Assembly: GCA_018713305.1 (NCBI GenBank)
Contig: DVFI01000099.1
Location: forward strand, 1 to 64,000
Source of the DNA: Candidatus Avichristensenella intestinipullorum
GTDB taxonomy: Bacteria > Bacillota > Clostridia > Christensenellales > Aristaeellaceae
Length of the DNA stretch: 64,000 nt
Direction of reading: 5' to 3'
Part shown: positions 1 through 64,000 of the stretch, piece after piece
How positions within the stretch are numbered: the first letter of the stretch is position 1
How the letters are laid out: every line of letters starts with the position of its first letter
The notes under the pieces: model-generated
What the model was told of the DNA's origin: nothing
The model's input: the letters and a program-made list of their open reading frames with translations, nothing else
The model's database searches: none
Position numbers and translations under genes: made by a program

Positions 1-41
1 CCGCCCCGTCCCGCCGCCCCAAGGCTGCGGGACAAAAAAAG

Positions 42-143
42 GGCCGTTGAAAAACCTGCGTTTTTCAACGGCCTCGGACCGTCGAAGAACCCCTTTGGGA
101 GGTTTGGAGGGCCGAAGCCCTCCAACTGCCATCCGAACCCGGC
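42..143 (-). repeat. Copy A of dispersed 3'-UTR element: TGGAGGGC-cgaa-GCCCTCCA stem-loop, conserved linker (minus strand TTCTTCGACGGTCCGAG) and 14-bp hairpin GGCCGTTGAAAAAC-N4-GTTTTTCAACGGCC followed by CTTTTTTT on the minus strand
   Basis: Direct reading; homologous to 45234..45325 and more weakly to 29500..29612; lies downstream (minus strand) of the CDS ending at 321. Confidence 0.7.
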
Positions 144-276
144 GACATGCGCGGCGGGTTCGGAAGCCTTGCGCAGCAAGGTTTCCCTGCACGTTTCCCC
201 GGCCGCGCCCCCAGGCGCAGGGGAAACGTGTCCTGGCGAAAAAGGCCGGCTGCGCCGACCTTTTTCGACAAGCTGG

Positions 277-308
277 GGCCGTTGAAAAACCTGCGTTTTT
301 CAACGGCC
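277..308. repeat. Second exact copy of the 32-bp hairpin GGCCGTTGAAAAACctgcGTTTTTCAACGGCC
   Basis: Identical to 42..73. Confidence 0.85.
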
Positions 309-320
309 CTTCGCGCGGCC

Positions 321-1403
321 TCAGCCGTTGGGATGCTCGGCCTCCGGCTCCGCCGTCACTTCCGGTTCCGCTGTCGCTTCCGGCGCTGCCGTTGCCTCCG
401 GCTCGGCCTGGTCCGGCTCCACCTGGATATCCAGCCCTTCCATCAGCGCCCGGAGCGTCTCAGGGCCGGCCACGCCGTCGTCCCGCAGCCCGTTATCGCG
501 CTGGAACGCCCGCAGCGCCGCGCGGGTTTTATTGCCGAAAATATGGTCCGCGGTATCGTCCAGATACCCGCGCACAATCAGCGCTTCCTGCATGGCGCGC
601 ACGTCCATGCCCGCCATGCCCCGCTGCAGAATGCGTTCAAACCCTTCGGGCATGGTTGCGTCCGGAGCGACATACGCAGGAATGTCCACGCCCAGCGCAG
701 CCAGCGCCTGGCGCGTCTGCTCGCCGACCATCCCGTCGCGCGTCAGCGACTGTGCCCGCTGAAAGCGCATGACCGCCGCGCGCGTCCTGGGGCCGTAAAT
801 GCCGTCTTCGCGTCCGACGTTATAGCCCAGGCCGGCCAGCCCCTGCTGCAGCGCCAGGACATCGTCGCCGCGCGTCCACAGCTTGAGCGTGCGGTATTCC
901 CCCTGTGCCGGCGCGGGCGCCTCCGTCGGTTCGGCGGGGGCTTCTGTCGGCTCTGCGGGCGCTTCTGTCGGCTCTGCGGGCGCTTCCGTCGGCTCCGCAG
1001 GGGCTTCCGTCGGCTCCGCGGGGGCTTCCGTCGGCTCCACCGGCGTATAGACAATCTGGAAGGCGATGCCGCCCTCTTCCTGCGGAGACTGCGCCTGCGC
1101 GCCGGTGAGCACGAAATCGTTCACGCCGGGCACGCATTCCACCGTAAACGCGCCTTCCTCCTCGTCCAGCGCGAGCGTCACCGTCTGCGGCGTATCCTGC
1201 CAGGTCCCCTCAAATCCCTGCCAGAGCGCGTAGCTCTCGCCCGGCACGCCCCCAAAGCCCACGGCATTGGTGGCGCGGTCCGTGGTTTCCGGATACGCAA
1301 TCAGCGAGAATTCCCGTTCTTCTTGCGCCACCGCCAGCCCCGACAGCGTCAGGCACAGCGCCAGCAAGAGCGCCAGGCAGCCGTACAACCGATAGTGTTT
1401 CAT
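321..1403 (-). CDS. Secreted peptidoglycan-binding (PG_binding_1 repeats) protein with (PTEAPAE)n linker
   Basis: Signal peptide MKHYRLYGCLALLLALCLTLSGLAVA; two LQ..L...GY....DG.YG..TRAAV..FQ modules. Confidence 0.8.
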   Translation of the reverse strand: MKHYRLYGCLALLLALCLTLSGLAVAQEEREFSLIAYPETTDRATNAVGFGGVPGESYALWQGFEGTWQDTPQTVTLALDEEEGAFTVECVPGVNDFVLTGAQAQSPQEEGGIAFQIVYTPVEPTEAPAEPTEAPAEPTEAPAEPTEAPAEPTEAPAEPTEAPAPAQGEYRTLKLWTRGDDVLALQQGLAGLGYNVGREDGIYGPRTRAAVMRFQRAQSLTRDGMVGEQTRQALAALGVDIPAYVAPDATMPEGFERILQRGMAGMDVRAMQEALIVRGYLDDTADHIFGNKTRAALRAFQRDNGLRDDGVAGPETLRALMEGLDIQVEPDQAEPEATAAPEATAEPEVTAEPEAEHPNG

Positions 1404-1434
1404 TCCCGTTTCCTCCGTCCTTTGCGTTCCTGCC

Positions 1435-2298
1435 TCAGGACTGACATATCCACCAGCTTGCGCCGTCGGTGGCCATATACACCGTTCCTTCGGCAGTGTA
1501 GTAATCGTCGATTGCGCGGTATTCCAACTGTCGGACCGTCTCGGCCACATAGTCGCGGCCATTTGTCACCACCGCGGCGAGCGGCCTGACCACATTTAGG
1601 AAATTGGGCACGCTGGGCGTGATGCCATGGTGGGCGACCTTGAAAACATCGGCACGCAGGTCCTCCGGCTCCAGCATTTCCAGCAGGCGGCGCTGCCCGA
1701 CCCCCGAAGCGTCCGCCATCAGCAGCAGCACGCGCTCCCCATACTTGACCTTGAGCACCAGCGAGCGCGCGTTGGCGCCATGGGTTTGGTCATCGTCCCG
1801 GTACACGAATACCCGCGCGTCGCCCAGCGCAAGGATATCGCCATGCCCCACGGTCACAAAGGCGGCGCCCGCTTCCTCCAGGAGCGGAAACAGCGGGTCA
1901 TAGGTGGACGGCGCGGCGTCGGGCCGATAGGGCGAAAGGAACACGGATACGCCATAGCCGTCGCGCAGCAGCCGGACTGCGCCGTCGATATGGTCCGCAT
2001 CGCCGTGGGTATTGAGCATCATATCCAGGCGCTCCAGCCCCTGCTCGGCCAGCAGCGCTTCCACGGCGCGCTCGCAGCCGGCTTCGCCCCCGTCTATGAG
2101 CAGCGTTTCCCCGCCGCACCGCAGCAGGAAGCCGTCGTTCCCCAGGCCCAGGTTGAGAAAGAACGCTTCAAACAGCGGCGTGCCCTCGTCAAAGGGACAC
2201 GCCGCGCTCGTATCAATCAGCGGTATTTCCGCGCGTGCGGCGCAGCCCGCCAGGCATATCCAGCATGCCAGCCACGCCAGCAGCAGCCCTCTGCGCAC
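1435..2298 (-). CDS. MBL-fold metallohydrolase lipoprotein (ComEC C-terminal-like)
   Basis: Lipobox-like CLAGC; THGDADHIDG motif; KVAHHG motif. Confidence 0.8.
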   Translation of the reverse strand: MRRGLLLAWLACWICLAGCAARAEIPLIDTSAACPFDEGTPLFEAFFLNLGLGNDGFLLRCGGETLLIDGGEAGCERAVEALLAEQGLERLDMMLNTHGDADHIDGAVRLLRDGYGVSVFLSPYRPDAAPSTYDPLFPLLEEAGAAFVTVGHGDILALGDARVFVYRDDDQTHGANARSLVLKVKYGERVLLLMADASGVGQRRLLEMLEPEDLRADVFKVAHHGITPSVPNFLNVVRPLAAVVTNGRDYVAETVRQLEYRAIDDYYTAEGTVYMATDGASWWICQS

Positions 2299-2300
2299 GA

Positions 2301-3581
2301 TTAACGCTTCGGCGGCCTGCGCAGATAGGCGGGCACGTCGCTGCCTGCGCCGCCGCGTTCCGGCATGGGTTCCGGCGCGGCCTGCGGCTCCAGATCGGGG
2401 CGCTGCGGCTGGGCGTATACGGGGCGTGCGGGCTGCACGGGCGGCTGCTGCCGGGTATTGACAAAGGCGGGGATTTCCGGCTCGTCCGGCCGGACGCGCG
2501 CGCTCTCCGTCTGGGCATGCCAGCCCGAAGAATAGCCGCCGTAGGAGGGCGTCCTGTCCGCCGTGGCGTACAGGCGTTCGCGCTCGCGCTCATAGGGCTT
2601 GCGCGGCGGCTCCTTGGGCGGGAAGGGGGTTTTCTCAAAGCCGGTGGCAATGACCGTAATGCGCACTTCGTCCTCGAGCGTCTCGTCGATGCCCGCGCCG
2701 AAGATGATGTTCGCTTCGTTGTCCGCGGCCTGGATAATCAGCTGCGCCGCCTCGTTGATGTCCACGATGGACATGTTCACGCCGCCCGTCACGTTCATCA
2801 GCACGGCGCGCGCGCCGTCGATGGAGGTTTCCAGCATGGGGCTGGAGATGGCGTTCTTGGCCGCCTCGACCATGCTGTTCTCGCCCTTGCCGACGCCGAT
2901 GCCCATATGGGCCATGCCGCCGGATTCCATGACGGTCTTTACGTCCGCAAAGTCCAGGTTGATAAGCGCCGGCACGGCAATCAGGTCGGAAATGCCCTGA
3001 ATGCCCTGTCGGAGCACGTCGTCGGCAATTTTGAAGGCTTCCATCATCGTGGTGCCCTTGGTCACCACCTGCAGCAGGCGGTCGTTGGGAATGACCACCA
3101 GGGTATCCACCCGCTGCATCAAATCCTGGATGCCGCCTTCGGCGTTTTTCATGCGCTGTTTGCCTTCAAAAAGGAAGGGCTTGGTGACGACGCCTATGGT
3201 CAGACATCCCAAATCGCGCGCCACTTCCGCCACGATGGGCGCGGCGCCCGTGCCCGTTCCGCCGCCCATGCCCGCCGTGACGAACACCAAATCCGCCCCT
3301 TTGAGCATCTGGGCAATTTCTTCGCGGCTTTCCTCGGCAGCCCGGCGGCCGATATCCGGGATTGCGCCGGCGCCCAGGCCCTTGGTCAGTTTATCGCCAA
3401 TCTGCAGGCGGTTGGGCGCGAGCGACATGGCCAGCGCCTGCTTGTCGGTGTTGACGGAAATAAATTCCACGCCGCGCAGGCCCTCTTCCACCATGCGGTT
3501 GACGGCGTTGCCGCCCGCGCCTCCACAGCCGACGACCTTAATGGAAGCGAAACTGTTCTGTTCAACCTCAAACTCCAGCAT
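2301..3581 (-). CDS. ftsZ: Cell division protein FtsZ
   Basis: [23 protein letters not shown] tubulin signature, C-terminal [12 protein letters not shown]. Confidence 0.97.
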
Positions 3582-3632
3582 TGTCATCCCCCTCAATTCC
3601 TGTATATCGGGCCTCCCGTTCGCCCGCGATGC

Positions 3633-4805
3633 TTATCGCTTAAACAGGCTCTTAAGCCTGTCGAAGACGCCGCCGTTTTCCACCTGCTGTTCAATGGTTT
3701 CAAAGACCAAATCGATTAAGCCCAGCGCGCTGGAATAGACGGGGCTGTTGAGCTTGGCCGCCTTGGGCGTGGGCGAGCGCACCGGCCGCTCCATCTGCGC
3801 CGAGAGGTACTCCCGGCCTCCCCGCATCATGGCGAGGCCGCCGCCGGTCAGGTAGACGTTGGACCAGCTGCCCAGGCGCACGCCGCTGTGGTTGAGCTCC
3901 TCGCGGATTTTCTCGGCGATTTCGTCCACGCGCGGCTCCAGCACGCGCGCCACATCGTCGCGCGTAAACGTCACGGGCCGTCCGCTCTCGTTGACCGCCT
4001 CTATATTGTCGCCCCCGGGCATCCCGAAAATGTAGCTGCGCTTGATTTGTTCTGCCATCGCCATGGTCACTTCCAGGCCGTACGTCAAATCCACCGTAAT
4101 ATGCGCGCCGCCCATGGGAATCACCTTATGAAAGACCAGCGCGTCGCCTTCCACCGCCATAATTTCCGTATTGAGGTAGCCGATATCGATGAGCACCGCC
4201 GTGCGGTCCCTGTCCTCCGGCGGCAAAAACAGCAGCGCCTCGCCCATCGGCGAGGAGAAAAAGCCCGCCACCTCGATGCCCAGCTTCTGCATCCGGCGAT
4301 TGATATCGTTCAGGAAGAATTCATCCGCCACAATAAAGGAAACGAACGTCTTGAGCGCCGAGCCCTTGATGCCCACCGGCTCCATCGTCTTTTTCCCGTC
4401 GTCCACCATGAACCAGGCCGGCGAACGATGGATAATCACGCCGCGCACCGGCTGAATCTCCTGGTCCGCCATGGCAAAGATGCGCTCCACGTCCGCGGGG
4501 GTGACATGCGGGTCCACACCCTGCAGCTGCAGCGTCGTCTCCGTGACATACACGCGGCAGAACTCGCCCGGAACCCCCACATGAATTTCCCGGATATGCC
4601 GGTGCGACTGCGCCTCCGCCTCCTGAATGGAATCGCGGATGGCGTCGTCGACCTTCTCCGGCGTATTCCAATAGCCGTCGATATAGCCGTCATAGGGTAC
4701 CTGACCGGCGCCAATGATATCGCAGCGATGATACCCGCCGCTTTCCGCCACCAGCGTGACGACTTTAGAGGTGCCAAAGTCGATGGCCGCCGCCATGTTT
4801 TTCAT
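3633..4805 (-). CDS. ftsA: FtsA-like actin-fold cell division protein
   Basis: AIDFGTSKV phosphate motif, LTGGGLAMMRG, amphipathic C-terminus VFDRLKSLFKR, adjacent to ftsZ. Confidence 0.8.
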   Translation of the reverse strand: MKNMAAAIDFGTSKVVTLVAESGGYHRCDIIGAGQVPYDGYIDGYWNTPEKVDDAIRDSIQEAEAQSHRHIREIHVGVPGEFCRVYVTETTLQLQGVDPHVTPADVERIFAMADQEIQPVRGVIIHRSPAWFMVDDGKKTMEPVGIKGSALKTFVSFIVADEFFLNDINRRMQKLGIEVAGFFSSPMGEALLFLPPEDRDRTAVLIDIGYLNTEIMAVEGDALVFHKVIPMGGAHITVDLTYGLEVTMAMAEQIKRSYIFGMPGGDNIEAVNESGRPVTFTRDDVARVLEPRVDEIAEKIREELNHSGVRLGSWSNVYLTGGGLAMMRGGREYLSAQMERPVRSPTPKAAKLNSPVYSSALGLIDLVFETIEQQVENGGVFDRLKSLFKR

Positions 4806-4894
4806 GATGATACCCCCTGTCCAATTGGGTAAGGCCAACACGCCCGTCTCGTCCAAAAGCGCGAGCGGGCATATGCGCCCATTGCATCATCGTT

Positions 4895-4923
4895 ATTGTA
4901 CCCTGTCTTGACGATGATTGCAA
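4895..4923 (-). promoter_or_regulatory. Predicted sigma-A promoter of ftsA-ftsZ: TTGCAA-N17-TACAAT (minus strand)
   Basis: -10 at 4895..4900, -35 at 4918..4923, 17-bp spacer, about 90 bp upstream of the FtsA start. Confidence 0.55.
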
Positions 4924-4930
4924 GACAAGG
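4901..4930. promoter_or_regulatory. Inverted repeat CCCTGTCTTG-N10-CAAGACAAGG overlapping the core promoter
   Basis: 9 of 10 bp arm complementarity, read directly. Confidence 0.6.
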
Positions 4931-5014
4931 TTTGCCGCTTTCGCGGCGAAAAAAGCAAAAAAGTGCATGGAAATTTCTTATTTTGCCGAAAATCAAACCG
5001 ACCGTCGGTTTGTT

Positions 5015-5779
5015 TTACGGAATCTCGAGCACCGGCGCTTTGAAATCCGCGGTCGTTCCCGTGGTAACGTCCAGTACGCCGCCGCGCACCGTATACCCGC
5101 TGCGCAGCTGCGGAAGCACCGCGTCCAGCGCGGCGATTTTCTTTTGCAGGTCCGTCTCACTGCCCAGCAGGACCTGCAGGCCGTCGTAGGTTACCAGGTA
5201 CAGGTTGTCCAGATCCGCCACGTTCAATTCCGCGATGTCCGAAAGGAGCCCCTGTTCCTCGGCATGAAACAGCAGCGCGCGCACGGCGTCCTCCTGGCCC
5301 GCCGTCGAGAAGGCGATGGGCTGGCCGACGCGGACGGAGGCCACCTGCGCGCCGGTAATGACGGGGACGTTGAGCGCGATATCAATGTCCACCATCTGCT
5401 CCAGTACGATGCCTTCCTTGTCCAGCATAATGAGCGTGCCCATCCACAGCATCGTCGCATAGGGCGTGTTTTCCTCTACGGTCAGGATAAGCCGGTCGGG
5501 AAAATCGCGCCAGAGGCTGACGAAATCCAGGTATCGATGCTCGTTTACGCGCTTTTCCACCTCCGACGCATCCACGGAAAACATGCTCTGCCCGTAGGAC
5601 AGCCCGGCGGCGGAGATGATTTCCTCGTCCGTCAACAGGCGCCTGCCTTCCACGGTGATGCGGTGCACCACGAACACCGTCCTGCTCAGCAGCAGCGCCG
5701 CGACGCACAAAAGCGCCAGCAGCGTCACGGTGGCAATGGCGCCGGGATGGGTGGTCTGTTTTTTCCGGGCGAGCTTCAT
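5015..5779 (-). CDS. divIB: Cell division protein FtsQ/DivIB (POTRA domain)
   Basis: Single N-terminal TM, HRITVEGRRLLTDEEIISAAGL POTRA motif, context. Confidence 0.85.
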   Translation of the reverse strand: MKLARKKQTTHPGAIATVTLLALLCVAALLLSRTVFVVHRITVEGRRLLTDEEIISAAGLSYGQSMFSVDASEVEKRVNEHRYLDFVSLWRDFPDRLILTVEENTPYATMLWMGTLIMLDKEGIVLEQMVDIDIALNVPVITGAQVASVRVGQPIAFSTAGQEDAVRALLFHAEEQGLLSDIAELNVADLDNLYLVTYDGLQVLLGSETDLQKKIAALDAVLPQLRSGYTVRGGVLDVTTGTTADFKAPVLEIP

Positions 5780-5937
5780 GGCGTTTCCTTTCCGGCACAG
5801 GCGCATGCGCATGGTACCGGGGGTAAATTCTCCGTTTTTTCTCCGTTTCCCTGCTTTTCCCCCGCAAACTCCGGAAGAAACCTCGGGGACAGGCCGGCGC
5901 GCGGGCCCGTCGCGGGGCAGACCCGCGTGCGCCGGAA

Positions 5938-7200
5938 TCAGCTTTCCACGTCCACACGCGCTATGGACGCGCCCAGCGCGGCCAGCTGCCCCTCCAGGCA
6001 CGCATAGCCCCGGTCAATCAGCGCCACGCCCTCCACCTCCGTCTCGCCCCGGGCGCACAGGCCCGCCAGCACCAGCGCCGCGCCGCCGCGCAGGTCATGC
6101 GCGGTCACGCGCGCCCCGTGGAGCGCCGGAACGCCGCGTACGACCGCCATGCGCCCGCTGACCAGGATATCCGCGCCCATGCGGCCAAATTCCGGGACGT
6201 GCGTAAAGCGGTTTTCAAACACGTTTTCCATGATGACCGAGCTGCCCTCTGCCACGGTGGCCAGCGCCATGGTCTGCGCCTGCATATCCGTGGGGAATCC
6301 CGGATGCGGGGATGTCTGCAAGTGCGCAAACGCCTTCAGACGGGACGGCGCGCACAGGTCAATGCGGTCCTGCGATTCCTGGATGCGGCAGCCCATTTCC
6401 CGCAGCTTGGCGATGACCGCGGTCAGGTCCTGGGCGTCCACGCCCAGCACCGCCCCTTCGCCGCCCGTAATGGCCAGCGCTTCCAGCAGCGTCCCGGCCA
6501 CGATGCGGTCGGGCATGGCGCGATACTGCACGCCCTGCAGCCGCCGCACGCCGTCTATGACGACGGTATGGGTGCCCGCGCCCTGCACGTTGCCGCCCAT
6601 GGCGTTGATAAAGCGCTGCAAATCCAGAATCTCCGGTTCCCGCGCCGCGTTGTGCACGACGGTTCTGCCCGGGGTCAGCACCGCGGCCATCATGACGTTT
6701 TCCGTCGCGCCCACGCTCGGATAATCAAAATGCACCGTGCCCCCGTGCATGGCCCTGCCGTCGCAGACAATCTGCCCGTTGCGCTCGTCAATCCGCACGC
6801 CCAGCGCGCGCAGGCCCTGCAGGTGCAGGTCGATGGGCCGCAGGCCGATGTCGCAGCCGCCGGGATATGTAACGACCGCGCGCCGCAAGCGGCCCAACAT
6901 GGGGCCCAGCAGAAAGATGGACGAGCGCAGCTTCTTGGCCAGGCGGTCCGGCAGCGCCTCTTCCTTCAGGCCCGACGGGTCAATGCGCAGTTCCCCTTCC
7001 TCGCGCGCGGCGCAGCATCCCAGCATGCGCAGGATTTCCAGCATATGCTCCACGTCGCTGATGTCCGGCGCGTCCGACAGCCGAACCGGTCCGCCGGCCA
7101 GCAACGACGCCGCCAGCATCGGCAACACCGCGTTTTTCGCGCAGCCTACCCGGATTTGCCCGCACAGACGCCTGCCGCCCTCGACACGGAGAATCCGCAT
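5938..7200 (-). CDS. murA: UDP-N-acetylglucosamine 1-carboxyvinyltransferase
   Basis: KNAVLPMLAASLL, HLQGLRALG, GFPTDMQAQTMAL, DLRGGAALVLAGL; start chosen from GGGGAGG spacing. Confidence 0.92.
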   Translation of the reverse strand: MRILRVEGGRRLCGQIRVGCAKNAVLPMLAASLLAGGPVRLSDAPDISDVEHMLEILRMLGCCAAREEGELRIDPSGLKEEALPDRLAKKLRSSIFLLGPMLGRLRRAVVTYPGGCDIGLRPIDLHLQGLRALGVRIDERNGQIVCDGRAMHGGTVHFDYPSVGATENVMMAAVLTPGRTVVHNAAREPEILDLQRFINAMGGNVQGAGTHTVVIDGVRRLQGVQYRAMPDRIVAGTLLEALAITGGEGAVLGVDAQDLTAVIAKLREMGCRIQESQDRIDLCAPSRLKAFAHLQTSPHPGFPTDMQAQTMALATVAEGSSVIMENVFENRFTHVPEFGRMGADILVSGRMAVVRGVPALHGARVTAHDLRGGAALVLAGLCARGETEVEGVALIDRGYACLEGQLAALGASIARVDVES

Positions 7201-7264
7201 GCGCGTCACCTCCCCTTCTCAGCCTATGCGGCGTGCGAAAAGAGGTGCGGCGCGGTCCCCGGCG

Positions 7265-7305
7265 AAAAAGACCGACCGTCTGAACGCGGGCGTTCAGGCG
7301 GCCGG
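7265..7305 (-). terminator. Intrinsic terminator downstream of 7346..7912
   Basis: Minus strand GCCGGCCGCCTGAACG-cccg-CGTTCAGACGGTCGGT followed by CTTTTT. Confidence 0.6.
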
Positions 7306-7345
7306 CTTCAACGCGCTGCGTCGCGCAGCTTTGTCGCGGCGCCCC

Positions 7346-7912
7346 TCAGGGCGCCAGCAGGCTATGGTCGGAAATCAGCGCGCTGCGCACGCCGTAATCG
7401 GGCAGCTGGGTATAATCCTCCTGGGGCGGTACCTCCCGCTCGGACACCGTCTGCGCGTCCAACCGCCCCTGGGAAAGGGTCACATGCAGAATCGTCTCAA
7501 AGCCCATCTGTCCCCGCAGCAGATACATGCCGCCTTCCGGGCACGGATACAGCAGCGAGTGCGACGCGCTGACGCCGCCCAGGCACACGGGCGCGCCGCC
7601 CCAGAGCGTATACACGTTCCAGAGCATATCCGCCTCGCATGTGCCTTCCTGCACAATCAGTTCCTTGACGCCGTCGCCGTCCATGTCATACAGGTAATAG
7701 ACCAGATACGGGTCGTTCCATTTCTCGCTGCACGCGTCCAGCACGGACGCATAGGGCAGATAGTCCGTGCTGTCGACAGATTCGCCGGCGGAAAGAAGAC
7801 GAAACACCATCCTTTCTCCCTCCGCCGCCGTCTGACTCTCCTCTGCCTGCGCAGGCACGCCCGCACAGGCCAGCAAGGCGCACAGCAGGCATATACATCC
7901 CCGATACCGCAT
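7346..7912 (-). CDS. Secreted protein of unknown function
   Basis: Signal peptide MRYRGCICLLCALLACAGVPAQA; DMDGDGVKELIVQEGT motif. Confidence 0.6.
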   Translation of the reverse strand: MRYRGCICLLCALLACAGVPAQAEESQTAAEGERMVFRLLSAGESVDSTDYLPYASVLDACSEKWNDPYLVYYLYDMDGDGVKELIVQEGTCEADMLWNVYTLWGGAPVCLGGVSASHSLLYPCPEGGMYLLRGQMGFETILHVTLSQGRLDAQTVSEREVPPQEDYTQLPDYGVRSALISDHSLLAP

Positions 7913-7954
7913 GATTCTTCCTCCTTTTTACAAGTGTCGCCGGTGCGCATGGGC

Positions 7955-8686
7955 TCAGCGGCCGGAGACGGCGTCCGCATCCCCGGTCTCCCGCAGCGCG
8001 CGCCGGCTGTCGTTATACAGCAGATGGTAAAGCATGTCCTGCTGCGCGTCCGCCGCGCGGCGTTCCCGCACCGCGCGGAGAATCCGCCGATGCGTCAGCC
8101 GCGTCATCCGCGTCAGCGTCTCGGTGCGCTCATGCTCCAGCGAAAAGGCGACGACGCCCTGATGGATAATCGGAACGAGGCTGCCAACAACCTGATTGTG
8201 GCTGCAGCGCGCAAGCTGTTCGTGGAAGCGCTGGTCCTCGCGCGTGAAGTCCTCGCCCGCGTCCATGCGCGCCTCCACCGCCTCGCACCAGCCCTCCAGG
8301 GCGTCGATTTCCGCTCCGGTCGCGTTTTGCGCCGCCAACGCGGCGATGGGCGGCTCCACCATGATGCGCACCTGCATCAGGTCGCGCGCCAGGCGCATGC
8401 CATCCGACATGAACTGCAGCCCCAGCGGATCGTCCGCCACGCCCGGCCGTTCGGCCAGGAATGTGCCCGCGCCCTGGCGGATGTGCAGGATATTGCGCGA
8501 GGCCAGCGCCCGCTGCGCCTCGCGCAGGGTGTTGCGGCCCACGCCCAGCTGGCGCATCAAAGCGATTTCAGAGGGCAGCCGGTCGCCCGGCTGCAGCTTT
8601 TGCGCGCGGATATAGGCGATGATGCGCTGCGCGGTCTGCTCCGGCAGCGACCCAGCGCGCTTTTCTTCCTCCTGATGCATGGGCAC
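7955..8686 (-). CDS. GntR/FadR-family transcriptional regulator with FCD domain
   Basis: LQPGDRLPSEIALMRQLGVGRNTLREAQRAL wHTH; DQRFHEQLARCSHN FCD motif. Confidence 0.9.
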   Translation of the reverse strand: MPMHQEEEKRAGSLPEQTAQRIIAYIRAQKLQPGDRLPSEIALMRQLGVGRNTLREAQRALASRNILHIRQGAGTFLAERPGVADDPLGLQFMSDGMRLARDLMQVRIMVEPPIAALAAQNATGAEIDALEGWCEAVEARMDAGEDFTREDQRFHEQLARCSHNQVVGSLVPIIHQGVVAFSLEHERTETLTRMTRLTHRRILRAVRERRAADAQQDMLYHLLYNDSRRALRETGDADAVSGR

Positions 8687-8707
8687 GCCTCCCGTCCGTT
8701 TTCTTTT

Positions 8708-9829
8708 TTATTCCGATATCTCCTCATCCTTGCGCCAGGGCAGCCGAATGCTCCGCGCCACGACGGAAAACAGGCTCCCCAACGCACGTTCCAGCGCTTT
8801 TCTCTTGGTCGGTTCCAGCGCGCGCAGCGCGGAAAACCCCGCCAGCGCGCTGGCGGGCCAGTTGTCTTCCCAATCGGACAGCGTTCGCGCATGGGCGGCG
8901 GTGGCCATTTCGTACACGGCGTCGGCGAACAGGCGCTGCTCCTCGCGCGGCAGGCTGGCAATCCAGGCGCGCAGCACGCGGCTGGCGTCCAGGCTCGCCT
9001 CGCTCGGCTGTTCCGCCCGCAGCATGCGCGCGCCCATCATCTGCCAGGACAGCGCGTCGTGCTGCAATACCGATTTGTTCTCGCTCTGCACTACGGTATA
9101 GGTATCCTCATGCTCGAGCATCATGCCCACGATGGAGAAGCTGGGCAGATAGGTGCTCAGGCGCGGGCGGATGCGGGCGTAGCCCTCGGACGCCACGGTC
9201 TGCTCGTCCATGCCCGGGCCGTCATGGTTGATAATCTGGACGATGCGCGCCTGCACGCTCTGGGGGCAATGCGCCGCCGCATAGACCGCCAGGTTGCCGC
9301 CCTTGGAATGCCCGCAGACATACAGCGGGCCCGGCAGCGCCGCCGCGCCGCACAGATAGGACACCGCCTCGCGCTGGGCGGGCACCGGCGCGTCAAAGAC
9401 CATGTTCAGGTCTTCTTTCCAGCCCACGAGCGTATCGTCCGTACCGCGAAAGGCCACCTGCACGCTGCCGTCCCCGGGCTGTATGGTCAGGGCGGCGAAC
9501 TGCTTTTGATGTTCCTGCGAAATCTCGCTCACATACCCCGAAAGGCGCATCGGCGCAAACCGCGCGCTGACGGACAGCGCGGTCAGCAGGCGCTTGTTTC
9601 CCTCCCACAGATAGCTGGTCTGATGGATGGTTTCCGCTTCCGGATCCATCGCCAGCAGCCTGCTCGCCGCCTCGCCCAGCGCCACGCTGTCGCCATAGCC
9701 CGACGGCACCAGCCGGTCAAAGGCCACATAGGCCAGCTGGGAAAAAATCAGGCGGTCGTTTTCGTTGAGCGGGTCGCGGTCGACGGGCAAATCGCCCCGC
9801 CATGCCAGATAGTCCAGCATATTTGCCAT
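8708..9829 (-). CDS. Mbeg1-like (DUF2974) alpha/beta hydrolase
   Basis: VAFRGTDDTLVGWKEDLNM and GHSKGGNLAVYAA lipase-like motif. Confidence 0.85.
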   Translation of the reverse strand: MANMLDYLAWRGDLPVDRDPLNENDRLIFSQLAYVAFDRLVPSGYGDSVALGEAASRLLAMDPEAETIHQTSYLWEGNKRLLTALSVSARFAPMRLSGYVSEISQEHQKQFAALTIQPGDGSVQVAFRGTDDTLVGWKEDLNMVFDAPVPAQREAVSYLCGAAALPGPLYVCGHSKGGNLAVYAAAHCPQSVQARIVQIINHDGPGMDEQTVASEGYARIRPRLSTYLPSFSIVGMMLEHEDTYTVVQSENKSVLQHDALSWQMMGARMLRAEQPSEASLDASRVLRAWIASLPREEQRLFADAVYEMATAAHARTLSDWEDNWPASALAGFSALRALEPTKRKALERALGSLFSVVARSIRLPWRKDEEISE

Positions 9830-9940
9830 GCGCTCTCCCTCCGCTGCCGTGCCAGGTAATAGAAATATCGTAACATGCGCGGCGGCGCTTGTAAATCCCT
9901 GTTTGTTCCTGTACAATGCAAATAGAAGGAGAAACGTGCC

Positions 9941-10774
9941 ATGTCATACCTGGGCAGCCATCTTTCCTCGGCCCGCGGCTATCTCGCCATGGGCCGCACC
10001 GCCCTTGCCATGGGCGCGGATACCTTTGCCTTTTTCCTGCGCAATCCGCGCGGCGGCGCAGCCAGGGCGGTCGCTCCCGAGGACATCCTCGCGCTGCGCG
10101 CCCTGCTGGAGGAGCACCGCTTCGGCCCGCTGGTCGCGCATGCGCCCTACACGCTCAACCCCTGCGGCAAGGACCCGCGCGTGCTGGCCTTTGCGCGCTC
10201 GGCGCTGGCGGAAGATTTGGCCCGGATGGAACTGATGCCCGGGCAGCTGTACAACCTGCATCCCGGCAGCCATGTGGGCCAGGGCCCGGACGCGGGCGTG
10301 CGTGGCGTTGCGGCCACGCTGGATGTGGTGCTCCACGAACCGATGCGCACGACCGTGCTGCTGGAAACCATGTCCGGCAAGGGCAGCGAGGTGGGCGGCA
10401 CGTTTGAAGAGCTGCGCGCCGTCATCGACCGCACGGCGCTGGGCGACCGGCTCGGCGTATGCCTGGACACCTGCCATGTCTGGGACGCGGGGTATGATAT
10501 TGCCGGCGACCTGGACGGCGTACTGGAAGCGTTTGACCGCGCGCTGGGCCTGTCCCGCCTGCGCGCCGTCCATCTCAACGACAGCCAGTACCCCCGGGGC
10601 AGCCATAAGGACCGCCATGCCCTGCTGGGCCGGGGCTGCATCGGGCCGGACGCGCTGCTGGCCGTGGCTTGCCATCCCCGGCTGCGCCATCTTCCCTTTA
10701 TCCTGGAAACCCCCACGGACGACGCCGGCCATGCGGCGGAAATTCAATGGTTGCGGGAGCGGATGCCGGTATGA
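9941..10774 (+). CDS. nfo: Deoxyribonuclease IV (AP endonuclease family 2)
   Basis: LGSHLSSARGY, HPGSHVGQG, CLDTCHVWDAGYDI, HLNDSQYPRGSHKDRH. Confidence 0.92.
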   Translation: MSYLGSHLSSARGYLAMGRTALAMGADTFAFFLRNPRGGAARAVAPEDILALRALLEEHRFGPLVAHAPYTLNPCGKDPRVLAFARSALAEDLARMELMPGQLYNLHPGSHVGQGPDAGVRGVAATLDVVLHEPMRTTVLLETMSGKGSEVGGTFEELRAVIDRTALGDRLGVCLDTCHVWDAGYDIAGDLDGVLEAFDRALGLSRLRAVHLNDSQYPRGSHKDRHALLGRGCIGPDALLAVACHPRLRHLPFILETPTDDAGHAAEIQWLRERMPV

Positions 10775-11241
10775 AACAGGCAGTATGGGTGGATACGCCC
10801 CTGGGCCCGATGGGTCTGGCCGAGGAGGCGGGGAGCATGACCCACGTATTCTTTCGCGGCACAGCCGCTCCGGCCGCCTTCCGCGAGGGCTGGACTCCGC
10901 TGCTGCGCGAGGCGGCGCGCCAGCTGGACGAATACTTCGCCGGCGCGCGGCGGGCGTTTGCGCTTCCGCTGGCCCCGCAGGGCACGCCGTTTGAGCGCCA
11001 GGTCTGGGACGCGCTGCGCGCGATTCCCTATGGCCAGACGCTTTCCTACGGCGAGCTGGCCGCCCGTATCGGCAGGCCGGCCGCCGGCCGTGCCGTGGGC
11101 CGTGCCAACGGGCGCAATCCGCTTCCCATCCTGGTGCCCTGCCATCGGGTGATTGGCGCGGACGGCCGCCTGACCGGCTACGCGGGCGGCCTGGAGGCCA
11201 AGGCGTGGCTGTTGGCGCTGGAACGGCGGCACGGCGGCTGA
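10771..11241 (+). CDS. ogt: Methylated-DNA--[protein]-cysteine S-methyltransferase
   Basis: ILVPCHRVIGADGRLTGYAGGLEAK active-site motif. Confidence 0.95.
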   Translation: MKQAVWVDTPLGPMGLAEEAGSMTHVFFRGTAAPAAFREGWTPLLREAARQLDEYFAGARRAFALPLAPQGTPFERQVWDALRAIPYGQTLSYGELAARIGRPAAGRAVGRANGRNPLPILVPCHRVIGADGRLTGYAGGLEAKAWLLALERRHGG

Positions 11242-11350
11242 AACTGCGCCGCCGGGCTTGACGAACCCGGCGGAATATGGTTTACTTATTCTACCGCAAT
11301 TCCCTGCCGGCAAGGCAGCGAATGATTTCAAGCACGGAGATGCAGCATCT

Positions 11351-12040
11351 ATGACCATGACGTACACTGATATTCTGCTCCGGCTGTGCGTGGCCATCTG
11401 CGCAGGCGGCATCATCGGCTATGAGCGCGAGACGCGCCGCCATCCGGCCGGGCTGCGCACGCATATCCTGGTGTGCGTGGGCGCGGCCATCGTCGCCATT
11501 ATCGAGTCCAAGATTACCATGCAGGTCATGGAGCTCAACGCCGAGGGCGTCAATACCGTGACCGTCACGCTCGGCCGCATGAGCGCGCAGGTCGTCAGCG
11601 GCATCGGCTTTCTGGGCGCGGGCACCATCATTACCACCAAGCGCAACATCGCGGGCCTGACCACGGCGGCGTCGCTGTGGGCCGTCGCCTGCATCGGCAT
11701 CGCCGCGGGCATGGGCTATTACGGCATCTGCGCCCTGGGCGCCGGCTGCACGCTGGTGGTGCTCACCGTCATCAAGCGCATGGTCGTGGGCCATTTCTAC
11801 AAGATCGTCGAGGTCAGCTTCGTCCACCGCAAGGAGACGCTTGCTTTCCTGAACGACTACCTGTCCACCCGGCATATCCGCGTGCATAACGTGGACTTCC
11901 GCGTGGAGGAAGACGAGAACGGCAACATCTATACCAACGTCTATACCCTGGACATTCCCCGCAGAGTGGACAACGCGCAGGTCATCAACGATATTGCCGA
12001 ACATACCAACGTACGCAAGGTCAGGACGCGCGATCCATGA
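11351..12040 (+). CDS. MgtC/SapB family membrane protein
   Basis: GGIIGYERETRRHPAGLRTHILVCVGAA, GIGFLGAGTII. Confidence 0.92.
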   Translation: MTMTYTDILLRLCVAICAGGIIGYERETRRHPAGLRTHILVCVGAAIVAIIESKITMQVMELNAEGVNTVTVTLGRMSAQVVSGIGFLGAGTIITTKRNIAGLTTAASLWAVACIGIAAGMGYYGICALGAGCTLVVLTVIKRMVVGHFYKIVEVSFVHRKETLAFLNDYLSTRHIRVHNVDFRVEEDENGNIYTNVYTLDIPRRVDNAQVINDIAEHTNVRKVRTRDP

Positions 12041-13425
12041 TGCGCGTCCTTTCCCGGCTGCCGGACCGCCTGGGCGGAGCGGACTTCTGGAGGCCCGCCG
12101 TGCGCCTGGCCGTGCCGGTTGCGCTGCAAAATCTGCTGACCAGTTCGTTCGGCATGGTCGACACGCTCATGCTCGGCAAGCTCGGCGACGTGGCGGTCGC
12201 GTCGGTGGGCATGGCCGCACAGTGGGCGTGGCTTTTGCATATCTTTTTTTACGGCATGTCCTCCGGCGCGGCCGTCTTTCTGGCGCAGTACTGGGGCGCG
12301 CGGGACATGGACGGCATCCGGCGCAGCTACGGGGTTTTGTCGGTAGGATGCCTGAGCATTTCCGCGGTCATGTTCCTGCTGGCCTTTTTTGCGCCGGAGA
12401 CGGTCATCCGCCTGTATTCGACCGACCCGGTGGTGATAGAGGCGGGCGCGTCCTACCTGCGCATCGCCTGTTTCAGCTATGCCGCGCTGGCGCTGACGCA
12501 GATTTTCTGCACCGTGCTGCGCTCTACGGAAGTTGTCAACCTGCCCCTGTACGCCAGCATCTGCGGCGTTGCGCTCAACGCGGTGCTCAACTACGGCCTG
12601 ATTTTCGGCGCGTGGGGGCTGCCGGAGATGGGCGTGCGCGGCGCGGCGGTGGCGACGGTGGTTTCCTCGTGGAGCAGCCCGCTGGTCATCCTGGGCTTTT
12701 CCTGGTTCCGGCGCAACGTGCTCATCTGCCCGCTTCGCTCGCTCCTGCGCTTCAACGGCGCGTTCGTGCGCACGTTTATCCGCGTTTCCATCCCCGCGCT
12801 GCTGAACGAGGGACTTTGGGCGCTGGGCACGACGGGGTATAACATGGTCTTTGGCCGGATGGGCACCAGCCAATATGCCGCCCTGACCATTTTCCGCACC
12901 ATTGAGGGCATGTTCTTCGCCTTCTACGTCGGGATTTGCCATGCCTCGGGCGTGCTGGTGGGCAGGGAGCTGGGCGCGGGCCGAACGGACAGCAGCATCC
13001 TCTATGCCAAGCGCTTTACGGCGGTCATGCCCATCGTTTCCGTTCTCGTCGGCGTCATCATGATACTCACGCGCGGCGCGTTTCTGGGGCTGTTCGACGT
13101 GTCGCAGGAGGTATCGGAGTACGCCAAGGCCATCATGCTCATCTACGCATGCGAGGTCCCCATCCGCAACATCTCCTACATCACCGTCTGCGGCGTGTTC
13201 CGCCCGGGCGGGGATACGCGCGTGGGCGTGTTGTACGACATCATCAGCGTATGGTGCATCGCCCTGCCGGTCACGGCCCTTTGCGGGCTGGTGCTGCGCT
13301 GGGACTTCCTGGTGGTCTATCTGCTGATGCTGGTATGCGAGGACTGGGTGAAGGCCGTGCTGTGCCTGCGAAGGCTGCTGAGCCTGAAATGGATAAAGCC
13401 CGTGGTGGACGGCCCCAAGGTGTAG
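12037..13425 (+). CDS. MATE family efflux transporter
   Basis: RLAVPVALQNLLTSSFGMVDTLMLGKLGD; 12 TM pattern. Confidence 0.93.
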   Translation: MMRVLSRLPDRLGGADFWRPAVRLAVPVALQNLLTSSFGMVDTLMLGKLGDVAVASVGMAAQWAWLLHIFFYGMSSGAAVFLAQYWGARDMDGIRRSYGVLSVGCLSISAVMFLLAFFAPETVIRLYSTDPVVIEAGASYLRIACFSYAALALTQIFCTVLRSTEVVNLPLYASICGVALNAVLNYGLIFGAWGLPEMGVRGAAVATVVSSWSSPLVILGFSWFRRNVLICPLRSLLRFNGAFVRTFIRVSIPALLNEGLWALGTTGYNMVFGRMGTSQYAALTIFRTIEGMFFAFYVGICHASGVLVGRELGAGRTDSSILYAKRFTAVMPIVSVLVGVIMILTRGAFLGLFDVSQEVSEYAKAIMLIYACEVPIRNISYITVCGVFRPGGDTRVGVLYDIISVWCIALPVTALCGLVLRWDFLVVYLLMLVCEDWVKAVLCLRRLLSLKWIKPVVDGPKV

Positions 13426-13491
13426 CGCCGCGCTGCGGCCTGCGTTTGCCCCTCTTTTTCTGCCGGCATTCCCGCACAAGCGCATACAAAA

Positions 13492-13529
13492 GCCGCCGCC
13501 GGGGCGTTCCCCTGTGCGGCGGCATTCTT
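13492..13529. terminator. Possible bidirectional intrinsic terminator
   Basis: GCCGCCGC-N16-GCGGCGGC followed by ATTCTTTTGT. Confidence 0.5.
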
Positions 13530-13615
13530 TTGTGCTGCAGACCCGTCACCCCGTCATGGCGTCCGCCCGGCCGCCGGTCGGACGGCCGGGCGTTTGCGCG
13601 CGGGAGGTGTCCCGG

Positions 13616-14092
13616 TTATTTCCAGGCCTCGTCCAGCGCGGCGGCGGCCGCCTCGGCGTCGGGGGCAATGACGAGCACCGCCTGCAGGCCGCGGGTCCGG
13701 AGCAGCGCGTTTTCCACCTTGGGCAGCTCGTCCGGCCGGTAGTCGCGGTATTCCTCCTCCAGGGCCGCGCGGTAGGCTTCCAGCGCCTCGCGGAGCGTTT
13801 CCAGGGCGTCCTCGTCCACGGCGGTCAACACCACAATGGCTTCCGGCGTCGCGCGCGATGCGTCCAGGGACATGGCGGCGTCCGCCAGCAGCGCCTCGTC
13901 AATGTCCAGCTGCACCGCGGCCCGCGCCTGCGGGATGGCCGTCAGCTCGGCAAACGTCTGGGAAGCGGCCAATGTCTCCGCCAGCCCGGCGCAGTCGGGC
14001 GCGGTCTCTGCCTGGGGCGAGCAGGCGCACAGGGCCAGGCACAGCGCGCAGAGCAGCGGCAGCAGCGCCGCGTATCGGATGGCACATTTCAT
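13616..14092 (-). CDS. DUF4358-type lipoprotein
   Basis: Lipoprotein signal LALCAC; DYRPDELPKVENALLRTRGLQAVLVIAPD; position in MBOAT cluster. Confidence 0.7.
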   Translation of the reverse strand: MKCAIRYAALLPLLCALCLALCACSPQAETAPDCAGLAETLAASQTFAELTAIPQARAAVQLDIDEALLADAAMSLDASRATPEAIVVLTAVDEDALETLREALEAYRAALEEEYRDYRPDELPKVENALLRTRGLQAVLVIAPDAEAAAAALDEAWK

Positions 14093-14889
14093 GGATATTC
14101 CTCCTGTCCGTCCGGAATGGCGTGGGTATACAGGTATGCCGACAGCAGGTCATAGGCGGACGCGCGCAGATGAATGCCGTCCCCCGCGCCGTACTCACCG
14201 TCCAGCAGGCCCTTTTCGTTGCGCAGCAGGTGGTTGACGTGCAGGTAATAGACGTTATGCGCAGCCGCCAGCGCCCGGAGCCCTTCGTTGAATTCGTCCA
14301 CGCGCTCGTTGGTATAGTTGGCGTACTGTTCCTGCGCGACCAGCTTGACCGGCGTCAGGGAAACCAGGTAAATCAGCGTATGCGGCAGGCGCGGAATCAG
14401 CGCGTTGAGCAGCCGGTCATAGTCCTCCAGCACCAGCTTGGCGGCTTTGGTGTCCACGCCGTTGCTCCCCAGCCACAGATACACCTTCGTCGGCTGCATG
14501 CTCTCCAGCTTCTCCGACAGCGTCACATACCGGTTGTCCACCTCAAAAATATGGTCGCTTTCCGCCGTGCGCGGGGAAAGCCCGGTCTCCCATATCGTCG
14601 TCAGCTCCGGCACGACCCCCAGCAGCTCAAACGACGCCGCCGTGGAATCGCCCACCAGCACCGCGCCGGCAAAATAGCCGTCGTCCACCCGATCGCATTC
14701 GGGCACGTCCGGGACGGGATAGCCTTCGGCCACAAAGCCGGACAGCGCATGCGGCGCGGGCGTCTCCTCGGCCAGGGCCGGTGCGCACAGCGCCAGGCAC
14801 AGCAGCGCGCAGAGCGCTATGCGCCCCAATCCAGGCCGTGTACCGCCAGGTTTCGATCCTCGGCAAAGCCGGACAGTCCATACAGGCAT
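14089..14889 (-). CDS. SGNH/GDSL hydrolase
   Basis: AVLVGDSTAASFELLG, KVYLWLGSNGVD, GDGIHLRASAYD. Confidence 0.85.
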   Translation of the reverse strand: MPVWTVRLCRGSKPGGTRPGLGRIALCALLCLALCAPALAEETPAPHALSGFVAEGYPVPDVPECDRVDDGYFAGAVLVGDSTAASFELLGVVPELTTIWETGLSPRTAESDHIFEVDNRYVTLSEKLESMQPTKVYLWLGSNGVDTKAAKLVLEDYDRLLNALIPRLPHTLIYLVSLTPVKLVAQEQYANYTNERVDEFNEGLRALAAAHNVYYLHVNHLLRNEKGLLDGEYGAGDGIHLRASAYDLLSAYLYTHAIPDGQEEYP

Positions 14890-15935
14890 ACGATTTCCTC
14901 CGCTTCCATGGTTTCCGTTTCTTCCAGCACGTCGCCCGCGTAATACCGCAAATCCAGCGCCACGACGCGCGAAAAATGCTGGGCCAGCGCCGGCAGCAGC
15001 GCGTTGGCATACGAATCCTTGAGCACCAGCAGCGTGCCCCGCGGCGCGTCCGGGTTTTCCAGCGTGATGCGGCCGTAGTTGCCCCACAGAAGCGCCGCAT
15101 ACTTGTCGCGCCCCGCCATCGCGTCCGGATTGAACAGCAGGTCCTTTTCCTCCGTTTCCACGCGCAGCGTCACGCCGTCGTACAGGTCGAAGGTAAGCGT
15201 GTCCGGCGCGCACAGCGGCGAAGGCGCCTGGGCAAAATAAGCGCCGTAGAACCCGTCCTCCGCCAGCGTCTGCGCGGGCTGCGCCGGCTGCTGTTCCCAC
15301 TGCGCCGCCAACGCCTCGTACGCCACGCGCGCGCCGGCGGCCGTCCAGTGATGGTCCAGACGATAGTACAGCATCTCCTCCGCCCGCTCGCGCATGGACG
15401 GGAGCACGTCCACCACGTTGACCCGAACCGCCTTGTCATCCAGCGCCCGAAGCAGCGCTCCCTGGTCGGCCGCCGGGTACTGCCACGGCAGCTCCGCGCC
15501 GTACACGGCGCTGGACAGGGGCGCCAGCAGCAGGCGGACCGTCCTGCCCGTTCGCGCGGCCAGCGCCTCCAGCGCCTCCAGGTTCGCCTCGGCCGTGCGC
15601 ATATCAAAGTCCGCCGCCGTGCATGCCTCGAACCGGCGCCCTCCGCTGCCCAGGAGCACGCCGTTGCGCTCCGTCCGCAGCAGCAGCGTCTCCCACAGCG
15701 CATTGAGCTGCATCCAGCCCTGCCGCCCGGGCAGCTGATCGGCCGCGACATCCTCCATGGCCTGCATCCATCGCCCGCTGACGACCGAAGCCCAGGTCGG
15801 CGCGCTCCCCGTGGCCAGGGGCCGGTTTTCCCAGTCCGAGCGCGCTTTCTCCGGCAGCACAAGCTGCAGGGCCGCCAGCGACAGCAGCAGCGCCATGGCC
15901 AGGACAAACAGCGGGCATTGCATTCGCCTGCGCAT
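14817..15935 (-). CDS. DHHW / AlgX-AlgJ-like SGNH protein
   Basis: YYRLDHHWTAAGARVAYEAL motif; N-terminal TM; adjacent MBOAT. Confidence 0.85.
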   Translation of the reverse strand: MRRRMQCPLFVLAMALLLSLAALQLVLPEKARSDWENRPLATGSAPTWASVVSGRWMQAMEDVAADQLPGRQGWMQLNALWETLLLRTERNGVLLGSGGRRFEACTAADFDMRTAEANLEALEALAARTGRTVRLLLAPLSSAVYGAELPWQYPAADQGALLRALDDKAVRVNVVDVLPSMRERAEEMLYYRLDHHWTAAGARVAYEALAAQWEQQPAQPAQTLAEDGFYGAYFAQAPSPLCAPDTLTFDLYDGVTLRVETEEKDLLFNPDAMAGRDKYAALLWGNYGRITLENPDAPRGTLLVLKDSYANALLPALAQHFSRVVALDLRYYAGDVLEETETMEAEEIVCLYGLSGFAEDRNLAVHGLDWGA

Positions 15936-15954
15936 GCCGTGCCTCCTTTCGGTG

Positions 15955-17310
15955 TCAGAATCGGAAGTAAAGGAACGGGTTGTACTCCGCGTTGACCAGC
16001 GCCGCCACGCACAACGCCAGCACCAGCGCCAGCACGGCGGCGCGCAGGACGGCGTGCGCTTCCAGCAGGGCCCAGGCGCGCTTTGCGACCGGCGGCATGC
16101 ACGCCAGCACCGCCATCAGCAGCAGCACCGCGCTGTCACGCAGCGGATAGCGCCAGTCCGTCCCGCCGGCAAAGCAGAACAGGCGCGCGCCATAGGCCGC
16201 GGCGTCCGCCACGCTTTCAAAGGCAAAGAGCACCCAGCCCAGAAAGACGACAACCAGCGTATACGCCAGCCCCACCGCGCGATGGCGCGCCAGCCATCCG
16301 CCCAGCGCAAAGCGCTCCAAGACCAGAAACACGAAAAACCAAAGCCCCCACAGCACGAAATTCCAGCTCGCGCCGTGCCACAGGCCGGTCAGCGTCCAGA
16401 CCAGCAGCAGGTTCCATACCGTGCGCGCCGTGCCCCGCCGGCTTCCGCCCAGCGGAATATAGACATAATCGCGGAACCAGCCGCTGAGCGTCATGTGCCA
16501 TCGCCGCCAGAATTCCCGCACCGAGCGCGCCGCGTAGGGATGGTCAAAATTCTGCGGGAAGCGGAAGCCCAGCATGCGCCCCATGCCGATGGCCATGAGC
16601 GAATAGCCCGCGAAGTCAAAATATATCTGCAATCCAAACCCCGCCACCCCCAGCCATGCCCCGGGCATGGACAGCGCCTCCAGCGCGCGCATGCGCTCCC
16701 ACAGCGCGCCCAGCGGGTTGGCCAGCAGCACCTTGGCGGCAAGCCCCGCGATGAAAAGCGCCATGCCCGTCTCCAGCGCCCGGGCGTCGAGCGAGCGCGC
16801 CTTCAGTTCCCTGCGCACGTCGGTGTACAGCACGATGGGCCCTGCAATCAGCTGGGGGAAGAGCAGAATAAACGCCCCATAGTCCACCGGGTTTTTTTCG
16901 GCCGGCACCTTTTTGCGCCAGACGTCCACCACGTATGCCTGGGTCTGGAACGTATAAAAGCTGATGCCCAGCGGCAGCGACACCTCCGGCGCCCAGGCGC
17001 CCAGGCCGACCGTTTCCAGAAAAAACGCCGCGTATTTGAAATACGCCAGCGCACCGAAGTTGACCAGAAGCGACAGCGCCAGCGACGCATGGCGCAGCCA
17101 GGCGCGGGAGGCCGAGCAGCCCAGGCCCAGGGCATAGTTGATGGCCATGGACGCCAGCACCAGCGGCACATAGGCCATTTCACCCCAGGCGTAAAAAAAC
17201 ACGCTGGCCGCAAGCAGCATGGCGTTGCGGGCGCGGGCCGGCAAAACCAGGTGCACAAGAACGACCGCGGGCAGAAACCAGACGAGAAAGCTCAGGCTGG
17301 AAAAAAGCAT
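15955..17310 (-). CDS. MBOAT family O-acyltransferase (AlgI/DltB-like)
   Basis: PLGISFYTFQTQAYVVDVWR, FWRRWHMTLSGWFRDYVYIPLGGSRRG, LTGLWHGASWNFVLWG. Confidence 0.95.
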   Translation of the reverse strand: MLFSSLSFLVWFLPAVVLVHLVLPARARNAMLLAASVFFYAWGEMAYVPLVLASMAINYALGLGCSASRAWLRHASLALSLLVNFGALAYFKYAAFFLETVGLGAWAPEVSLPLGISFYTFQTQAYVVDVWRKKVPAEKNPVDYGAFILLFPQLIAGPIVLYTDVRRELKARSLDARALETGMALFIAGLAAKVLLANPLGALWERMRALEALSMPGAWLGVAGFGLQIYFDFAGYSLMAIGMGRMLGFRFPQNFDHPYAARSVREFWRRWHMTLSGWFRDYVYIPLGGSRRGTARTVWNLLLVWTLTGLWHGASWNFVLWGLWFFVFLVLERFALGGWLARHRAVGLAYTLVVVFLGWVLFAFESVADAAAYGARLFCFAGGTDWRYPLRDSAVLLLMAVLACMPPVAKRAWALLEAHAVLRAAVLALVLALCVAALVNAEYNPFLYFRF

Positions 17311-17455
17311 GGCGCGTCCTTTGTCAAGTCATTTCTTCATGGGATATAGCATAGCATCGCGCGCGCTGTTTGTCAAATTCTCCGTTTCGGGGCTTTACAA
17401 TCCAAGGCGCTTCGCATAATATAATGGGCGAACGCAACAAAAGGGAGGGGTCTTT

Positions 17456-18862
17456 TTGCACCACCATCATCGCTCGCTGCGCCGTCCCCTGCGCACTGGG
17501 CTATGGCTGGAACGGCATCTGACCACGCAGCAGTTCACCTTTGCACAGCTTTGGCGGATGTTTGTTCCGCTCGTATTTGACCAGCTGTTCATTTACCTTA
17601 TCAACATCCTCTCGGTATCGATGGTATCCTCCTCGGGCGAGGCCGCGGTCGCGGCGGTGTCCATGGTCGGCTCGCTGGGGATGATTATCTCGGCCGTGTT
17701 TGCGGGCCTTTCCACGGGCGGTTCCATCCTGGTCGCGCAGGCGCGCGGCGCCCAGGACGACGAGCGCGTGCGCCAGTGCATCGGGCAGACCATTCTGCTG
17801 GCCGGCGCGGCGGCGGTGGCAGCCACGGCCGCCTTCGCAGGCTTTGCCGGCCCGATGGTGCGCGCGCTTTACCCCATGGCGGAGCCCCTTCTGATCGAAT
17901 ACGCCTCGCAATACCTGTTTTTGATAAGCCTTTCCTATATTCCCTATGCGCTCTACAACGCCATTTTCAGCATCTACCGGGGATTGGGCGACTCCAAGTC
18001 CAGCCTCGCGCTGACCATCGTGATTAACAGCACGCATCTGGTCTGCTCGTTCGTGTGCATCAACGGCTTGCAGCTGGGCGTGACAGGCTCCGGGCTTTCG
18101 TACATCATAGCGCGCGTGGTGGGCGCGGGAATGGCTGTTTTGTGGCTGTTCCACATGCGCAATCCCGTGGGCATGCGCTTTGGCTATCTCCTGCGCGTCT
18201 CGCACGCGATTCAGCGCGGCATTTTCCGCGTGGGCCTGCCCATGTCGCTGGAACAGATTCTCTTCCAGGCTGGCGCGGTGGTCGCGCAGCTGTACATTGC
18301 CACGTTGTCCACCGCCACCATCGCCGCCAACGGCATTGCCGCCTCTGCCTATAACCTCTATTACGCGACGGCCTTTGCGCTGACCACGCTGACCACCACG
18401 GTCTGCGGCCAGTGCTTCGGCGCGCATCTGCCCGACCTTGCGCAGCAGTATTGCGCGTCCTTTACCAAAATGGGCAGGGTGCTGATTCTGGGCACGGTGC
18501 TGGTGGTATCCCCCTTCATGCCGCTGGTGCTCCGGCTCTACTCCCCCTCGGCGGAGGCCCTGCCGCAGATTTATCTGGCCCTTGGCATCGGGGCCGTGCT
18601 GATGCCCATGGTCTGGAGCGACGCGTATGTGCCGCCTTCGGCAATGCGCGCGGCCGGGGATTCCCTGGCGGTGACCATCATTTCGCTGATGGCCATGTGG
18701 ATAGGCCGGGTGCTGGTCGGCTGGGTACTGACCATTCCGTGCGGGCTGGGCATTGCGGGCGTATGGCTGAGCTATGGGGCGGAATGGCTGCTGCGCCTGA
18801 TTCTGTTCCGCGCGCGGCTGCGGAGCGGCCGGTGGATGCGCGGGACAGCGGCGCAGGCATAG
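17456..18862 (+). CDS. MATE family efflux transporter (TTG start)
   Basis: FVPLVFDQLFIYLINILSVSMVSSSGEAAVAAVSMVGSL; AGGGAGGGG RBS upstream. Confidence 0.9.
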   Translation: MHHHHRSLRRPLRTGLWLERHLTTQQFTFAQLWRMFVPLVFDQLFIYLINILSVSMVSSSGEAAVAAVSMVGSLGMIISAVFAGLSTGGSILVAQARGAQDDERVRQCIGQTILLAGAAAVAATAAFAGFAGPMVRALYPMAEPLLIEYASQYLFLISLSYIPYALYNAIFSIYRGLGDSKSSLALTIVINSTHLVCSFVCINGLQLGVTGSGLSYIIARVVGAGMAVLWLFHMRNPVGMRFGYLLRVSHAIQRGIFRVGLPMSLEQILFQAGAVVAQLYIATLSTATIAANGIAASAYNLYYATAFALTTLTTTVCGQCFGAHLPDLAQQYCASFTKMGRVLILGTVLVVSPFMPLVLRLYSPSAEALPQIYLALGIGAVLMPMVWSDAYVPPSAMRAAGDSLAVTIISLMAMWIGRVLVGWVLTIPCGLGIAGVWLSYGAEWLLRLILFRARLRSGRWMRGTAAQA

Positions 18863-18870
18863 GGCAGCGC

Positions 18871-18899
18871 TTGCCTTCCCGGCCGGCATCTCCTATAAT
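18871..18899 (+). promoter_or_regulatory. Predicted promoter TTGCCT-N17-TATAAT
   Basis: Upstream of 18946 CDS. Confidence 0.5.
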
Positions 18900-18945
18900 A
18901 GGGAATATCCACATCATATCCTGTCTGCAGGAAGGGGGAATTGCC

Positions 18946-19888
18946 CGTGAAATCCGCATGGCTGCCGCTGCTGGTCTGCCTGCTTCTCCTGACATGTCCG
19001 GCCGCGCTGGCCGACGCCGTCTGTACGTCCTGCGGCCAGCCCATCGCCGCGCCGTCCGAAGTCACGGCGGAGTATTGCGTGTGGACCTGCGCAAACCCCG
19101 ACTGCCCGATGGACGGCAGGGCGGAAATCCGATACATGCACACCCCCCAGGCGCAAGCCGTTCCCTGTGACGAGACCGTGCCGTGCGCGTACGGCTGCGG
19201 CACGCAAATTGCCGGCCAGGCGCACAGCTTCCAGACCCATGTTTCCAACGGCGATGGCACGCACCGCCTCCAGTGCGACAATCCGGACTGTGACCAAGTA
19301 TTGGTGGAACAAACGCCTTGCAGCGGCGGCACGGCCACCTGTTCCAGCCCGGCCGTCTGCGTAATCTGCGGCGGTCCCTACGGAGAGAAGGATTTGAGCA
19401 CCCACATCTGGGGCGACTGGGTGGTCGACGGCGACGGCATGCACCGTTCCGGCTGTCTGCGCATGGGCTGCTGGGAAAACAGGCGGGATGTCTGCACGCG
19501 CTGGACGGTTGCGGCCGCGGACGGGCAGAGCGTCCAGGTCTGCCCCGTATGCGGGGGCATAGACGGCGAGCCCGCGCTGGTTCGGGTCGAAGGCGCGGAA
19601 TATACCATGGTGGACGGCGTGCTCCCGGACGGGGCATTGTGCGTGCGCGAGGGTACTCTGGCCGATGGGACGCGCGCGATGACCGTCGCCTTTGTTTCGG
19701 AAAGCGGCTTCGTCTCGACGGACAGCGCCTTTCGCGTGACCGTCCCGCTGGTTTCCGAACAGGATTTTTGCCTGCTGCGCGTCGGCCCGGGCAGCGTGCC
19801 GACCGAAATCCGGCACACGTTTTCCAGCGGCCTGCTGACGTTCCAGGCGCAGGGCCCCGGCGTATACCTGCTGCTGCCCGAAGCCTGA
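18946..19888 (+). CDS. Secreted Cys-rich (multiple CxxC) protein
   Basis: Signal peptide MKSAWLPLLVCLLLLTCPAALA; CTSC, CAYGC, CVICGGPYGE, CPVCGG; GTG start with GAAGGGGG RBS. Confidence 0.75.
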
Positions 19889-19962
19889 ATCCATACGGCA
19901 CGACTCACCCGCCCCTTCCTGCATCCCCGCGGATGTGTGCTCCATTTGTCGATACGCGATAT

Positions 19963-19989
19963 GCCCGCCCCCTGCGGCGGGCGTGTTTT
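19963..19989 (+). terminator. Intrinsic terminator
   Basis: GCCCGCC-N6-GGCGGGC followed by GTGTTTTT. Confidence 0.6.
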
Positions 19990-20008
19990 TGTCCTGCCCG
20001 CGCCGGCG

Positions 20009-20629
20009 TTACATGCCGCCGTCCGCCAGCGTCCGCGCCACGATTTCCAGCGCGCGCACCATGGTTTCCAGCGGCAGGGCGGGCGCCGACGGCTTGTCCC
20101 CGCACTGTTCCGGCAGATACGGCACATGAAGAAACCCGGCGCGCACGTCCGGACGGCGCGCATACAGCCAGTCCAGCACCGAATACAGCACATGATTGCA
20201 GACATATGTTCCCGCCGAGTTCGAGATATGTGCGGGAATGTCCGCCTGTGTCAGCGCGCTCACCAGTCTTTTGACGGGCAAAGTCGCCAGGTACGCGCAG
20301 GGACCGTCCGGCCGGATGGGCGCGTCCACGGGCCGGCAGCCCTCGTTGTCGGGCGCGGAGGCATCGTCCAGGTTCAGCGCCACGCGCTCCACGCTGATGC
20401 CCGTGCGCCCGCCCGCCTGCCCGACGCAGACGACCGCGTCCGGAGAGAGCGCCTCTATGGCCTCTATGGCCAGCGCGCCCGCCCGTTCAAACGCCACGGG
20501 CAGCCGCCGCGTGCGGATGGATGCGCCGCCGATGCGCTCCGGCAGCCGCTCCACGGCTGCCCAGGACGGATTGACCGCCTCTCCCCCGAAGGGTTCAAAG
20601 CCGGTAAACAGCAAAGAAACAGGACGCAT
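20009..20629 (-). CDS. pcp: Pyroglutamyl-peptidase I
   Basis: LLFTGFEPFGGEAVNPSW; SNSAGTYVCNHVLYS active-site Cys. Confidence 0.93.
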   Translation of the reverse strand: MRPVSLLFTGFEPFGGEAVNPSWAAVERLPERIGGASIRTRRLPVAFERAGALAIEAIEALSPDAVVCVGQAGGRTGISVERVALNLDDASAPDNEGCRPVDAPIRPDGPCAYLATLPVKRLVSALTQADIPAHISNSAGTYVCNHVLYSVLDWLYARRPDVRAGFLHVPYLPEQCGDKPSAPALPLETMVRALEIVARTLADGGM

Positions 20630-20799
20630 CGCTTTCCCTCCTGTTGTACAGCGGGCGGAGCGGAGCGTCTTTCCTTTCCGGCCCTGCTCCACGCTTTCCC
20701 GTCCGCCGCGGCGTATCGCGGGATTTCCCCGACGCCTCCATTATGCGAAAGCGCATGCGCCCTGTCAAGCCCGGCGCCAAACGGCTGCCGCGGGCGCGG

Positions 20800-21222
20800 C
20801 TATGCCAGCGCCGCGCCCAGCGCGCTGCATGCGTCCAGCGCTTCGTCGTCCGGCGCTTCGTTGCAGATGACGCTGTCGCAGACAAGCAGCGCGCCGTCGT
20901 CCGCACACCGGGTCTCCCAGCTGCGCATCCATTCCCCGTCTCCCCAGCCGTATGAGCCGAACAGGGCGATCCGCCTGCCCTGCAGCCCGCTTGCGCAGGC
21001 CGTGAACATGGGTTCGAATTCGCTTTCTTCCAGCTGCTCCACGCCCATCGAGGGGCAGCCAAAGGCGATGGCGTCAAATTCGTCCATCTGCCCCGCGTCA
21101 AAGGAAGCGGCAGGAATCAAGACAGCCTCCGCCCCTTTGCCTCTGGCGCCTTCCGCCACGGCTTCCGCCATCGCTTCCGTGTTGCCCGTGCCGCTCCAGT
21201 AGACAACTGCGATTTTGCTCAT
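20800..21222 (-). CDS. Flavodoxin
   Basis: VVYWSGTGNTEAMAEAV FMN loop; FGSYGWGDGEWM. Confidence 0.92.
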   Translation of the reverse strand: MSKIAVVYWSGTGNTEAMAEAVAEGARGKGAEAVLIPAASFDAGQMDEFDAIAFGCPSMGVEQLEESEFEPMFTACASGLQGRRIALFGSYGWGDGEWMRSWETRCADDGALLVCDSVICNEAPDDEALDACSALGAALA

Positions 21223-21260
21223 AACATACCAACCTTTCTTTGTATATCCTATTAGAAACA

Positions 21261-21812
21261 TCAACCGGCCACGGTAAGCCGCTCGATGGATTTCCCCTGC
21301 CGCCACTGCCGGCAATATATCCTGGTGCACTCCCTGTATTTTCGAAAGACGGCGCGCGCCGTCGCTTCGTCTCCGTACACCTTCCAGCATCCGATGCATT
21401 TATGGTTGCGCCCCTTGTTGTGAATAAAACCCAGCACGTCCTCCGGAGGATATCCCAGGAACAGGCCGATTTCATGGGGAAACGTGCCTTCCGATTTCAA
21501 CCTCTGGATGAGCCGAATCACGCATTGATTGACCCGCTCCGGCAGATAATCGTTTTCCTCCAGCAGCCTGCGCGCCTGCAAATCGGCAAAGTCACGCCGC
21601 AGCGCATTGGGACGGTAGAGATAAATCAACGCCCGTCCGCCGCCTGTGCGCAGAGGCAGCATGCGAACGCCCTTCGGCGCCAGCATCCGATTGAATCTGC
21701 AAAGCTCTTGCGTCAACTGCTTCCCGTCCCCATAGGAACAGGAAAACAAACTGCCCGTTTTCATTCCCGCCAGGGTGGGGGAACAATGGCGTATGACCAT
21801 TTCCTCAGACAT
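21261..21812 (-). CDS. DUF3793 family protein
   Basis: FPHEIGLFLGYPPEDVLGFIHNKGRNHKCIGCWKVYGDE signature. Confidence 0.88.
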   Translation of the reverse strand: MSEEMVIRHCSPTLAGMKTGSLFSCSYGDGKQLTQELCRFNRMLAPKGVRMLPLRTGGGRALIYLYRPNALRRDFADLQARRLLEENDYLPERVNQCVIRLIQRLKSEGTFPHEIGLFLGYPPEDVLGFIHNKGRNHKCIGCWKVYGDEATARAVFRKYRECTRIYCRQWRQGKSIERLTVAG

Positions 21813-21845
21813 AGCGTCTCCCGTACTTCGAATCCTTTGTCATAA

Positions 21846-21861
21846 GTTAGTTATTTCTAAC
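21846..21861. promoter_or_regulatory. Operator-like inverted repeat GTTAGTTATTTCTAAC (site 1)
   Basis: About 35 bp upstream of DUF3793 start. Confidence 0.75.
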
Positions 21862-21944
21862 CAATGTGCAAAGCCGCGCGCCCCTCCATCGGTTCCGCCG
21901 ATATCGGCGGACTTGCACGACCCGCTTATGCGCCGAATTCCTTG

Positions 21945-21960
21945 GTTAGTAATTTCTAAC
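21945..21960. promoter_or_regulatory. Operator-like inverted repeat GTTAGTAATTTCTAAC (site 2)
   Basis: 15/16 identical to site 1. Confidence 0.75.
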
Positions 21961-22356
21961 TACGGATGGCATTATACGACGCTTCCCTGCAAAAGTCAAT
22001 AGCAAACTGCGACGCTGCGCATTCCGCCCCATATCGCATGCCGCGCATCGGGCCCCGCTTTTCCATGCTGAATACCGCCGTCCAGGCAGCCGGGCCGGCG
22101 CTGCCAGGGCCGGGCCGGACAGACGGCCGCCAGCGCCCGTCCTCCTCTTCGGCGAGGCGGCCGCCCACGTGAACCCGGAAAGCGAGGAAGCGCCGGCGGC
22201 CCATGGAGACGTGATGCGGGACAGGACATCCTCAGATTGCCCGCCAGTGCAGAGCGTGCGGATGCCGGCGGCAAAAGCGGGAGACGCCCGGCTCCCGCCT
22301 TCTCTGCCCGCTCCCCGCATGGCTTCGCACCATGCCGCAAATCCGTGCATGGAGGG

Positions 22357-23719
22357 CTAGCGCCCGAGGCTTCCGGTCGCCCGCTTCCAGGCATACAATC
22401 CCACAAACACCAGCGAGGTCACCGCCCAGGACACGGGATAGCATGTCAGGGTAAAAAACAGGCTGGGAGCCGTCGGCGCCACGAAAAGCACCCAAATGAC
22501 CCGCACGCCGCAGGAAGCCATTAACGCCGCCATCATGGGGCGCAAGGTATCCCCCGCGCCGCGAATGGCGCCCGGCAGCACGCCTCCGGGCACATAGAGC
22601 ACATACAACGGAGCCAGCCAGGCCATGATTTGCCCCACGAGCGAGAGGACGCCTTCATCATCGACAAAGCAGCTGCCCAGCGGGACGGACCCGACGGTCA
22701 GCACGCCCCCTATCCCCGCTACGCACAACAGCGCCGATAGCGTGCCTATGCGAACGCCTTGCCTGGCACGGGCGGCTTGTCCGGCGCCGATATTCTGCGC
22801 TACCAACGTGGCGTTCGTAGCGCTCATGGCATCGCAAATCAGCCAGATGAGGAAATCCAGCTTGCCGCATACCGCCCAGGCCGCAATGCTTTCCGTACCA
22901 AACTGGTTGATGCTGGACTGCACCAGGATATTGGCTATCGGGTACAGCGCCGACTGTATCCCGGCCGGCAGCCCCAGCTTCAAAAACGCCCCGGTTTCCT
23001 GCCGGCAGGGCGGATGCCATTTCAAAGCCAGCCGGCAGGGCAGGCGTGTTCTGGACAAGGCCATGAGCATCAAAACGGCGCTGAGGCATTGCGCCAGCAA
23101 CGTCGTCACCGCCGTTCCCGTCACGCCCCAGCGAAGCACGCCCACGAAGACCACATCCAACAGGATATTGGCCAGTTTGACGGCAAGCAAAATGTAAAAA
23201 AGGCGTTCGCGAATCCCCCGCCGCACGAAAAATCCCCGCGCCCATGTTGTAGAGCATGGCGAACGCCAGGCCGGCGAAATAGAGCCGTACATATATCAGG
23301 GACTGCCGGTAGATATCGTCCGGCACCCGAATCATCCGGACGCACCAGGGCGCCAGCCCAACCCCCAGGATGGCCAAAAGGCTCCCGCCTATCAAAGCCA
23401 GCCCAAATGCGGCATGCGCTCCTTGCCGTATCTTTTCTGTTTCCCTGGCGCCAAAGTACTGCGCCAGGAGGACCGTGGCCCCCGAGGAAAGGCCCGTAAG
23501 GAAATTTACGGGCAGCTTCGTCAGGCTGTATACGCCGTCAATGGCGGCCAAAGCGCTGGCGCCGGCGAACCGCCCGATGATGATGCCGTCGGCCGTGGTG
23601 TAGAGCTGTTGAAACAGGCTCCCCGCCAGAAGAGGCAGGGCAAATTTCAGAATTCCCTTCCATACGGAACCGTCCGTTAAATCGGAGCGCTCAGAAGGAC
23701 TTTTTTGATATGACGCCAT
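22357..23719 (-). pseudogene. MATE efflux transporter disrupted by a frameshift at a homopolymer (A6 on + strand, 23196..23201)
   Basis: N-terminal half in ORF 22658..23806, C-terminal half in ORF 22357..23292; removing one A restores SRTPFYILLAVKLANILLDVVF. Confidence 0.85.
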
Positions 23720-24095
23720 CTTTTGCCGGCTCCTTTCCCCGCTGTCCCGGCGGCACGCAGACAGGCCCTGTCCTGTTCGGAGAATGCCTCTGCGGCCGCA
23801 CCGCACGGCGGCGCAGGTCTGCCGCTCCGCCCCACGGCTTCCTCTGCCGCAAAGCCATAAGAGTCCACGATACAGGCCCGAACGCCGGACGCCCCCTGGG
23901 CCATGGGCCGGAAAGCCGCCCCATCGGCCGAAGGCATGGCCGGACGGCGAAACTCCTTTCCGAAAGCGAAGGGAGCCAAAGCCGTCTGTCCGCCCAGAGC
24001 GCCCGCCTGCCCCCGGCCTATGCGCTTTGTCTGTTGCTCCCGGCGGCCCGGAGAAAGCGGCGGCCTGAAGCCGGCGGTCCCTTGTCCATATTATA

Positions 24096-24111
24096 ATTAG
24101 TTATTTCTAAC
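24096..24111. promoter_or_regulatory. Operator-like inverted repeat ATTAGTTATTTCTAAC (site 3)
   Basis: 15/16 identical to site 1; upstream of the frameshifted MATE gene. Confidence 0.7.
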
Positions 24112-24161
24112 TAGTCAATAGCCATTTCCCCGTACAGCACCCGAAATACAGCATCCGAAAG

Positions 24162-24199
24162 AAAAAACGCACCCCCGGAACGCCAGATTTCCGGGGGTG
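24162..24199 (-). terminator. Intrinsic terminator of rplM-rpsI
   Basis: CACCCCCGGAA-N8-TTCCGGGGGTG, then GCGTTTTTTC on minus strand. Confidence 0.85.
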
Positions 24200-24229
24200 T
24201 AAAGCCTGTTTTTCGGATAGGTCGGTCCC

Positions 24230-24622
24230 TTAGCGCTTGGAGAACTGCGGCGCGCGACGGGCGGCCTTGAGGCCGTACTTCTTGCGCTCCTTCATGCGCG
24301 GATCGCGCGTGAGGAAGCCTTCCTTCTTCAGCTGGGCGCGAAGGTCGGAATCCGCCTTGCACAGCGAGCGGGATACCGCGTGGCGAATGGCGCCCGCCTG
24401 TCCGGACAGGCCGCCGCCGCGGACGTTCACCAGGATGTCAAAGCGAGAGAGCGTCTCCGTCAGCACCAGCGGCTGCCGAACGGTCATTTTGAGCGTCTCC
24501 AAGCCAAAGTAATCATCGATATCGCGTTTATTGATAATGATTTTGCCGTCGCCGGGCACAAGGCGAACACGGGCGACAGCCTTCTTGCGGCGTCCAACGG
24601 CCTGATACGAAACCTGAGCCAT
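24230..24622 (-). CDS. rpsI: 30S ribosomal protein S9
   Basis: [38 protein letters not shown]. Confidence 0.98.
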
Positions 24623-24641
24623 GATGATCCTCCTTACCGCG

Positions 24642-25073
24642 TCACGAAAGTTTGAGCACTTCCGGCTGCTGCGCCGCATGCTCATGCTCCGGGCCGGCAT
24701 AGACCCGCAGCTTGGTGGCCATCTTGCGCCCGAGCGGGCCCTTGGGCAGCATGCCCACGATGGCGTGCTTGACGGCAAACTCCGGCTTGTCCTGCATCAG
24801 CTTGCGATAGGGGGTCTTTTTCAGGCCGCCCGGATAGCCGGTATGATGGTAATAGATCTTCTGGTCCAGTTTCCTGCCGGTGAGCACGACTTTATCGGCG
24901 TTGATGATGATGACATGATCGCCGGTGTCGGTATGCGGAGTATAGGTGGGCTTATGCTTGCCGCGCAGGATGTGCGCGACCTGGCTGGCCAGACGTCCGA
25001 GCACCATGCCCTCGGCATCGACAAGATACCATTTGCGCTCGACGGTAGCGGCCTTGGCCATAAACGTTGTCAC
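24642..25073 (-). CDS. rplM: 50S ribosomal protein L13 (GTG start inferred)
   Basis: [37 protein letters not shown]. Confidence 0.97.
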
Positions 25074-25558
25074 GTGCGATTCCTCCCATTTGGTCTTCGG
25101 GGACAAGGCCGCGGTGGTCAGTCGCCGCCTTCTGTTTCAATGGACCCGGGGCTAGCGGAGTCTATTGACGCAAGTGCTATTGTACCAAAGGAATCGCTGC
25201 CCTGTCAAGGCAAAATTCACCCGATTTCTGCGTTTTTGCGCATTTTGGCAGCCCCGGCCCGCTTCCGTGCCCGGCGGGCCCTGCGCGCCGGCCCTTTCCC
25301 CTCTCCGCCCAACCGTTCGCGCGAATGCGCCCGCTTCCCCGCCCGTCCGCGCCCGCCTGCGCGCGCTGCCGCCGCCGTACCGGAACACATCCCGAAACTA
25401 TCCTCTATACAGCGCCGAATGCTCCCCGGCACAGGGCCGTTTCCCGTCGAACGATTCCCCGCCGCGCGCGGCAGGAATCCGGGCCGGTCCGCCGAACACA
25501 GCACCCACGCGCGCCGGGCCGCCGCAGCCGGCGCCAGTTTCCGTGCAGGAGGACCATC

Positions 25559-26416
25559 ATGACGCCCGCAGCCCGCCACGCACCGCAGAACGCCCGAAGC
25601 GTATGGAGCATTCCCCTGCAGTCTATCCTGCCAAACCCCCGCCAGCCGCGCCGCACCTTTGACGAGGCGGCGCTGGGCGCGTTGGCCGCCTCCATCCGCC
25701 AGCTGGGGCTGCTGCAGCCCGTTGCCGTCCGCGCGGTGGACGCTTCGCGCTACGAGCTGATTGCCGGCGAGCGGCGGCTTCGCGCCTGCGCGCTGCTGGG
25801 CATGACGCACATTGACGCGCTGGTGCTCCCGGCCACCGCGCTCGGCAGCGCGCTGCTGGCGCTGGTGGAAAACCTGCAGCGCGAGGATTTGCATTATTTG
25901 GAAGAGGCGCAAGGGTATGCCGACGTGCTGCGCGAGGAGGGCATGACGCAGGAGCGCCTCGCCCGGCAAATCGGCAAAAGCCAGAGCGCCGTCGCCAACA
26001 AGCTCCGCCTTCTGCGCCTGGAAGCGCCCGTGTGCCAGGCGCTTCGCGCCTATGACCTGGGCGAGCGCCACGCCCGCGCCCTCCTCCGCCTGCCGCTGGC
26101 GTCTTTGCGCCTGGAAGCCGTGCAGCGCATGGGCGAGCAGCGCCTGACGGCGCGCCAGGCCGAAGCGCTGGCCCTCAGCCTGCTGTCCGCCCTGCAGCAA
26201 GACGGGCGTCCGGCGCGCCGGGTACTGCCGCTCATGCGCGACCACCGCCTCTACCTCAACGCCATTCGCGACGTGGTGCGCCAGATGCGCAAAGCGGGGC
26301 TCGACGCCGAGGAAACCGTCCGCGAGCAGCCCGACTGTGTGGAAATCATCGTGCGCATGCCCCGCTTTTCGCAAAAAACGCCCCCTGCGCAGGAGGCGAA
26401 GGCTGCGCGTCCCTGA
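25559..26416 (+). CDS. ParB/Noc-like partition/nucleoid-occlusion protein
   Basis: IPLQSILPNPRQPRRTFDEAAL, ELIAGERRLRACALLG, LVENLQREDLHYLEEAQGY. Confidence 0.93.
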   Translation: MTPAARHAPQNARSVWSIPLQSILPNPRQPRRTFDEAALGALAASIRQLGLLQPVAVRAVDASRYELIAGERRLRACALLGMTHIDALVLPATALGSALLALVENLQREDLHYLEEAQGYADVLREEGMTQERLARQIGKSQSAVANKLRLLRLEAPVCQALRAYDLGERHARALLRLPLASLRLEAVQRMGEQRLTARQAEALALSLLSALQQDGRPARRVLPLMRDHRLYLNAIRDVVRQMRKAGLDAEETVREQPDCVEIIVRMPRFSQKTPPAQEAKAARP

Positions 26417-26476
26417 AGGACCGCGCCTGTCCGCCCGTGCGCAGGGGCGCGCCGTCCTCCCCGTGGCGCACACCGG

Positions 26477-26635
26477 CTATAGGTCGTCCGCATCCTGCAC
26501 CGGCTTGCCTCCGTCCCGGGGCGTGCCGGTGTAGCTGCCGTCCACATCGCTCTTGTGGCGCCGGGAGAGCCTCGCCAACACCGCCAGCTTCCTCCGCAGC
26601 CGTTCCAGCCGCGCGTTTTGTTTGATTTCCTTCAT
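26477..26635 (-). CDS. 52-aa conserved-looking small protein [52 protein letters not shown]
   Basis: Read from raw sequence (below the ORF-track length cutoff); AAAGGAGGAGACAAAATG RBS. Confidence 0.75.
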
Positions 26636-26673
26636 TTTGTCTCCTCCTTTGCAAGCATTATCCCAAATATTCC

Positions 26674-26702
26674 TTGCGATTATCCGCCCGCCTTGCTATA
26701 CT
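26674..26702 (+). promoter_or_regulatory. Predicted promoter TTGCGA-N17-TATACT for fhs
   Basis: Upstream of AGGAGG and ATG at 26736. Confidence 0.6.
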
Positions 26703-26735
26703 GGAGTCAGCAAACAGCGGAGGAGGAACGTTTCT

Positions 26736-28400
26736 ATGGCATCGGATCTGGACATTGCCCGTAACGCGAAACCGCTGCCCATTGAACAGATTGCGGCGCG
26801 CGCAGGCCTGCGCGAAGGGACCTGGGCGCCATATGGCCGTGCCAAGGCCAAGGTGGATGCCGCCGCGTACGCGGACCTTGCGCCGCGCGCGAAGCTGGTT
26901 CTGGTTTCCGCCATTACGCCGACCCCGGCCGGCGAGGGCAAGACCACCGTAAGCATCGGCCTGGCGGACGCGCTCAACCGGCTGGGCAAAAAGGCCATGC
27001 TGGCGCTGCGGGAGCCGTCTCTGGGGCCGGTGTTCGGCGTCAAGGGCGGCGCGGCCGGAGGCGGCTATGCGCAGGTCATCCCCATGGAAGACATCAACCT
27101 GCATTTCACCGGCGACCTGCATGCCGTCACCGCGGCCAACAACCTGCTGGCCGCCATGGTGGACAACCATATCATGCAGGGGAACGCGCTGGGCATCGAC
27201 CCGCGCCAGGTGCTCTGGCGGCGGTGCATGGACATGAACGACCGGCAGCTGCGCGCCATTGTTTCGGGCCTGGGCGGCAAGGCCAACGGCATGCCGCGTG
27301 AAGACGGCTTTGACATTACGGCGGCCAGCGAAGTGATGGCGGTATTCTGCCTGGCGCGGGACATCCGGGATTTGCAGGAGCGCCTGGGCCGCATGCTGGT
27401 GGCGCGCACCTATGACGGCCGCCCTGTCTATGCCGCCGACGTGCGCGCGCAGGGCGCCATGACCGCGCTGCTGCGCGACGCGATGCAGCCCAACCTGGTT
27501 CAGACGCTGGAGCACACGCCCGCGCTGGTGCACGGCGGGCCGTTCGCCAACATCGCGCACGGCTGCAACACGGTCAGCGCAACGCGGCTGGCGATGAAGC
27601 TGGCGGACGTGGTGGTGACGGAAGCGGGCTTCGGCGCGGACCTGGGGGCGGAAAAATTCATCGATATCAAATGCAGGGCCTCCGGCCTGCGTCCGGACGC
27701 GATGGTCTTGGTCGCCACGGTGCGCGCGCTGAAGATGCACGGCGGCGTGCCCAAGGCGGAGCTGGGGGCGGAAAATCTGGACGCGCTGCGCAAAGGCCTT
27801 GCCAACCTGCTTCGCCATCTGCGCAACGTGCGCGAGGTATGGGGCTTGCCCGTCACCGTGGCGGTCAACCGCTTCAGCGCGGACACGCAGGCGGAAATCG
27901 ACCTGGTCATGGACGCCGTGCGGGCGCAAGGCGCGCGCATCGCGTTTTGCGACGTATGGGCGCGCGGCGGCGAGGGCGGCGAAGCGCTGGGCCGCATGGT
28001 GCTGGAATCCCTGGAAACGCCGGGCGATTTCCGCTTCACCTATGAGGACGCGCTGCCGCTCAAGGACAAAATTGCGGCGGTGTGTCAACGCGTCTACGGA
28101 GCCCGAAGCGTCGTCTGGGGCCGCGGGGTGCTGACGCAGCTGAAAAAGCTGGAAAGCGAAGGGTGCGCGCAGATGCCCGTGTGCATTGCCAAGACACAGT
28201 ATTCCTTCAGCGACAACCCCAAGCTGCTGGGCGCTCCGGAGGGCTTTGAAGTCACCATCCGCAGCGTGCGCCTCTCGCGCGGCGCAGGGTTTGTGGTCGC
28301 CTTTGCCGGCGACATCATCGCCATGCCGGGCCTGCCGCCGCAGCCCGCGGCCGACGGTATCGGCGTGGATGAAAACGGCGAGATATTCGGTCTGTTCTAG
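26736..28400 (+). CDS. fhs: Formate--tetrahydrofolate ligase
   Basis: [55 protein letters not shown]. Confidence 0.97.
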
Positions 28401-28477
28401 GAAATACAGGGACCGGGCCGGAACCGCGCGCCCCGGTGCGCCGGAGGCGCGAATCCCGCCCCTTTTTCAAGCCTGTT

Positions 28478-28517
28478 TCCCCCGCGCCGGGCCGTGCGGC
28501 AGGCCGGGGGTTTTTTC
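28478..28517 (+). terminator. Probable intrinsic terminator of fhs
   Basis: CCCCGCGCC...GGCCGGGG followed by GTTTTTTC. Confidence 0.5.
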
Positions 28518-28568
28518 GGGGGCGCTGGCGAGGAAACCAAAGAGAACGGAACAGGGAGGACTGCGGGC

Positions 28569-29468
28569 ATGCGTGCGACTTCCGCTTCCCGGCGTATGCT
28601 GTATGGGGGGCTCATCCTGCTGGAGTGCCTGCTCTGGGGGTTGGGAAATCCGCTGATTAAAATCGGCGGCCAGGGCATCGCGCCCTTTTCGTCCATTGCG
28701 CTGCGCTTTTCGCTGGCTTTTCTGGCGTTTGTTCTGGTGTTTGGCCGGCGCGTATGGAGGGGACTGCGCGGCGTGCGCCCCGGGCCGTGCCTGGCGGTCT
28801 GCGTGTTCACCGCGCTGTCCTTCACGCTCAGCAGCCTGGCGCTGATGTACACGCAGGCCAATATCGCGGGCTTTCTGATGGGGGTTGCCGTGCTCTTTTC
28901 TCCCTTCCTGGACCCCATCATTCTGCGCACGCGCTTTCAGTGGAGGATTCTTCCGGTCATCGCCGTCGTCTGCGTGGGGATGTATCTGCTGTGCGGAGGC
29001 TCCGACGGGTTTGTCTTTGGGCTGGGAGAAATCCTGGCGCTCCTGTGCTCCCTGTGCTTTGCCATCATGCTGGCGCTGAGCGAAAAATACGTTTCGCAGG
29101 TAGACCCCATCGCGCTGTCCACGATTCAGTGCGGCGCGGCGGCCATCCTGTGCATCGCGTGCATGTTTCTCTTTGAAGGCGGCTTGGACCTGCAGGCGCT
29201 GTCGAACCGCAAAGCGCTGGGCGCGGTAGTCTATGTGGCGCTGGGCGGCACATGCGCGGCCTATGTGCTGCAAAACGTCGCCATGCACCACATATCGGCC
29301 ACGTTCGCCGCGCTGGCCTTTTGTACGGAGCCCGTGTTTACGGCGCTGTTCGCCTATCTGCTGCTCGGGGAAACGCTCAGCGCGCAGGGGTTCGTGGGCG
29401 CCGGCATTGTGCTGGCCGGCGTCATGGCGGCGTCGGTATGGCCGGCGGAGCGCAGCCGAAAGGCGTAA
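28569..29468 (+). CDS. DMT superfamily (EamA) transporter
   Basis: Two EamA repeats, 10 TM pattern, FALLAYLLLGE-like motif. Confidence 0.9.
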   Translation: MRATSASRRMLYGGLILLECLLWGLGNPLIKIGGQGIAPFSSIALRFSLAFLAFVLVFGRRVWRGLRGVRPGPCLAVCVFTALSFTLSSLALMYTQANIAGFLMGVAVLFSPFLDPIILRTRFQWRILPVIAVVCVGMYLLCGGSDGFVFGLGEILALLCSLCFAIMLALSEKYVSQVDPIALSTIQCGAAAILCIACMFLFEGGLDLQALSNRKALGAVVYVALGGTCAAYVLQNVAMHHISATFAALAFCTEPVFTALFAYLLLGETLSAQGFVGAGIVLAGVMAASVWPAERSRKA

Positions 29469-29499
29469 CCGCGCCCCCTTTTTTGAACGCCGCGCCCGA

Positions 29500-29612
29500 A
29501 AAAGCGGTCCGGGACGATGAAAGCGCGGAAGGGCTTTGGCCCTCTCGCGCTCTCCTATGGGTTTTTTGACAGCGTAAGAGCGCGGTGGGCAGACCGCGCT
29601 CTCATCTATTTT
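29500..29612 (+). repeat. Copy C (divergent) of the 3'-UTR element: GAAGGGCtttgGCCCTC, linker CCTATGGGTTTTTTGACAGCG, hairpin AGAGCGCGGT-N6-ACCGCGCTCT
   Basis: Alignment by eye to copies A and B; downstream of the EamA gene. Confidence 0.55.
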
Positions 29613-30104
29613 CACACACTTTTGTGTTCAGGGAATGAAGATGGCAGGTGTTCTGCTTTGCGGTGGGCAAAGCATTGCTTCTATATAAACGAAGGGGGTG
29701 TGTTACCAGTGCGCTATGGCCCGCGCCGGGCGTTGTACTTGCATTGTACATCCCTCCTTTCGCTTCAGAACTGCAAAGCGGCTACTGCAAATGTTCCTCC
29801 CTCCTTTCCGTTGTGAAATCCGTGCTGCCAATCCGTTTTGCTTTCCCCTTCGGACAGCTTGAGTATACTGCGGCGCTGTGAAATCCGGGTGGCCAATTCT
29901 GTAACAATCTGTAAACAAGCCCGATGCATGGTTGCCGTTCGGCGGCGCGACGCCCGGGGAAGCGCGCATGCGCTCCGGCCGCTCCCCGCCCGTTCCCGCC
30001 AGGCGCCGCTCCCCCTTCGCCCGCGGCGGCGTTTTCCGGCCGCAGCCTTTTTCATAAAAAAACAAAGCCCCGACCTTCCGTCGAGACTCTGTCCTTGGTC
30101 TGCG

Positions 30105-30632
30105 TTACTGGATGCTGTTCAGCACGCCGTCAAATTCCTCCGTCAACGGCGCGAGAGCGTCCGCGCCGCTGATTTTCTCCGCCATCTGGTTGATTTGCGC
30201 GGCTATCGCGGGGTCTGCGGTCACGGCGACGCGCTCCACGACGGGCACGGCGGACTGGATGCATGACGCCACCATATCGCGGATGCGGTCGGTGAGCGCG
30301 CCCTGGTACTGCGCGTCAAAGGTAACGCCCGCCACGCAGGTGTCGCCCAGAATCGCCGTCACGCAGGAATCAATCTCGCTGATTTTCGCGGCAGCCTCAT
30401 TGGCCTTGCGGGAAAGCTCGGCGCTCTGCGGGCCGGTCATTGTGGCGGTCATCGCGGCATCGTCCGTGGGCGCCGCGCCAATCTCATCCAGTGCCTGCGA
30501 AGCGGGCGTCTGCGTGGGCGACATGTACGCGGACGGGGACTCGGACGGAGCGACGGAGCCGGGGTTGGCGGAGCACGCGGTCATTGCGGCCGCCATCACC
30601 AGGCATACGAGCAACATGGACATCTTTTTCAT
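30105..30632 (-). CDS. YhcN/YlaJ-type sporulation lipoprotein
   Basis: Lipobox MTAC; NEAAAKISEIDSCVTAILGDTCVAGVTFDAQYQG. Confidence 0.8.
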   Translation of the reverse strand: MKKMSMLLVCLVMAAAMTACSANPGSVAPSESPSAYMSPTQTPASQALDEIGAAPTDDAAMTATMTGPQSAELSRKANEAAAKISEIDSCVTAILGDTCVAGVTFDAQYQGALTDRIRDMVASCIQSAVPVVERVAVTADPAIAAQINQMAEKISGADALAPLTEEFDGVLNSIQ

Positions 30633-30718
30633 GGTCTTTTCGCCTCCTTGCGCGGCTATTGTGCGCAGTCGGGCGAAAAAATATCAATGCGCGAACGACG
30701 GCTTCGCAGCGCCGCGCG

Positions 30719-32368
30719 TCACTGGGGTTTTAAATAGAAGGAACATCCGCCGATAAACTCGCGCAGGATGGCCGTCGGCGCCAATTCACCCTCCACGTCG
30801 GCCGCCTGGAAATAATTCAAAAACTTGACCAGACGCCGCGCGGCGGTAAAATGCGGGCTTCTTTCGTCGATAGCGGTCAAAAACGGATACGCATATTTTT
30901 TCAGCACCGACAACTCATAGGCCAGCGCTGAGTTGAACATCGTGTCCGCCTCTTCCTGGTAGGGGAAAATATACTTTTCCTCGCCCCGCCGCACGGACGG
31001 CCACATGCCCAGCGTCTCCTCAAACGGCGCGTGGCGGAACTGATAGTCGCGCACCAGACGGCGCAGCAGGCGCACGTCCGTCGTGCGAATGCGGTTGTGA
31101 TCGTCCAGGTTCAGGGTGGTCAGCGCGCTGACATAGATGCGGTAGGTATATTCGCGCGGAATGGCCTCGGTCATCTTGGGGTTCAGGCCGTGAATGCCCT
31201 CAATGAGCACCGGCTGATCCTTCTCCAGGTGCAGCGGCACCCCCTGCGGCCTGCGCGTGTTGGTCTCAAAGCTGAAGCGCGGAATTTCCACCGTCTCCCC
31301 GCGCAGCAGCGCCGTCAGCTGCGCGGAAAACAGCGGGACGTCCAGCGACTCCAGACATTCCAAATCCGGCGCGCCGTCCTCGTCCACGGGCACCTCGTCC
31401 AGGTTCTTATAGTAGTTGTCCAAAGAGAGCATCACGGGGCGCAGCCCGTTGACGCGCAACTGCACGGCCAGCCGGTTGGTGAACGTCGTCTTCCCCGAGG
31501 AGGAAGGCCCGGCGATAAACACAGCCCGCGCGCCGCGCCGGACGATGGCGTCGGCAATGGCGGCAATGGATTTTTCCTGCAATGCGTCGTTGACGCGCAC
31601 AAATTCGCGCAGCCTGCCCTCGCGAATCATGTCGTTCAGGTCGGCGGCGTTCTGGCAGCCGAGGATGTCGTACCATTGCGCGGTCTGGGCGAAAGCCTGC
31701 ATCATCTTCGGCCTTTCCACCAACGGCGCGACCCGGTCCGGCGCGCCGGGCGAAGGCATCTGGAGCACCATGCCCGGCGCGTGCGAAAGCAGCGCGAACG
31801 TGCGGACATGGCCCGTGGAGGGCAGCATATCGCCATAGAAGTACTCATACATGCCGTCGCAGGCGTACAAATCAAAAAAGGCGTAGGGCCGGTAGGACAG
31901 CAGGCGCACCTTGTCATCCTGTCCCTCCCGGCGGAAATGCTCGATGGCCCTCTGCCGGGTCCAGCGCTCGCGGACAAAGGGCAGGTCGCGCGCGCACAAT
32001 GCCCGCATGCGCGCCTCAATGGCCGCCACGGTCTGTTCGGTCAGCTCGGTGTCCATGCGGATATACAGCCCATACCCCACGCTGTGCTCAATGCGTACCC
32101 GCACGCCGGGCAGCACATCCCGGCAGGCCAGCAGGAACACAAATCGCAGCGAGCGCTCGTATACGCGCCGCCCCTCTTCGTGGGTATAATCAATCAGCGT
32201 CAGCGTGCAATCTTCCTCGGGCGCCCAGTTCAGCGGGCGGATGCGCCCATGAACGCTGGCGGCTACGGGCCGCGGCGTGCGTCCCGGATACGCGGCGTCG
32301 AACATTTCGCCCGCCTGCGTTCCTTCGGGAAACGCGCGGGACACGCCGTCTATGGTAATACGCGGCAT
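30719..32368 (-). CDS. Nucleoside kinase (TGS/ThrRS-like N-terminus fused to uridine-kinase domain)
   Basis: IAGPSSSGKTTFTNRLAVQLR P-loop; LDNYYKN; TGS-like N-terminus. Confidence 0.9.
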   Translation of the reverse strand: MPRITIDGVSRAFPEGTQAGEMFDAAYPGRTPRPVAASVHGRIRPLNWAPEEDCTLTLIDYTHEEGRRVYERSLRFVFLLACRDVLPGVRVRIEHSVGYGLYIRMDTELTEQTVAAIEARMRALCARDLPFVRERWTRQRAIEHFRREGQDDKVRLLSYRPYAFFDLYACDGMYEYFYGDMLPSTGHVRTFALLSHAPGMVLQMPSPGAPDRVAPLVERPKMMQAFAQTAQWYDILGCQNAADLNDMIREGRLREFVRVNDALQEKSIAAIADAIVRRGARAVFIAGPSSSGKTTFTNRLAVQLRVNGLRPVMLSLDNYYKNLDEVPVDEDGAPDLECLESLDVPLFSAQLTALLRGETVEIPRFSFETNTRRPQGVPLHLEKDQPVLIEGIHGLNPKMTEAIPREYTYRIYVSALTTLNLDDHNRIRTTDVRLLRRLVRDYQFRHAPFEETLGMWPSVRRGEEKYIFPYQEEADTMFNSALAYELSVLKKYAYPFLTAIDERSPHFTAARRLVKFLNYFQAADVEGELAPTAILREFIGGCSFYLKPQ

Positions 32369-32480
32369 ACACATTCCTCCCTCAAAACGGCTGAACGTAA
32401 TCTATTCGCGAAAAGGGAAGAAAATCCTTCCGCAGCCCGAAACCTCTGCGGCGCAAAACAAGGCGGCCGCCGCGACGCGC

Positions 32481-33389
32481 CTATCGCCGCTTCCGGGCGA
32501 GCTTTCCCCAGAGCGCCTCCAGCCACTGCGCCGGAAGCTGCGCCAGCAGAATCGCCGCAAACATCAGCACCACGCCGGCAAACTCCCTTCCGCTGAAGGA
32601 TTCGCCCAGCAGCAGCCAGCCGCACAGGGCCCCAAACACGGATTCCAGGCTCAAAATCAACGAAGCCACGGCCGGGTCCGTGTTTTTCTGCCCCAGAATC
32701 TGCAGGGTATAGGCCACGCCGCAGGACATGGCGCCCGCGTACAGCAGCGGCTGCCAGCAATTCAGGATATCCTGCCACTGCGGGCTTTCAAACAGCAGCG
32801 CGCACAGAACGCCCAGAACGCCCGCCACAAAAAACTGAATGCAGGACATCATCACGCCGTCCGCACGGGGGGAAAAATAATCTATCACCAGGATATGCGC
32901 GGCGAACAGGAACGAGCAGACCATCACCAGCGCATCGCCCGCCGAAATGCTCAGCGCCTCGGTGATGCACAGCAGGTACAGGCCCAGCGCGCCCAGCGCG
33001 ACGGCCACCCATATCTGCGGCGCAGGCCGCTTGCGAAACAAAAGCCCCGCCAACGGCACCAGGACAATATACAGCGCCGTGATAAAGCTCGCCTTTCCCA
33101 CGGTAGTCTGTGCAATGCCGAACTGCTGGAAAGAGCTGGCGGCAAAAAGGATAACGCCGCAGCACAATCCGCCCCGCCACGTCTGCCGCAGCACCTGCGG
33201 CGAACGGCCGCCGGACGGCCGCCAGAGAAGCAGCACGGGCAAAAGCACCACGCCGCCAATCAGGCTTCGCACGCCGTTGAAGGTAAAGGGGCGGAGGTAG
33301 TCCATCCCGGTGCTTTGCGCGACAAACGCAGAACCCCAGATGAACGCGGTCAACAGCAGCATCAAGTTGCCAACCCATTTTCTGTTCAT
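32481..33389 (-). CDS. DMT superfamily (EamA) transporter
   Basis: TAFIWGSAFVAQSTGMDYLRPFTFNGVRSLIGG; FGALCGWLLLGESFSGREFAG. Confidence 0.92.
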   Translation of the reverse strand: MNRKWVGNLMLLLTAFIWGSAFVAQSTGMDYLRPFTFNGVRSLIGGVVLLPVLLLWRPSGGRSPQVLRQTWRGGLCCGVILFAASSFQQFGIAQTTVGKASFITALYIVLVPLAGLLFRKRPAPQIWVAVALGALGLYLLCITEALSISAGDALVMVCSFLFAAHILVIDYFSPRADGVMMSCIQFFVAGVLGVLCALLFESPQWQDILNCWQPLLYAGAMSCGVAYTLQILGQKNTDPAVASLILSLESVFGALCGWLLLGESFSGREFAGVVLMFAAILLAQLPAQWLEALWGKLARKRR

Positions 33390-33449
33390 ACTCTATCACC
33401 AGGAACATTCAACCATGGCGCGGCATGGCTTGTCAAGCCAATCCGGCAA

Positions 33450-33515
33450 AAACCGCCCCCGGGCGCAAAACGCCCGCCCGGAGACCGTTCGCTCCGGAGC
33501 GGGCTTGCCCGGGGG
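33450..33515 (-). terminator. Terminator-like nested GC hairpin downstream of 33532..34818
   Basis: Minus strand CCCCCGGGCAAG...GCGCCCGGGGGCGGTTTTT. Confidence 0.45.
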
Positions 33516-33531
33516 AGACAGGCCGCAGGGT

Positions 33532-34818
33532 TCAGCCGTTGCCCCAGACGGCCGAAAGGGTGCAGTTGTACAGCTCGATAAATTCTCCGCCCGACAGGTC
33601 CACCAGAACCGGATCATCCCAGACGTACAGGGGGGTGGCCGTGTCCTCCCAGGCGGTTTCTCCGGCATATCCGGCGTCTTCCAGGAAGCTGGTAATGCGG
33701 TAATACCCCTCCTCTGCGTCCGGGGCCAGGGTAATGGTATAGTAGCACTCGTCGTTGTCCACAATCTGCACGCCATACAGCAGCCGCCGCACGCCGCTCA
33801 GCGTCCACTGCGACTCGCCCTCCGGCGTCACAGGCTCTGCCTGCAGGGGGGCCATTTGGCCGCCGCTGAGCGTGACGTGGGCGTGTTCCGGCAGATACAC
33901 GGCATAGTCCGCGCCCGCAGGCAGCGCGAACGTGCGCTCGAACGTCTCCGCCCGGATGTCCAGCGTCGCCTCCGCATCGCCGGACGCGACGGTATACAGG
34001 CCCGCCGCGAGCGTCTCGCCCACGACATAGGCGCCCGCGCCCACAGGCTGCGCTTCCGGCAGGAGCATGTCCCGCAGCAGGAACGTCGCCTCAATCGTCT
34101 CTTCCGGCACAAAGCCGCTGTACACCTCCAGGTGAATGGGCCGCACCTGCCGCCATGCGCCCTCGTCGGACAGCAGTTCCACCTGCCGGCCGCCCTCGTA
34201 GACGACCTGCGCGCCGGGCGCGGGCTGGTCGTACACCGCCTCTTCGCCCTCCTTCAGGGCGGCATAGCCCAGCGCGGGCAGGCCCATCAGCGCGTTTTGC
34301 AGGATGTCTCCGGTCTCCTCCGCCGCGTCGGCCCGTACATACCCGAACATGTCATGCGCCAGGCGCACATGCAGCCAGCCGTCCGGCGTCTCGCCCATCA
34401 CGCCCACCCGCATCCCGGCCAGGCAGTCCTGCAGAGGCGCTCCGTCCGGCCTATCGTAAAGCTTCGTATCTTCCAACAAGCGCGCGACGGGCATTTCCGA
34501 GCGGATATAGGCCACCGTCGCGGAATTGTTCGTCATATCCATCTGCGAAATCAGCATATACCCTTCGCGGTTGTCGGTTTGCCAGCCGCCGATGGACACG
34601 TTGGCCCAGTCCCCCGCGGTGCCCAGGATGTCCAGCGACGTGCCGGTATAGTATTCGCCCAGGATGTCCGCCTGGCTGTGCGGCTCGGCGTACAGCGCCG
34701 CGCGCTCGCCCTCCGGAACGGAGACGACCGGTACTTCCAGCACGGCGAAAGCCGGCACTGCATACAGCGTCAGCGCCAGCGCGAGCGCCAGAGCCCCCAG
34801 TTTCGTTTTGTTTCGCAT
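33532..34818 (-). CDS. Secreted SH3-like repeat protein (paralog 1)
   Basis: Signal peptide MRNKTKLGALALALALTLYAVPAFA; SH3-type modules; C-terminus LYNCTLSAVWGNG. Confidence 0.7.
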   Translation of the reverse strand: MRNKTKLGALALALALTLYAVPAFAVLEVPVVSVPEGERAALYAEPHSQADILGEYYTGTSLDILGTAGDWANVSIGGWQTDNREGYMLISQMDMTNNSATVAYIRSEMPVARLLEDTKLYDRPDGAPLQDCLAGMRVGVMGETPDGWLHVRLAHDMFGYVRADAAEETGDILQNALMGLPALGYAALKEGEEAVYDQPAPGAQVVYEGGRQVELLSDEGAWRQVRPIHLEVYSGFVPEETIEATFLLRDMLLPEAQPVGAGAYVVGETLAAGLYTVASGDAEATLDIRAETFERTFALPAGADYAVYLPEHAHVTLSGGQMAPLQAEPVTPEGESQWTLSGVRRLLYGVQIVDNDECYYTITLAPDAEEGYYRITSFLEDAGYAGETAWEDTATPLYVWDDPVLVDLSGGEFIELYNCTLSAVWGNG

Positions 34819-34874
34819 CGTTTCCTGCCTCCTTTTCTTTTTTGTTCCGATTACGCTTTCCCGTCTCTTTCCGG

Positions 34875-36182
34875 TCAGCCGTTTCCCAGCACCGCCTCTA
34901 TCCGCAGGTTCTGAAACTCCAGCAGATAGCCCGGCAGCAGGTTGGACAGCGTATGCGTCTGGCCCGGCTGCAGGTACACCGCCTCCGGCTCCTGCGCCAC
35001 GCCCGCGTCCGCGTCCAGGGTGGTCAGGCGATAGTATCCTCCCTGCGCGCCTTCCCGCAGCGTCAGGTTCAGCGTCCGGGTCTGTTCGCCCTGCGTCTGC
35101 CAGCCGCACAGGAACCGACCGCTGCCTTCATACGCCCACCCGCTCTCTTGGCTAATCATGCTTTGGGCCGTCAGCGGCGCCAGCACGCCCGCCCCTTCGA
35201 CGCGCACGCTCGCCCCTTCCGGCAGGTACAGCGCCAGCAGCGCCTCGCCCTGCGCTGCGTAAGCGCGCGAAAACGCGCCCTCCGCGCCTTCCACGCGGAT
35301 TCCCCCCTGCTCGCCCGCGGGCACCGTCAACCCGTACAGGCCCGGAGGCAGCGCGTCGCCCGCCGTATACGTCCCCTCGCCCAGGCTTACCGCATCCGTG
35401 ACGGTCATCTCTTCCAGCCAGTATATCCGCGCTCCCTGGGCGGGGATAAAGCCCTGGCATGCGCCGCTGTACACGCGCGCCTGCAGCCAGCCGTCGGCCA
35501 GCGCCAGCACTTCCACGGGCACGCCCGCATCAATGGGCCTCACCTGCTCGGCGTCCGTGCGCGGCGCGGCGTACAGCGCGGCGCTTTCCCCTTCTGCCAG
35601 CGCCAGCGTCGCGTACCCCTGCTCGGGAATGCCTTCCTCCTTCTTGTGCCAGAGCGAACTGAAAATCCCCGTTTTCTCCAGGCAGTCGTCCGCCATCAGT
35701 CCCGACTGCCCGGCGACGGTCACATGCACATACCCGTTTTCCAGCACGCCCATCGCCTCGGCCAGCGTGCCGGCCGGATAGGTTTCCACCGGCTGCCCGC
35801 CGGGGCCGTCCAGCAGCTCCGCCGCCTCCGTCAGGCGCAGCACCGGCACGTTGGGCACGCCGTCAAAGCTGTTATCGGCCATGTCCAGCGTCCTTGTCGG
35901 CATCCATCCGCACATTCCCTCGCCCAGGTCCACCTGCGCCCAATCGCCCTGCAAATCCTCTATCGTCACTTCCACGGCGCTGAAATAGACGCCCAGGACG
36001 TCTCCGTCCTCCGACGGCGCGGCGTACAGCGTCACCTGTCCCCCGTCCTGCGAACTGGTAAAGGCCAGCATGGGCAGACCGAAGGCCATCGCGGCGCCCG
36101 GCATCCATGCCGCCAGGACCAATGCCGCCAGCAGAACAGCGCCCGCTCGTGTATGTTTCATCCTATCCATCTCCTCAACCAT
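34875..36182 (-). CDS. Secreted SH3-like repeat protein (paralog 2)
   Basis: Same architecture as 33532..34818; C-terminus FQNLRIEAVLGNG. Confidence 0.7.
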   Translation of the reverse strand: MVEEMDRMKHTRAGAVLLAALVLAAWMPGAAMAFGLPMLAFTSSQDGGQVTLYAAPSEDGDVLGVYFSAVEVTIEDLQGDWAQVDLGEGMCGWMPTRTLDMADNSFDGVPNVPVLRLTEAAELLDGPGGQPVETYPAGTLAEAMGVLENGYVHVTVAGQSGLMADDCLEKTGIFSSLWHKKEEGIPEQGYATLALAEGESAALYAAPRTDAEQVRPIDAGVPVEVLALADGWLQARVYSGACQGFIPAQGARIYWLEEMTVTDAVSLGEGTYTAGDALPPGLYGLTVPAGEQGGIRVEGAEGAFSRAYAAQGEALLALYLPEGASVRVEGAGVLAPLTAQSMISQESGWAYEGSGRFLCGWQTQGEQTRTLNLTLREGAQGGYYRLTTLDADAGVAQEPEAVYLQPGQTHTLSNLLPGYLLEFQNLRIEAVLGNG

Positions 36183-36360
36183 GTATGCTATATTCCTAAA
36201 GACGGAAAACCCTGGAGATTAGTTCCATCTCCCCTCCAACATCCGGCTTTTTATCCGACGGCCCGCGTTCGGCTTCCGTGCGCGCGGCACGCTCCCGCAT
36301 CGCGGAAAACGCACGGCAAGATGAACAAAAAAGGAAAAAATTAAAATATTTCAAAATATA

Positions 36361-36389
36361 TTGACAAAAAATGAAACGCGCCCTATACT
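36361..36389 (+). promoter_or_regulatory. Near-consensus sigma-A promoter TTGACA-N17-TATACT with AT-rich upstream region
   Basis: Exact -35, 5/6 -10, 17-bp spacer, then AAAGGAGATGAAGAAATG. Confidence 0.85.
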
Positions 36390-36410
36390 GTCAGCAAAGG
36401 AGATGAAGAA

Positions 36411-37355
36411 ATGCATTATGCTGCCCGGTTGAACAGCTTTATATCCCCCGCCTCGCACGGCGTGCTGGAGGCCCTCGCGCGCATCGGCGCGATCGAAGGG
36501 GTCACGCACGTGGATTTGAACTATCCGGAACACTTTGAAACGGTGAGCGTGCCACAGATGCGGAAAGCGCTGGAGAAACACGGGCTGAAAATGAATGCGT
36601 TGAACATGCGGTTTAAGCGCCCGTTTTTGCGCGGCGCGTACGCCAATCCCTCGGCCGAAATCCGCCGGGAGGCGGAGGCGCTGACGGAAAAAGCCGCGCA
36701 GGTCTGCAGGGACATGGGCGGGGATTTGATTATCATATGGCTTGCCTATGACGGATACGATTACGCCATGCAAATGGATTATCCGCAAGCCTGGAATCAG
36801 CTCGTGCAGACGCTCTGCACCCTCTGCCGGGACCGCCGGCTGCGGTTTGCCATTGAATACAAGCCCTATGAAGAGCGGGGCTTTTCCCTGCTGGACAGCT
36901 ACGGCACCACCTCCTGCCTCATCCGGGAAACCGGCGCGCAGAACCTGGGGATGGTGCTGGATTTCTGCCACATGCTGATGAAAAAGGAAAACCCGGCCTT
37001 TGCCGCGTCGCTGCTATTGTCGCAGGGCAAGCTGTACGGCGTGCATCTCAACGACGGCGAAGGCCACTGCGACAACGGCTTTATGGTGGGCATGTGCCAC
37101 CCCTGGAAGACGCTGGAGCTGCTGTACTATCTGAAAAAGCACGCATATGAGGGCGTGGTATATTTCGATACTTTTCCCGTGCGGGAGAGCGCCGAGGACG
37201 AACTGGCGGCGAATATCGCGATGTTTGAACAGCTCTGGGCGCTGTTGGACGCCTCCGCCATGCAGGCCATTGCGCAGGCGTCGGCCAACCAGGACGGCAT
37301 GGCCGTACAGCGGATTTTCAGAGACTTCCTGGCCAACGGAGCGTGGCGAAGATGA
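36411..37355 (+). CDS. Sugar phosphate isomerase/epimerase (xylose isomerase-like TIM barrel)
   Basis: FAIEYKPYEERGFSLLDSYGTT, MVLDFCHMLMKKENP, GVHLNDGEGHCDNGFMVG. Confidence 0.85.
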   Translation: MHYAARLNSFISPASHGVLEALARIGAIEGVTHVDLNYPEHFETVSVPQMRKALEKHGLKMNALNMRFKRPFLRGAYANPSAEIRREAEALTEKAAQVCRDMGGDLIIIWLAYDGYDYAMQMDYPQAWNQLVQTLCTLCRDRRLRFAIEYKPYEERGFSLLDSYGTTSCLIRETGAQNLGMVLDFCHMLMKKENPAFAASLLLSQGKLYGVHLNDGEGHCDNGFMVGMCHPWKTLELLYYLKKHAYEGVVYFDTFPVRESAEDELAANIAMFEQLWALLDASAMQAIAQASANQDGMAVQRIFRDFLANGAWRR

Positions 37356-38266
37356 CAGAGGCGAAGCGGGTGGTCGTGGTAGGCAGCCTGAACTATGACA
37401 TTCTCCTGGGCCAGACGCGCCTGCCTTCGCGCGGCGAAACGCTGCACTGCCGGCAGGCGGCGACCGCGAGCGGCGGCAAGGGCGCCAACCAGGCCGTGCA
37501 GGCCGCCAAGCTCGGCGCCACCGTCTACCTGGTCGGCGCGGTAGGGCAGGACGCCCTGGGCGACGCGCTTCTGGCCTCCTGCCGGAGCTACGGCGTGCAT
37601 ACGGACTTTGTCCGGCGTTCCGAAGGCGCAAGCGGTCTGGGCGTCGTTCAATGCCTGCCCGACGGCTCCGTCTACGCGACCGTTGCCGAAGGGGCCAACG
37701 GGTCCGTCACGCCGGACCGGGTGCGGGAAGCGGAAACGTGCCTCGCGCAGGCCGACGCCATCCTCCTGCAATTTGAAATTCCCATGGAGACCAACGCCTT
37801 TGTCATGGCGTACGCCCGGCAAAAGGGGATTCCGGTGCTGCTGAATCCCTCGCCGGCCAAGGCGGAAGGACGCCCGCTGCTGGCCGCGGCCTCCTGCCTG
37901 ATTCTCAACGAACAGGAGGCCTCGTTCTTCTGCGGAGAGGCCCTCTGCGACGCGGCCTCCGTGGCAAAACACCGCCGGGCATTGCAGGCGCTCAACGCAA
38001 GGCGTATGATTGTAACGCTGGGAGCGCAGGGAAGCGTGCTGGTCGAGCCCGACGGAGTATGCCATATCCGGCCGACCGGTCTTGCCCGCGTGGTGGAAAC
38101 CACGGGCGCCGGCGACAGCTACGCGGGCGCTTACGCGGTTCGGCGGTTGATGGGAGACGAGCCGGCGGCGGCCTGCCGGTACGCCTGCCGCGCGGCGGAG
38201 TACACCATAGGACAAGCGGGCGCGCAGAACGCCATGCCAACCCGGCAAAACATGGAAGGGGCGTAA
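37352..38266 (+). CDS. Ribokinase/PfkB family sugar kinase
   Basis: VVGSLNYDILL, GGKGANQAVQAAKLGA, VVETTGAGDSYAGAY. Confidence 0.93.
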   Translation: MTEAKRVVVVGSLNYDILLGQTRLPSRGETLHCRQAATASGGKGANQAVQAAKLGATVYLVGAVGQDALGDALLASCRSYGVHTDFVRRSEGASGLGVVQCLPDGSVYATVAEGANGSVTPDRVREAETCLAQADAILLQFEIPMETNAFVMAYARQKGIPVLLNPSPAKAEGRPLLAAASCLILNEQEASFFCGEALCDAASVAKHRRALQALNARRMIVTLGAQGSVLVEPDGVCHIRPTGLARVVETTGAGDSYAGAYAVRRLMGDEPAAACRYACRAAEYTIGQAGAQNAMPTRQNMEGA

Positions 38267-38269
38267 AGC

Positions 38270-38998
38270 ATGATACCGTACATCAGAAGGCAAAAGATTC
38301 TGGACTACATGGACGGCAAGGACGTGGTCTATCTCAAGGACATCGCGGCGTTTCTTTCCCGCTCCGTCTCCACCGTCCGGCGCGATTTGGTCGGCCTGGA
38401 AAAGGAGGGCCTGGTCAAGCTGCTCAACGGAGGAGCCGCCACGCTGCAAAGCCGCAGCTACGACCTGCCCGTGGAAAAAAAGCGGCAGACCAACATCGAG
38501 GCCAAGGAAATCATCGCCCGCAAGGCGGCGGAGCTGGTGGAAAACGGGGACGTGATTTATATCGACTCCGGAACGACCACGGTGATGATGATGAAATACC
38601 TCAAGAACAAGAAGCTGACCATCGTCACCTCCAGCCTCACGTTCCCGCGCGAGCATCTGACGCCGGATATCAAGCTGATTTATCTGGGCGGCGAGCTGCT
38701 GGCCGACCTGGAATCCCTGGTCGGTTCCATTACAGAAAAGCAGCTGCTGTCCATGTACTTTGACAAGGCGTTTGTCGGCGCAAACGGCTACGGCGAGCAG
38801 GGCGTGTTCACCTATGACCTGCGCGAGGCGCGCAAAAAGGAAATCGTCAAGGAACAGTCGCGCATCGTATACCTGCTGGCCGATACCTCCAAGGAAAACA
38901 AACGAAGCTTCGCAAGGGCCTTCGGGCTGGATGCGTGCGTCCTCATCACGGAAAAGGACGCCGGTCAGGAAGCGGAATCTGATACGCCCCAAGGATGA
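38270..38998 (+). CDS. DeoR family transcriptional regulator
   Basis: LKDIAAFLSRSVSTVRRDLVGLEKEGLVKLLNGGA; YIDSGTTTVMM. Confidence 0.95.
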   Translation: MIPYIRRQKILDYMDGKDVVYLKDIAAFLSRSVSTVRRDLVGLEKEGLVKLLNGGAATLQSRSYDLPVEKKRQTNIEAKEIIARKAAELVENGDVIYIDSGTTTVMMMKYLKNKKLTIVTSSLTFPREHLTPDIKLIYLGGELLADLESLVGSITEKQLLSMYFDKAFVGANGYGEQGVFTYDLREARKKEIVKEQSRIVYLLADTSKENKRSFARAFGLDACVLITEKDAGQEAESDTPQG

Positions 38999-39108
38999 GC
39001 GCTCCCTGGGGGCTATGAGATTCACGATAGACGCCATGCAAGGAGGAGGGATCAAAAACACCCGTCTGACGACGTTACGCCCCGAGTAGTGTATAAGGAG
39101 GTTTTGGA

Positions 39109-40413
39109 ATGAAACGGAGAATCCTCGCGTTTGCCGTGATGGCGGTTATGCTGTGCTGCGGCAGCGTCTTTGCCGTGGCGGAAGAATCCGTCCAATCGCG
39201 CACGATTACCCTGCTGACCCATGCTTCTCTGGATACGCCCAGCGAGCTTTCCGGCGTCATCGGCGGCCTTGCCGAAGAATACAAGGCGCTCCATCCGGAG
39301 TTTAACCTGGAGTATGAAATCGTACCGCTGACCAACCTGGTCGGCAAGGTAAAAACGCTGGTCGCGACGGAGAGCCTGCCGGATATCATACTCTATGAGC
39401 CGGGCATCCCGCTGGTCGAGCTGGTGGAAACGGGCAAGCTGGTCAACCTGGAAGAAGAGCTGGTGAAGATGGGCGTTTGGGACTATGTGGACCCGCAGGT
39501 TGCCGACCTGCTCAAGTCCATGTCCGTCGGCCTCGACGAGCCGCTGTACGGCCTGCCGGGCGGCCAGCACATCGAAGGCATTTTCTATAACAAGCAAATC
39601 TTTGAAGCGCACCAGCTGGAAGTCCCCAAGACGCTGGACGAGCTGCTGGCCGTATGTGAAACGCTCCGCGCCGCCAACATCGATCCCTTCCTGTTCGGCG
39701 GCAAGGACAAATGGCACAGCACGCGCCTGATTTCCAACCTGGCCAACCGCATCATGGGCTACACCGCCACCGCGGACGCCAGCGACGGCAAGCGTTCCTT
39801 CCTGGACGAGGGCTTTGTGCAGGCCTGCACCATTGCGCAGGAAATGGGCGTGAACGGCTATATGGGCATCGGGTTCAATTCGGTCGAGTTCAACACGGCC
39901 GTGGAAACGTTCCTCAACGGCGGCTGCGCCATGCTGTATACCGGCACCTTCTCCGTGGGCAACATGAACGATCCGGAGCTGTGCGCCATCGGCGCCGAGA
40001 ACATCGGCTTCTTCAGCTTCCCGACGGTCGAGGGCGGCCTGGGCAGCGACAAGGACTATGTCGCCCATGCCGGCCAGGTGCTCGTGGCCTCCAAGGCCAC
40101 CTATGACGAAGCCGTAGCCGACTTCATCAAGTACATCGTGACCCATGCCGGCAATTACTCCATGGAGAACTATCAGTGGCTGATGGGCTATGCCTATGAC
40201 CCGGTGGAGGATTTGCCCCCGGTGACCCAGCTCGTGCTGGAAGCCAAGGACGGAGCGGAAAACCTGATGCTGTGGTGGGAAACGCGCATGGATTCCAAGA
40301 CCACGGATGTGGCCAAGGACAACGCGCAGCTGATGCTGGCCGGCGAAATGGACCCGGTGACGTACCTGCAGATGATTCAGGATTCCACCGACGAATACCT
40401 CGGCGGCAAATAG
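39109..40413 (+). CDS. ABC transporter sugar-type substrate-binding protein
   Basis: Signal peptide; SBP_bac_1-like fold, YGLPGGQHIEGIFYNKQIFEAHQLEVPKTLDELL. Confidence 0.93.
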   Translation: MKRRILAFAVMAVMLCCGSVFAVAEESVQSRTITLLTHASLDTPSELSGVIGGLAEEYKALHPEFNLEYEIVPLTNLVGKVKTLVATESLPDIILYEPGIPLVELVETGKLVNLEEELVKMGVWDYVDPQVADLLKSMSVGLDEPLYGLPGGQHIEGIFYNKQIFEAHQLEVPKTLDELLAVCETLRAANIDPFLFGGKDKWHSTRLISNLANRIMGYTATADASDGKRSFLDEGFVQACTIAQEMGVNGYMGIGFNSVEFNTAVETFLNGGCAMLYTGTFSVGNMNDPELCAIGAENIGFFSFPTVEGGLGSDKDYVAHAGQVLVASKATYDEAVADFIKYIVTHAGNYSMENYQWLMGYAYDPVEDLPPVTQLVLEAKDGAENLMLWWETRMDSKTTDVAKDNAQLMLAGEMDPVTYLQMIQDSTDEYLGGK

Positions 40414-40474
40414 ACCGCCAATTTCCGGGAGGGCTGCCGCCCTCCCGGGCCAAAGAGCAAAAGGGGGCTCCGCC

Positions 40475-41365
40475 ATGAATACCCTGCTGTCCGACAAAAA
40501 AGCCGTCTGGGTTTTTATGCTGCCGTCACTGCTTCTGGTGATTGGCATGATGTATATTCCGATTGGCTGGACATTGGGATACTCTCTGTTCGACGGGTTT
40601 CCGGGCTTTGGCTCAACCTTCGTGGGCTTTCGCAATTACCTGGACCTGTGGTCCGACGCCGTATTCCGTCAGAGCTTTGTGACCACGCTTGTGTACACGC
40701 TCGTTCAGGTCGTCGGACAGGTGGGGCTCGGCCTGTGCCTGGCGCTGCTGTTGAAGATGGGCGTAAAACGGCACAAGGACTTTATGAAAACCCTGATTTT
40801 CTTCCCCAGCGTCATTCCGGCCATTGCCGTCGCGCAGCTGTTTATCAAAGTCTACGAGGTGCGGCCGCAATACGGGCTGCTGAACAGCCTGCTGGCGCTT
40901 GTGGGCCGCTCCGACCTGATTCGGGGCTGGCTGGGTGAAACGTCCACGGCGCTATGGTGCCTGTGCGTGGCGGACATCTGGCGCTTTATGGGCTTTTATG
41001 CGGTGCTGTTCTACGCCGCGATGATAGAGATTCCCGAGGACATTGTGGAAGCCGCCAGGATAGACGGCGTAAATGCGCGCCAGATGATTCGGCATATTTT
41101 CCTGCCGCTGGTGTTCCCGGTCATCATTACCGCGACCTCCTACTGCTTTATCGGCACCATCAAGGTGTTCGAAATGCCCTATGTCATGACAAACGGCGGG
41201 CCTGGCTATGCAACGACGCTGATGAGCCTGTATATCTACAGCACCGCGTTTACCTACAGCCAGTACGGCTTTGGCAGCGCGATGGCGGTTGTGCTGCTGA
41301 TAGAAACCGTTCTCATCACCATGCTTATCCGTTCCGTCCCCAATCTTGCCAAACGCTGGCGCTGA
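40475..41365 (+). CDS. ABC transporter permease (MalF-like)
   Basis: EAARIDGVNARQMIRHIFLPLVFPVI EAA motif. Confidence 0.94.
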   Translation: MNTLLSDKKAVWVFMLPSLLLVIGMMYIPIGWTLGYSLFDGFPGFGSTFVGFRNYLDLWSDAVFRQSFVTTLVYTLVQVVGQVGLGLCLALLLKMGVKRHKDFMKTLIFFPSVIPAIAVAQLFIKVYEVRPQYGLLNSLLALVGRSDLIRGWLGETSTALWCLCVADIWRFMGFYAVLFYAAMIEIPEDIVEAARIDGVNARQMIRHIFLPLVFPVIITATSYCFIGTIKVFEMPYVMTNGGPGYATTLMSLYIYSTAFTYSQYGFGSAMAVVLLIETVLITMLIRSVPNLAKRWR

Positions 41366-41439
41366 CATTCTGCCGACAGGCGCGAAAGGAGCAGAGGACG
41401 GCTGCCGGCCCCGGCAGGCCTTCCCGCAGGAGCAGTATC

Positions 41440-42279
41440 ATGAAATCACGCCGTATCCGCATCAGCAGCATCGTTCTGAAGGTTTTCCTTGCCGTGCTGA
41501 TTGTCGTGGAGATATATCCCATTTTCTGGATTCTTACCTCCTCCCTGAAAACCCAGTCCGAGTTTGTGACCCAGCCTTCCTATACGCTGCCGTCCTCCTT
41601 TCAGTACGAAAACTATGTGGACGCCTGGACCGCCGGCAAAATGGGCGTCTATTTCAAAAATACCATCATCACCACGGCGGGCGCGCTGCTGCTGACCATC
41701 GCCGTCGCGCTGCCTGCGGGATTCGCCATCACGTTCATGCGCTGGAAGCTGAAAAACGCGGCGCTGACCTTTATTATCACCGGCATGATGATCCCCGTGC
41801 AGGCCACGCTGATTCCCATTTTTCTGGTGTACAAGGAGCTGGGGCTCATCAATACGCTGACGGGGCTGACCCTGGTGTACGCGGCGACCAATGTCCCGCT
41901 GGCCGTCTTTCTCCTGTCTACTTATATGAAGCAGTTCCCCATGGAGCTGGTGGAGGCGGCCATCGTGGACGGGTGCGGCATTTATCAGACCTTCGCGCGC
42001 ATCATCGTCCCGGTTTCAACCAATCTCATTGTTGCCGTTTTGACGCTGGAATTTTTCTACAGCTGGAACGATTTGATGTTTTCCATGACGTTTAACAGCA
42101 AGGCGGACTTGAAAACCATTCAAACGGGCCTGCTGAGCTTTGTGGGGCAATACGGCCAGCGCCAGTGGGGACCCACGTTCGCCTCCATCGCCATCAGCGT
42201 CATCCCCACGGCCATTTTGTACATGATGCTGAGCAAAATGGTGATTACCGGCATGACCGCCGGCGCCATTAAGGGCTGA
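41440..42279 (+). CDS. ABC transporter permease (MalG-like)
   Basis: PMELVEAAIVDGCGIYQTFARIIVPV EAA motif. Confidence 0.94.
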   Translation: MKSRRIRISSIVLKVFLAVLIVVEIYPIFWILTSSLKTQSEFVTQPSYTLPSSFQYENYVDAWTAGKMGVYFKNTIITTAGALLLTIAVALPAGFAITFMRWKLKNAALTFIITGMMIPVQATLIPIFLVYKELGLINTLTGLTLVYAATNVPLAVFLLSTYMKQFPMELVEAAIVDGCGIYQTFARIIVPVSTNLIVAVLTLEFFYSWNDLMFSMTFNSKADLKTIQTGLLSFVGQYGQRQWGPTFASIAISVIPTAILYMMLSKMVITGMTAGAIKG

Positions 42280-42325
42280 ACAACCAAACCGGCGCACGCG
42301 CGCCGAGGCAGGAGGCACAAAGCGC

Positions 42326-43267
42326 ATGGAACCCATCAAAACCATCCTGGATACCGACATCGGCGGCGATGTGGACGACGCCGCCGCAGTCGCCATGATG
42401 AACGTCTGGGCGCAGGAAGGGCGCGTGGAGCCGCTGGCGATGATTGTCTGCATCTCCAGCCGCTGGAGCGCGGGCGCCGTGGACGCCATCAACCGCTATT
42501 TCGACCACCCCGATATCCCCGTGGGAACGAATCGCCGTTCCCGGGTGCTGGACCAGGAGCTGGCAAAAACGTATACCCGGTATCTCGCCGAACACTACGA
42601 GAACCGGTATCGGTCCGTCGATGCGGAGGACGCGGTCAGCGTTTACCGCCGCGTGCTGGCCGCCCAGCCGGACGGCAGCGTGCAGATTGTCAGCATCGGC
42701 ATGCTGAGCACCGTGGCGCAGCTGCTGCAATCCGGGCCGGACCTGTACTCCCCGCTGGAAGGCAGGGAACTGGTCAGGCAGAAGGTGTCCCGTCTGGTGT
42801 CCATGGCCGGCAACTTTATCCCCTATTACAGCCAGGCCGACTGGTATACCATCGACGTGGAATGGAACATCGACATGGACGTGCCTTCGGCGCAGTATGT
42901 TGCCAGGCACTGGCCGGTGGACATGATTTGGAGCGGCTTTGAAACCGGCGGGGGCGTCATGACGGGAAAACGGCTTATCGAAACCGCGCCGCCGGAGCAC
43001 CCCGTGCGGGAAGCCTACCGGCGCTTTACCAACGGCGTGGACCGCATCAGCTGCGATTTGGCCACGCTGCACTATGCGATTCTCGGCACGCCCGAATACT
43101 GGGCGCTCTCCGAGCGCGGCGCCGTCGTGCTCGACGCGCAGGGGCGCACGACGCTGGATACCCGGGCCCCCGCAAAAAACCACCGGTATCTTATCAAAAA
43201 AGTACCCGACCAGGTCATCAAGGAGGAAGTCGACACCATCATGAACGTGCTTCCTCTGCGCTATTGA
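42326..43267 (+). CDS. Nucleoside hydrolase (IUNH family), apparently intact motif
   Basis: ILDTDIGGDVDDAAAVAM; C-terminal RISCDLATLHYA. Confidence 0.85.
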   Translation: MEPIKTILDTDIGGDVDDAAAVAMMNVWAQEGRVEPLAMIVCISSRWSAGAVDAINRYFDHPDIPVGTNRRSRVLDQELAKTYTRYLAEHYENRYRSVDAEDAVSVYRRVLAAQPDGSVQIVSIGMLSTVAQLLQSGPDLYSPLEGRELVRQKVSRLVSMAGNFIPYYSQADWYTIDVEWNIDMDVPSAQYVARHWPVDMIWSGFETGGGVMTGKRLIETAPPEHPVREAYRRFTNGVDRISCDLATLHYAILGTPEYWALSERGAVVLDAQGRTTLDTRAPAKNHRYLIKKVPDQVIKEEVDTIMNVLPLRY

Positions 43268-43285
43268 GAAAAGAGGGATGCGCTG

Positions 43286-44227
43286 ATGGATACAAACCGC
43301 GTCATTCTGGACACCGATGTGGGGAGCGACGTAAGCGACCTGGCGGCAGTTTTTCTGTACTGGCAGTGCGCGAAAAAAGGATACCTGCATCCCCAGGGCG
43401 TGCTGATGAACACGGGAAACGAGCAGGGGCCCGCATGCCTGGCGCTGGCCGAGCAGTACGTCCGCGGGCAGCAGACGCCCATCGGCGCGCTGGGCACGTC
43501 GTTTCTTAACTATTCCATGCATTGGAAGTACACCCGCTACCTGCTGGAAGCGTTCCCCCTGCCCCAGCCGCCGCAGCTTCTGCCCTATGTGCCCTGCTTC
43601 CGCAAGGCGTTGGCCGACGCGCCGGACCAAAGCGTCACCATCGTCTGCAACGGGCCCCTGCGCGGCCTGGCGCAGCTCCTGCGCTCCGGCCCGGACGCCT
43701 ATGCGGACGTGGACGGCTGCCGGCTGGTCGCCCGGAAGGTCAGGCGGCTCATCCTGTCCAGCGGCCGCTTCCGGCTGGACCCCCAGCCCGTCTATCCGCG
43801 CCGCAGCGGGTGGGACGTATGGAGCTATACGGACACGTCCATGTACATCGACTGGGACGTCCCCTCGGCCCGCATCGTGGACGACGAATGGCCGACGCCC
43901 ATCGTCTGGGTCGGCTGCGAGGTTGGCTATCTGCATCTGTCGGGCCGGACCTTCTGCGAGCAGACCGCCGACGACCATCCGCTCCGCCTCGCATACCGCC
44001 ATTTCACCAAGGGCGGCGCGCACATTTCGGGTCCGCAGCTGGCCGTGCTGTGCGCCCTGCCCGCGTACAGCGCGCGCATCCTTCTCTCCCCGCCGGGACG
44101 CGTGCTGATGAACGACGAGGGCCTCACGGAGTTTTTCCCGTATGCCGGCGGACGCGACCGGCATGTATCGGCGCAAACGCCGGAGGCCGTCTTCCGGCAA
44201 ATCGACGACCTGCTCCTTGCGCGCTGA
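43286..44227 (+). CDS. Nucleoside hydrolase-like protein with altered active-site motif
   Basis: ILDTDVGSDVSDLAAVF and HISGPQLAVL where catalytic-type Asp are replaced. Confidence 0.75.
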   Translation: MDTNRVILDTDVGSDVSDLAAVFLYWQCAKKGYLHPQGVLMNTGNEQGPACLALAEQYVRGQQTPIGALGTSFLNYSMHWKYTRYLLEAFPLPQPPQLLPYVPCFRKALADAPDQSVTIVCNGPLRGLAQLLRSGPDAYADVDGCRLVARKVRRLILSSGRFRLDPQPVYPRRSGWDVWSYTDTSMYIDWDVPSARIVDDEWPTPIVWVGCEVGYLHLSGRTFCEQTADDHPLRLAYRHFTKGGAHISGPQLAVLCALPAYSARILLSPPGRVLMNDEGLTEFFPYAGGRDRHVSAQTPEAVFRQIDDLLLAR

Positions 44228-44267
44228 ACGCGGCCGCCGGGGGCAGACCGCCGAAACGCCCTTCCCC

Positions 44268-44300
44268 GCTTTCACGCCCGCCGGTGTGAAAGCTTTTTTT
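44268..44300 (+). terminator. Intrinsic terminator of the catabolic operon
   Basis: GCTTTCAC-N10-GTGAAAGC followed by T7. Confidence 0.85.
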
Positions 44301-44463
44301 GCGGCGTTTTCCCCCGCCGCCGCGGGCGGCAAATATTTTTTTGTTTCTGATAACGGAAAGGCTTCGAAAAGGGAACAAAAGCAGGGGTTTTTCGTTTATA
44401 TAGATATCGGAGCGCAATGTCCCGCGTTCCGGGCGCTTTGGATACGAAGGAGGAGGGGAAAAT

Positions 44464-45222
44464 ATGAAGCGTCTCTTCGTGGTGTTCCTTTTGCTTTGCC
44501 TGACGCTTACCACATCGGCCCTTGCCGCCGGCAGCTATGTCCCCGGCGATTTTCGGGGCGCGACCGACGCACAGATTGCCACGAACGTGGCGGTGGTGGT
44601 GACGCGCAACGTCACGCTGCGCAGTCTGGCGTCCTACGACGGCCAACGCCTTGCCAGCATCCCCGGCGAAACGGTATTGGAGGTGCTCTCCCAGTCCAGC
44701 GACGGCCGCTGGCTGCAGGTCGCCTATTACAAAGACGGCACGCGCCTGACCGGCTGGGTCCTGACCGAATACGTCGTGCAGAATCCCATGACGTTGATTC
44801 TGCGCGCCGACAACGTGCCGGCCTACGCGGCGCCCTCCAGCCAGGCCAAGAAGGTCGGCTCGCTCCCCGCCTATACGCGCCTGACCGTTATCGGCGAGTG
44901 GGACGATTACTATGTGGTCAGCCTGCGCAACGCCGCGGCCTGCATCCGCAAGGACGCGCGCTACTGGACGGACTGGGACTTGCTGCACTATGAGCAGAGC
45001 GGCCAGCGCCTGACGCTGTACACGCTGGGCAGCACCGTCCTGCGCACCGGTCCCGGCACGGACTGGGCCAGCGCGGAGCGCGTGACGGCGGGCACGACGC
45101 TGGAAGCCCTTTCGGCGTATCAGGAAAACGGTTGGTACGTCGTGCGCTTCGGGGACGGCGACCTCGCCTATGTCAACGCCTCGGACGTACAGGTTGTCGG
45201 CGGCGACGGCGCCGTGGGCTGA
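44464..45222 (+). CDS. Secreted SH3-domain protein
   Basis: Signal peptide MKRLFVVFLLLCLTLTTSALA; three SH3b-like modules. Confidence 0.8.
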   Translation: MKRLFVVFLLLCLTLTTSALAAGSYVPGDFRGATDAQIATNVAVVVTRNVTLRSLASYDGQRLASIPGETVLEVLSQSSDGRWLQVAYYKDGTRLTGWVLTEYVVQNPMTLILRADNVPAYAAPSSQAKKVGSLPAYTRLTVIGEWDDYYVVSLRNAAACIRKDARYWTDWDLLHYEQSGQRLTLYTLGSTVLRTGPGTDWASAERVTAGTTLEALSAYQENGWYVVRFGDGDLAYVNASDVQVVGGDGAVG

Positions 45223-45233
45223 GCCGGCCTGCT

Positions 45234-45325
45234 GCCGGGTTCGGGTTGCATGTGGAGGGCTTCGGCCCTCCATGCTCCCCCATGAGTTTTTCGACGGTCT
45301 GGGCCCGCCATCGCGGGCTTTTTTT
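45234..45325 (+). repeat. Copy B of dispersed 3'-UTR element: GGAGGGCttcgGCCCTCC, linker CATGAGTTTTTCGACGGTCTGG, terminator
   Basis: Homologous to copy A (minus strand 143..42). Confidence 0.75.
45303..45325 (+). terminator. Intrinsic terminator
   Basis: GCCCGC-N4-GCGGGC followed by T7. Confidence 0.85.
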
Positions 45326-45383
45326 GTCGCCATAAATTGCATAGGGCGCGCTTTTGTTGTATGCTCAGAGGCGAGGTGATTGG

Positions 45384-46391
45384 ATGGCAACGTATTGCCT
45401 TTTGCCCCATCCGGGCGTCAATGCGGTTTTTTTCGACGCCTCGGCGCGCCTGTCGCTGGCCGAGCTTTCGCTGTGCCTGCCGCGCCTGGACGTCCCCGGC
45501 GGGAACGCCCGGGAGGAAGAGGCGGCCGGCCTGCGCTGGTACTGCTTTGACGCGGAAGCCCCGCTGGGCGCGCGCGACGTGGCCCGCCTGGCGGCGCTGT
45601 CGAGCGCTTATGCGCTGTTTCTGCGCGAGGGGGAGTTGCTCCGCCCCGTGCCGCTCGTGTGGGAACGTCCCTTTGGGGACGATTTGAGCGCCATTTTGAA
45701 ATACACCGGCAAGACCAACGCGCTCTTCACGCGGCTTCTGCTGCACATTGCCGAGCTTTCCCTGCCCGACGCGCCGGCGGACCGTCCCCTTCGCCTGCTG
45801 GACCCGGTCGCGGGCAAGGGCACGACGCTGTTTGAAGCGCTGATGCGCGGCTGGGACGCCTGCGGCATCGAAATCGTGCAGAAGGCCGCGCACGAAGGGG
45901 CGGTATACTTTCAAAAATACCTGGAGACGGGCAGGTGGAAGCACACCCTGCAAAAGGAAAAGGCGCACGGCGCGCCAGCCTGGCGCTTTGCCTTTGCCCG
46001 CGATAAGGACGCGCTGCGGCGGCAGCCGGGCCGGTTGACCCTCATTGCGGGCGACGCCCGCCTGGCGGACAAATACTTCGGCAAGGGCTGCTTTGACGTG
46101 CTGGCCGGAGACCTGCCCTACGGCGTGGCGCACGGCACCCTCTCCGGCGGTTCGCTCACCCGCACGCCCGCGCCCCTGCTTTCCGGGGCGCTTCCCGCCT
46201 GGCACGCGGTGCTGCGCCCGGGCGGCGTGCTGGCGCTGAGCTGGAATACGCTGGTCTATCCCGTCGAGGCGATGCGGGCCATGCTGGCCGACCACGGCTT
46301 CTCGCCCTGCGCCGGCGCGCCCTACGACGCGCTGTCGCACCGCGTAGACGCGTCCATCCGCCGCGACATCGTCGTCGCGGTGCGCAATTGA
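45384..46391 (+). CDS. TRM11-like SAM-dependent methyltransferase
   Basis: LLDPVAGKGTTLFEALMRGWDACGIEI; DVLAGDLPYGV. Confidence 0.85.
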   Translation: MATYCLLPHPGVNAVFFDASARLSLAELSLCLPRLDVPGGNAREEEAAGLRWYCFDAEAPLGARDVARLAALSSAYALFLREGELLRPVPLVWERPFGDDLSAILKYTGKTNALFTRLLLHIAELSLPDAPADRPLRLLDPVAGKGTTLFEALMRGWDACGIEIVQKAAHEGAVYFQKYLETGRWKHTLQKEKAHGAPAWRFAFARDKDALRRQPGRLTLIAGDARLADKYFGKGCFDVLAGDLPYGVAHGTLSGGSLTRTPAPLLSGALPAWHAVLRPGGVLALSWNTLVYPVEAMRAMLADHGFSPCAGAPYDALSHRVDASIRRDIVVAVRN

Positions 46392-46446
46392 CGCGCGCCC
46401 GGCCGAATGCTATACTGAAAAGAAAACATGCGTGGAGGCGTAAGCA

Positions 46447-47835
46447 ATGAACGAAAGGTTGGACGCGGCGGTCGCCGCGCTGCACGCGCAGGCCGTCGAT
46501 ACCCTGCGCCGCTGGATTCGCGTGCCCAGCGAAAAAATGCCGGCCGAAGCGGGCGCTCCCTTTGGCAGGCCGCTGCGGGACATGCTGACCCTGGCGCTGG
46601 AGGATGCAAAAAATCTGGGCATGCAGACCCGCGATTTTGACGGATACATCGGCGAGGCGGAAATCGGCGAGGGCGAAGAAACCATGGGCATTCTGGCGCA
46701 CCTGGACGTCGTGCCGGCCGGGGACGGCTGGCAGGTCGATCCCTACGGCGCGGTCGTCGAGGACGGCAAGATGTACGGCCGCGGCACGTCCGACGACAAG
46801 GGGCCGGCTGTGGCGGCCCTGTTCGCGATGAAAGCCGTGCTGGACGCGGGCATCCCGCTGAAAAGGAAGGTGCGCCTGATTCTCGGCTGCGACGAGGAAA
46901 GCGGCTGGGAAGACATCCGGCATTACCAGCAGGCGCGCAAGATGCCCGACTTTGGCTTCTCACCCGACGCCTCCTATCCGGTCATCAACACGGAAAAAGG
47001 CATCGAGCAGCTGCGGCTGTACGCGGCGCTGCCCGGGGATGAAAGCGGCGCTTCGTATCCGGTGTACAGCGTGACGGCGGGCGAGCGCCCCAACGTCATC
47101 CCGGGCCTTGCCACGGCGGAAATCGGCTGCGCCGACCTGGACGCGCTTCGCCGGGCGCTGGAACAAACCGGCCTGGACGTCACGGCGGAGGCCGCCGGCC
47201 CGAACCGCGCCCGCATCGTGTCGCACGGGGTGACCGGGCATGCGTCCATGCCCGCCTTCGGGAAAAACGCGGCGGGCCAGCTCCTGCTGGCGCTCTCGGC
47301 CATCGGCGCGGGCGGCGGCGTGCAGCCCGTCATCCGGCGCCTGGCGGAAACCATCGGCATGGACTTTACGGGCAAAGGCCTGGGCATCGACGGGCAGGAC
47401 GCCATTTCGGGCGCGCTGACCCTGAACCTGGGCGTGCTGCGCATCACGCCCGATGGTCTGGAGGCCCTGCTGGATATCCGCCACCCGGTTTTGATGAACG
47501 GCGAGATGATTCGCCGCATCGTCGGCCTGCGCCTGGAAGACCTGGGAATCCGCGTGGAAACGGCGTCCTACAAGGCCCCGCTGCATGTGCCGGAACAGAG
47601 CCGCATCGTCTCTTCGCTCCTGAAGGTCTATTACGAAGTCACCGGGAACGAGCCCCGCGCCATCGCCATCGGGGGCGGAACCTATTCGCGCTCGATGGAC
47701 AACTGCGTGGCCTTCGGCTGCACGCTGCCGGGCCATCCGGACCTGGCGCACCAGGCGGGCGAGCATATGGCGCTGGACCATTTGCTGCTGCACATGCGCG
47801 TCTTTGCGCACGCCATTGCGGAGCTGGCGGGCTGA
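46447..47835 (+). CDS. M20 family dipeptidase (PepV-like)
   Basis: GILAHLDVVPAGDGWQVDPY, GRGTSDDKGPAVAALFA, LILGCDEESGWEDI, GGGTYSRSMDNCVAFG. Confidence 0.94.
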   Translation: MNERLDAAVAALHAQAVDTLRRWIRVPSEKMPAEAGAPFGRPLRDMLTLALEDAKNLGMQTRDFDGYIGEAEIGEGEETMGILAHLDVVPAGDGWQVDPYGAVVEDGKMYGRGTSDDKGPAVAALFAMKAVLDAGIPLKRKVRLILGCDEESGWEDIRHYQQARKMPDFGFSPDASYPVINTEKGIEQLRLYAALPGDESGASYPVYSVTAGERPNVIPGLATAEIGCADLDALRRALEQTGLDVTAEAAGPNRARIVSHGVTGHASMPAFGKNAAGQLLLALSAIGAGGGVQPVIRRLAETIGMDFTGKGLGIDGQDAISGALTLNLGVLRITPDGLEALLDIRHPVLMNGEMIRRIVGLRLEDLGIRVETASYKAPLHVPEQSRIVSSLLKVYYEVTGNEPRAIAIGGGTYSRSMDNCVAFGCTLPGHPDLAHQAGEHMALDHLLLHMRVFAHAIAELAG

Positions 47836-47837
47836 CC

Positions 47838-48179
47838 ATGATTCAAATCTACCTGTATAAGCGCAGCTTTGATGTCCAGAAGGCCGAGCGCTGGTTTAAG
47901 GAGCGCCGGATTCCCACGCAGACGGTGGACCTTTCCCGCGCGCGGCTGGGGCGGCGGGAGCTGGAAGCCATGGAAAGGGCGCTGGGGCTGGATGCGCTGA
48001 TTGATAAGGAAAGCGCGGCCTGGAAGGAATGCCCCGCGCGCTTTTCCGCAGACCGGGAGGCAGTGCTGAGCGCGCTGCTGGACAATCCCCGCCGGCTGCG
48101 CCTGCCGCTGGTGCGCAACGGACAGCGCGTTACCGTGGGTTATTGCCCGCAGGACTGGGCGTCCTGGCAGGACGCATGA
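47838..48179 (+). CDS. ArsC/Spx-like thioredoxin-fold protein lacking the N-terminal Cys
   Basis: YLYKRSFDVQKAERWFKERRIPTQTVDL. Confidence 0.75.
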   Translation: MIQIYLYKRSFDVQKAERWFKERRIPTQTVDLSRARLGRRELEAMERALGLDALIDKESAAWKECPARFSADREAVLSALLDNPRRLRLPLVRNGQRVTVGYCPQDWASWQDA

Positions 48180-48189
48180 GGAAACGGCC

Positions 48190-50094
48190 ATGAAAACATT
48201 CTGTATCCTGGCGTTGGTGCTGGCGCTGCTATGCCCGCCGTTGGCGCAGGCGGAATCGCCGCACACAGACGAAGCCACCCAAGAGCTGGTCGCCAATCTG
48301 CTGGACCAGGCCATGCGCGTCGACTCCATGGAGCGGCGCGTGGAGCTGGTGTTGCAGGCCGCGCAGGAGGCGCAGGGAGATGCCGAGCTGCTGCTCCAGT
48401 GCGCCTATACCCTGATGGATATCGATACGAAGCTGGCATACGGGGAGGAGCTGCTGGCCATCCTGCAGGACGCCCTGGACAGCGCCGGGAACGATTTGCT
48501 CGTCTATCTGCTCGGCCTTGCCGGCGACTTGCTGTTCCGGCTGGACCGGGGCGATGAGGCGGTGGCCCTTGCGGAGCGGGCCGCCGAGGAGAACCCCGAC
48601 AACGCGGAGGTGATTTGCCTGCTGGCCACCGCGCTGCAGCAGGCCGGCCGGAGCGACGAAGCCCAGGCGGTTCTTTCGGAGTACACCCGGAACGTATCGG
48701 CCAATATGGAGGTCTTTCTGCTCAGCGCGCTGCTGTATCAGGAGGAGTGTCTCTGGCAGGAGGCGCTGGAGACGTACCGGCAAATCGAGGAGCAATGGCC
48801 CGAATACCTGACCGGCCTGTATGGCCAGTACGAGGTGTACAAGGCCATGGGCGACTTTACCCATGCCGTGCGCACGCTGAATACCCTGCTCAACTACGGC
48901 GCGGACGACAGCCTCTGGCTGACGCGCGCCCAGCTGCGCCTGTGGCAGATGCACGATCCCGAGCGCGCGCTTTCCGAGGCGGAGGCCATCCTGCGCGCCT
49001 CCCCGGACGACGCGGACGCCTCTTATCTGAAGGCGGCGGCCCTGTGGTCGCTGAACCGTCTGGAGGAAGCCTACGCGCTGGCGGAAACGAACGAGGTGTA
49101 CGGCCCGCTCCTGTCCATCGCGCTGCGGCTGGACAGCGGCGAATGGACCGAGGCCGAGGCGCTGTGCGACGCGCTGATAGAAAGCGGCGACGGCTGGGAG
49201 GGCTATGCCCTGCTGTATAAGGCGCTGGCGCGCATGAACGGCTTTGACGATTTGGCGGGCGCGGAGGCGGCATTTGCCGAAGCGTTCTCCCACGCGAACG
49301 TCGAAGCGCAGGGCTACCTGTACCTGGGCGAGCTGCGTCGGCTGCAGGGTAATTTGGAAGAGGCCGCGCGCGCCTTCGCCGAGGCGGACCTCTACGCGCT
49401 GGAAGACCCCGGTCCGCCCTACAGCCTGACCATGGTCTGCATGGAAGCGGGGCGGGAGCAGGATATGCTGGACGCGCTGTCCACCCTGCAGACGCGTTAC
49501 CCCGGATGGTACGAAACCATGCTGGCCACCGTGCTTGTCGAATCCGCCATGGGGAACGGCGAACAGGCCCTGGAGAGCTTTGCGGCGCTCAAGGAGAAAT
49601 TCCCGTTCCCGGCGCAAAAGATGACCCTGCTGGAATGCACGCTGATGGCGGAAGTGGACGAAACGGACGCAAGGGCCCAGGCGGAGCGCTGGATGGCGGA
49701 GCATGAGGCGGAGCTTACGGCCTCGGACTGGGATGCATACGCATACGTGCTGCTGTGCCGGGAAGAGTATGAGGACGCCGCCGAGGCGCTGGCGACGGGC
49801 GAAACGCTGCTGAGCGACGAGCCGGATCAGGCGGCGCGGGCGCGCATGGAACGCATCTCGCTGCTGACCACCCAGGCGCTGTTATGCCTGCGCCAGGACG
49901 ACATGGCCGGCTGCGCGGAAGCGCTGGAGGCGGCAAGGGAACTCGGTTTTTCCGTGTGGCAGCTGCAAATCGGAGACGATTTTACGGCGTTTCTGCAGAC
50001 GGACGCGGGCCAATCGCTGCTCGAACGCGCCGGGGAACCGGCGGAAGCCTGGGATTTGACCATCCCGCCCATCATTCCGGAGGTAGAGGCATGA
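48190..50094 (+). CDS. Secreted/periplasm-facing TPR-repeat protein
   Basis: Signal peptide MKTFCILALVLALLCPPLAQA; many TPR-like helices. Confidence 0.8.
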   Translation: MKTFCILALVLALLCPPLAQAESPHTDEATQELVANLLDQAMRVDSMERRVELVLQAAQEAQGDAELLLQCAYTLMDIDTKLAYGEELLAILQDALDSAGNDLLVYLLGLAGDLLFRLDRGDEAVALAERAAEENPDNAEVICLLATALQQAGRSDEAQAVLSEYTRNVSANMEVFLLSALLYQEECLWQEALETYRQIEEQWPEYLTGLYGQYEVYKAMGDFTHAVRTLNTLLNYGADDSLWLTRAQLRLWQMHDPERALSEAEAILRASPDDADASYLKAAALWSLNRLEEAYALAETNEVYGPLLSIALRLDSGEWTEAEALCDALIESGDGWEGYALLYKALARMNGFDDLAGAEAAFAEAFSHANVEAQGYLYLGELRRLQGNLEEAARAFAEADLYALEDPGPPYSLTMVCMEAGREQDMLDALSTLQTRYPGWYETMLATVLVESAMGNGEQALESFAALKEKFPFPAQKMTLLECTLMAEVDETDARAQAERWMAEHEAELTASDWDAYAYVLLCREEYEDAAEALATGETLLSDEPDQAARARMERISLLTTQALLCLRQDDMAGCAEALEAARELGFSVWQLQIGDDFTAFLQTDAGQSLLERAGEPAEAWDLTIPPIIPEVEA

Positions 50095-50600
50095 AACAGA
50101 TATCCATCGAACAGGCCGCCATGCGCATCGCGCAGGCGTTGCCGGGAGACGGCGCATTCCTGTGCGTGGGCGGCAAGCGCCCCAATACGATGACCATCGG
50201 CTGGGGCGGACTGACCTATTTCTGGGGGAAGCATGTCTTTCTGGCGCCCGTGCGGCCGCAGCGCTTCACGCATCCGCTGCTGGAGCAGGAGGGCGAATTC
50301 ACCGTCTGCGTCCCGGCGCCCGGCGAGATGCGCAAGGCGCTTGCGCAGGCCGGGACGCTGTCGGGCCGGGACGGCGACAAATTTGCCGCCATTGGCCTGG
50401 AAACCCTGCCGGGCCGCGCCGTCAACGCGCCGGTCATCCGCGGCTGCGCGCTGTATCTGGAATGCCGCGTGCTGGCCCGCACCGCCTTTACCGGGGAAGG
50501 CACGGACGATGAAGTCGCGGCGCGCGCGTATCCCCAGGGCGATTTCCATACGCTGTTTTTCGGAGAAGTCATAGCATGTTACGCGGGAGAGAACGTATGA
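50091..50600 (+). CDS. Flavin reductase-like (FMN-binding) protein
   Basis: NTMTIGWGGLTYFWGKHVFLAPVRPQRFTHPLLE. Confidence 0.85.
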   Translation: MKQISIEQAAMRIAQALPGDGAFLCVGGKRPNTMTIGWGGLTYFWGKHVFLAPVRPQRFTHPLLEQEGEFTVCVPAPGEMRKALAQAGTLSGRDGDKFAAIGLETLPGRAVNAPVIRGCALYLECRVLARTAFTGEGTDDEVAARAYPQGDFHTLFFGEVIACYAGENV

Positions 50601-51847
50601 AGCTGAAAACTTTGGCGCTGGCCGTGCTGCTGCTGGCTCTGCCCGCGCAGGCCCTGGCGCAGGCGTACAGCTTTCCCTATGCGGGCGTCAGCCTGCAAAC
50701 GGAGGAGGACTGGACGCTGCTGACGCCGGATACGCTGGACGAGCGGGCGGAGTGGCTGCAAAGCCTGGGCGCCAGCGTGGAAACCGTGCGCGCGGACTAC
50801 GCCGCCGCCGGCACCGTCTGGGAAGTGTATCTGCCCGACGGCGCGCAGGTTTCCCTGTCGGTCGCGCAGACCGAACAGACCGAGGCCTGGGATTCCATGG
50901 CGTTTATGACGGAGTCGGAAAAGGAGGACTTTTTCCTCCAGTATCGTCATGCGCCCTATGAGAACCTCACATGGCCCGAGGCGCTGCCCGGCTACCTGCG
51001 CTGCGATTGGACGCTGCAAAGCGGCGATACCGCCGTTTCCTTCGCCCGGCTGATGACCATCCGCCAGGGCGCGCTCTATGCGCTGACGGCCACGGGCGTG
51101 GGCCTGCCCCTTGAGGCGCTGCACGCGGCGTGCCAGACCGTGCTGGAGGCCATGGAATATCTGGGCGCGCGGGCGGGCCAGCGCATCGCGGAGGATGTCG
51201 CCACGCCCGAGCCCATCGCGGACGACGGCGTGGTCACGCCCGTTGCGCTGGTCGACTTTGTCGGCATCACGGAAAGCGACAGCACGGAAATTGTCATCCA
51301 GACGCTGCCGGGCACGGAGCTGACGCTTCTGACCGCCTCGGATTCCCTGCGCGGCACGGCGGACGAGACGGGCCTGCACAGCTACACGGTCAGCACCCGC
51401 CGCGAATCCGTGTACCGGTATACCCTGGTCGCCCGCGCGCCGGAGCGCGAGGAAAGCCGGCTGGAAATTGCCGTCGAACGCCGCCTGACCGGGGACGCCC
51501 TGCGGGAGGCGTACCAGAGCAGCGCGCGCGCCGTCTCCTTCTATGGGTACGACAGCCTGACCGCCAACGCGCAGGGCTATGCCGGCGAGCCGGTCACCTT
51601 CCGCGGGCGCGTCGCCGCCTTTTCGCAGACCGGCGGGTTCCCCTGCGCCCTGGTCTACACGGCCAACCCGGGCACCGGCGTATGGCGCGAACCGGTCTGG
51701 GTGGTGCTGACGGAGGCCGTCCTGCTGGAGGAGGACGCGATTTTGACCTTTTACGGCGACGTGCGCGGCGACACGCTGCCCTACCAGTCCGAGGAGGGAG
51801 AGACGGAACAGGCGCCGGCCGTTGTCTGCCGCTACGTGGAGCCCTGA
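50597..51847 (+). CDS. Secreted protein of unknown function (paralog 1)
   Basis: Signal peptide MKLKTLALAVLLLALPAQALA; C-terminal OB-like segment. Confidence 0.6.
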   Translation: MKLKTLALAVLLLALPAQALAQAYSFPYAGVSLQTEEDWTLLTPDTLDERAEWLQSLGASVETVRADYAAAGTVWEVYLPDGAQVSLSVAQTEQTEAWDSMAFMTESEKEDFFLQYRHAPYENLTWPEALPGYLRCDWTLQSGDTAVSFARLMTIRQGALYALTATGVGLPLEALHAACQTVLEAMEYLGARAGQRIAEDVATPEPIADDGVVTPVALVDFVGITESDSTEIVIQTLPGTELTLLTASDSLRGTADETGLHSYTVSTRRESVYRYTLVARAPEREESRLEIAVERRLTGDALREAYQSSARAVSFYGYDSLTANAQGYAGEPVTFRGRVAAFSQTGGFPCALVYTANPGTGVWREPVWVVLTEAVLLEEDAILTFYGDVRGDTLPYQSEEGETEQAPAVVCRYVEP

Positions 51848-51891
51848 AGCATTTTGCCGGCAAGGCCGTTTGGGACGCGGGGAGGTTTGCG

Positions 51892-53445
51892 ATGAAAAAA
51901 GTGGTCCTGGTTCTATGGATGCTCTGCCTGCTTTGTCCGCTTTGCGCTGGCGCGCAGGACGAAGAAGAAACCGTCCGGCGCGTGCCGCTTCCCCAAATCG
52001 GCGCGGTGGCTGTCGTGCCGGCCGGATGGACGGTTTCCACCCCGGACACCAGCGCGGAATACATGGCGCTTTACGGCGACAGCGATCCGGATATCCTTCG
52101 GGAACGGCTGCTGGCCGAGGGAGAATACCTGACGGTTTTTTCCCCTGAAGGCGACGTGCGGCTGCGCCTGACGGCAGAGTCGGGGGACGAAACCGCCTCG
52201 CTTTACTGGGATATCGAGCGCTATACCTCCGCGATGCGCACGGCCATCAAGGAGGACTTTCTCGACCGGGAGGCCTGGTCCCTGACCGGTTACCGCTTTA
52301 CCGAAGCCAACTGGACCAACCGCGACGGACAGGGGCGGATGCTGTGGCTCGTATACAACGTGCGCCGGGGCGACGAAATTGTCGCGCGCGGCCGCAGGGC
52401 GTACACCGTGCGCAACGGGCTCATTCTGTCTTTGGACATACAGGTGCAGGGACGAAGGCTGACCGGCGAGGAAAACGACATCTTTGAAACCTTTGTGGCC
52501 GATACCGTATTGCCCGTTTCCGAAAACATGCCGCTGCTGCCGGTCGGGCTGACGGTGGATGCCGACACGCCGGAGGAGACGCACGAAGCGGAGGTGACCG
52601 TGCGCGGCGATACGTCCGCCGGCGCGCTGGTTTCGGCGCTGCTGCTTTCCTCCGATGGGGACATGCTGGAGGCGGGCGAAACCACCGCTTCCTCGAGCGG
52701 CTCGTTCCGGCTGGACATTTCCCTGCCCGCCGAGGACGAATGGCAGCTGTTCCTGACCGCCTCACTCGAGGGGTATGCCGACAGCGAACTGGCGCGCTGG
52801 CTGATGTACGACAGCGACCGCATCCCCGTCACCTTCACGTCGTACCCCGTGGGCGAGGTATACGACAAGCAGCCCCTGCTTGCGGGCGTCACGCTCCCCG
52901 GCGTGAGCATCCAGTGCATGGAAGGGGAGGACAACAAGCAGGTGCGGACCGGTTCGGACGGCTCCTTTTCCTTTAAGCTGGACAAGGCCGCCACCGGCGA
53001 GCGCACGGTAACCCTGGCCCTGTCCAAGGACGGCTTTGCCGACCGGCGCTTCAACATCACTTTCACCCGCCTGTGGAAAATGGAGGACTATGCCGACTAC
53101 CTGGACGACCAGGTGCGCGCCCTGTCCTACGAGAACCTGTCCACGCAGCCGGAAAAATTCACGGACCGCATCGTGCGCTACGAAGGCCATGTGCTGGACG
53201 TCTCCGGCACGGACCTTCGCACCTATGTGCATGTCGCCACCCGACAGACGAAGGACGGCGGCTGGACCGACGCGCTGATTGCCGTGGCGGAGGACGAAAC
53301 GGTTCTCCTCGACGCCGGCGACAGCATCGTCCTCTACGGCCGCGTCACGGGCGGAACCTACCAGCTCCAGTCCCCCGACGCGGAAGACGACCATTCGCTG
53401 CAATCTCTGCCGGAGCTGGAGCTTCTGGCATACCTGGACCTGTAA
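51892..53445 (+). CDS. Secreted protein of unknown function (paralog 2) with central Ig-like/carboxypeptidase-regulatory-like region
   Basis: Signal peptide MKKVVLVLWMLCLLCPLCAGA; GVSIQCMEGEDNKQVRTGSDGSFSFKLD. Confidence 0.6.
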   Translation: MKKVVLVLWMLCLLCPLCAGAQDEEETVRRVPLPQIGAVAVVPAGWTVSTPDTSAEYMALYGDSDPDILRERLLAEGEYLTVFSPEGDVRLRLTAESGDETASLYWDIERYTSAMRTAIKEDFLDREAWSLTGYRFTEANWTNRDGQGRMLWLVYNVRRGDEIVARGRRAYTVRNGLILSLDIQVQGRRLTGEENDIFETFVADTVLPVSENMPLLPVGLTVDADTPEETHEAEVTVRGDTSAGALVSALLLSSDGDMLEAGETTASSSGSFRLDISLPAEDEWQLFLTASLEGYADSELARWLMYDSDRIPVTFTSYPVGEVYDKQPLLAGVTLPGVSIQCMEGEDNKQVRTGSDGSFSFKLDKAATGERTVTLALSKDGFADRRFNITFTRLWKMEDYADYLDDQVRALSYENLSTQPEKFTDRIVRYEGHVLDVSGTDLRTYVHVATRQTKDGGWTDALIAVAEDETVLLDAGDSIVLYGRVTGGTYQLQSPDAEDDHSLQSLPELELLAYLDL

Positions 53446-53487
53446 AATCCCCGCCCTTATCCGACACACAAAAGGAGTGAAACGGCC

Positions 53488-54240
53488 TTGGCGCTTTTGC
53501 ATGTGAACTTCTATTCCGACCTGCTGGAACTGGCCTGTTCCATGGATGTCATCCTGCCCGAAACCGTCTCTCCCCGCCCGGACGGGAAATGGCCCGCGCT
53601 CTACCTGCTGCACGGTCTTTCGGATGACCACACCATCTGGCAGCGCCGCACCTCCATAGAGCGCCATGTGGCCGGCCGCAATCTGGCCGTCGTCATGCCC
53701 ACGGTCCAACGGGGCTTTTACACCGACATGCGCCACGGCGCGCCGTACTGGACGTTTATCAGCGAGGAGCTCCCTGCGCTGTGCGAACGCCTGTTTCCCA
53801 TCGCCCCGGAGCGTGGCGCGCGTTTTGCCGCCGGGCTTTCCATGGGCGGCTACGGGGCGTTCAAGCTCGGCCTGCGCCGGCCCGACCGGTATGCCGCGGT
53901 CGCCAGCCTGTCCGGCGTGGTGGACGTCGTGCAGTCGATTGAAACGCTGCACCGGCACAGCGACGCCTTTTACGCCGACATCTTCGGCCCCCTGGAAACG
54001 CTGCGCGGAAGCGACGACGATTTGTGCGCCGTCGCAAGCCGTCTGATTGCCTCGGGCGCGCCCCGGCCGCGCTTTTATCAAGCCTGCGGCACCGAAGACT
54101 TCCTCTACCCTATCAATGTGGACTTTTACCGCAGATTCGGGCGCGCGCTCGACATCACCTGGGAGGACGGCCCGGGCACGCATTCCTGGGCGCTGTGGGA
54201 CGCGTATATCCAGCGCGTGCTGGACTGGATGGGCTTTTAG
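53488..54240 (+). CDS. Tributyrin-esterase-like alpha/beta hydrolase
   Basis: LYLLHGLSDDHTIWQRRTSIERH; GLSMGGYGAFKLGLRRPD; TTG start. Confidence 0.88.
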   Translation: MALLHVNFYSDLLELACSMDVILPETVSPRPDGKWPALYLLHGLSDDHTIWQRRTSIERHVAGRNLAVVMPTVQRGFYTDMRHGAPYWTFISEELPALCERLFPIAPERGARFAAGLSMGGYGAFKLGLRRPDRYAAVASLSGVVDVVQSIETLHRHSDAFYADIFGPLETLRGSDDDLCAVASRLIASGAPRPRFYQACGTEDFLYPINVDFYRRFGRALDITWEDGPGTHSWALWDAYIQRVLDWMGF

Positions 54241-54257
54241 AAACGGAGGGAAAGGTC

Positions 54258-54989
54258 ATGCGCAAATATGCGCAAGAGCTGGAAAGCCGGGTGGCGTTTC
54301 TTCGTCAGGCGCTCGCCGACAGCGGCGCGTCGGGATTTGTCTTTAACAACAGCGGCGGCAAGGACTGCGCGCTGACGGGCATCCTGTGCAAAAAAGCGTG
54401 CGGCAACACGGTCGGGCTCTGTCTGCCCTGCCATGCCCGCCGCAACTTTGGCGAGGATTTGCAGGACGCGCTGGCCCTGTCCGAGCGGTTCGGCATCGAA
54501 GCGCGCCAGGTGGACCTGACGCAGGCGCGCGCCGCGCTGGTAGAGGCGCTGGACGGCGCGACGGCGCTGAACGACATGGCGCTGACCAACCTTGCGCCGC
54601 GGCTGCGCATGATGGCGGCATACGCCGTCGCCGCGTCGGAAAACCGCCTGGTGGCCGGCACGGGCAACCGGAGCGAGGCGTACATGGGCTATTTCACCAA
54701 ATGGGGCGATGGCGCCTACGACGTCAACCCCATCGCGGATTTGACGGTGACGGAGGTGTACGAATTCCTGCGCTTTCTGGACGCGCCGCAGCATATTCTG
54801 GAAAAGGCGCCTTCCGCAGGGCTGTTCGAAGGGCAGACGGACGAGCAGGAAATGGGCGTCACCTACGCGGCCATCGACCGCTATCTCTTCACGGGCGAGG
54901 CCGAGCCGCACGACCGGGAAATCATCGAGCGCTATCACGCGCGCAGCGCCCACAAACGGCGCATGCCGCTGACATATCCGGGGCGCTGA
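54258..54989 (+). CDS. nadE: NAD(+) synthase (ammonia-dependent type)
   Basis: FNNSGGKDCALTG PP-loop; AGTGNRSEAYMGYFTKWGDGAYDVNPIADLTVTEVY. Confidence 0.92.
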   Translation: MRKYAQELESRVAFLRQALADSGASGFVFNNSGGKDCALTGILCKKACGNTVGLCLPCHARRNFGEDLQDALALSERFGIEARQVDLTQARAALVEALDGATALNDMALTNLAPRLRMMAAYAVAASENRLVAGTGNRSEAYMGYFTKWGDGAYDVNPIADLTVTEVYEFLRFLDAPQHILEKAPSAGLFEGQTDEQEMGVTYAAIDRYLFTGEAEPHDREIIERYHARSAHKRRMPLTYPGR

Positions 54990-55105
54990 AGCACGTCGAT
55001 TCAGCGCCGCAGGGCGTATGCCAGTATCCTAAATTTCTCCATGCATGAACAAAATCGCCCTCCTGTTCGTCTAAATCTCTGGAAATGCGAAAGGAGGGTA
55101 TTTGT

Positions 55106-57790
55106 GTGCGCAAATGGGTTCTGGGATGGGTAGTGGCGCTGGTTTGTGTGTTCTGCGCGGCGGGCATGCCGGCGCAGGCGGTGCAGCCGGCGGTTTCGGT
55201 CAACGTTCCCGCTTCGACGGTGCTCGGCGGCGCCGACGGCCCCACGGCCGTATTTGTCAGCGAGAGCTCGCCCGACGACGACGCTACGCCCACCCCCGCG
55301 CCGACCGCGGCCCCTGTCCACAACCCTGACATATCCCTGGAAGTGACGCTGGGCTACGACGGCCTGCTTGTTTTTTCGCGCTGGATGCCCAGCGTTGCCA
55401 CCGTGACCAATCACGGCCCGGACTTTGAAGGCATGCTGGGTGTCAACGTGTTTGTTTCACAGGAGGAATACGATCGCTATGAAATCCCGCTTACGCTGGC
55501 TTCCGGCGCCACCAAGCAGGTGTCCCTGCCGATTCGGCCCATGATCAACCAGGACATGTACGCCTTTGAGCTGGTGGACGGCGAAGGGCTCGTCGTGGCG
55601 GAAACCCGCGTTTCCCCCGCGCATGTGGCGACCCCGAGCTCCGTTTACGTCGGTCTCCTGTCCGACACGCCCGCCGCGCTGGGCTATTTCACGCAGCGGG
55701 CCAGCAGCACGGATACGCTGCGCGGCGAGACGTGGACCACGGTGGCGCTCGACGCCGAAACGTTCCCCGACAGCGACAGCCTCCTGAGCACGTTTCAGGT
55801 CCTCGTCGTGGACGGCGTGGACGTGCGCACGCTGCGCGACGAGCAGCAGGAGGCGCTGCGCGCCTGGCTGCTCGAGGGCGGAATCGTCATTGTGTCCGGC
55901 GGCGCCAAGGCGGCGGCCGGCTGGCCCTTCTTTTCGCAGTGGACGGGCCTGGAGGCCGGCGTTCCGACCGAGCAGCCCGATATTACCCCGGCGCTTCTGG
56001 CCTATGCGGGCCTGCGCGAGGATAGCGCGGATTCCGACATCTGGCTGAGCAGTCTGCCCGCGCAAAGCGCGTTGATTGCCTCCGGCACGCAGGGCATCCT
56101 GCGGCTGGACAGCGCGGGCAACGGGCTTATCTTCACCGCGGCCTTTGACTTGAGCGGAAAACCCATCACCGCCTGGCGGCCCGTCGCCTCGCTCTGGCCG
56201 CACATTTTCCGGCAGAGCATCCCGGACGTCTATGCGCAGCTGGCGGACAAGGCCAGCGGCAACTATTACGACAACACCTACTACCAGGCTGATTCGCTGA
56301 TGTACGGTATGGCGGTGGAGCAGACCCCGCGCGGGCTTGTGGTGCTGGGCGTGCTGTGCGCGTTTCTCCTGCTGGCGGGCTTTGGGGCGTACCTGGTGCT
56401 GCGGCGGTTTGACCGGCGCGAATGGATGTGGGTGGCCGTGCCGGTGCTGGCGATGGTATTTGTGGGGGTGCTGATGCTCCTGGGCGACCGCATCGGCATG
56501 TCCACGCCCATCGCGCTGACGACCACGCGCGTCACGCTGGACGACACCGGCACACAGACGCAGACCTTTCTGGGCGTCGCCAGCGGCGAACAGGACGCGC
56601 TGACCGTCAGCACCGGGCAGGACGACGGTTCCCTGCAGTGGCTGTCCCAGGACTACTACTACGACGACGGCAGCCTTGCGGATTCGCTCTTTCGTCCGCT
56701 CTCCCGGCGCGTGTGCTACCGGTTTGGCGAAACCCCCGACGTGACGCTTTCCCGGAACGAGCCGTGGCAGGCGCAGTACTTCACGCTGACGAACGCCACG
56801 CCGTTTGAGGGCGACCTGGAGGTGCGGCTGTGGATGGAGGCGGACGGCATGCACGGCGAGGCCGTCAACAACACGCCGTACCTGCTGGAGGACTGCGTGC
56901 TGGTGACCGGCTTTGGCTACTGCGCGGCGGGCGATTTGCTGCCCGGCCAGCGCGCGGAGCTTGCACTGCTGGACACGGGCGAGTCCTTCGATTACAGCAG
57001 CGAGGATTTCTCCTTCACGTCCGGCCTGCTGTACTCTCCCGCGTCCTTTTCCGCCGGCAGTTCGTCCTATAACCCCATGGTCTTCGGGTATGGCGAAAGC
57101 CTCTCCTCGTTCCTCCACGCCGCCTTCCAGCAAAGCTCGGACGACAGCGCGCGCTGGCAGCAAAGCCTTCAGCAGGCCCTGGCGCTGCAGTACAACGACA
57201 GTCAGACATGGGATTTCTACAACAGTCGCGCGCTGTACCTGTTCTTTGCCTTCAGCGACCAGTTCGGCCGGTTTGACGTCAGCATCAACGGCGAGCCCGC
57301 CGAACGCACGGCGCACTATGCGGTTCTCGGCACACAGGCAACCTTTGAACCCATCGGCCCCGAGGGGGATGTGTTCTTCCCCCAGCAGGTCATCCCCTGC
57401 GAGGTGGTCGAGTACCTGGGGCCGGATGAAAAGCCCCGCCCCGCCGAGGACGAAGAGGCGACCTTCGAGAGCCGCTACATCAGCCTGCAGGAGACCATGG
57501 CAGTGCGGTTTGTGCTGCCGGAATACGGGCGCTACGATATTTCCATCATGTCGCTGAGCGCCTATACCTATGACAGCATGCCCACGCTCAGCCTGTATAA
57601 CAACGACACCCAGGCCTGGGACGAACAGCCCCTCCTGAATATCGCCTGGGAAGGCAGCGACTGGGCTCCCTACATCGACGCCGAAGGCGCCATATACCTT
57701 CGTCTGGAGCCGTCCGAAGGCGCCAGCCAATACGACGGGATGTATGTGCCCGTCATCTCGCTGAAAGGCCAGGTAAAAGACGATGCTTAA
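55106..57790 (+). CDS. Large exported membrane protein of unknown function associated with ABC exporter
   Basis: Signal peptide; GLLSDTPAALGYF, internal TM RGLVVLGVLCAFLLLAGFGAYLVLRRFDRREW; GTG start after AAAGGAGGG. Confidence 0.7.
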   Translation: MRKWVLGWVVALVCVFCAAGMPAQAVQPAVSVNVPASTVLGGADGPTAVFVSESSPDDDATPTPAPTAAPVHNPDISLEVTLGYDGLLVFSRWMPSVATVTNHGPDFEGMLGVNVFVSQEEYDRYEIPLTLASGATKQVSLPIRPMINQDMYAFELVDGEGLVVAETRVSPAHVATPSSVYVGLLSDTPAALGYFTQRASSTDTLRGETWTTVALDAETFPDSDSLLSTFQVLVVDGVDVRTLRDEQQEALRAWLLEGGIVIVSGGAKAAAGWPFFSQWTGLEAGVPTEQPDITPALLAYAGLREDSADSDIWLSSLPAQSALIASGTQGILRLDSAGNGLIFTAAFDLSGKPITAWRPVASLWPHIFRQSIPDVYAQLADKASGNYYDNTYYQADSLMYGMAVEQTPRGLVVLGVLCAFLLLAGFGAYLVLRRFDRREWMWVAVPVLAMVFVGVLMLLGDRIGMSTPIALTTTRVTLDDTGTQTQTFLGVASGEQDALTVSTGQDDGSLQWLSQDYYYDDGSLADSLFRPLSRRVCYRFGETPDVTLSRNEPWQAQYFTLTNATPFEGDLEVRLWMEADGMHGEAVNNTPYLLEDCVLVTGFGYCAAGDLLPGQRAELALLDTGESFDYSSEDFSFTSGLLYSPASFSAGSSSYNPMVFGYGESLSSFLHAAFQQSSDDSARWQQSLQQALALQYNDSQTWDFYNSRALYLFFAFSDQFGRFDVSINGEPAERTAHYAVLGTQATFEPIGPEGDVFFPQQVIPCEVVEYLGPDEKPRPAEDEEATFESRYISLQETMAVRFVLPEYGRYDISIMSLSAYTYDSMPTLSLYNNDTQAWDEQPLLNIAWEGSDWAPYIDAEGAIYLRLEPSEGASQYDGMYVPVISLKGQVKDDA

Positions 57791-58712
57791 GACCGTAAAC
57801 CTCACCAAGCGCTACGGCGCGTTTACCGCGCTGGACGGGCTGAACCTGGAAATCCCGACCGGCGTGCTGCATGGCTTCGTGGGCCCCAACGGCGCGGGCA
57901 AGACCACGACCATGCGCATCCTCGCCACGCTTCTGCCCGCGACCGCCGGCACGGCGTATATCGACGATGTCGATATTGCCCTGAATCCGCGCCAGGTCCG
58001 GCGTATCGTCGGGTACATGCCGGACTTCTTCGGCGTGTACGACGGGCTGAAGGTCGTTGAATACCTGGACTTTTACGGAAGCTGCTACGGGCTTGGGTAT
58101 GCGGAGCGGCAGCGCATGGCGGAGCAGCTCCTGGAGCTGGTCATGCTGTCCGACAAGCGCAACGCCTACGTCGATACGCTCTCGCGCGGCATGAAACAGC
58201 GCCTGTGCCTGGCGCGCAGCCTCATCCACGACCCGTCGCTCATCATCCTGGACGAACCGGCGTCGGGCATGGACCCCCGCGCGCGCGCGGAAATGAAGGG
58301 CATCCTGCGCACGCTCAAGAGCCTGGACAAGACCGTGCTCATTTCCTCGCATATCCTGCCCGAGCTTTCGGAGCTGTGCGACTCGCTGAGCATTATCGAC
58401 CGGGGCAGGCTCATCTTCTCCGGCAACATGGACGAACTGGGCCGGCACATGCGCGGCGATACGCCGCTGGTCGTCTGCGTGGACGGCGACACGGACGAGG
58501 CGGTGCGGCTTTTGAAGGAGACGCAGGGCGTAACCGGTCTGGAACTGGACGAGAGCGGCGCGCTGCGGGTCGCCTTTGAGGGAGACGAGGTGGCGCTGCT
58601 GCGGCGGCTGGTCAACGGGAATGTGCGCGTGCGGGACTTTCATCGCACGCCGGTGAACCTGGAGGCCGTCTTTATGGAAGTAACAAACCATGATGGGGGT
58701 GACGAAGGATGA
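57783..58712 (+). CDS. ABC transporter ATP-binding protein
   Basis: GFVGPNGAGKTTTMRIL, LSRGMKQRLCLARSLIHDPSLIILDEPASGMDP. Confidence 0.97.
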   Translation: MLKTVNLTKRYGAFTALDGLNLEIPTGVLHGFVGPNGAGKTTTMRILATLLPATAGTAYIDDVDIALNPRQVRRIVGYMPDFFGVYDGLKVVEYLDFYGSCYGLGYAERQRMAEQLLELVMLSDKRNAYVDTLSRGMKQRLCLARSLIHDPSLIILDEPASGMDPRARAEMKGILRTLKSLDKTVLISSHILPELSELCDSLSIIDRGRLIFSGNMDELGRHMRGDTPLVVCVDGDTDEAVRLLKETQGVTGLELDESGALRVAFEGDEVALLRRLVNGNVRVRDFHRTPVNLEAVFMEVTNHDGGDEG

Positions 58713-59644
58713 TGCGCAACCCGGTCTTTGAATCGTCCATGAAGCGGCGCATGCGCTCCTGGCGCGCTCCGCTGCTGATTACGCTCTACGGGCTGTTTCT
58801 GCTGCTGGTCTGCGCCGACGCGCTGAGCGTCATGCAGCGTACCGCCATTAAACTGGCCGGCCAGCGCGTGGGGCTGGAAACCTATATCTATCTTTCGGTG
58901 ATGCAGTTTGCGCTGATTGTGCTGGTCGCGCCGGCCCTGACCAGCGGCGCCATCTCCGGCGAGCGCGAACGGCAGACGCTGGATTTGCTGCTGTGCACGC
59001 GCACCGGCGCGCTGCGCATCGTCGCGGGCAAGCTGTTTTCTTCGGTGTGCTTTCTGGCGCTGATGCTGGTTTCCTCCCTGCCGATGATGGCGCTGGTACT
59101 TGTGTTTGGCGGCGTATCGCTGGGGGACGTGCTGACCATGTTCCTGTTTCTGCTCGTCACCGCCTTTGCCTGCGGCGCCATCGGCATTTTCTGTTCGGCG
59201 CTGTTCAAGCGCACGGTCACGGCCACGGTGGTCGCGTACCTGATTCTCTTTGCCGTGGGCGTGGGCACGCTGCTGGCGGTTTTCCTGCTCAGCCAAATCG
59301 ACGCCCCGTCCTACTATTCCATTTCTTCCTACTATTCCTCCTCCCTTGGCGTTATCCCCGCCGCGGACGCTGCGGAATCCCTTCCGGCGTTTCCGCTCAG
59401 CGCTTATTGTCTGCTGTTCAACCCCGTGTTTGGCCTGTTTTCGCTGCTGATTCAGCACACGGGCCTTCTGGAGCGGACGGTGGGCAGCTATGGCTTCTCC
59501 GTTCTGTATCAGTTTCTGGCCTACATGGAAAAGCTGGCCTGGGTGTCCATGGGGGTGCTGACCGCCTGCGGGATACTCCTGATGCTGCTGTCGGCGCTGT
59601 TTGTCAAGCCCGTAAGCAGTCGTCTGCAGAGGAAACGGAAATGA
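58709..59644 (+). CDS. ABC transporter permease (ABC-2 type)
   Basis: ISGERERQTLDLLLCTRTGALRIVAGKLFSS. Confidence 0.93.
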   Translation: MMRNPVFESSMKRRMRSWRAPLLITLYGLFLLLVCADALSVMQRTAIKLAGQRVGLETYIYLSVMQFALIVLVAPALTSGAISGERERQTLDLLLCTRTGALRIVAGKLFSSVCFLALMLVSSLPMMALVLVFGGVSLGDVLTMFLFLLVTAFACGAIGIFCSALFKRTVTATVVAYLILFAVGVGTLLAVFLLSQIDAPSYYSISSYYSSSLGVIPAADAAESLPAFPLSAYCLLFNPVFGLFSLLIQHTGLLERTVGSYGFSVLYQFLAYMEKLAWVSMGVLTACGILLMLLSALFVKPVSSRLQRKRK

Positions 59645-61119
59645 TGCGCCGGGCGTTGGCGGCCGTGCGCCGCAGAATCCGCCTGCTCAGGGCGGTGCAG
59701 GGGCTGCTGTGGGGGCTGCTGGCGGGCGCCGCACTGTGCGCGGCGCTGTGCGTGGCTTCGTTCCTGACCCCCATAGAGGCCATATGGAAACTCCTTCTCC
59801 CCGCGCTGTGCGCCTGTGCCGTGCTGGGCGCGGCAGGCGCAGCGCTGTGGCCCGTTCCGCTGCGCCGGGCGGCGTTGCGGGCGGACGCCTGCGGCCTGAA
59901 GGAACGCGCCCGCACGGCGCTGGAGCTGACGGGACGCGAAGACGCCATGGCGCGCCTGCAGCGGGAGGACGCGCTGGCCGCCCTGGCCGCCCTGCCGCTG
60001 CGACAGGCCATGCCGCTTCGCGCGGACCGGCGCGCCTGGCTGCCGGCGCTGGGCCTGTGCGCGCTGTGCACGGTGCTGCTGCTCCTTCCCAATCCGCAGG
60101 ACGCCGTTTTGCGCGAGCGGGCGCAGGTACGGCGCGATTTGCAGGCGCAGGCCGACACCGTCGAGCGCGCGGCGCAGGCGCTGATGGAGCAGGACCTGAC
60201 GGAAGAAGAGGCGCGCGAGCTGCGCCGCCTGACCGGAGAGCTCTCCCGCGCGCTGCGCGAAGCGGACGATAAGCGCGAAGCGCTGGAGCGCGTGGACGAC
60301 GCGCAGAAGGGCCTGGAGCGGCTGGAGCAGACGCGCCGGGAACGCCTGTCCAGCCAGGCGCAGAGCGCGCTGTCCTCGCAGAGCGCCCTTTCGGGCCTTG
60401 CCTCCGCCATGCAAGGCGGCGACGAGGCCATGCAGGAGGCGCTGGACGCCTTTGCCGACGCGCTGGCGGACGCGCAGCAGGCGCAATCCCTCGCCGATGC
60501 GCTGGCGCAGGCCGCCGCCTTGCTGCCCGACGGCTCCGTGGCGCAGTCGCTGTCCGCCTGCGCCAACGCGGCGCAGAGCGGAGATGCCGCCGCTGCGCTG
60601 CAGGCGCTGCAAAGCGCCATGCAGGGAACGGACGCGCAGTCCGATTTTTCCGCGCTGGCCACGCTGGCGCGCAGCGGCGCGGCGGCCGCCGGCCAGGGAC
60701 AGGGGCAGGGACAGGGACAGGGCCAAGGCCAGGGCCAGGGCCAAGGCGCGGGCCAGGGCGCGGGCCAGGGCACCACCCAGAAGGACGAGGGCGTGGGCGC
60801 GTCCGGCGCGCAGAGCAGCGGCACGGACAGCAGCCCGCAGGGCAGCCTCGTCAATCGTGTGGGCGCGTATGAGCGCATCTACGATCCTACGCGTCTTGGC
60901 GGCGAAGGCGAGATTTCGCAGGTCGCCGGCCAGCGGCAGGAAGGCGAGAGCCAGCAGGCGCAGATAGGGCCGGGGCAGGGGGATTTGGCCGGATCGGTGC
61001 CCTATGATCAGGTAATCGGAGAATACAGCCAGGCCGCCGCGCAGGCCGTGCGCCGCGAGGCGCTGCCGGCGGCGCTGCAGGACTGGGTAACGCGCTATTT
61101 TGATGCGCTGCTTGATTGA
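59641..61119 (+). CDS. Membrane protein with coiled-coil and Gly-Gln repeat
   Basis: Two N-terminal TM; heptad-rich region; (GQ)n tract. Confidence 0.75.
   Translation: MMRRALAAVRRRIRLLRAVQGLLWGLLAGAALCAALCVASFLTPIEAIWKLLLPALCACAVLGAAGAALWPVPLRRAALRADACGLKERARTALELTGREDAMARLQREDALAALAALPLRQAMPLRADRRAWLPALGLCALCTVLLLLPNPQDAVLRERAQVRRDLQAQADTVERAAQALMEQDLTEEEARELRRLTGELSRALREADDKREALERVDDAQKGLERLEQTRRERLSSQAQSALSSQSALSGLASAMQGGDEAMQEALDAFADALADAQQAQSLADALAQAAALLPDGSVAQSLSACANAAQSGDAAAALQALQSAMQGTDAQSDFSALATLARSGAAAAGQGQGQGQGQGQGQGQGQGAGQGAGQGTTQKDEGVGASGAQSSGTDSSPQGSLVNRVGAYERIYDPTRLGGEGEISQVAGQRQEGESQQAQIGPGQGDLAGSVPYDQVIGEYSQAAAQAVRREALPAALQDWVTRYFDALLD
60697..60780 (+). repeat. In-frame hexamer-type minisatellite (GGNCAG)n encoding (GQ)n
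   Basis: Direct reading. Confidence 0.85.
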
Positions 61120-61140
61120 ATACCGCAGGGGGATACAAAC

Positions 61141-62124
61141 ATGGAACACGACGAAAAAAAGATTCTCGGCTTTGCAGACCAGATGCAGAATATCAAAGCG
61201 CAGATTTCGCGGGAAATCATCGGGCAGGAGGACATCATCTCGCAGCTGCTCATGGCGATGGTGGCCGGCGGGAATGTGCTGCTGGAAGGCGTGCCGGGGC
61301 TGGGCAAGACGCGCCTGGTACGCACGATGAGCCATGTGCTCCGCCTTCCGTTCTCCCGCATCCAGTTTACGCCGGACCTCATGCCCGCGGACGTAACGGG
61401 CACCAACATCATCGTCCAGCAGGACGGCAGCAACGCTTTTTCCTTTCAGCCGGGCCCGGTGTTCGCCTCCATCGTGCTGGCGGACGAAATCAACCGCGCC
61501 ACGCCCAAGACGCAGTCCGCCCTGCTGGAGGCGATGCAGGAGCATACCGTCACCGTGGGCGGCGTCACGCGCCCGCTGCCCGAACCCTACTTCGTGCTTG
61601 CCACGCAGAATCCCCTGGAGCAGGAGGGTACCTATCCCCTGCCCGAGGCGCAGCTGGACCGTTTTCTCCTCAAGCTCCTGGTGCCGTTCCCGACGCTTTC
61701 GGAGCTGCACGGCATCGTGGATATCACCGTCTCCGGCAACGGCACGCAGGCCGAGCCCGTCGCCGACGGCGAGGACATTCTTGCCATGCGCGCGATGGCC
61801 TGCGAGGTGCCCGTAGCCCGCGCGGTGCAGGATTACGCCCTGCGCCTGGTGCTGGCGACGCATCCGGAGCTGCCCGACGCGCCGGAATCCACCCGGAGCT
61901 GCGCGCGCTTTGGCGCAAGTCCCCGCGCGGCCCAAGCCCTGATTTCCGTCTCGCGCGTGCGCGCGCTGATGGAGGGCCGCTTCAACGTCGCCTTTGACGA
62001 TATCCGCGCGGTAGCGCCCGCCGTGCTGCGCCATCGCGTGGCGATGAGCTTTGAAGGGCTGGCCGCCGGCATGACGCCGGACCGGCTCATTCAGACGCTT
62101 TTGTCCGAGCTGAAGGCAGGATGA
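61141..62124 (+). CDS. MoxR family AAA+ ATPase
   Basis: LLEGVPGLGKTRLVRTMSHVL, ADEINRATPKTQSALLEAMQE, ATQNPLEQEGTYPLPEAQLDRF. Confidence 0.96.
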   Translation: MEHDEKKILGFADQMQNIKAQISREIIGQEDIISQLLMAMVAGGNVLLEGVPGLGKTRLVRTMSHVLRLPFSRIQFTPDLMPADVTGTNIIVQQDGSNAFSFQPGPVFASIVLADEINRATPKTQSALLEAMQEHTVTVGGVTRPLPEPYFVLATQNPLEQEGTYPLPEAQLDRFLLKLLVPFPTLSELHGIVDITVSGNGTQAEPVADGEDILAMRAMACEVPVARAVQDYALRLVLATHPELPDAPESTRSCARFGASPRAAQALISVSRVRALMEGRFNVAFDDIRAVAPAVLRHRVAMSFEGLAAGMTPDRLIQTLLSELKAG

Positions 62125-62136
62125 AGGGAGGTAAGC

Positions 62137-62502
62137 ATGAAAAGCATCAAACCGGGCCGCGGCCCCTCGATGATGGGCGGGATAGGCTCTTTGTTCGCCG
62201 CGATATTCGGCCTTCTCTGGACGATAAGCGCCCTGTCGATGGACGCGCCCCCGGTGTTCGCCGTGTTCGGCGTAGCGTTCATCCTCATGGCGCTCGTCTC
62301 CGGCGCCTACCATCTCCACAACGCCACCGGCAAAAACCGCTTTTCCGAGCTGGACATCACGGAGGAAGGCGAAGAGCCCGACCCGCTCTCGCAGCAGGAG
62401 CACCACCGCTTCTGTCCCGGCTGCGGACAGCCCTTGCAGGCGGACTATGACTTTTGCCCGTCCTGCGGGCGAAAGACGAAGCAGGAAGAGGAGGAAGCAT
62501 GA
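62137..62502 (+). CDS. Membrane protein with C-terminal zinc ribbon
   Basis: Two TM; FCPGCGQPLQADYDFCPSCGRKTK. Confidence 0.85.
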   Translation: MKSIKPGRGPSMMGGIGSLFAAIFGLLWTISALSMDAPPVFAVFGVAFILMALVSGAYHLHNATGKNRFSELDITEEGEEPDPLSQQEHHRFCPGCGQPLQADYDFCPSCGRKTKQEEEEA

Positions 62503-62789
62503 AGCGCGAAAACCGTTGGCACGAGCCCTCCTGGCCGCTGGCAGCCGTCTATGCATGCGGCACGTTGCTGTTGGCGCTGGCGCTGGCCCTGCTTCGCTCC
62601 TGGGAGGCCGTGTCCTCCTCCCTGCGCGCGATGGTGAGCGCGGCGCTGGGCCTGGTGCTGATTTTCTGCGCGCTCAAGGCAGTGCGCAACGGGACGGGCG
62701 CGCACGAAATCCGGCATGGAAAACGGCGCGCGCCGGAAGAGGCGGCGGAAACAACAACGGAAATGGAGCAAAACGATGCGCATCCTTGA
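62499..62789 (+). CDS. Small two-TM membrane protein
   Basis: Overlapping ATGA start; two hydrophobic helices. Confidence 0.65.
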   Translation: MKRENRWHEPSWPLAAVYACGTLLLALALALLRSWEAVSSSLRAMVSAALGLVLIFCALKAVRNGTGAHEIRHGKRRAPEEAAETTTEMEQNDAHP

Positions 62790-63651
62790 AGAGGAATTTC
62801 TCAAGAAGCTGGACGCTTTCTCGCTGGCCATGCGCGCCTATGCGCGCGGCGGCGCAGGCGGTCTGCGGCGCTCGCGCGCGCTGGGCAGTTCCGTGGAATT
62901 TTCGGATTACCGCACCTATGCCCCGGGCGACGATCCCCGGCGGGTGGACTGGAATGCCTATGCGCGCTTTGACCGGCTGTTTTTGAAGCTGTTCCTGGAA
63001 GAACAGGAAACCACGCTGCGCATTCTGCTGGACGCCAGCGGTTCCATGGGCTTTGGCGGGGACAAATGGCGTCTCGCGCTGCGGACGGCGGCGGCGCTTG
63101 CCTATCTTGCGCTGACCCGATATGACCGCGTGGCCGTCGTCGCGCTGTCCGAGGGGCAGGCGCTGCACGGCCCGACCTTTACCGGCCGCGCCGCGTTTCC
63201 CGCCGTGGAACAGCACCTGCTCTCCCTCCGCCCGTCCGGACAGGCAAAGCTGGAGCATGCGCTGCTGCGCGTGCCGCTGAGCGCGGGCAGGGGCGTGTGC
63301 GCGCTGCTTTCCGACCTGCTGGACGATACGGACTGGTCGCGCGGCGCGGATTCCCTGCTCTATCGCCGCCAGGAGCTGTCGGTGCTGCACATTCTCTCGC
63401 CCGAAGAGCTTTCGCCCGGGCTTTCCGGCGCGGTGCGGCTGCTGGACACGGAGGGCGGCCCTTCCTGCGACGTGCAGTCCACGTCCGAAGTGCTGCGCCG
63501 CTACGAGGAGACGCTCTCGTCGTTTTTGCGGGAGCAGCAGTCTTTCTGTCACCGCCGCGCGCTGCCCTATCTGCTCTTGCGCGCGGACATGGATTTTGAA
63601 CGGGACGCGCTCTCCGCCCTGGCACAGGGCGGCGTAATCGCCTCCCGATAG
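62776..63651 (+). CDS. DUF58 domain protein
   Basis: SVEFSDYRTYAPGDDPRRVDWNAYARFDRLFLKLF. Confidence 0.95.
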   Translation: MRILEEEFLKKLDAFSLAMRAYARGGAGGLRRSRALGSSVEFSDYRTYAPGDDPRRVDWNAYARFDRLFLKLFLEEQETTLRILLDASGSMGFGGDKWRLALRTAAALAYLALTRYDRVAVVALSEGQALHGPTFTGRAAFPAVEQHLLSLRPSGQAKLEHALLRVPLSAGRGVCALLSDLLDDTDWSRGADSLLYRRQELSVLHILSPEELSPGLSGAVRLLDTEGGPSCDVQSTSEVLRRYEETLSSFLREQQSFCHRRALPYLLLRADMDFERDALSALAQGGVIASR

Positions 63652-63661
63652 GAGCGTTTGC

Positions 63662-64000
63662 ATGCAATGGATGAACCCGGCGGGGGCCTGGGCCCTGGCG
63701 GCGCTGGCCGCCATCCTGCTGCTGTATATCCTCAAAGAGCGTCTGGAGCCTACGGAAGTCTCCAGCACCTATCTATGGCGTCGCGCCATGATTGCCGCGC
63801 AGGCGGAACGCCCGTTTCAGAAGCTGCGCAGAAATCTGCTGATGCTCTTGCAGCTGCTCACGGCGCTCGCGCTGGCGCTTGCGCTGATGCGCCCGATGAC
63901 GCTGGGCGGACAGGCGAGCGAGGTAGTCTTTGTCTTTGACCTGTCTGCCAGCATGCAGGCGGTCGAGGACGGCGTGTCCCGGCTGGACGTCGCCCGGGAG
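63662..64000 (+). CDS. VWA domain membrane protein (BatA-like), truncated at window edge
   Basis: MQWMNPAGAWALAALAAILLLYILKERLEPTEVSSTYLW...VVFVFDLSASMQAVE. Confidence 0.85.
   Translation, partial: MQWMNPAGAWALAALAAILLLYILKERLEPTEVSSTYLWRRAMIAAQAERPFQKLRRNLLMLLQLLTALALALALMRPMTLGGQASEVVFVFDLSASMQAVEDGVSRLDVARE

Follow-up and report, generated by a model that had tools for sequence, protein, structure and literature searches.

The window, a 64,000-nucleotide stretch of DNA, comprises positions 1 to 64000 of contig C140 in a genome from a gut Clostridia lineage, 2.35 Mb assembled in 151 contigs. Downstream of three of its genes lie related noncoding sequences, each adjoined by a hairpin. The features are as follows.

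321..1562, minus strand: gene upstream of the complete copy, with peptidoglycan-binding domains (Pfam PF01471, PG_binding_1)
276..308: 33 bp, the proximal copy of a duplicated terminator stem-loop, flanked by the upstream gene on one side and the element on the other
74..275, minus strand: complete copy of about 202 bp, CAGCTTGTCGAAAAAGG...TTCTTCGACGGTCCGA, 95% identical to the genome consensus over 200 bp
130..166, minus strand: hairpin D, stem CCGAACCCG/CGGGTTCGG, cap CC-GCG-CATGT-CGC; the stem covaries between genera
41..73: distal copy of the 33-bp stem-loop, with the T-tract kept (CCTTTTTTT on the minus strand)
28494..29468, plus strand: gene upstream of the degenerate copy, EamA transporter (Pfam PF00892)
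about 29530..29572, plus strand: probable copy, degenerate and 5'-truncated, with stem GAAGGGCtttGGCCCTC and GGTTTTTTGACAG
29577..29602, plus strand: hairpin AGAGCGCGGT...ACCGCGCTCT, directly 3' of the degenerate copy
44464..45222, plus strand: gene upstream of the truncated copy, with bacterial SH3 domains (Pfam PF08239, SH3_3)
45234..45301, plus strand: 5'-truncated copy corresponding to unit positions 133 to 202 (3' arm of hairpin D, hairpins E and F, and right terminal repeat GAGTTTTTCGACGGTCTG)
45303..45325, plus strand: host terminator GCCCGC-CATC-GCGGGC followed by seven T, adjoining the truncated copy

The peptidoglycan-binding gene has in-frame 21-bp tandem repeats at 913 to 1038, near its 3' half, and is adjoined by ftsZ (Tubulin/FtsZ and FtsZ_C domains) at 2301 to 3596 on the minus strand.

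An earlier note, made from the letters of the window, had described three copies of a structured 3'-UTR element placed directly before terminator-like hairpins. All three sequences are present where it located them, and two of their components exceed the expectation from dinucleotide shuffles: the right-end motif occurs 7 times against 0.30 expected, and the GGAGGGCTTCGGCCCTCC stem 5 times against 0.16 expected. The copies at 45234 and at 143..42 are real, while that near 29500 is degenerate (BLAST E of 0.007 to 0.035 against the unit), so that its membership in the family is probable, not certain. A scan of the whole genome with the pattern GGYCYTCN{6,26}TTYTTYGACRG returned 20 matches, compared to none for the reversed-pattern control. 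Reading outwards from these 20 sites revealed that the window copies correspond to the 3' end, the right third, of a high-copy repeat unit of about 202 bp (CAG...CTG). The element extent given in the note thus captured the right-end part of a much longer unit, which runs from CAGCTTGTCGAMAAAGG to GTTTTTCGACGGTCTG and is bounded by terminal inverted repeats (CAGNYYGTCRAMAAA), namely, CAGCTTGTCGAMAAAGG and, inverted, CAGACCGTCGAAAAAC. A search with the whole unit matched 40 of 170 scored candidates, all 40 over more than 150 bp, and the exact core CCGCGCATGTCGC, a hairpin cap, occurs 48 times in the same genome. Many copies are truncated, and many contigs of the assembly end inside a copy. Short length, lack of coding sequence, many copies per genome, and terminal inverted repeats are all features of non-autonomous transposons of the MITE type, and the unit has each of them. 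The note had also remarked that the linker GTTTTTCGACGGTCTG is conserved while the adjoining terminator stems differ, and this observation is now accounted for: as the right terminal inverted repeat of the element, the linker stays the same from copy to copy, and the terminators vary since each of them is a hairpin of the host that the insertion has duplicated.

The duplication is evident at the complete copy, where the 33-bp sequence GGGCCGTTGAAAAACCTGCGTTTTTCAACGGCC is found at both 41 to 73 and 276 to 308, one on each side of the element; the earlier note had recorded this terminator hairpin but missed that it is present twice. Several copies are flanked in this way, with one terminator hairpin repeated to the left and right. 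The clear-cut comparison genomes were two relatives, G723 (MAG SIG362) and G014 (MAG RGIG6256), in which 25 of 32 copies had an exact shared flank stretch of at least 12 nt, compared to 0.2% of swapped-flank controls; in the window's group, the figure was 5 of 25 copies against the same 0.2%. Examples that stand immediately before CAG and again immediately after CTG are AAGCGCCCTCTGCTGAAAAGCAGAGGGCGCTT (L201), AAAGGGAACCGCCGGAGCGGTTCCCTTT (L139), and AAGGGAGACAGGCGGGTGCCTGTCTCCCTT (L232). Moreover, of the 32 G723/G014 copies, 28 have a stem of 7 bp or longer directly adjoining the element on the left and 25 on the right, compared to 4.75% of random positions. The duplicated stem-loops are about 15 to 43 bp long. 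A further relative, G026 (three contigs), carries an element of different sequence with the same habit of stem-loop duplication. These data show that the repeats have the target-site duplications of a MITE, here consisting of an entire stem-loop. The other copies in the window's group, which lack a clear duplication, are older or lie amid other repeats. Further repeat modules surround many of the copies in the flanks of L001 to L020 (e.g., L002, L007, and L009), among them GGAAGGGGCTTGCCGCCCCTTCCTGCATCCCCGCAGAAGTGTG and also GAAGCGGCTTGCAGCCGCTC beside CATGATAGC, and the resulting composite mosaics hide duplications in the window's genome. At one locus (L195, the L142 site), the duplicated terminator is not identical in its two copies, which show a G-C to A-T change affecting both sides of one pair and a single G-C to G-T change, as if the duplicated terminator had stayed under folding selection.

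Gene context was evaluated with gene calls from a codon model trained on the Pfam-verified genes of the window and then self-trained. In the G723/G014 group, 18 of the 24 copies with both neighbors called lie between convergent genes, and the unidirectional sites comprise 2 in sense and 3 antisense. The convergent class was also the largest in the window's genome (10 of 18 copies), followed by 6 sense and 1 antisense. The statement in the earlier note that the element is in sense with the preceding coding sequence holds for the three window copies (PG_binding_1 on the minus strand, SH3_3 and EamA on the plus strand) but is no general rule; terminator targeting together with chance orientation allows the arrangement in the window. 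This distribution bears on the alternative offered in that note, according to which the repeat is a host-beneficial structured RNA of 3' ends, acting in termination, stability, or processing, that selection has spread and maintained, its mobility being incidental. The unit would indeed be transcribed within 3' UTRs; however, the copies sit mostly between convergent genes and show no sense preference at the few unidirectional sites in G723/G014, many are truncated, and the stem-loop duplications show insertion.

A search for a candidate partner by way of the DDE domain PF13751 in related genomes led to G725 (Candidatus Ventricola). A transposase gene there has CAGACCATCGACAAAC at its left boundary and, at its right boundary, a sequence that ends in GTCGACGGTCTG. 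By NCBIfam, this transposase belongs to the IS1182 family (421 bits against a cutoff of 270), and the IS1182-family model NF033551, with the same cutoff, gave 421, 439, and 415 bits for three transposases; Pfam identified PF05598 (DUF772) and PF13751 (DDE_Tnp_1_6). Homologues were found in 42 of the 250 genomes of the family. The IS1182-family IS in related genomes have ends that match those of the MITE (CAGACCRTYRACAAA), namely, CAGACCRTYRACAAAS or CAGYCTGTCAAAAA; the repeat thus has its ends in common with an autonomous IS, as MITEs do. The earlier note had held that a match to a known IS would tell against its RNA reading, and such a relation is what the ends reveal. A stem-loop abuts nearly every IS1182-type IS end, with a shorter median stem in the controls, so that the partner IS has the palindromic targets reported for some IS1182 members. 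Among the six IS copies with both ends, three are flanked by exact stem-loop duplications (22 bp at L349, 31 bp at L351, and 25 bp at L364), one (L361) by an exact but less palindromic duplication of 20 bp, and two (L350 and L366) by different hairpins on the two sides. Furthermore, the end of contig C1 in the window's genome holds the final residues of such a transposase (FLTAAVQNMKRIARAFRFLF, at 75% identity) together with the terminal repeat CAGACCGCCGACAAAGG. This IS end lies directly after AAGCCTTGCGCAGCAAGGCTT, which is hairpin C of one repeat copy; the IS had inserted at a MITE's palindrome. Since no more of the transposase than these last residues is assembled there, the window's genome escaped the domain search. 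A complete IS1182 element is missing from that assembly, and the domain search found none in G014 or G723; multi-copy IS have possibly been lost from such assemblies. A search for a longer, open reading frame-carrying form in G026, by way of isolated half-elements, yielded only truncated remnants.

The same evidence weighs on two other routes of mobility, both of which we regard as highly improbable. One is transposition of a REP/RAYT- or PATE-like element by an HUH (Y1) transposase that uses single-stranded hairpins as its substrate. Such an origin would suit repeats that are hairpin-rich, intergenic, and high in copy number, and Y1 transposases do occur in one relative, G179; nonetheless, Y1_Tnp (PF01797) was not found in G000, G014, G026, G316, or G724 and only as broken pieces in G723, and the present repeats have terminal inverted repeats and target duplications, unlike PATEs and IS605-type elements (PMC3119063). 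G179 (two contigs) has eight Y1_Tnp matches, five of them very strong, and in this differs from the MITE-rich G000, G014, G026, G316, and G724. The other route is a retroelement, SINE-like or derived from a group IIC intron, that would spread by target-primed reverse transcription. Duplications of variable length, 5'-truncated copies, terminator targets, and RNA-like folding would all fit this route, but the inverted terminal repeats are held in common with a DDE-transposase IS, and no reverse transcriptase domain (PF00078) was found in the draft genomes G000, G014, G723, G724, and G726.

What we observed directly is the repeat unit with its ends and its stem-loop duplications, together with autonomous IS that have these ends and this habit, and the IS end in the window's genome. 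Given these, we consider it very likely, with a probability of roughly 0.88, that the repeats are MITEs with IS1182-type ends that target terminators and that a DDE transposase of the IS1182 family mobilizes them in trans. Weighing against this reading are the missing complete IS1182 element in the window's genome, G014, and G723, the low share of clear duplications in the window's group, and the two IS copies with unlike hairpins at their ends. The suggestion in the earlier note of a REP/MITE-like element targeting terminators was right in this respect. We infer the following course of events, including the cut positions. The transposase would recognize a palindrome by its shape and not its sequence, usually the bidirectional intrinsic terminator between two genes, and would attach the element by its 3' ends at both 5' feet of the stem-loop. 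Repair of the gaps would then leave the whole stem-loop on both sides. The upstream gene would retain its T-tract in the distal hairpin, and a convergent gene would retain the opposite tract in the proximal one, so that each flanking gene would keep a terminator after insertion. The transcript, in turn, would gain a structured 3' UTR of about 200 nt whose last nucleotides (GTTTTTCGACGGTCTG) abut the hairpin.

The IS1182 MITE model does not require the interior hairpins to be conserved, which is a further point against it. Their predicted order is A (from the left terminal repeat), B with an inner hairpin, C (CCTTGCTGCGCAAGG), D, E (GGAGGGC..GCCCTCC), and a short F, followed by the right terminal repeat. 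Hairpin D has a variable stem and the cap CC-GCR-CATGT-CGC. In a long form of about 303 bp, found in G723, G014, and G316, a branched insert of about 97 nt takes the place of the D cap; G026 has both short and long forms. Within long forms (L221, L230, L231, L232, and L236), a branched module of approximately GAGCGAAGCGA..CGAGGACAGCGCGAAGCGCTCCGCAG recurs, and it is also present in otherwise different repeats of several genera (L258 to L285, in G026, G731, and G743); it had no Rfam match. Between genera, the D stem is wholly different in sequence yet paired, with 93% of cells paired compared to 64% in shuffled alignments and 84 two-sided changes compared to 25 in shuffles. A phylum-wide search with a model of hairpin D gave hits in G702 and G407, which we treated as spurious, as their neighborhoods lack the cap. 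In one family, f10 (L166 to L182, in G117, G214, G103, and G207), B-D hairpin modules with the same cap lie directly after a stop codon and hairpin; no second, duplicated copy of the hairpin was seen at these modules, and they occupy the same gene neighborhoods in related species (L166/L177, L171/L176, and L180/L181).

We compared G-U with A-C intermediates in the stem changes. Within genomes, the counts were 6 against 17 and 7 against 12, and across genera they were 3 against 2, all small numbers from related copies; in neither setting was there an excess of G-U. Since upkeep as RNA would predict G-U to outnumber A-C, this favors stems that are DNA-level palindromes over stems kept as RNA. 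Neither the window, its relatives, nor the long forms matched Rfam at the gathering score, and relaxed thresholds gave nothing above it. For the 3'-end RNA proposed in the earlier note, the strong conserved structure, the covariation of hairpin D, and the f10 modules, which lie just after terminators at positions conserved between species, are points in its favor. Together with the insertion signature and the convergent sites, however, the lack of a sense-strand G-U excess and of an Rfam match leaves such an RNA unsupported as the cause of the pattern, and we judge it very unlikely. Alternatively, the interior stems might covary through DNA-level hairpin correction, that is, template switching within palindromes, in place of RNA selection, an account compatible with the IS1182 MITE explanation. 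As this account would have it, the stems consist almost wholly of Watson-Crick pairs, with few intermediates of either the G-T or the A-C kind; the account leaves the invariant cap across families and the conserved hairpin order unaccounted for, and we hold it to be possible but doubtful. Rather less probable is that the interior has a function of its own as a structured module. In this view, transposons that seek out terminators would have picked up a host- or transposase-binding structure, of RNA or DNA, and carried it along, so that many 3' ends came to bear the same signal. This tentative idea stems from the near-invariant cap, which is found on covarying stems within the mini-transposons of one family and also in f10, where no transposon is visible around it.

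If the IS1182 MITE reading is right, it points to a way of inserting into terminators that does not destroy them, as each flanking gene should keep a hairpin and T-tract, and such terminator-sparing insertion may explain the high copy numbers in small genomes. The repeats may also explain breaks in the draft assemblies of this lineage, many of whose mRNAs may carry a stereotyped structured 3' UTR. For annotation, a simple rule follows: where a 3'-UTR-like RNA motif is found, both flanks should be inspected for a duplicated hairpin.

Several known systems resemble these repeats. REP/BIME sequences with their RAYT are likewise intergenic palindromic repeats near gene 3' ends; REPs, however, are short, consist of a single palindrome, and go together with a Y1 transposase, an enzyme that our searches of the key carrier genomes did not find. 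The PATEs of Haloquadratum are also palindrome-bearing, noncoding mobile repeats of high copy number, but they derive from IS605-type elements (PMC3119063). The pneumococcal BOX, RUP, and SPRITE repeats are high-copy, noncoding, strongly folded, under about 200 bp, and enriched between convergent genes; the optional middle module of BOX (boxB) resembles our short and long forms, and SPRITE resembles a terminator; target duplication could not be established for SPRITE (PMC3049150). None of the three has been described as duplicating a terminator stem-loop, and we claim no sequence relation to them. The closest parallel in transposase family is IS1272/TnSha1, an IS1182-family element of staphylococci that targets stem-loops, often terminator hairpins, chooses them by shape with little sequence preference, and inserts in both orientations (PMC4923244, PMC5678879). 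IS1272 is autonomous, whereas the window's copies are noncoding and far more numerous. Furthermore, IS1272 deletes the stem-loop and makes no target duplication (PMC5678879, PMC4923244), while the MITE and IS copies here retain and duplicate it whole. Wan et al. drew whole stem-loop duplication as hypothetical pathway b for transposons attacking a cruciform (PMC5678879), and in the literature searched, this outcome is otherwise only a drawn possibility for the IS1182 family, of which the insertions described here are natural instances. The open papers searched, a set that leaves ISfinder and the main IS reviews outside, contain no description of whole-hairpin duplication or of such MITE swarms. 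Thus, the kind of element is known already, in that IS1182 members such as IS1272 target terminators; what marks this variant is the duplication of the whole stem-loop, the modular, hairpin-rich non-autonomous copies, and the scale.
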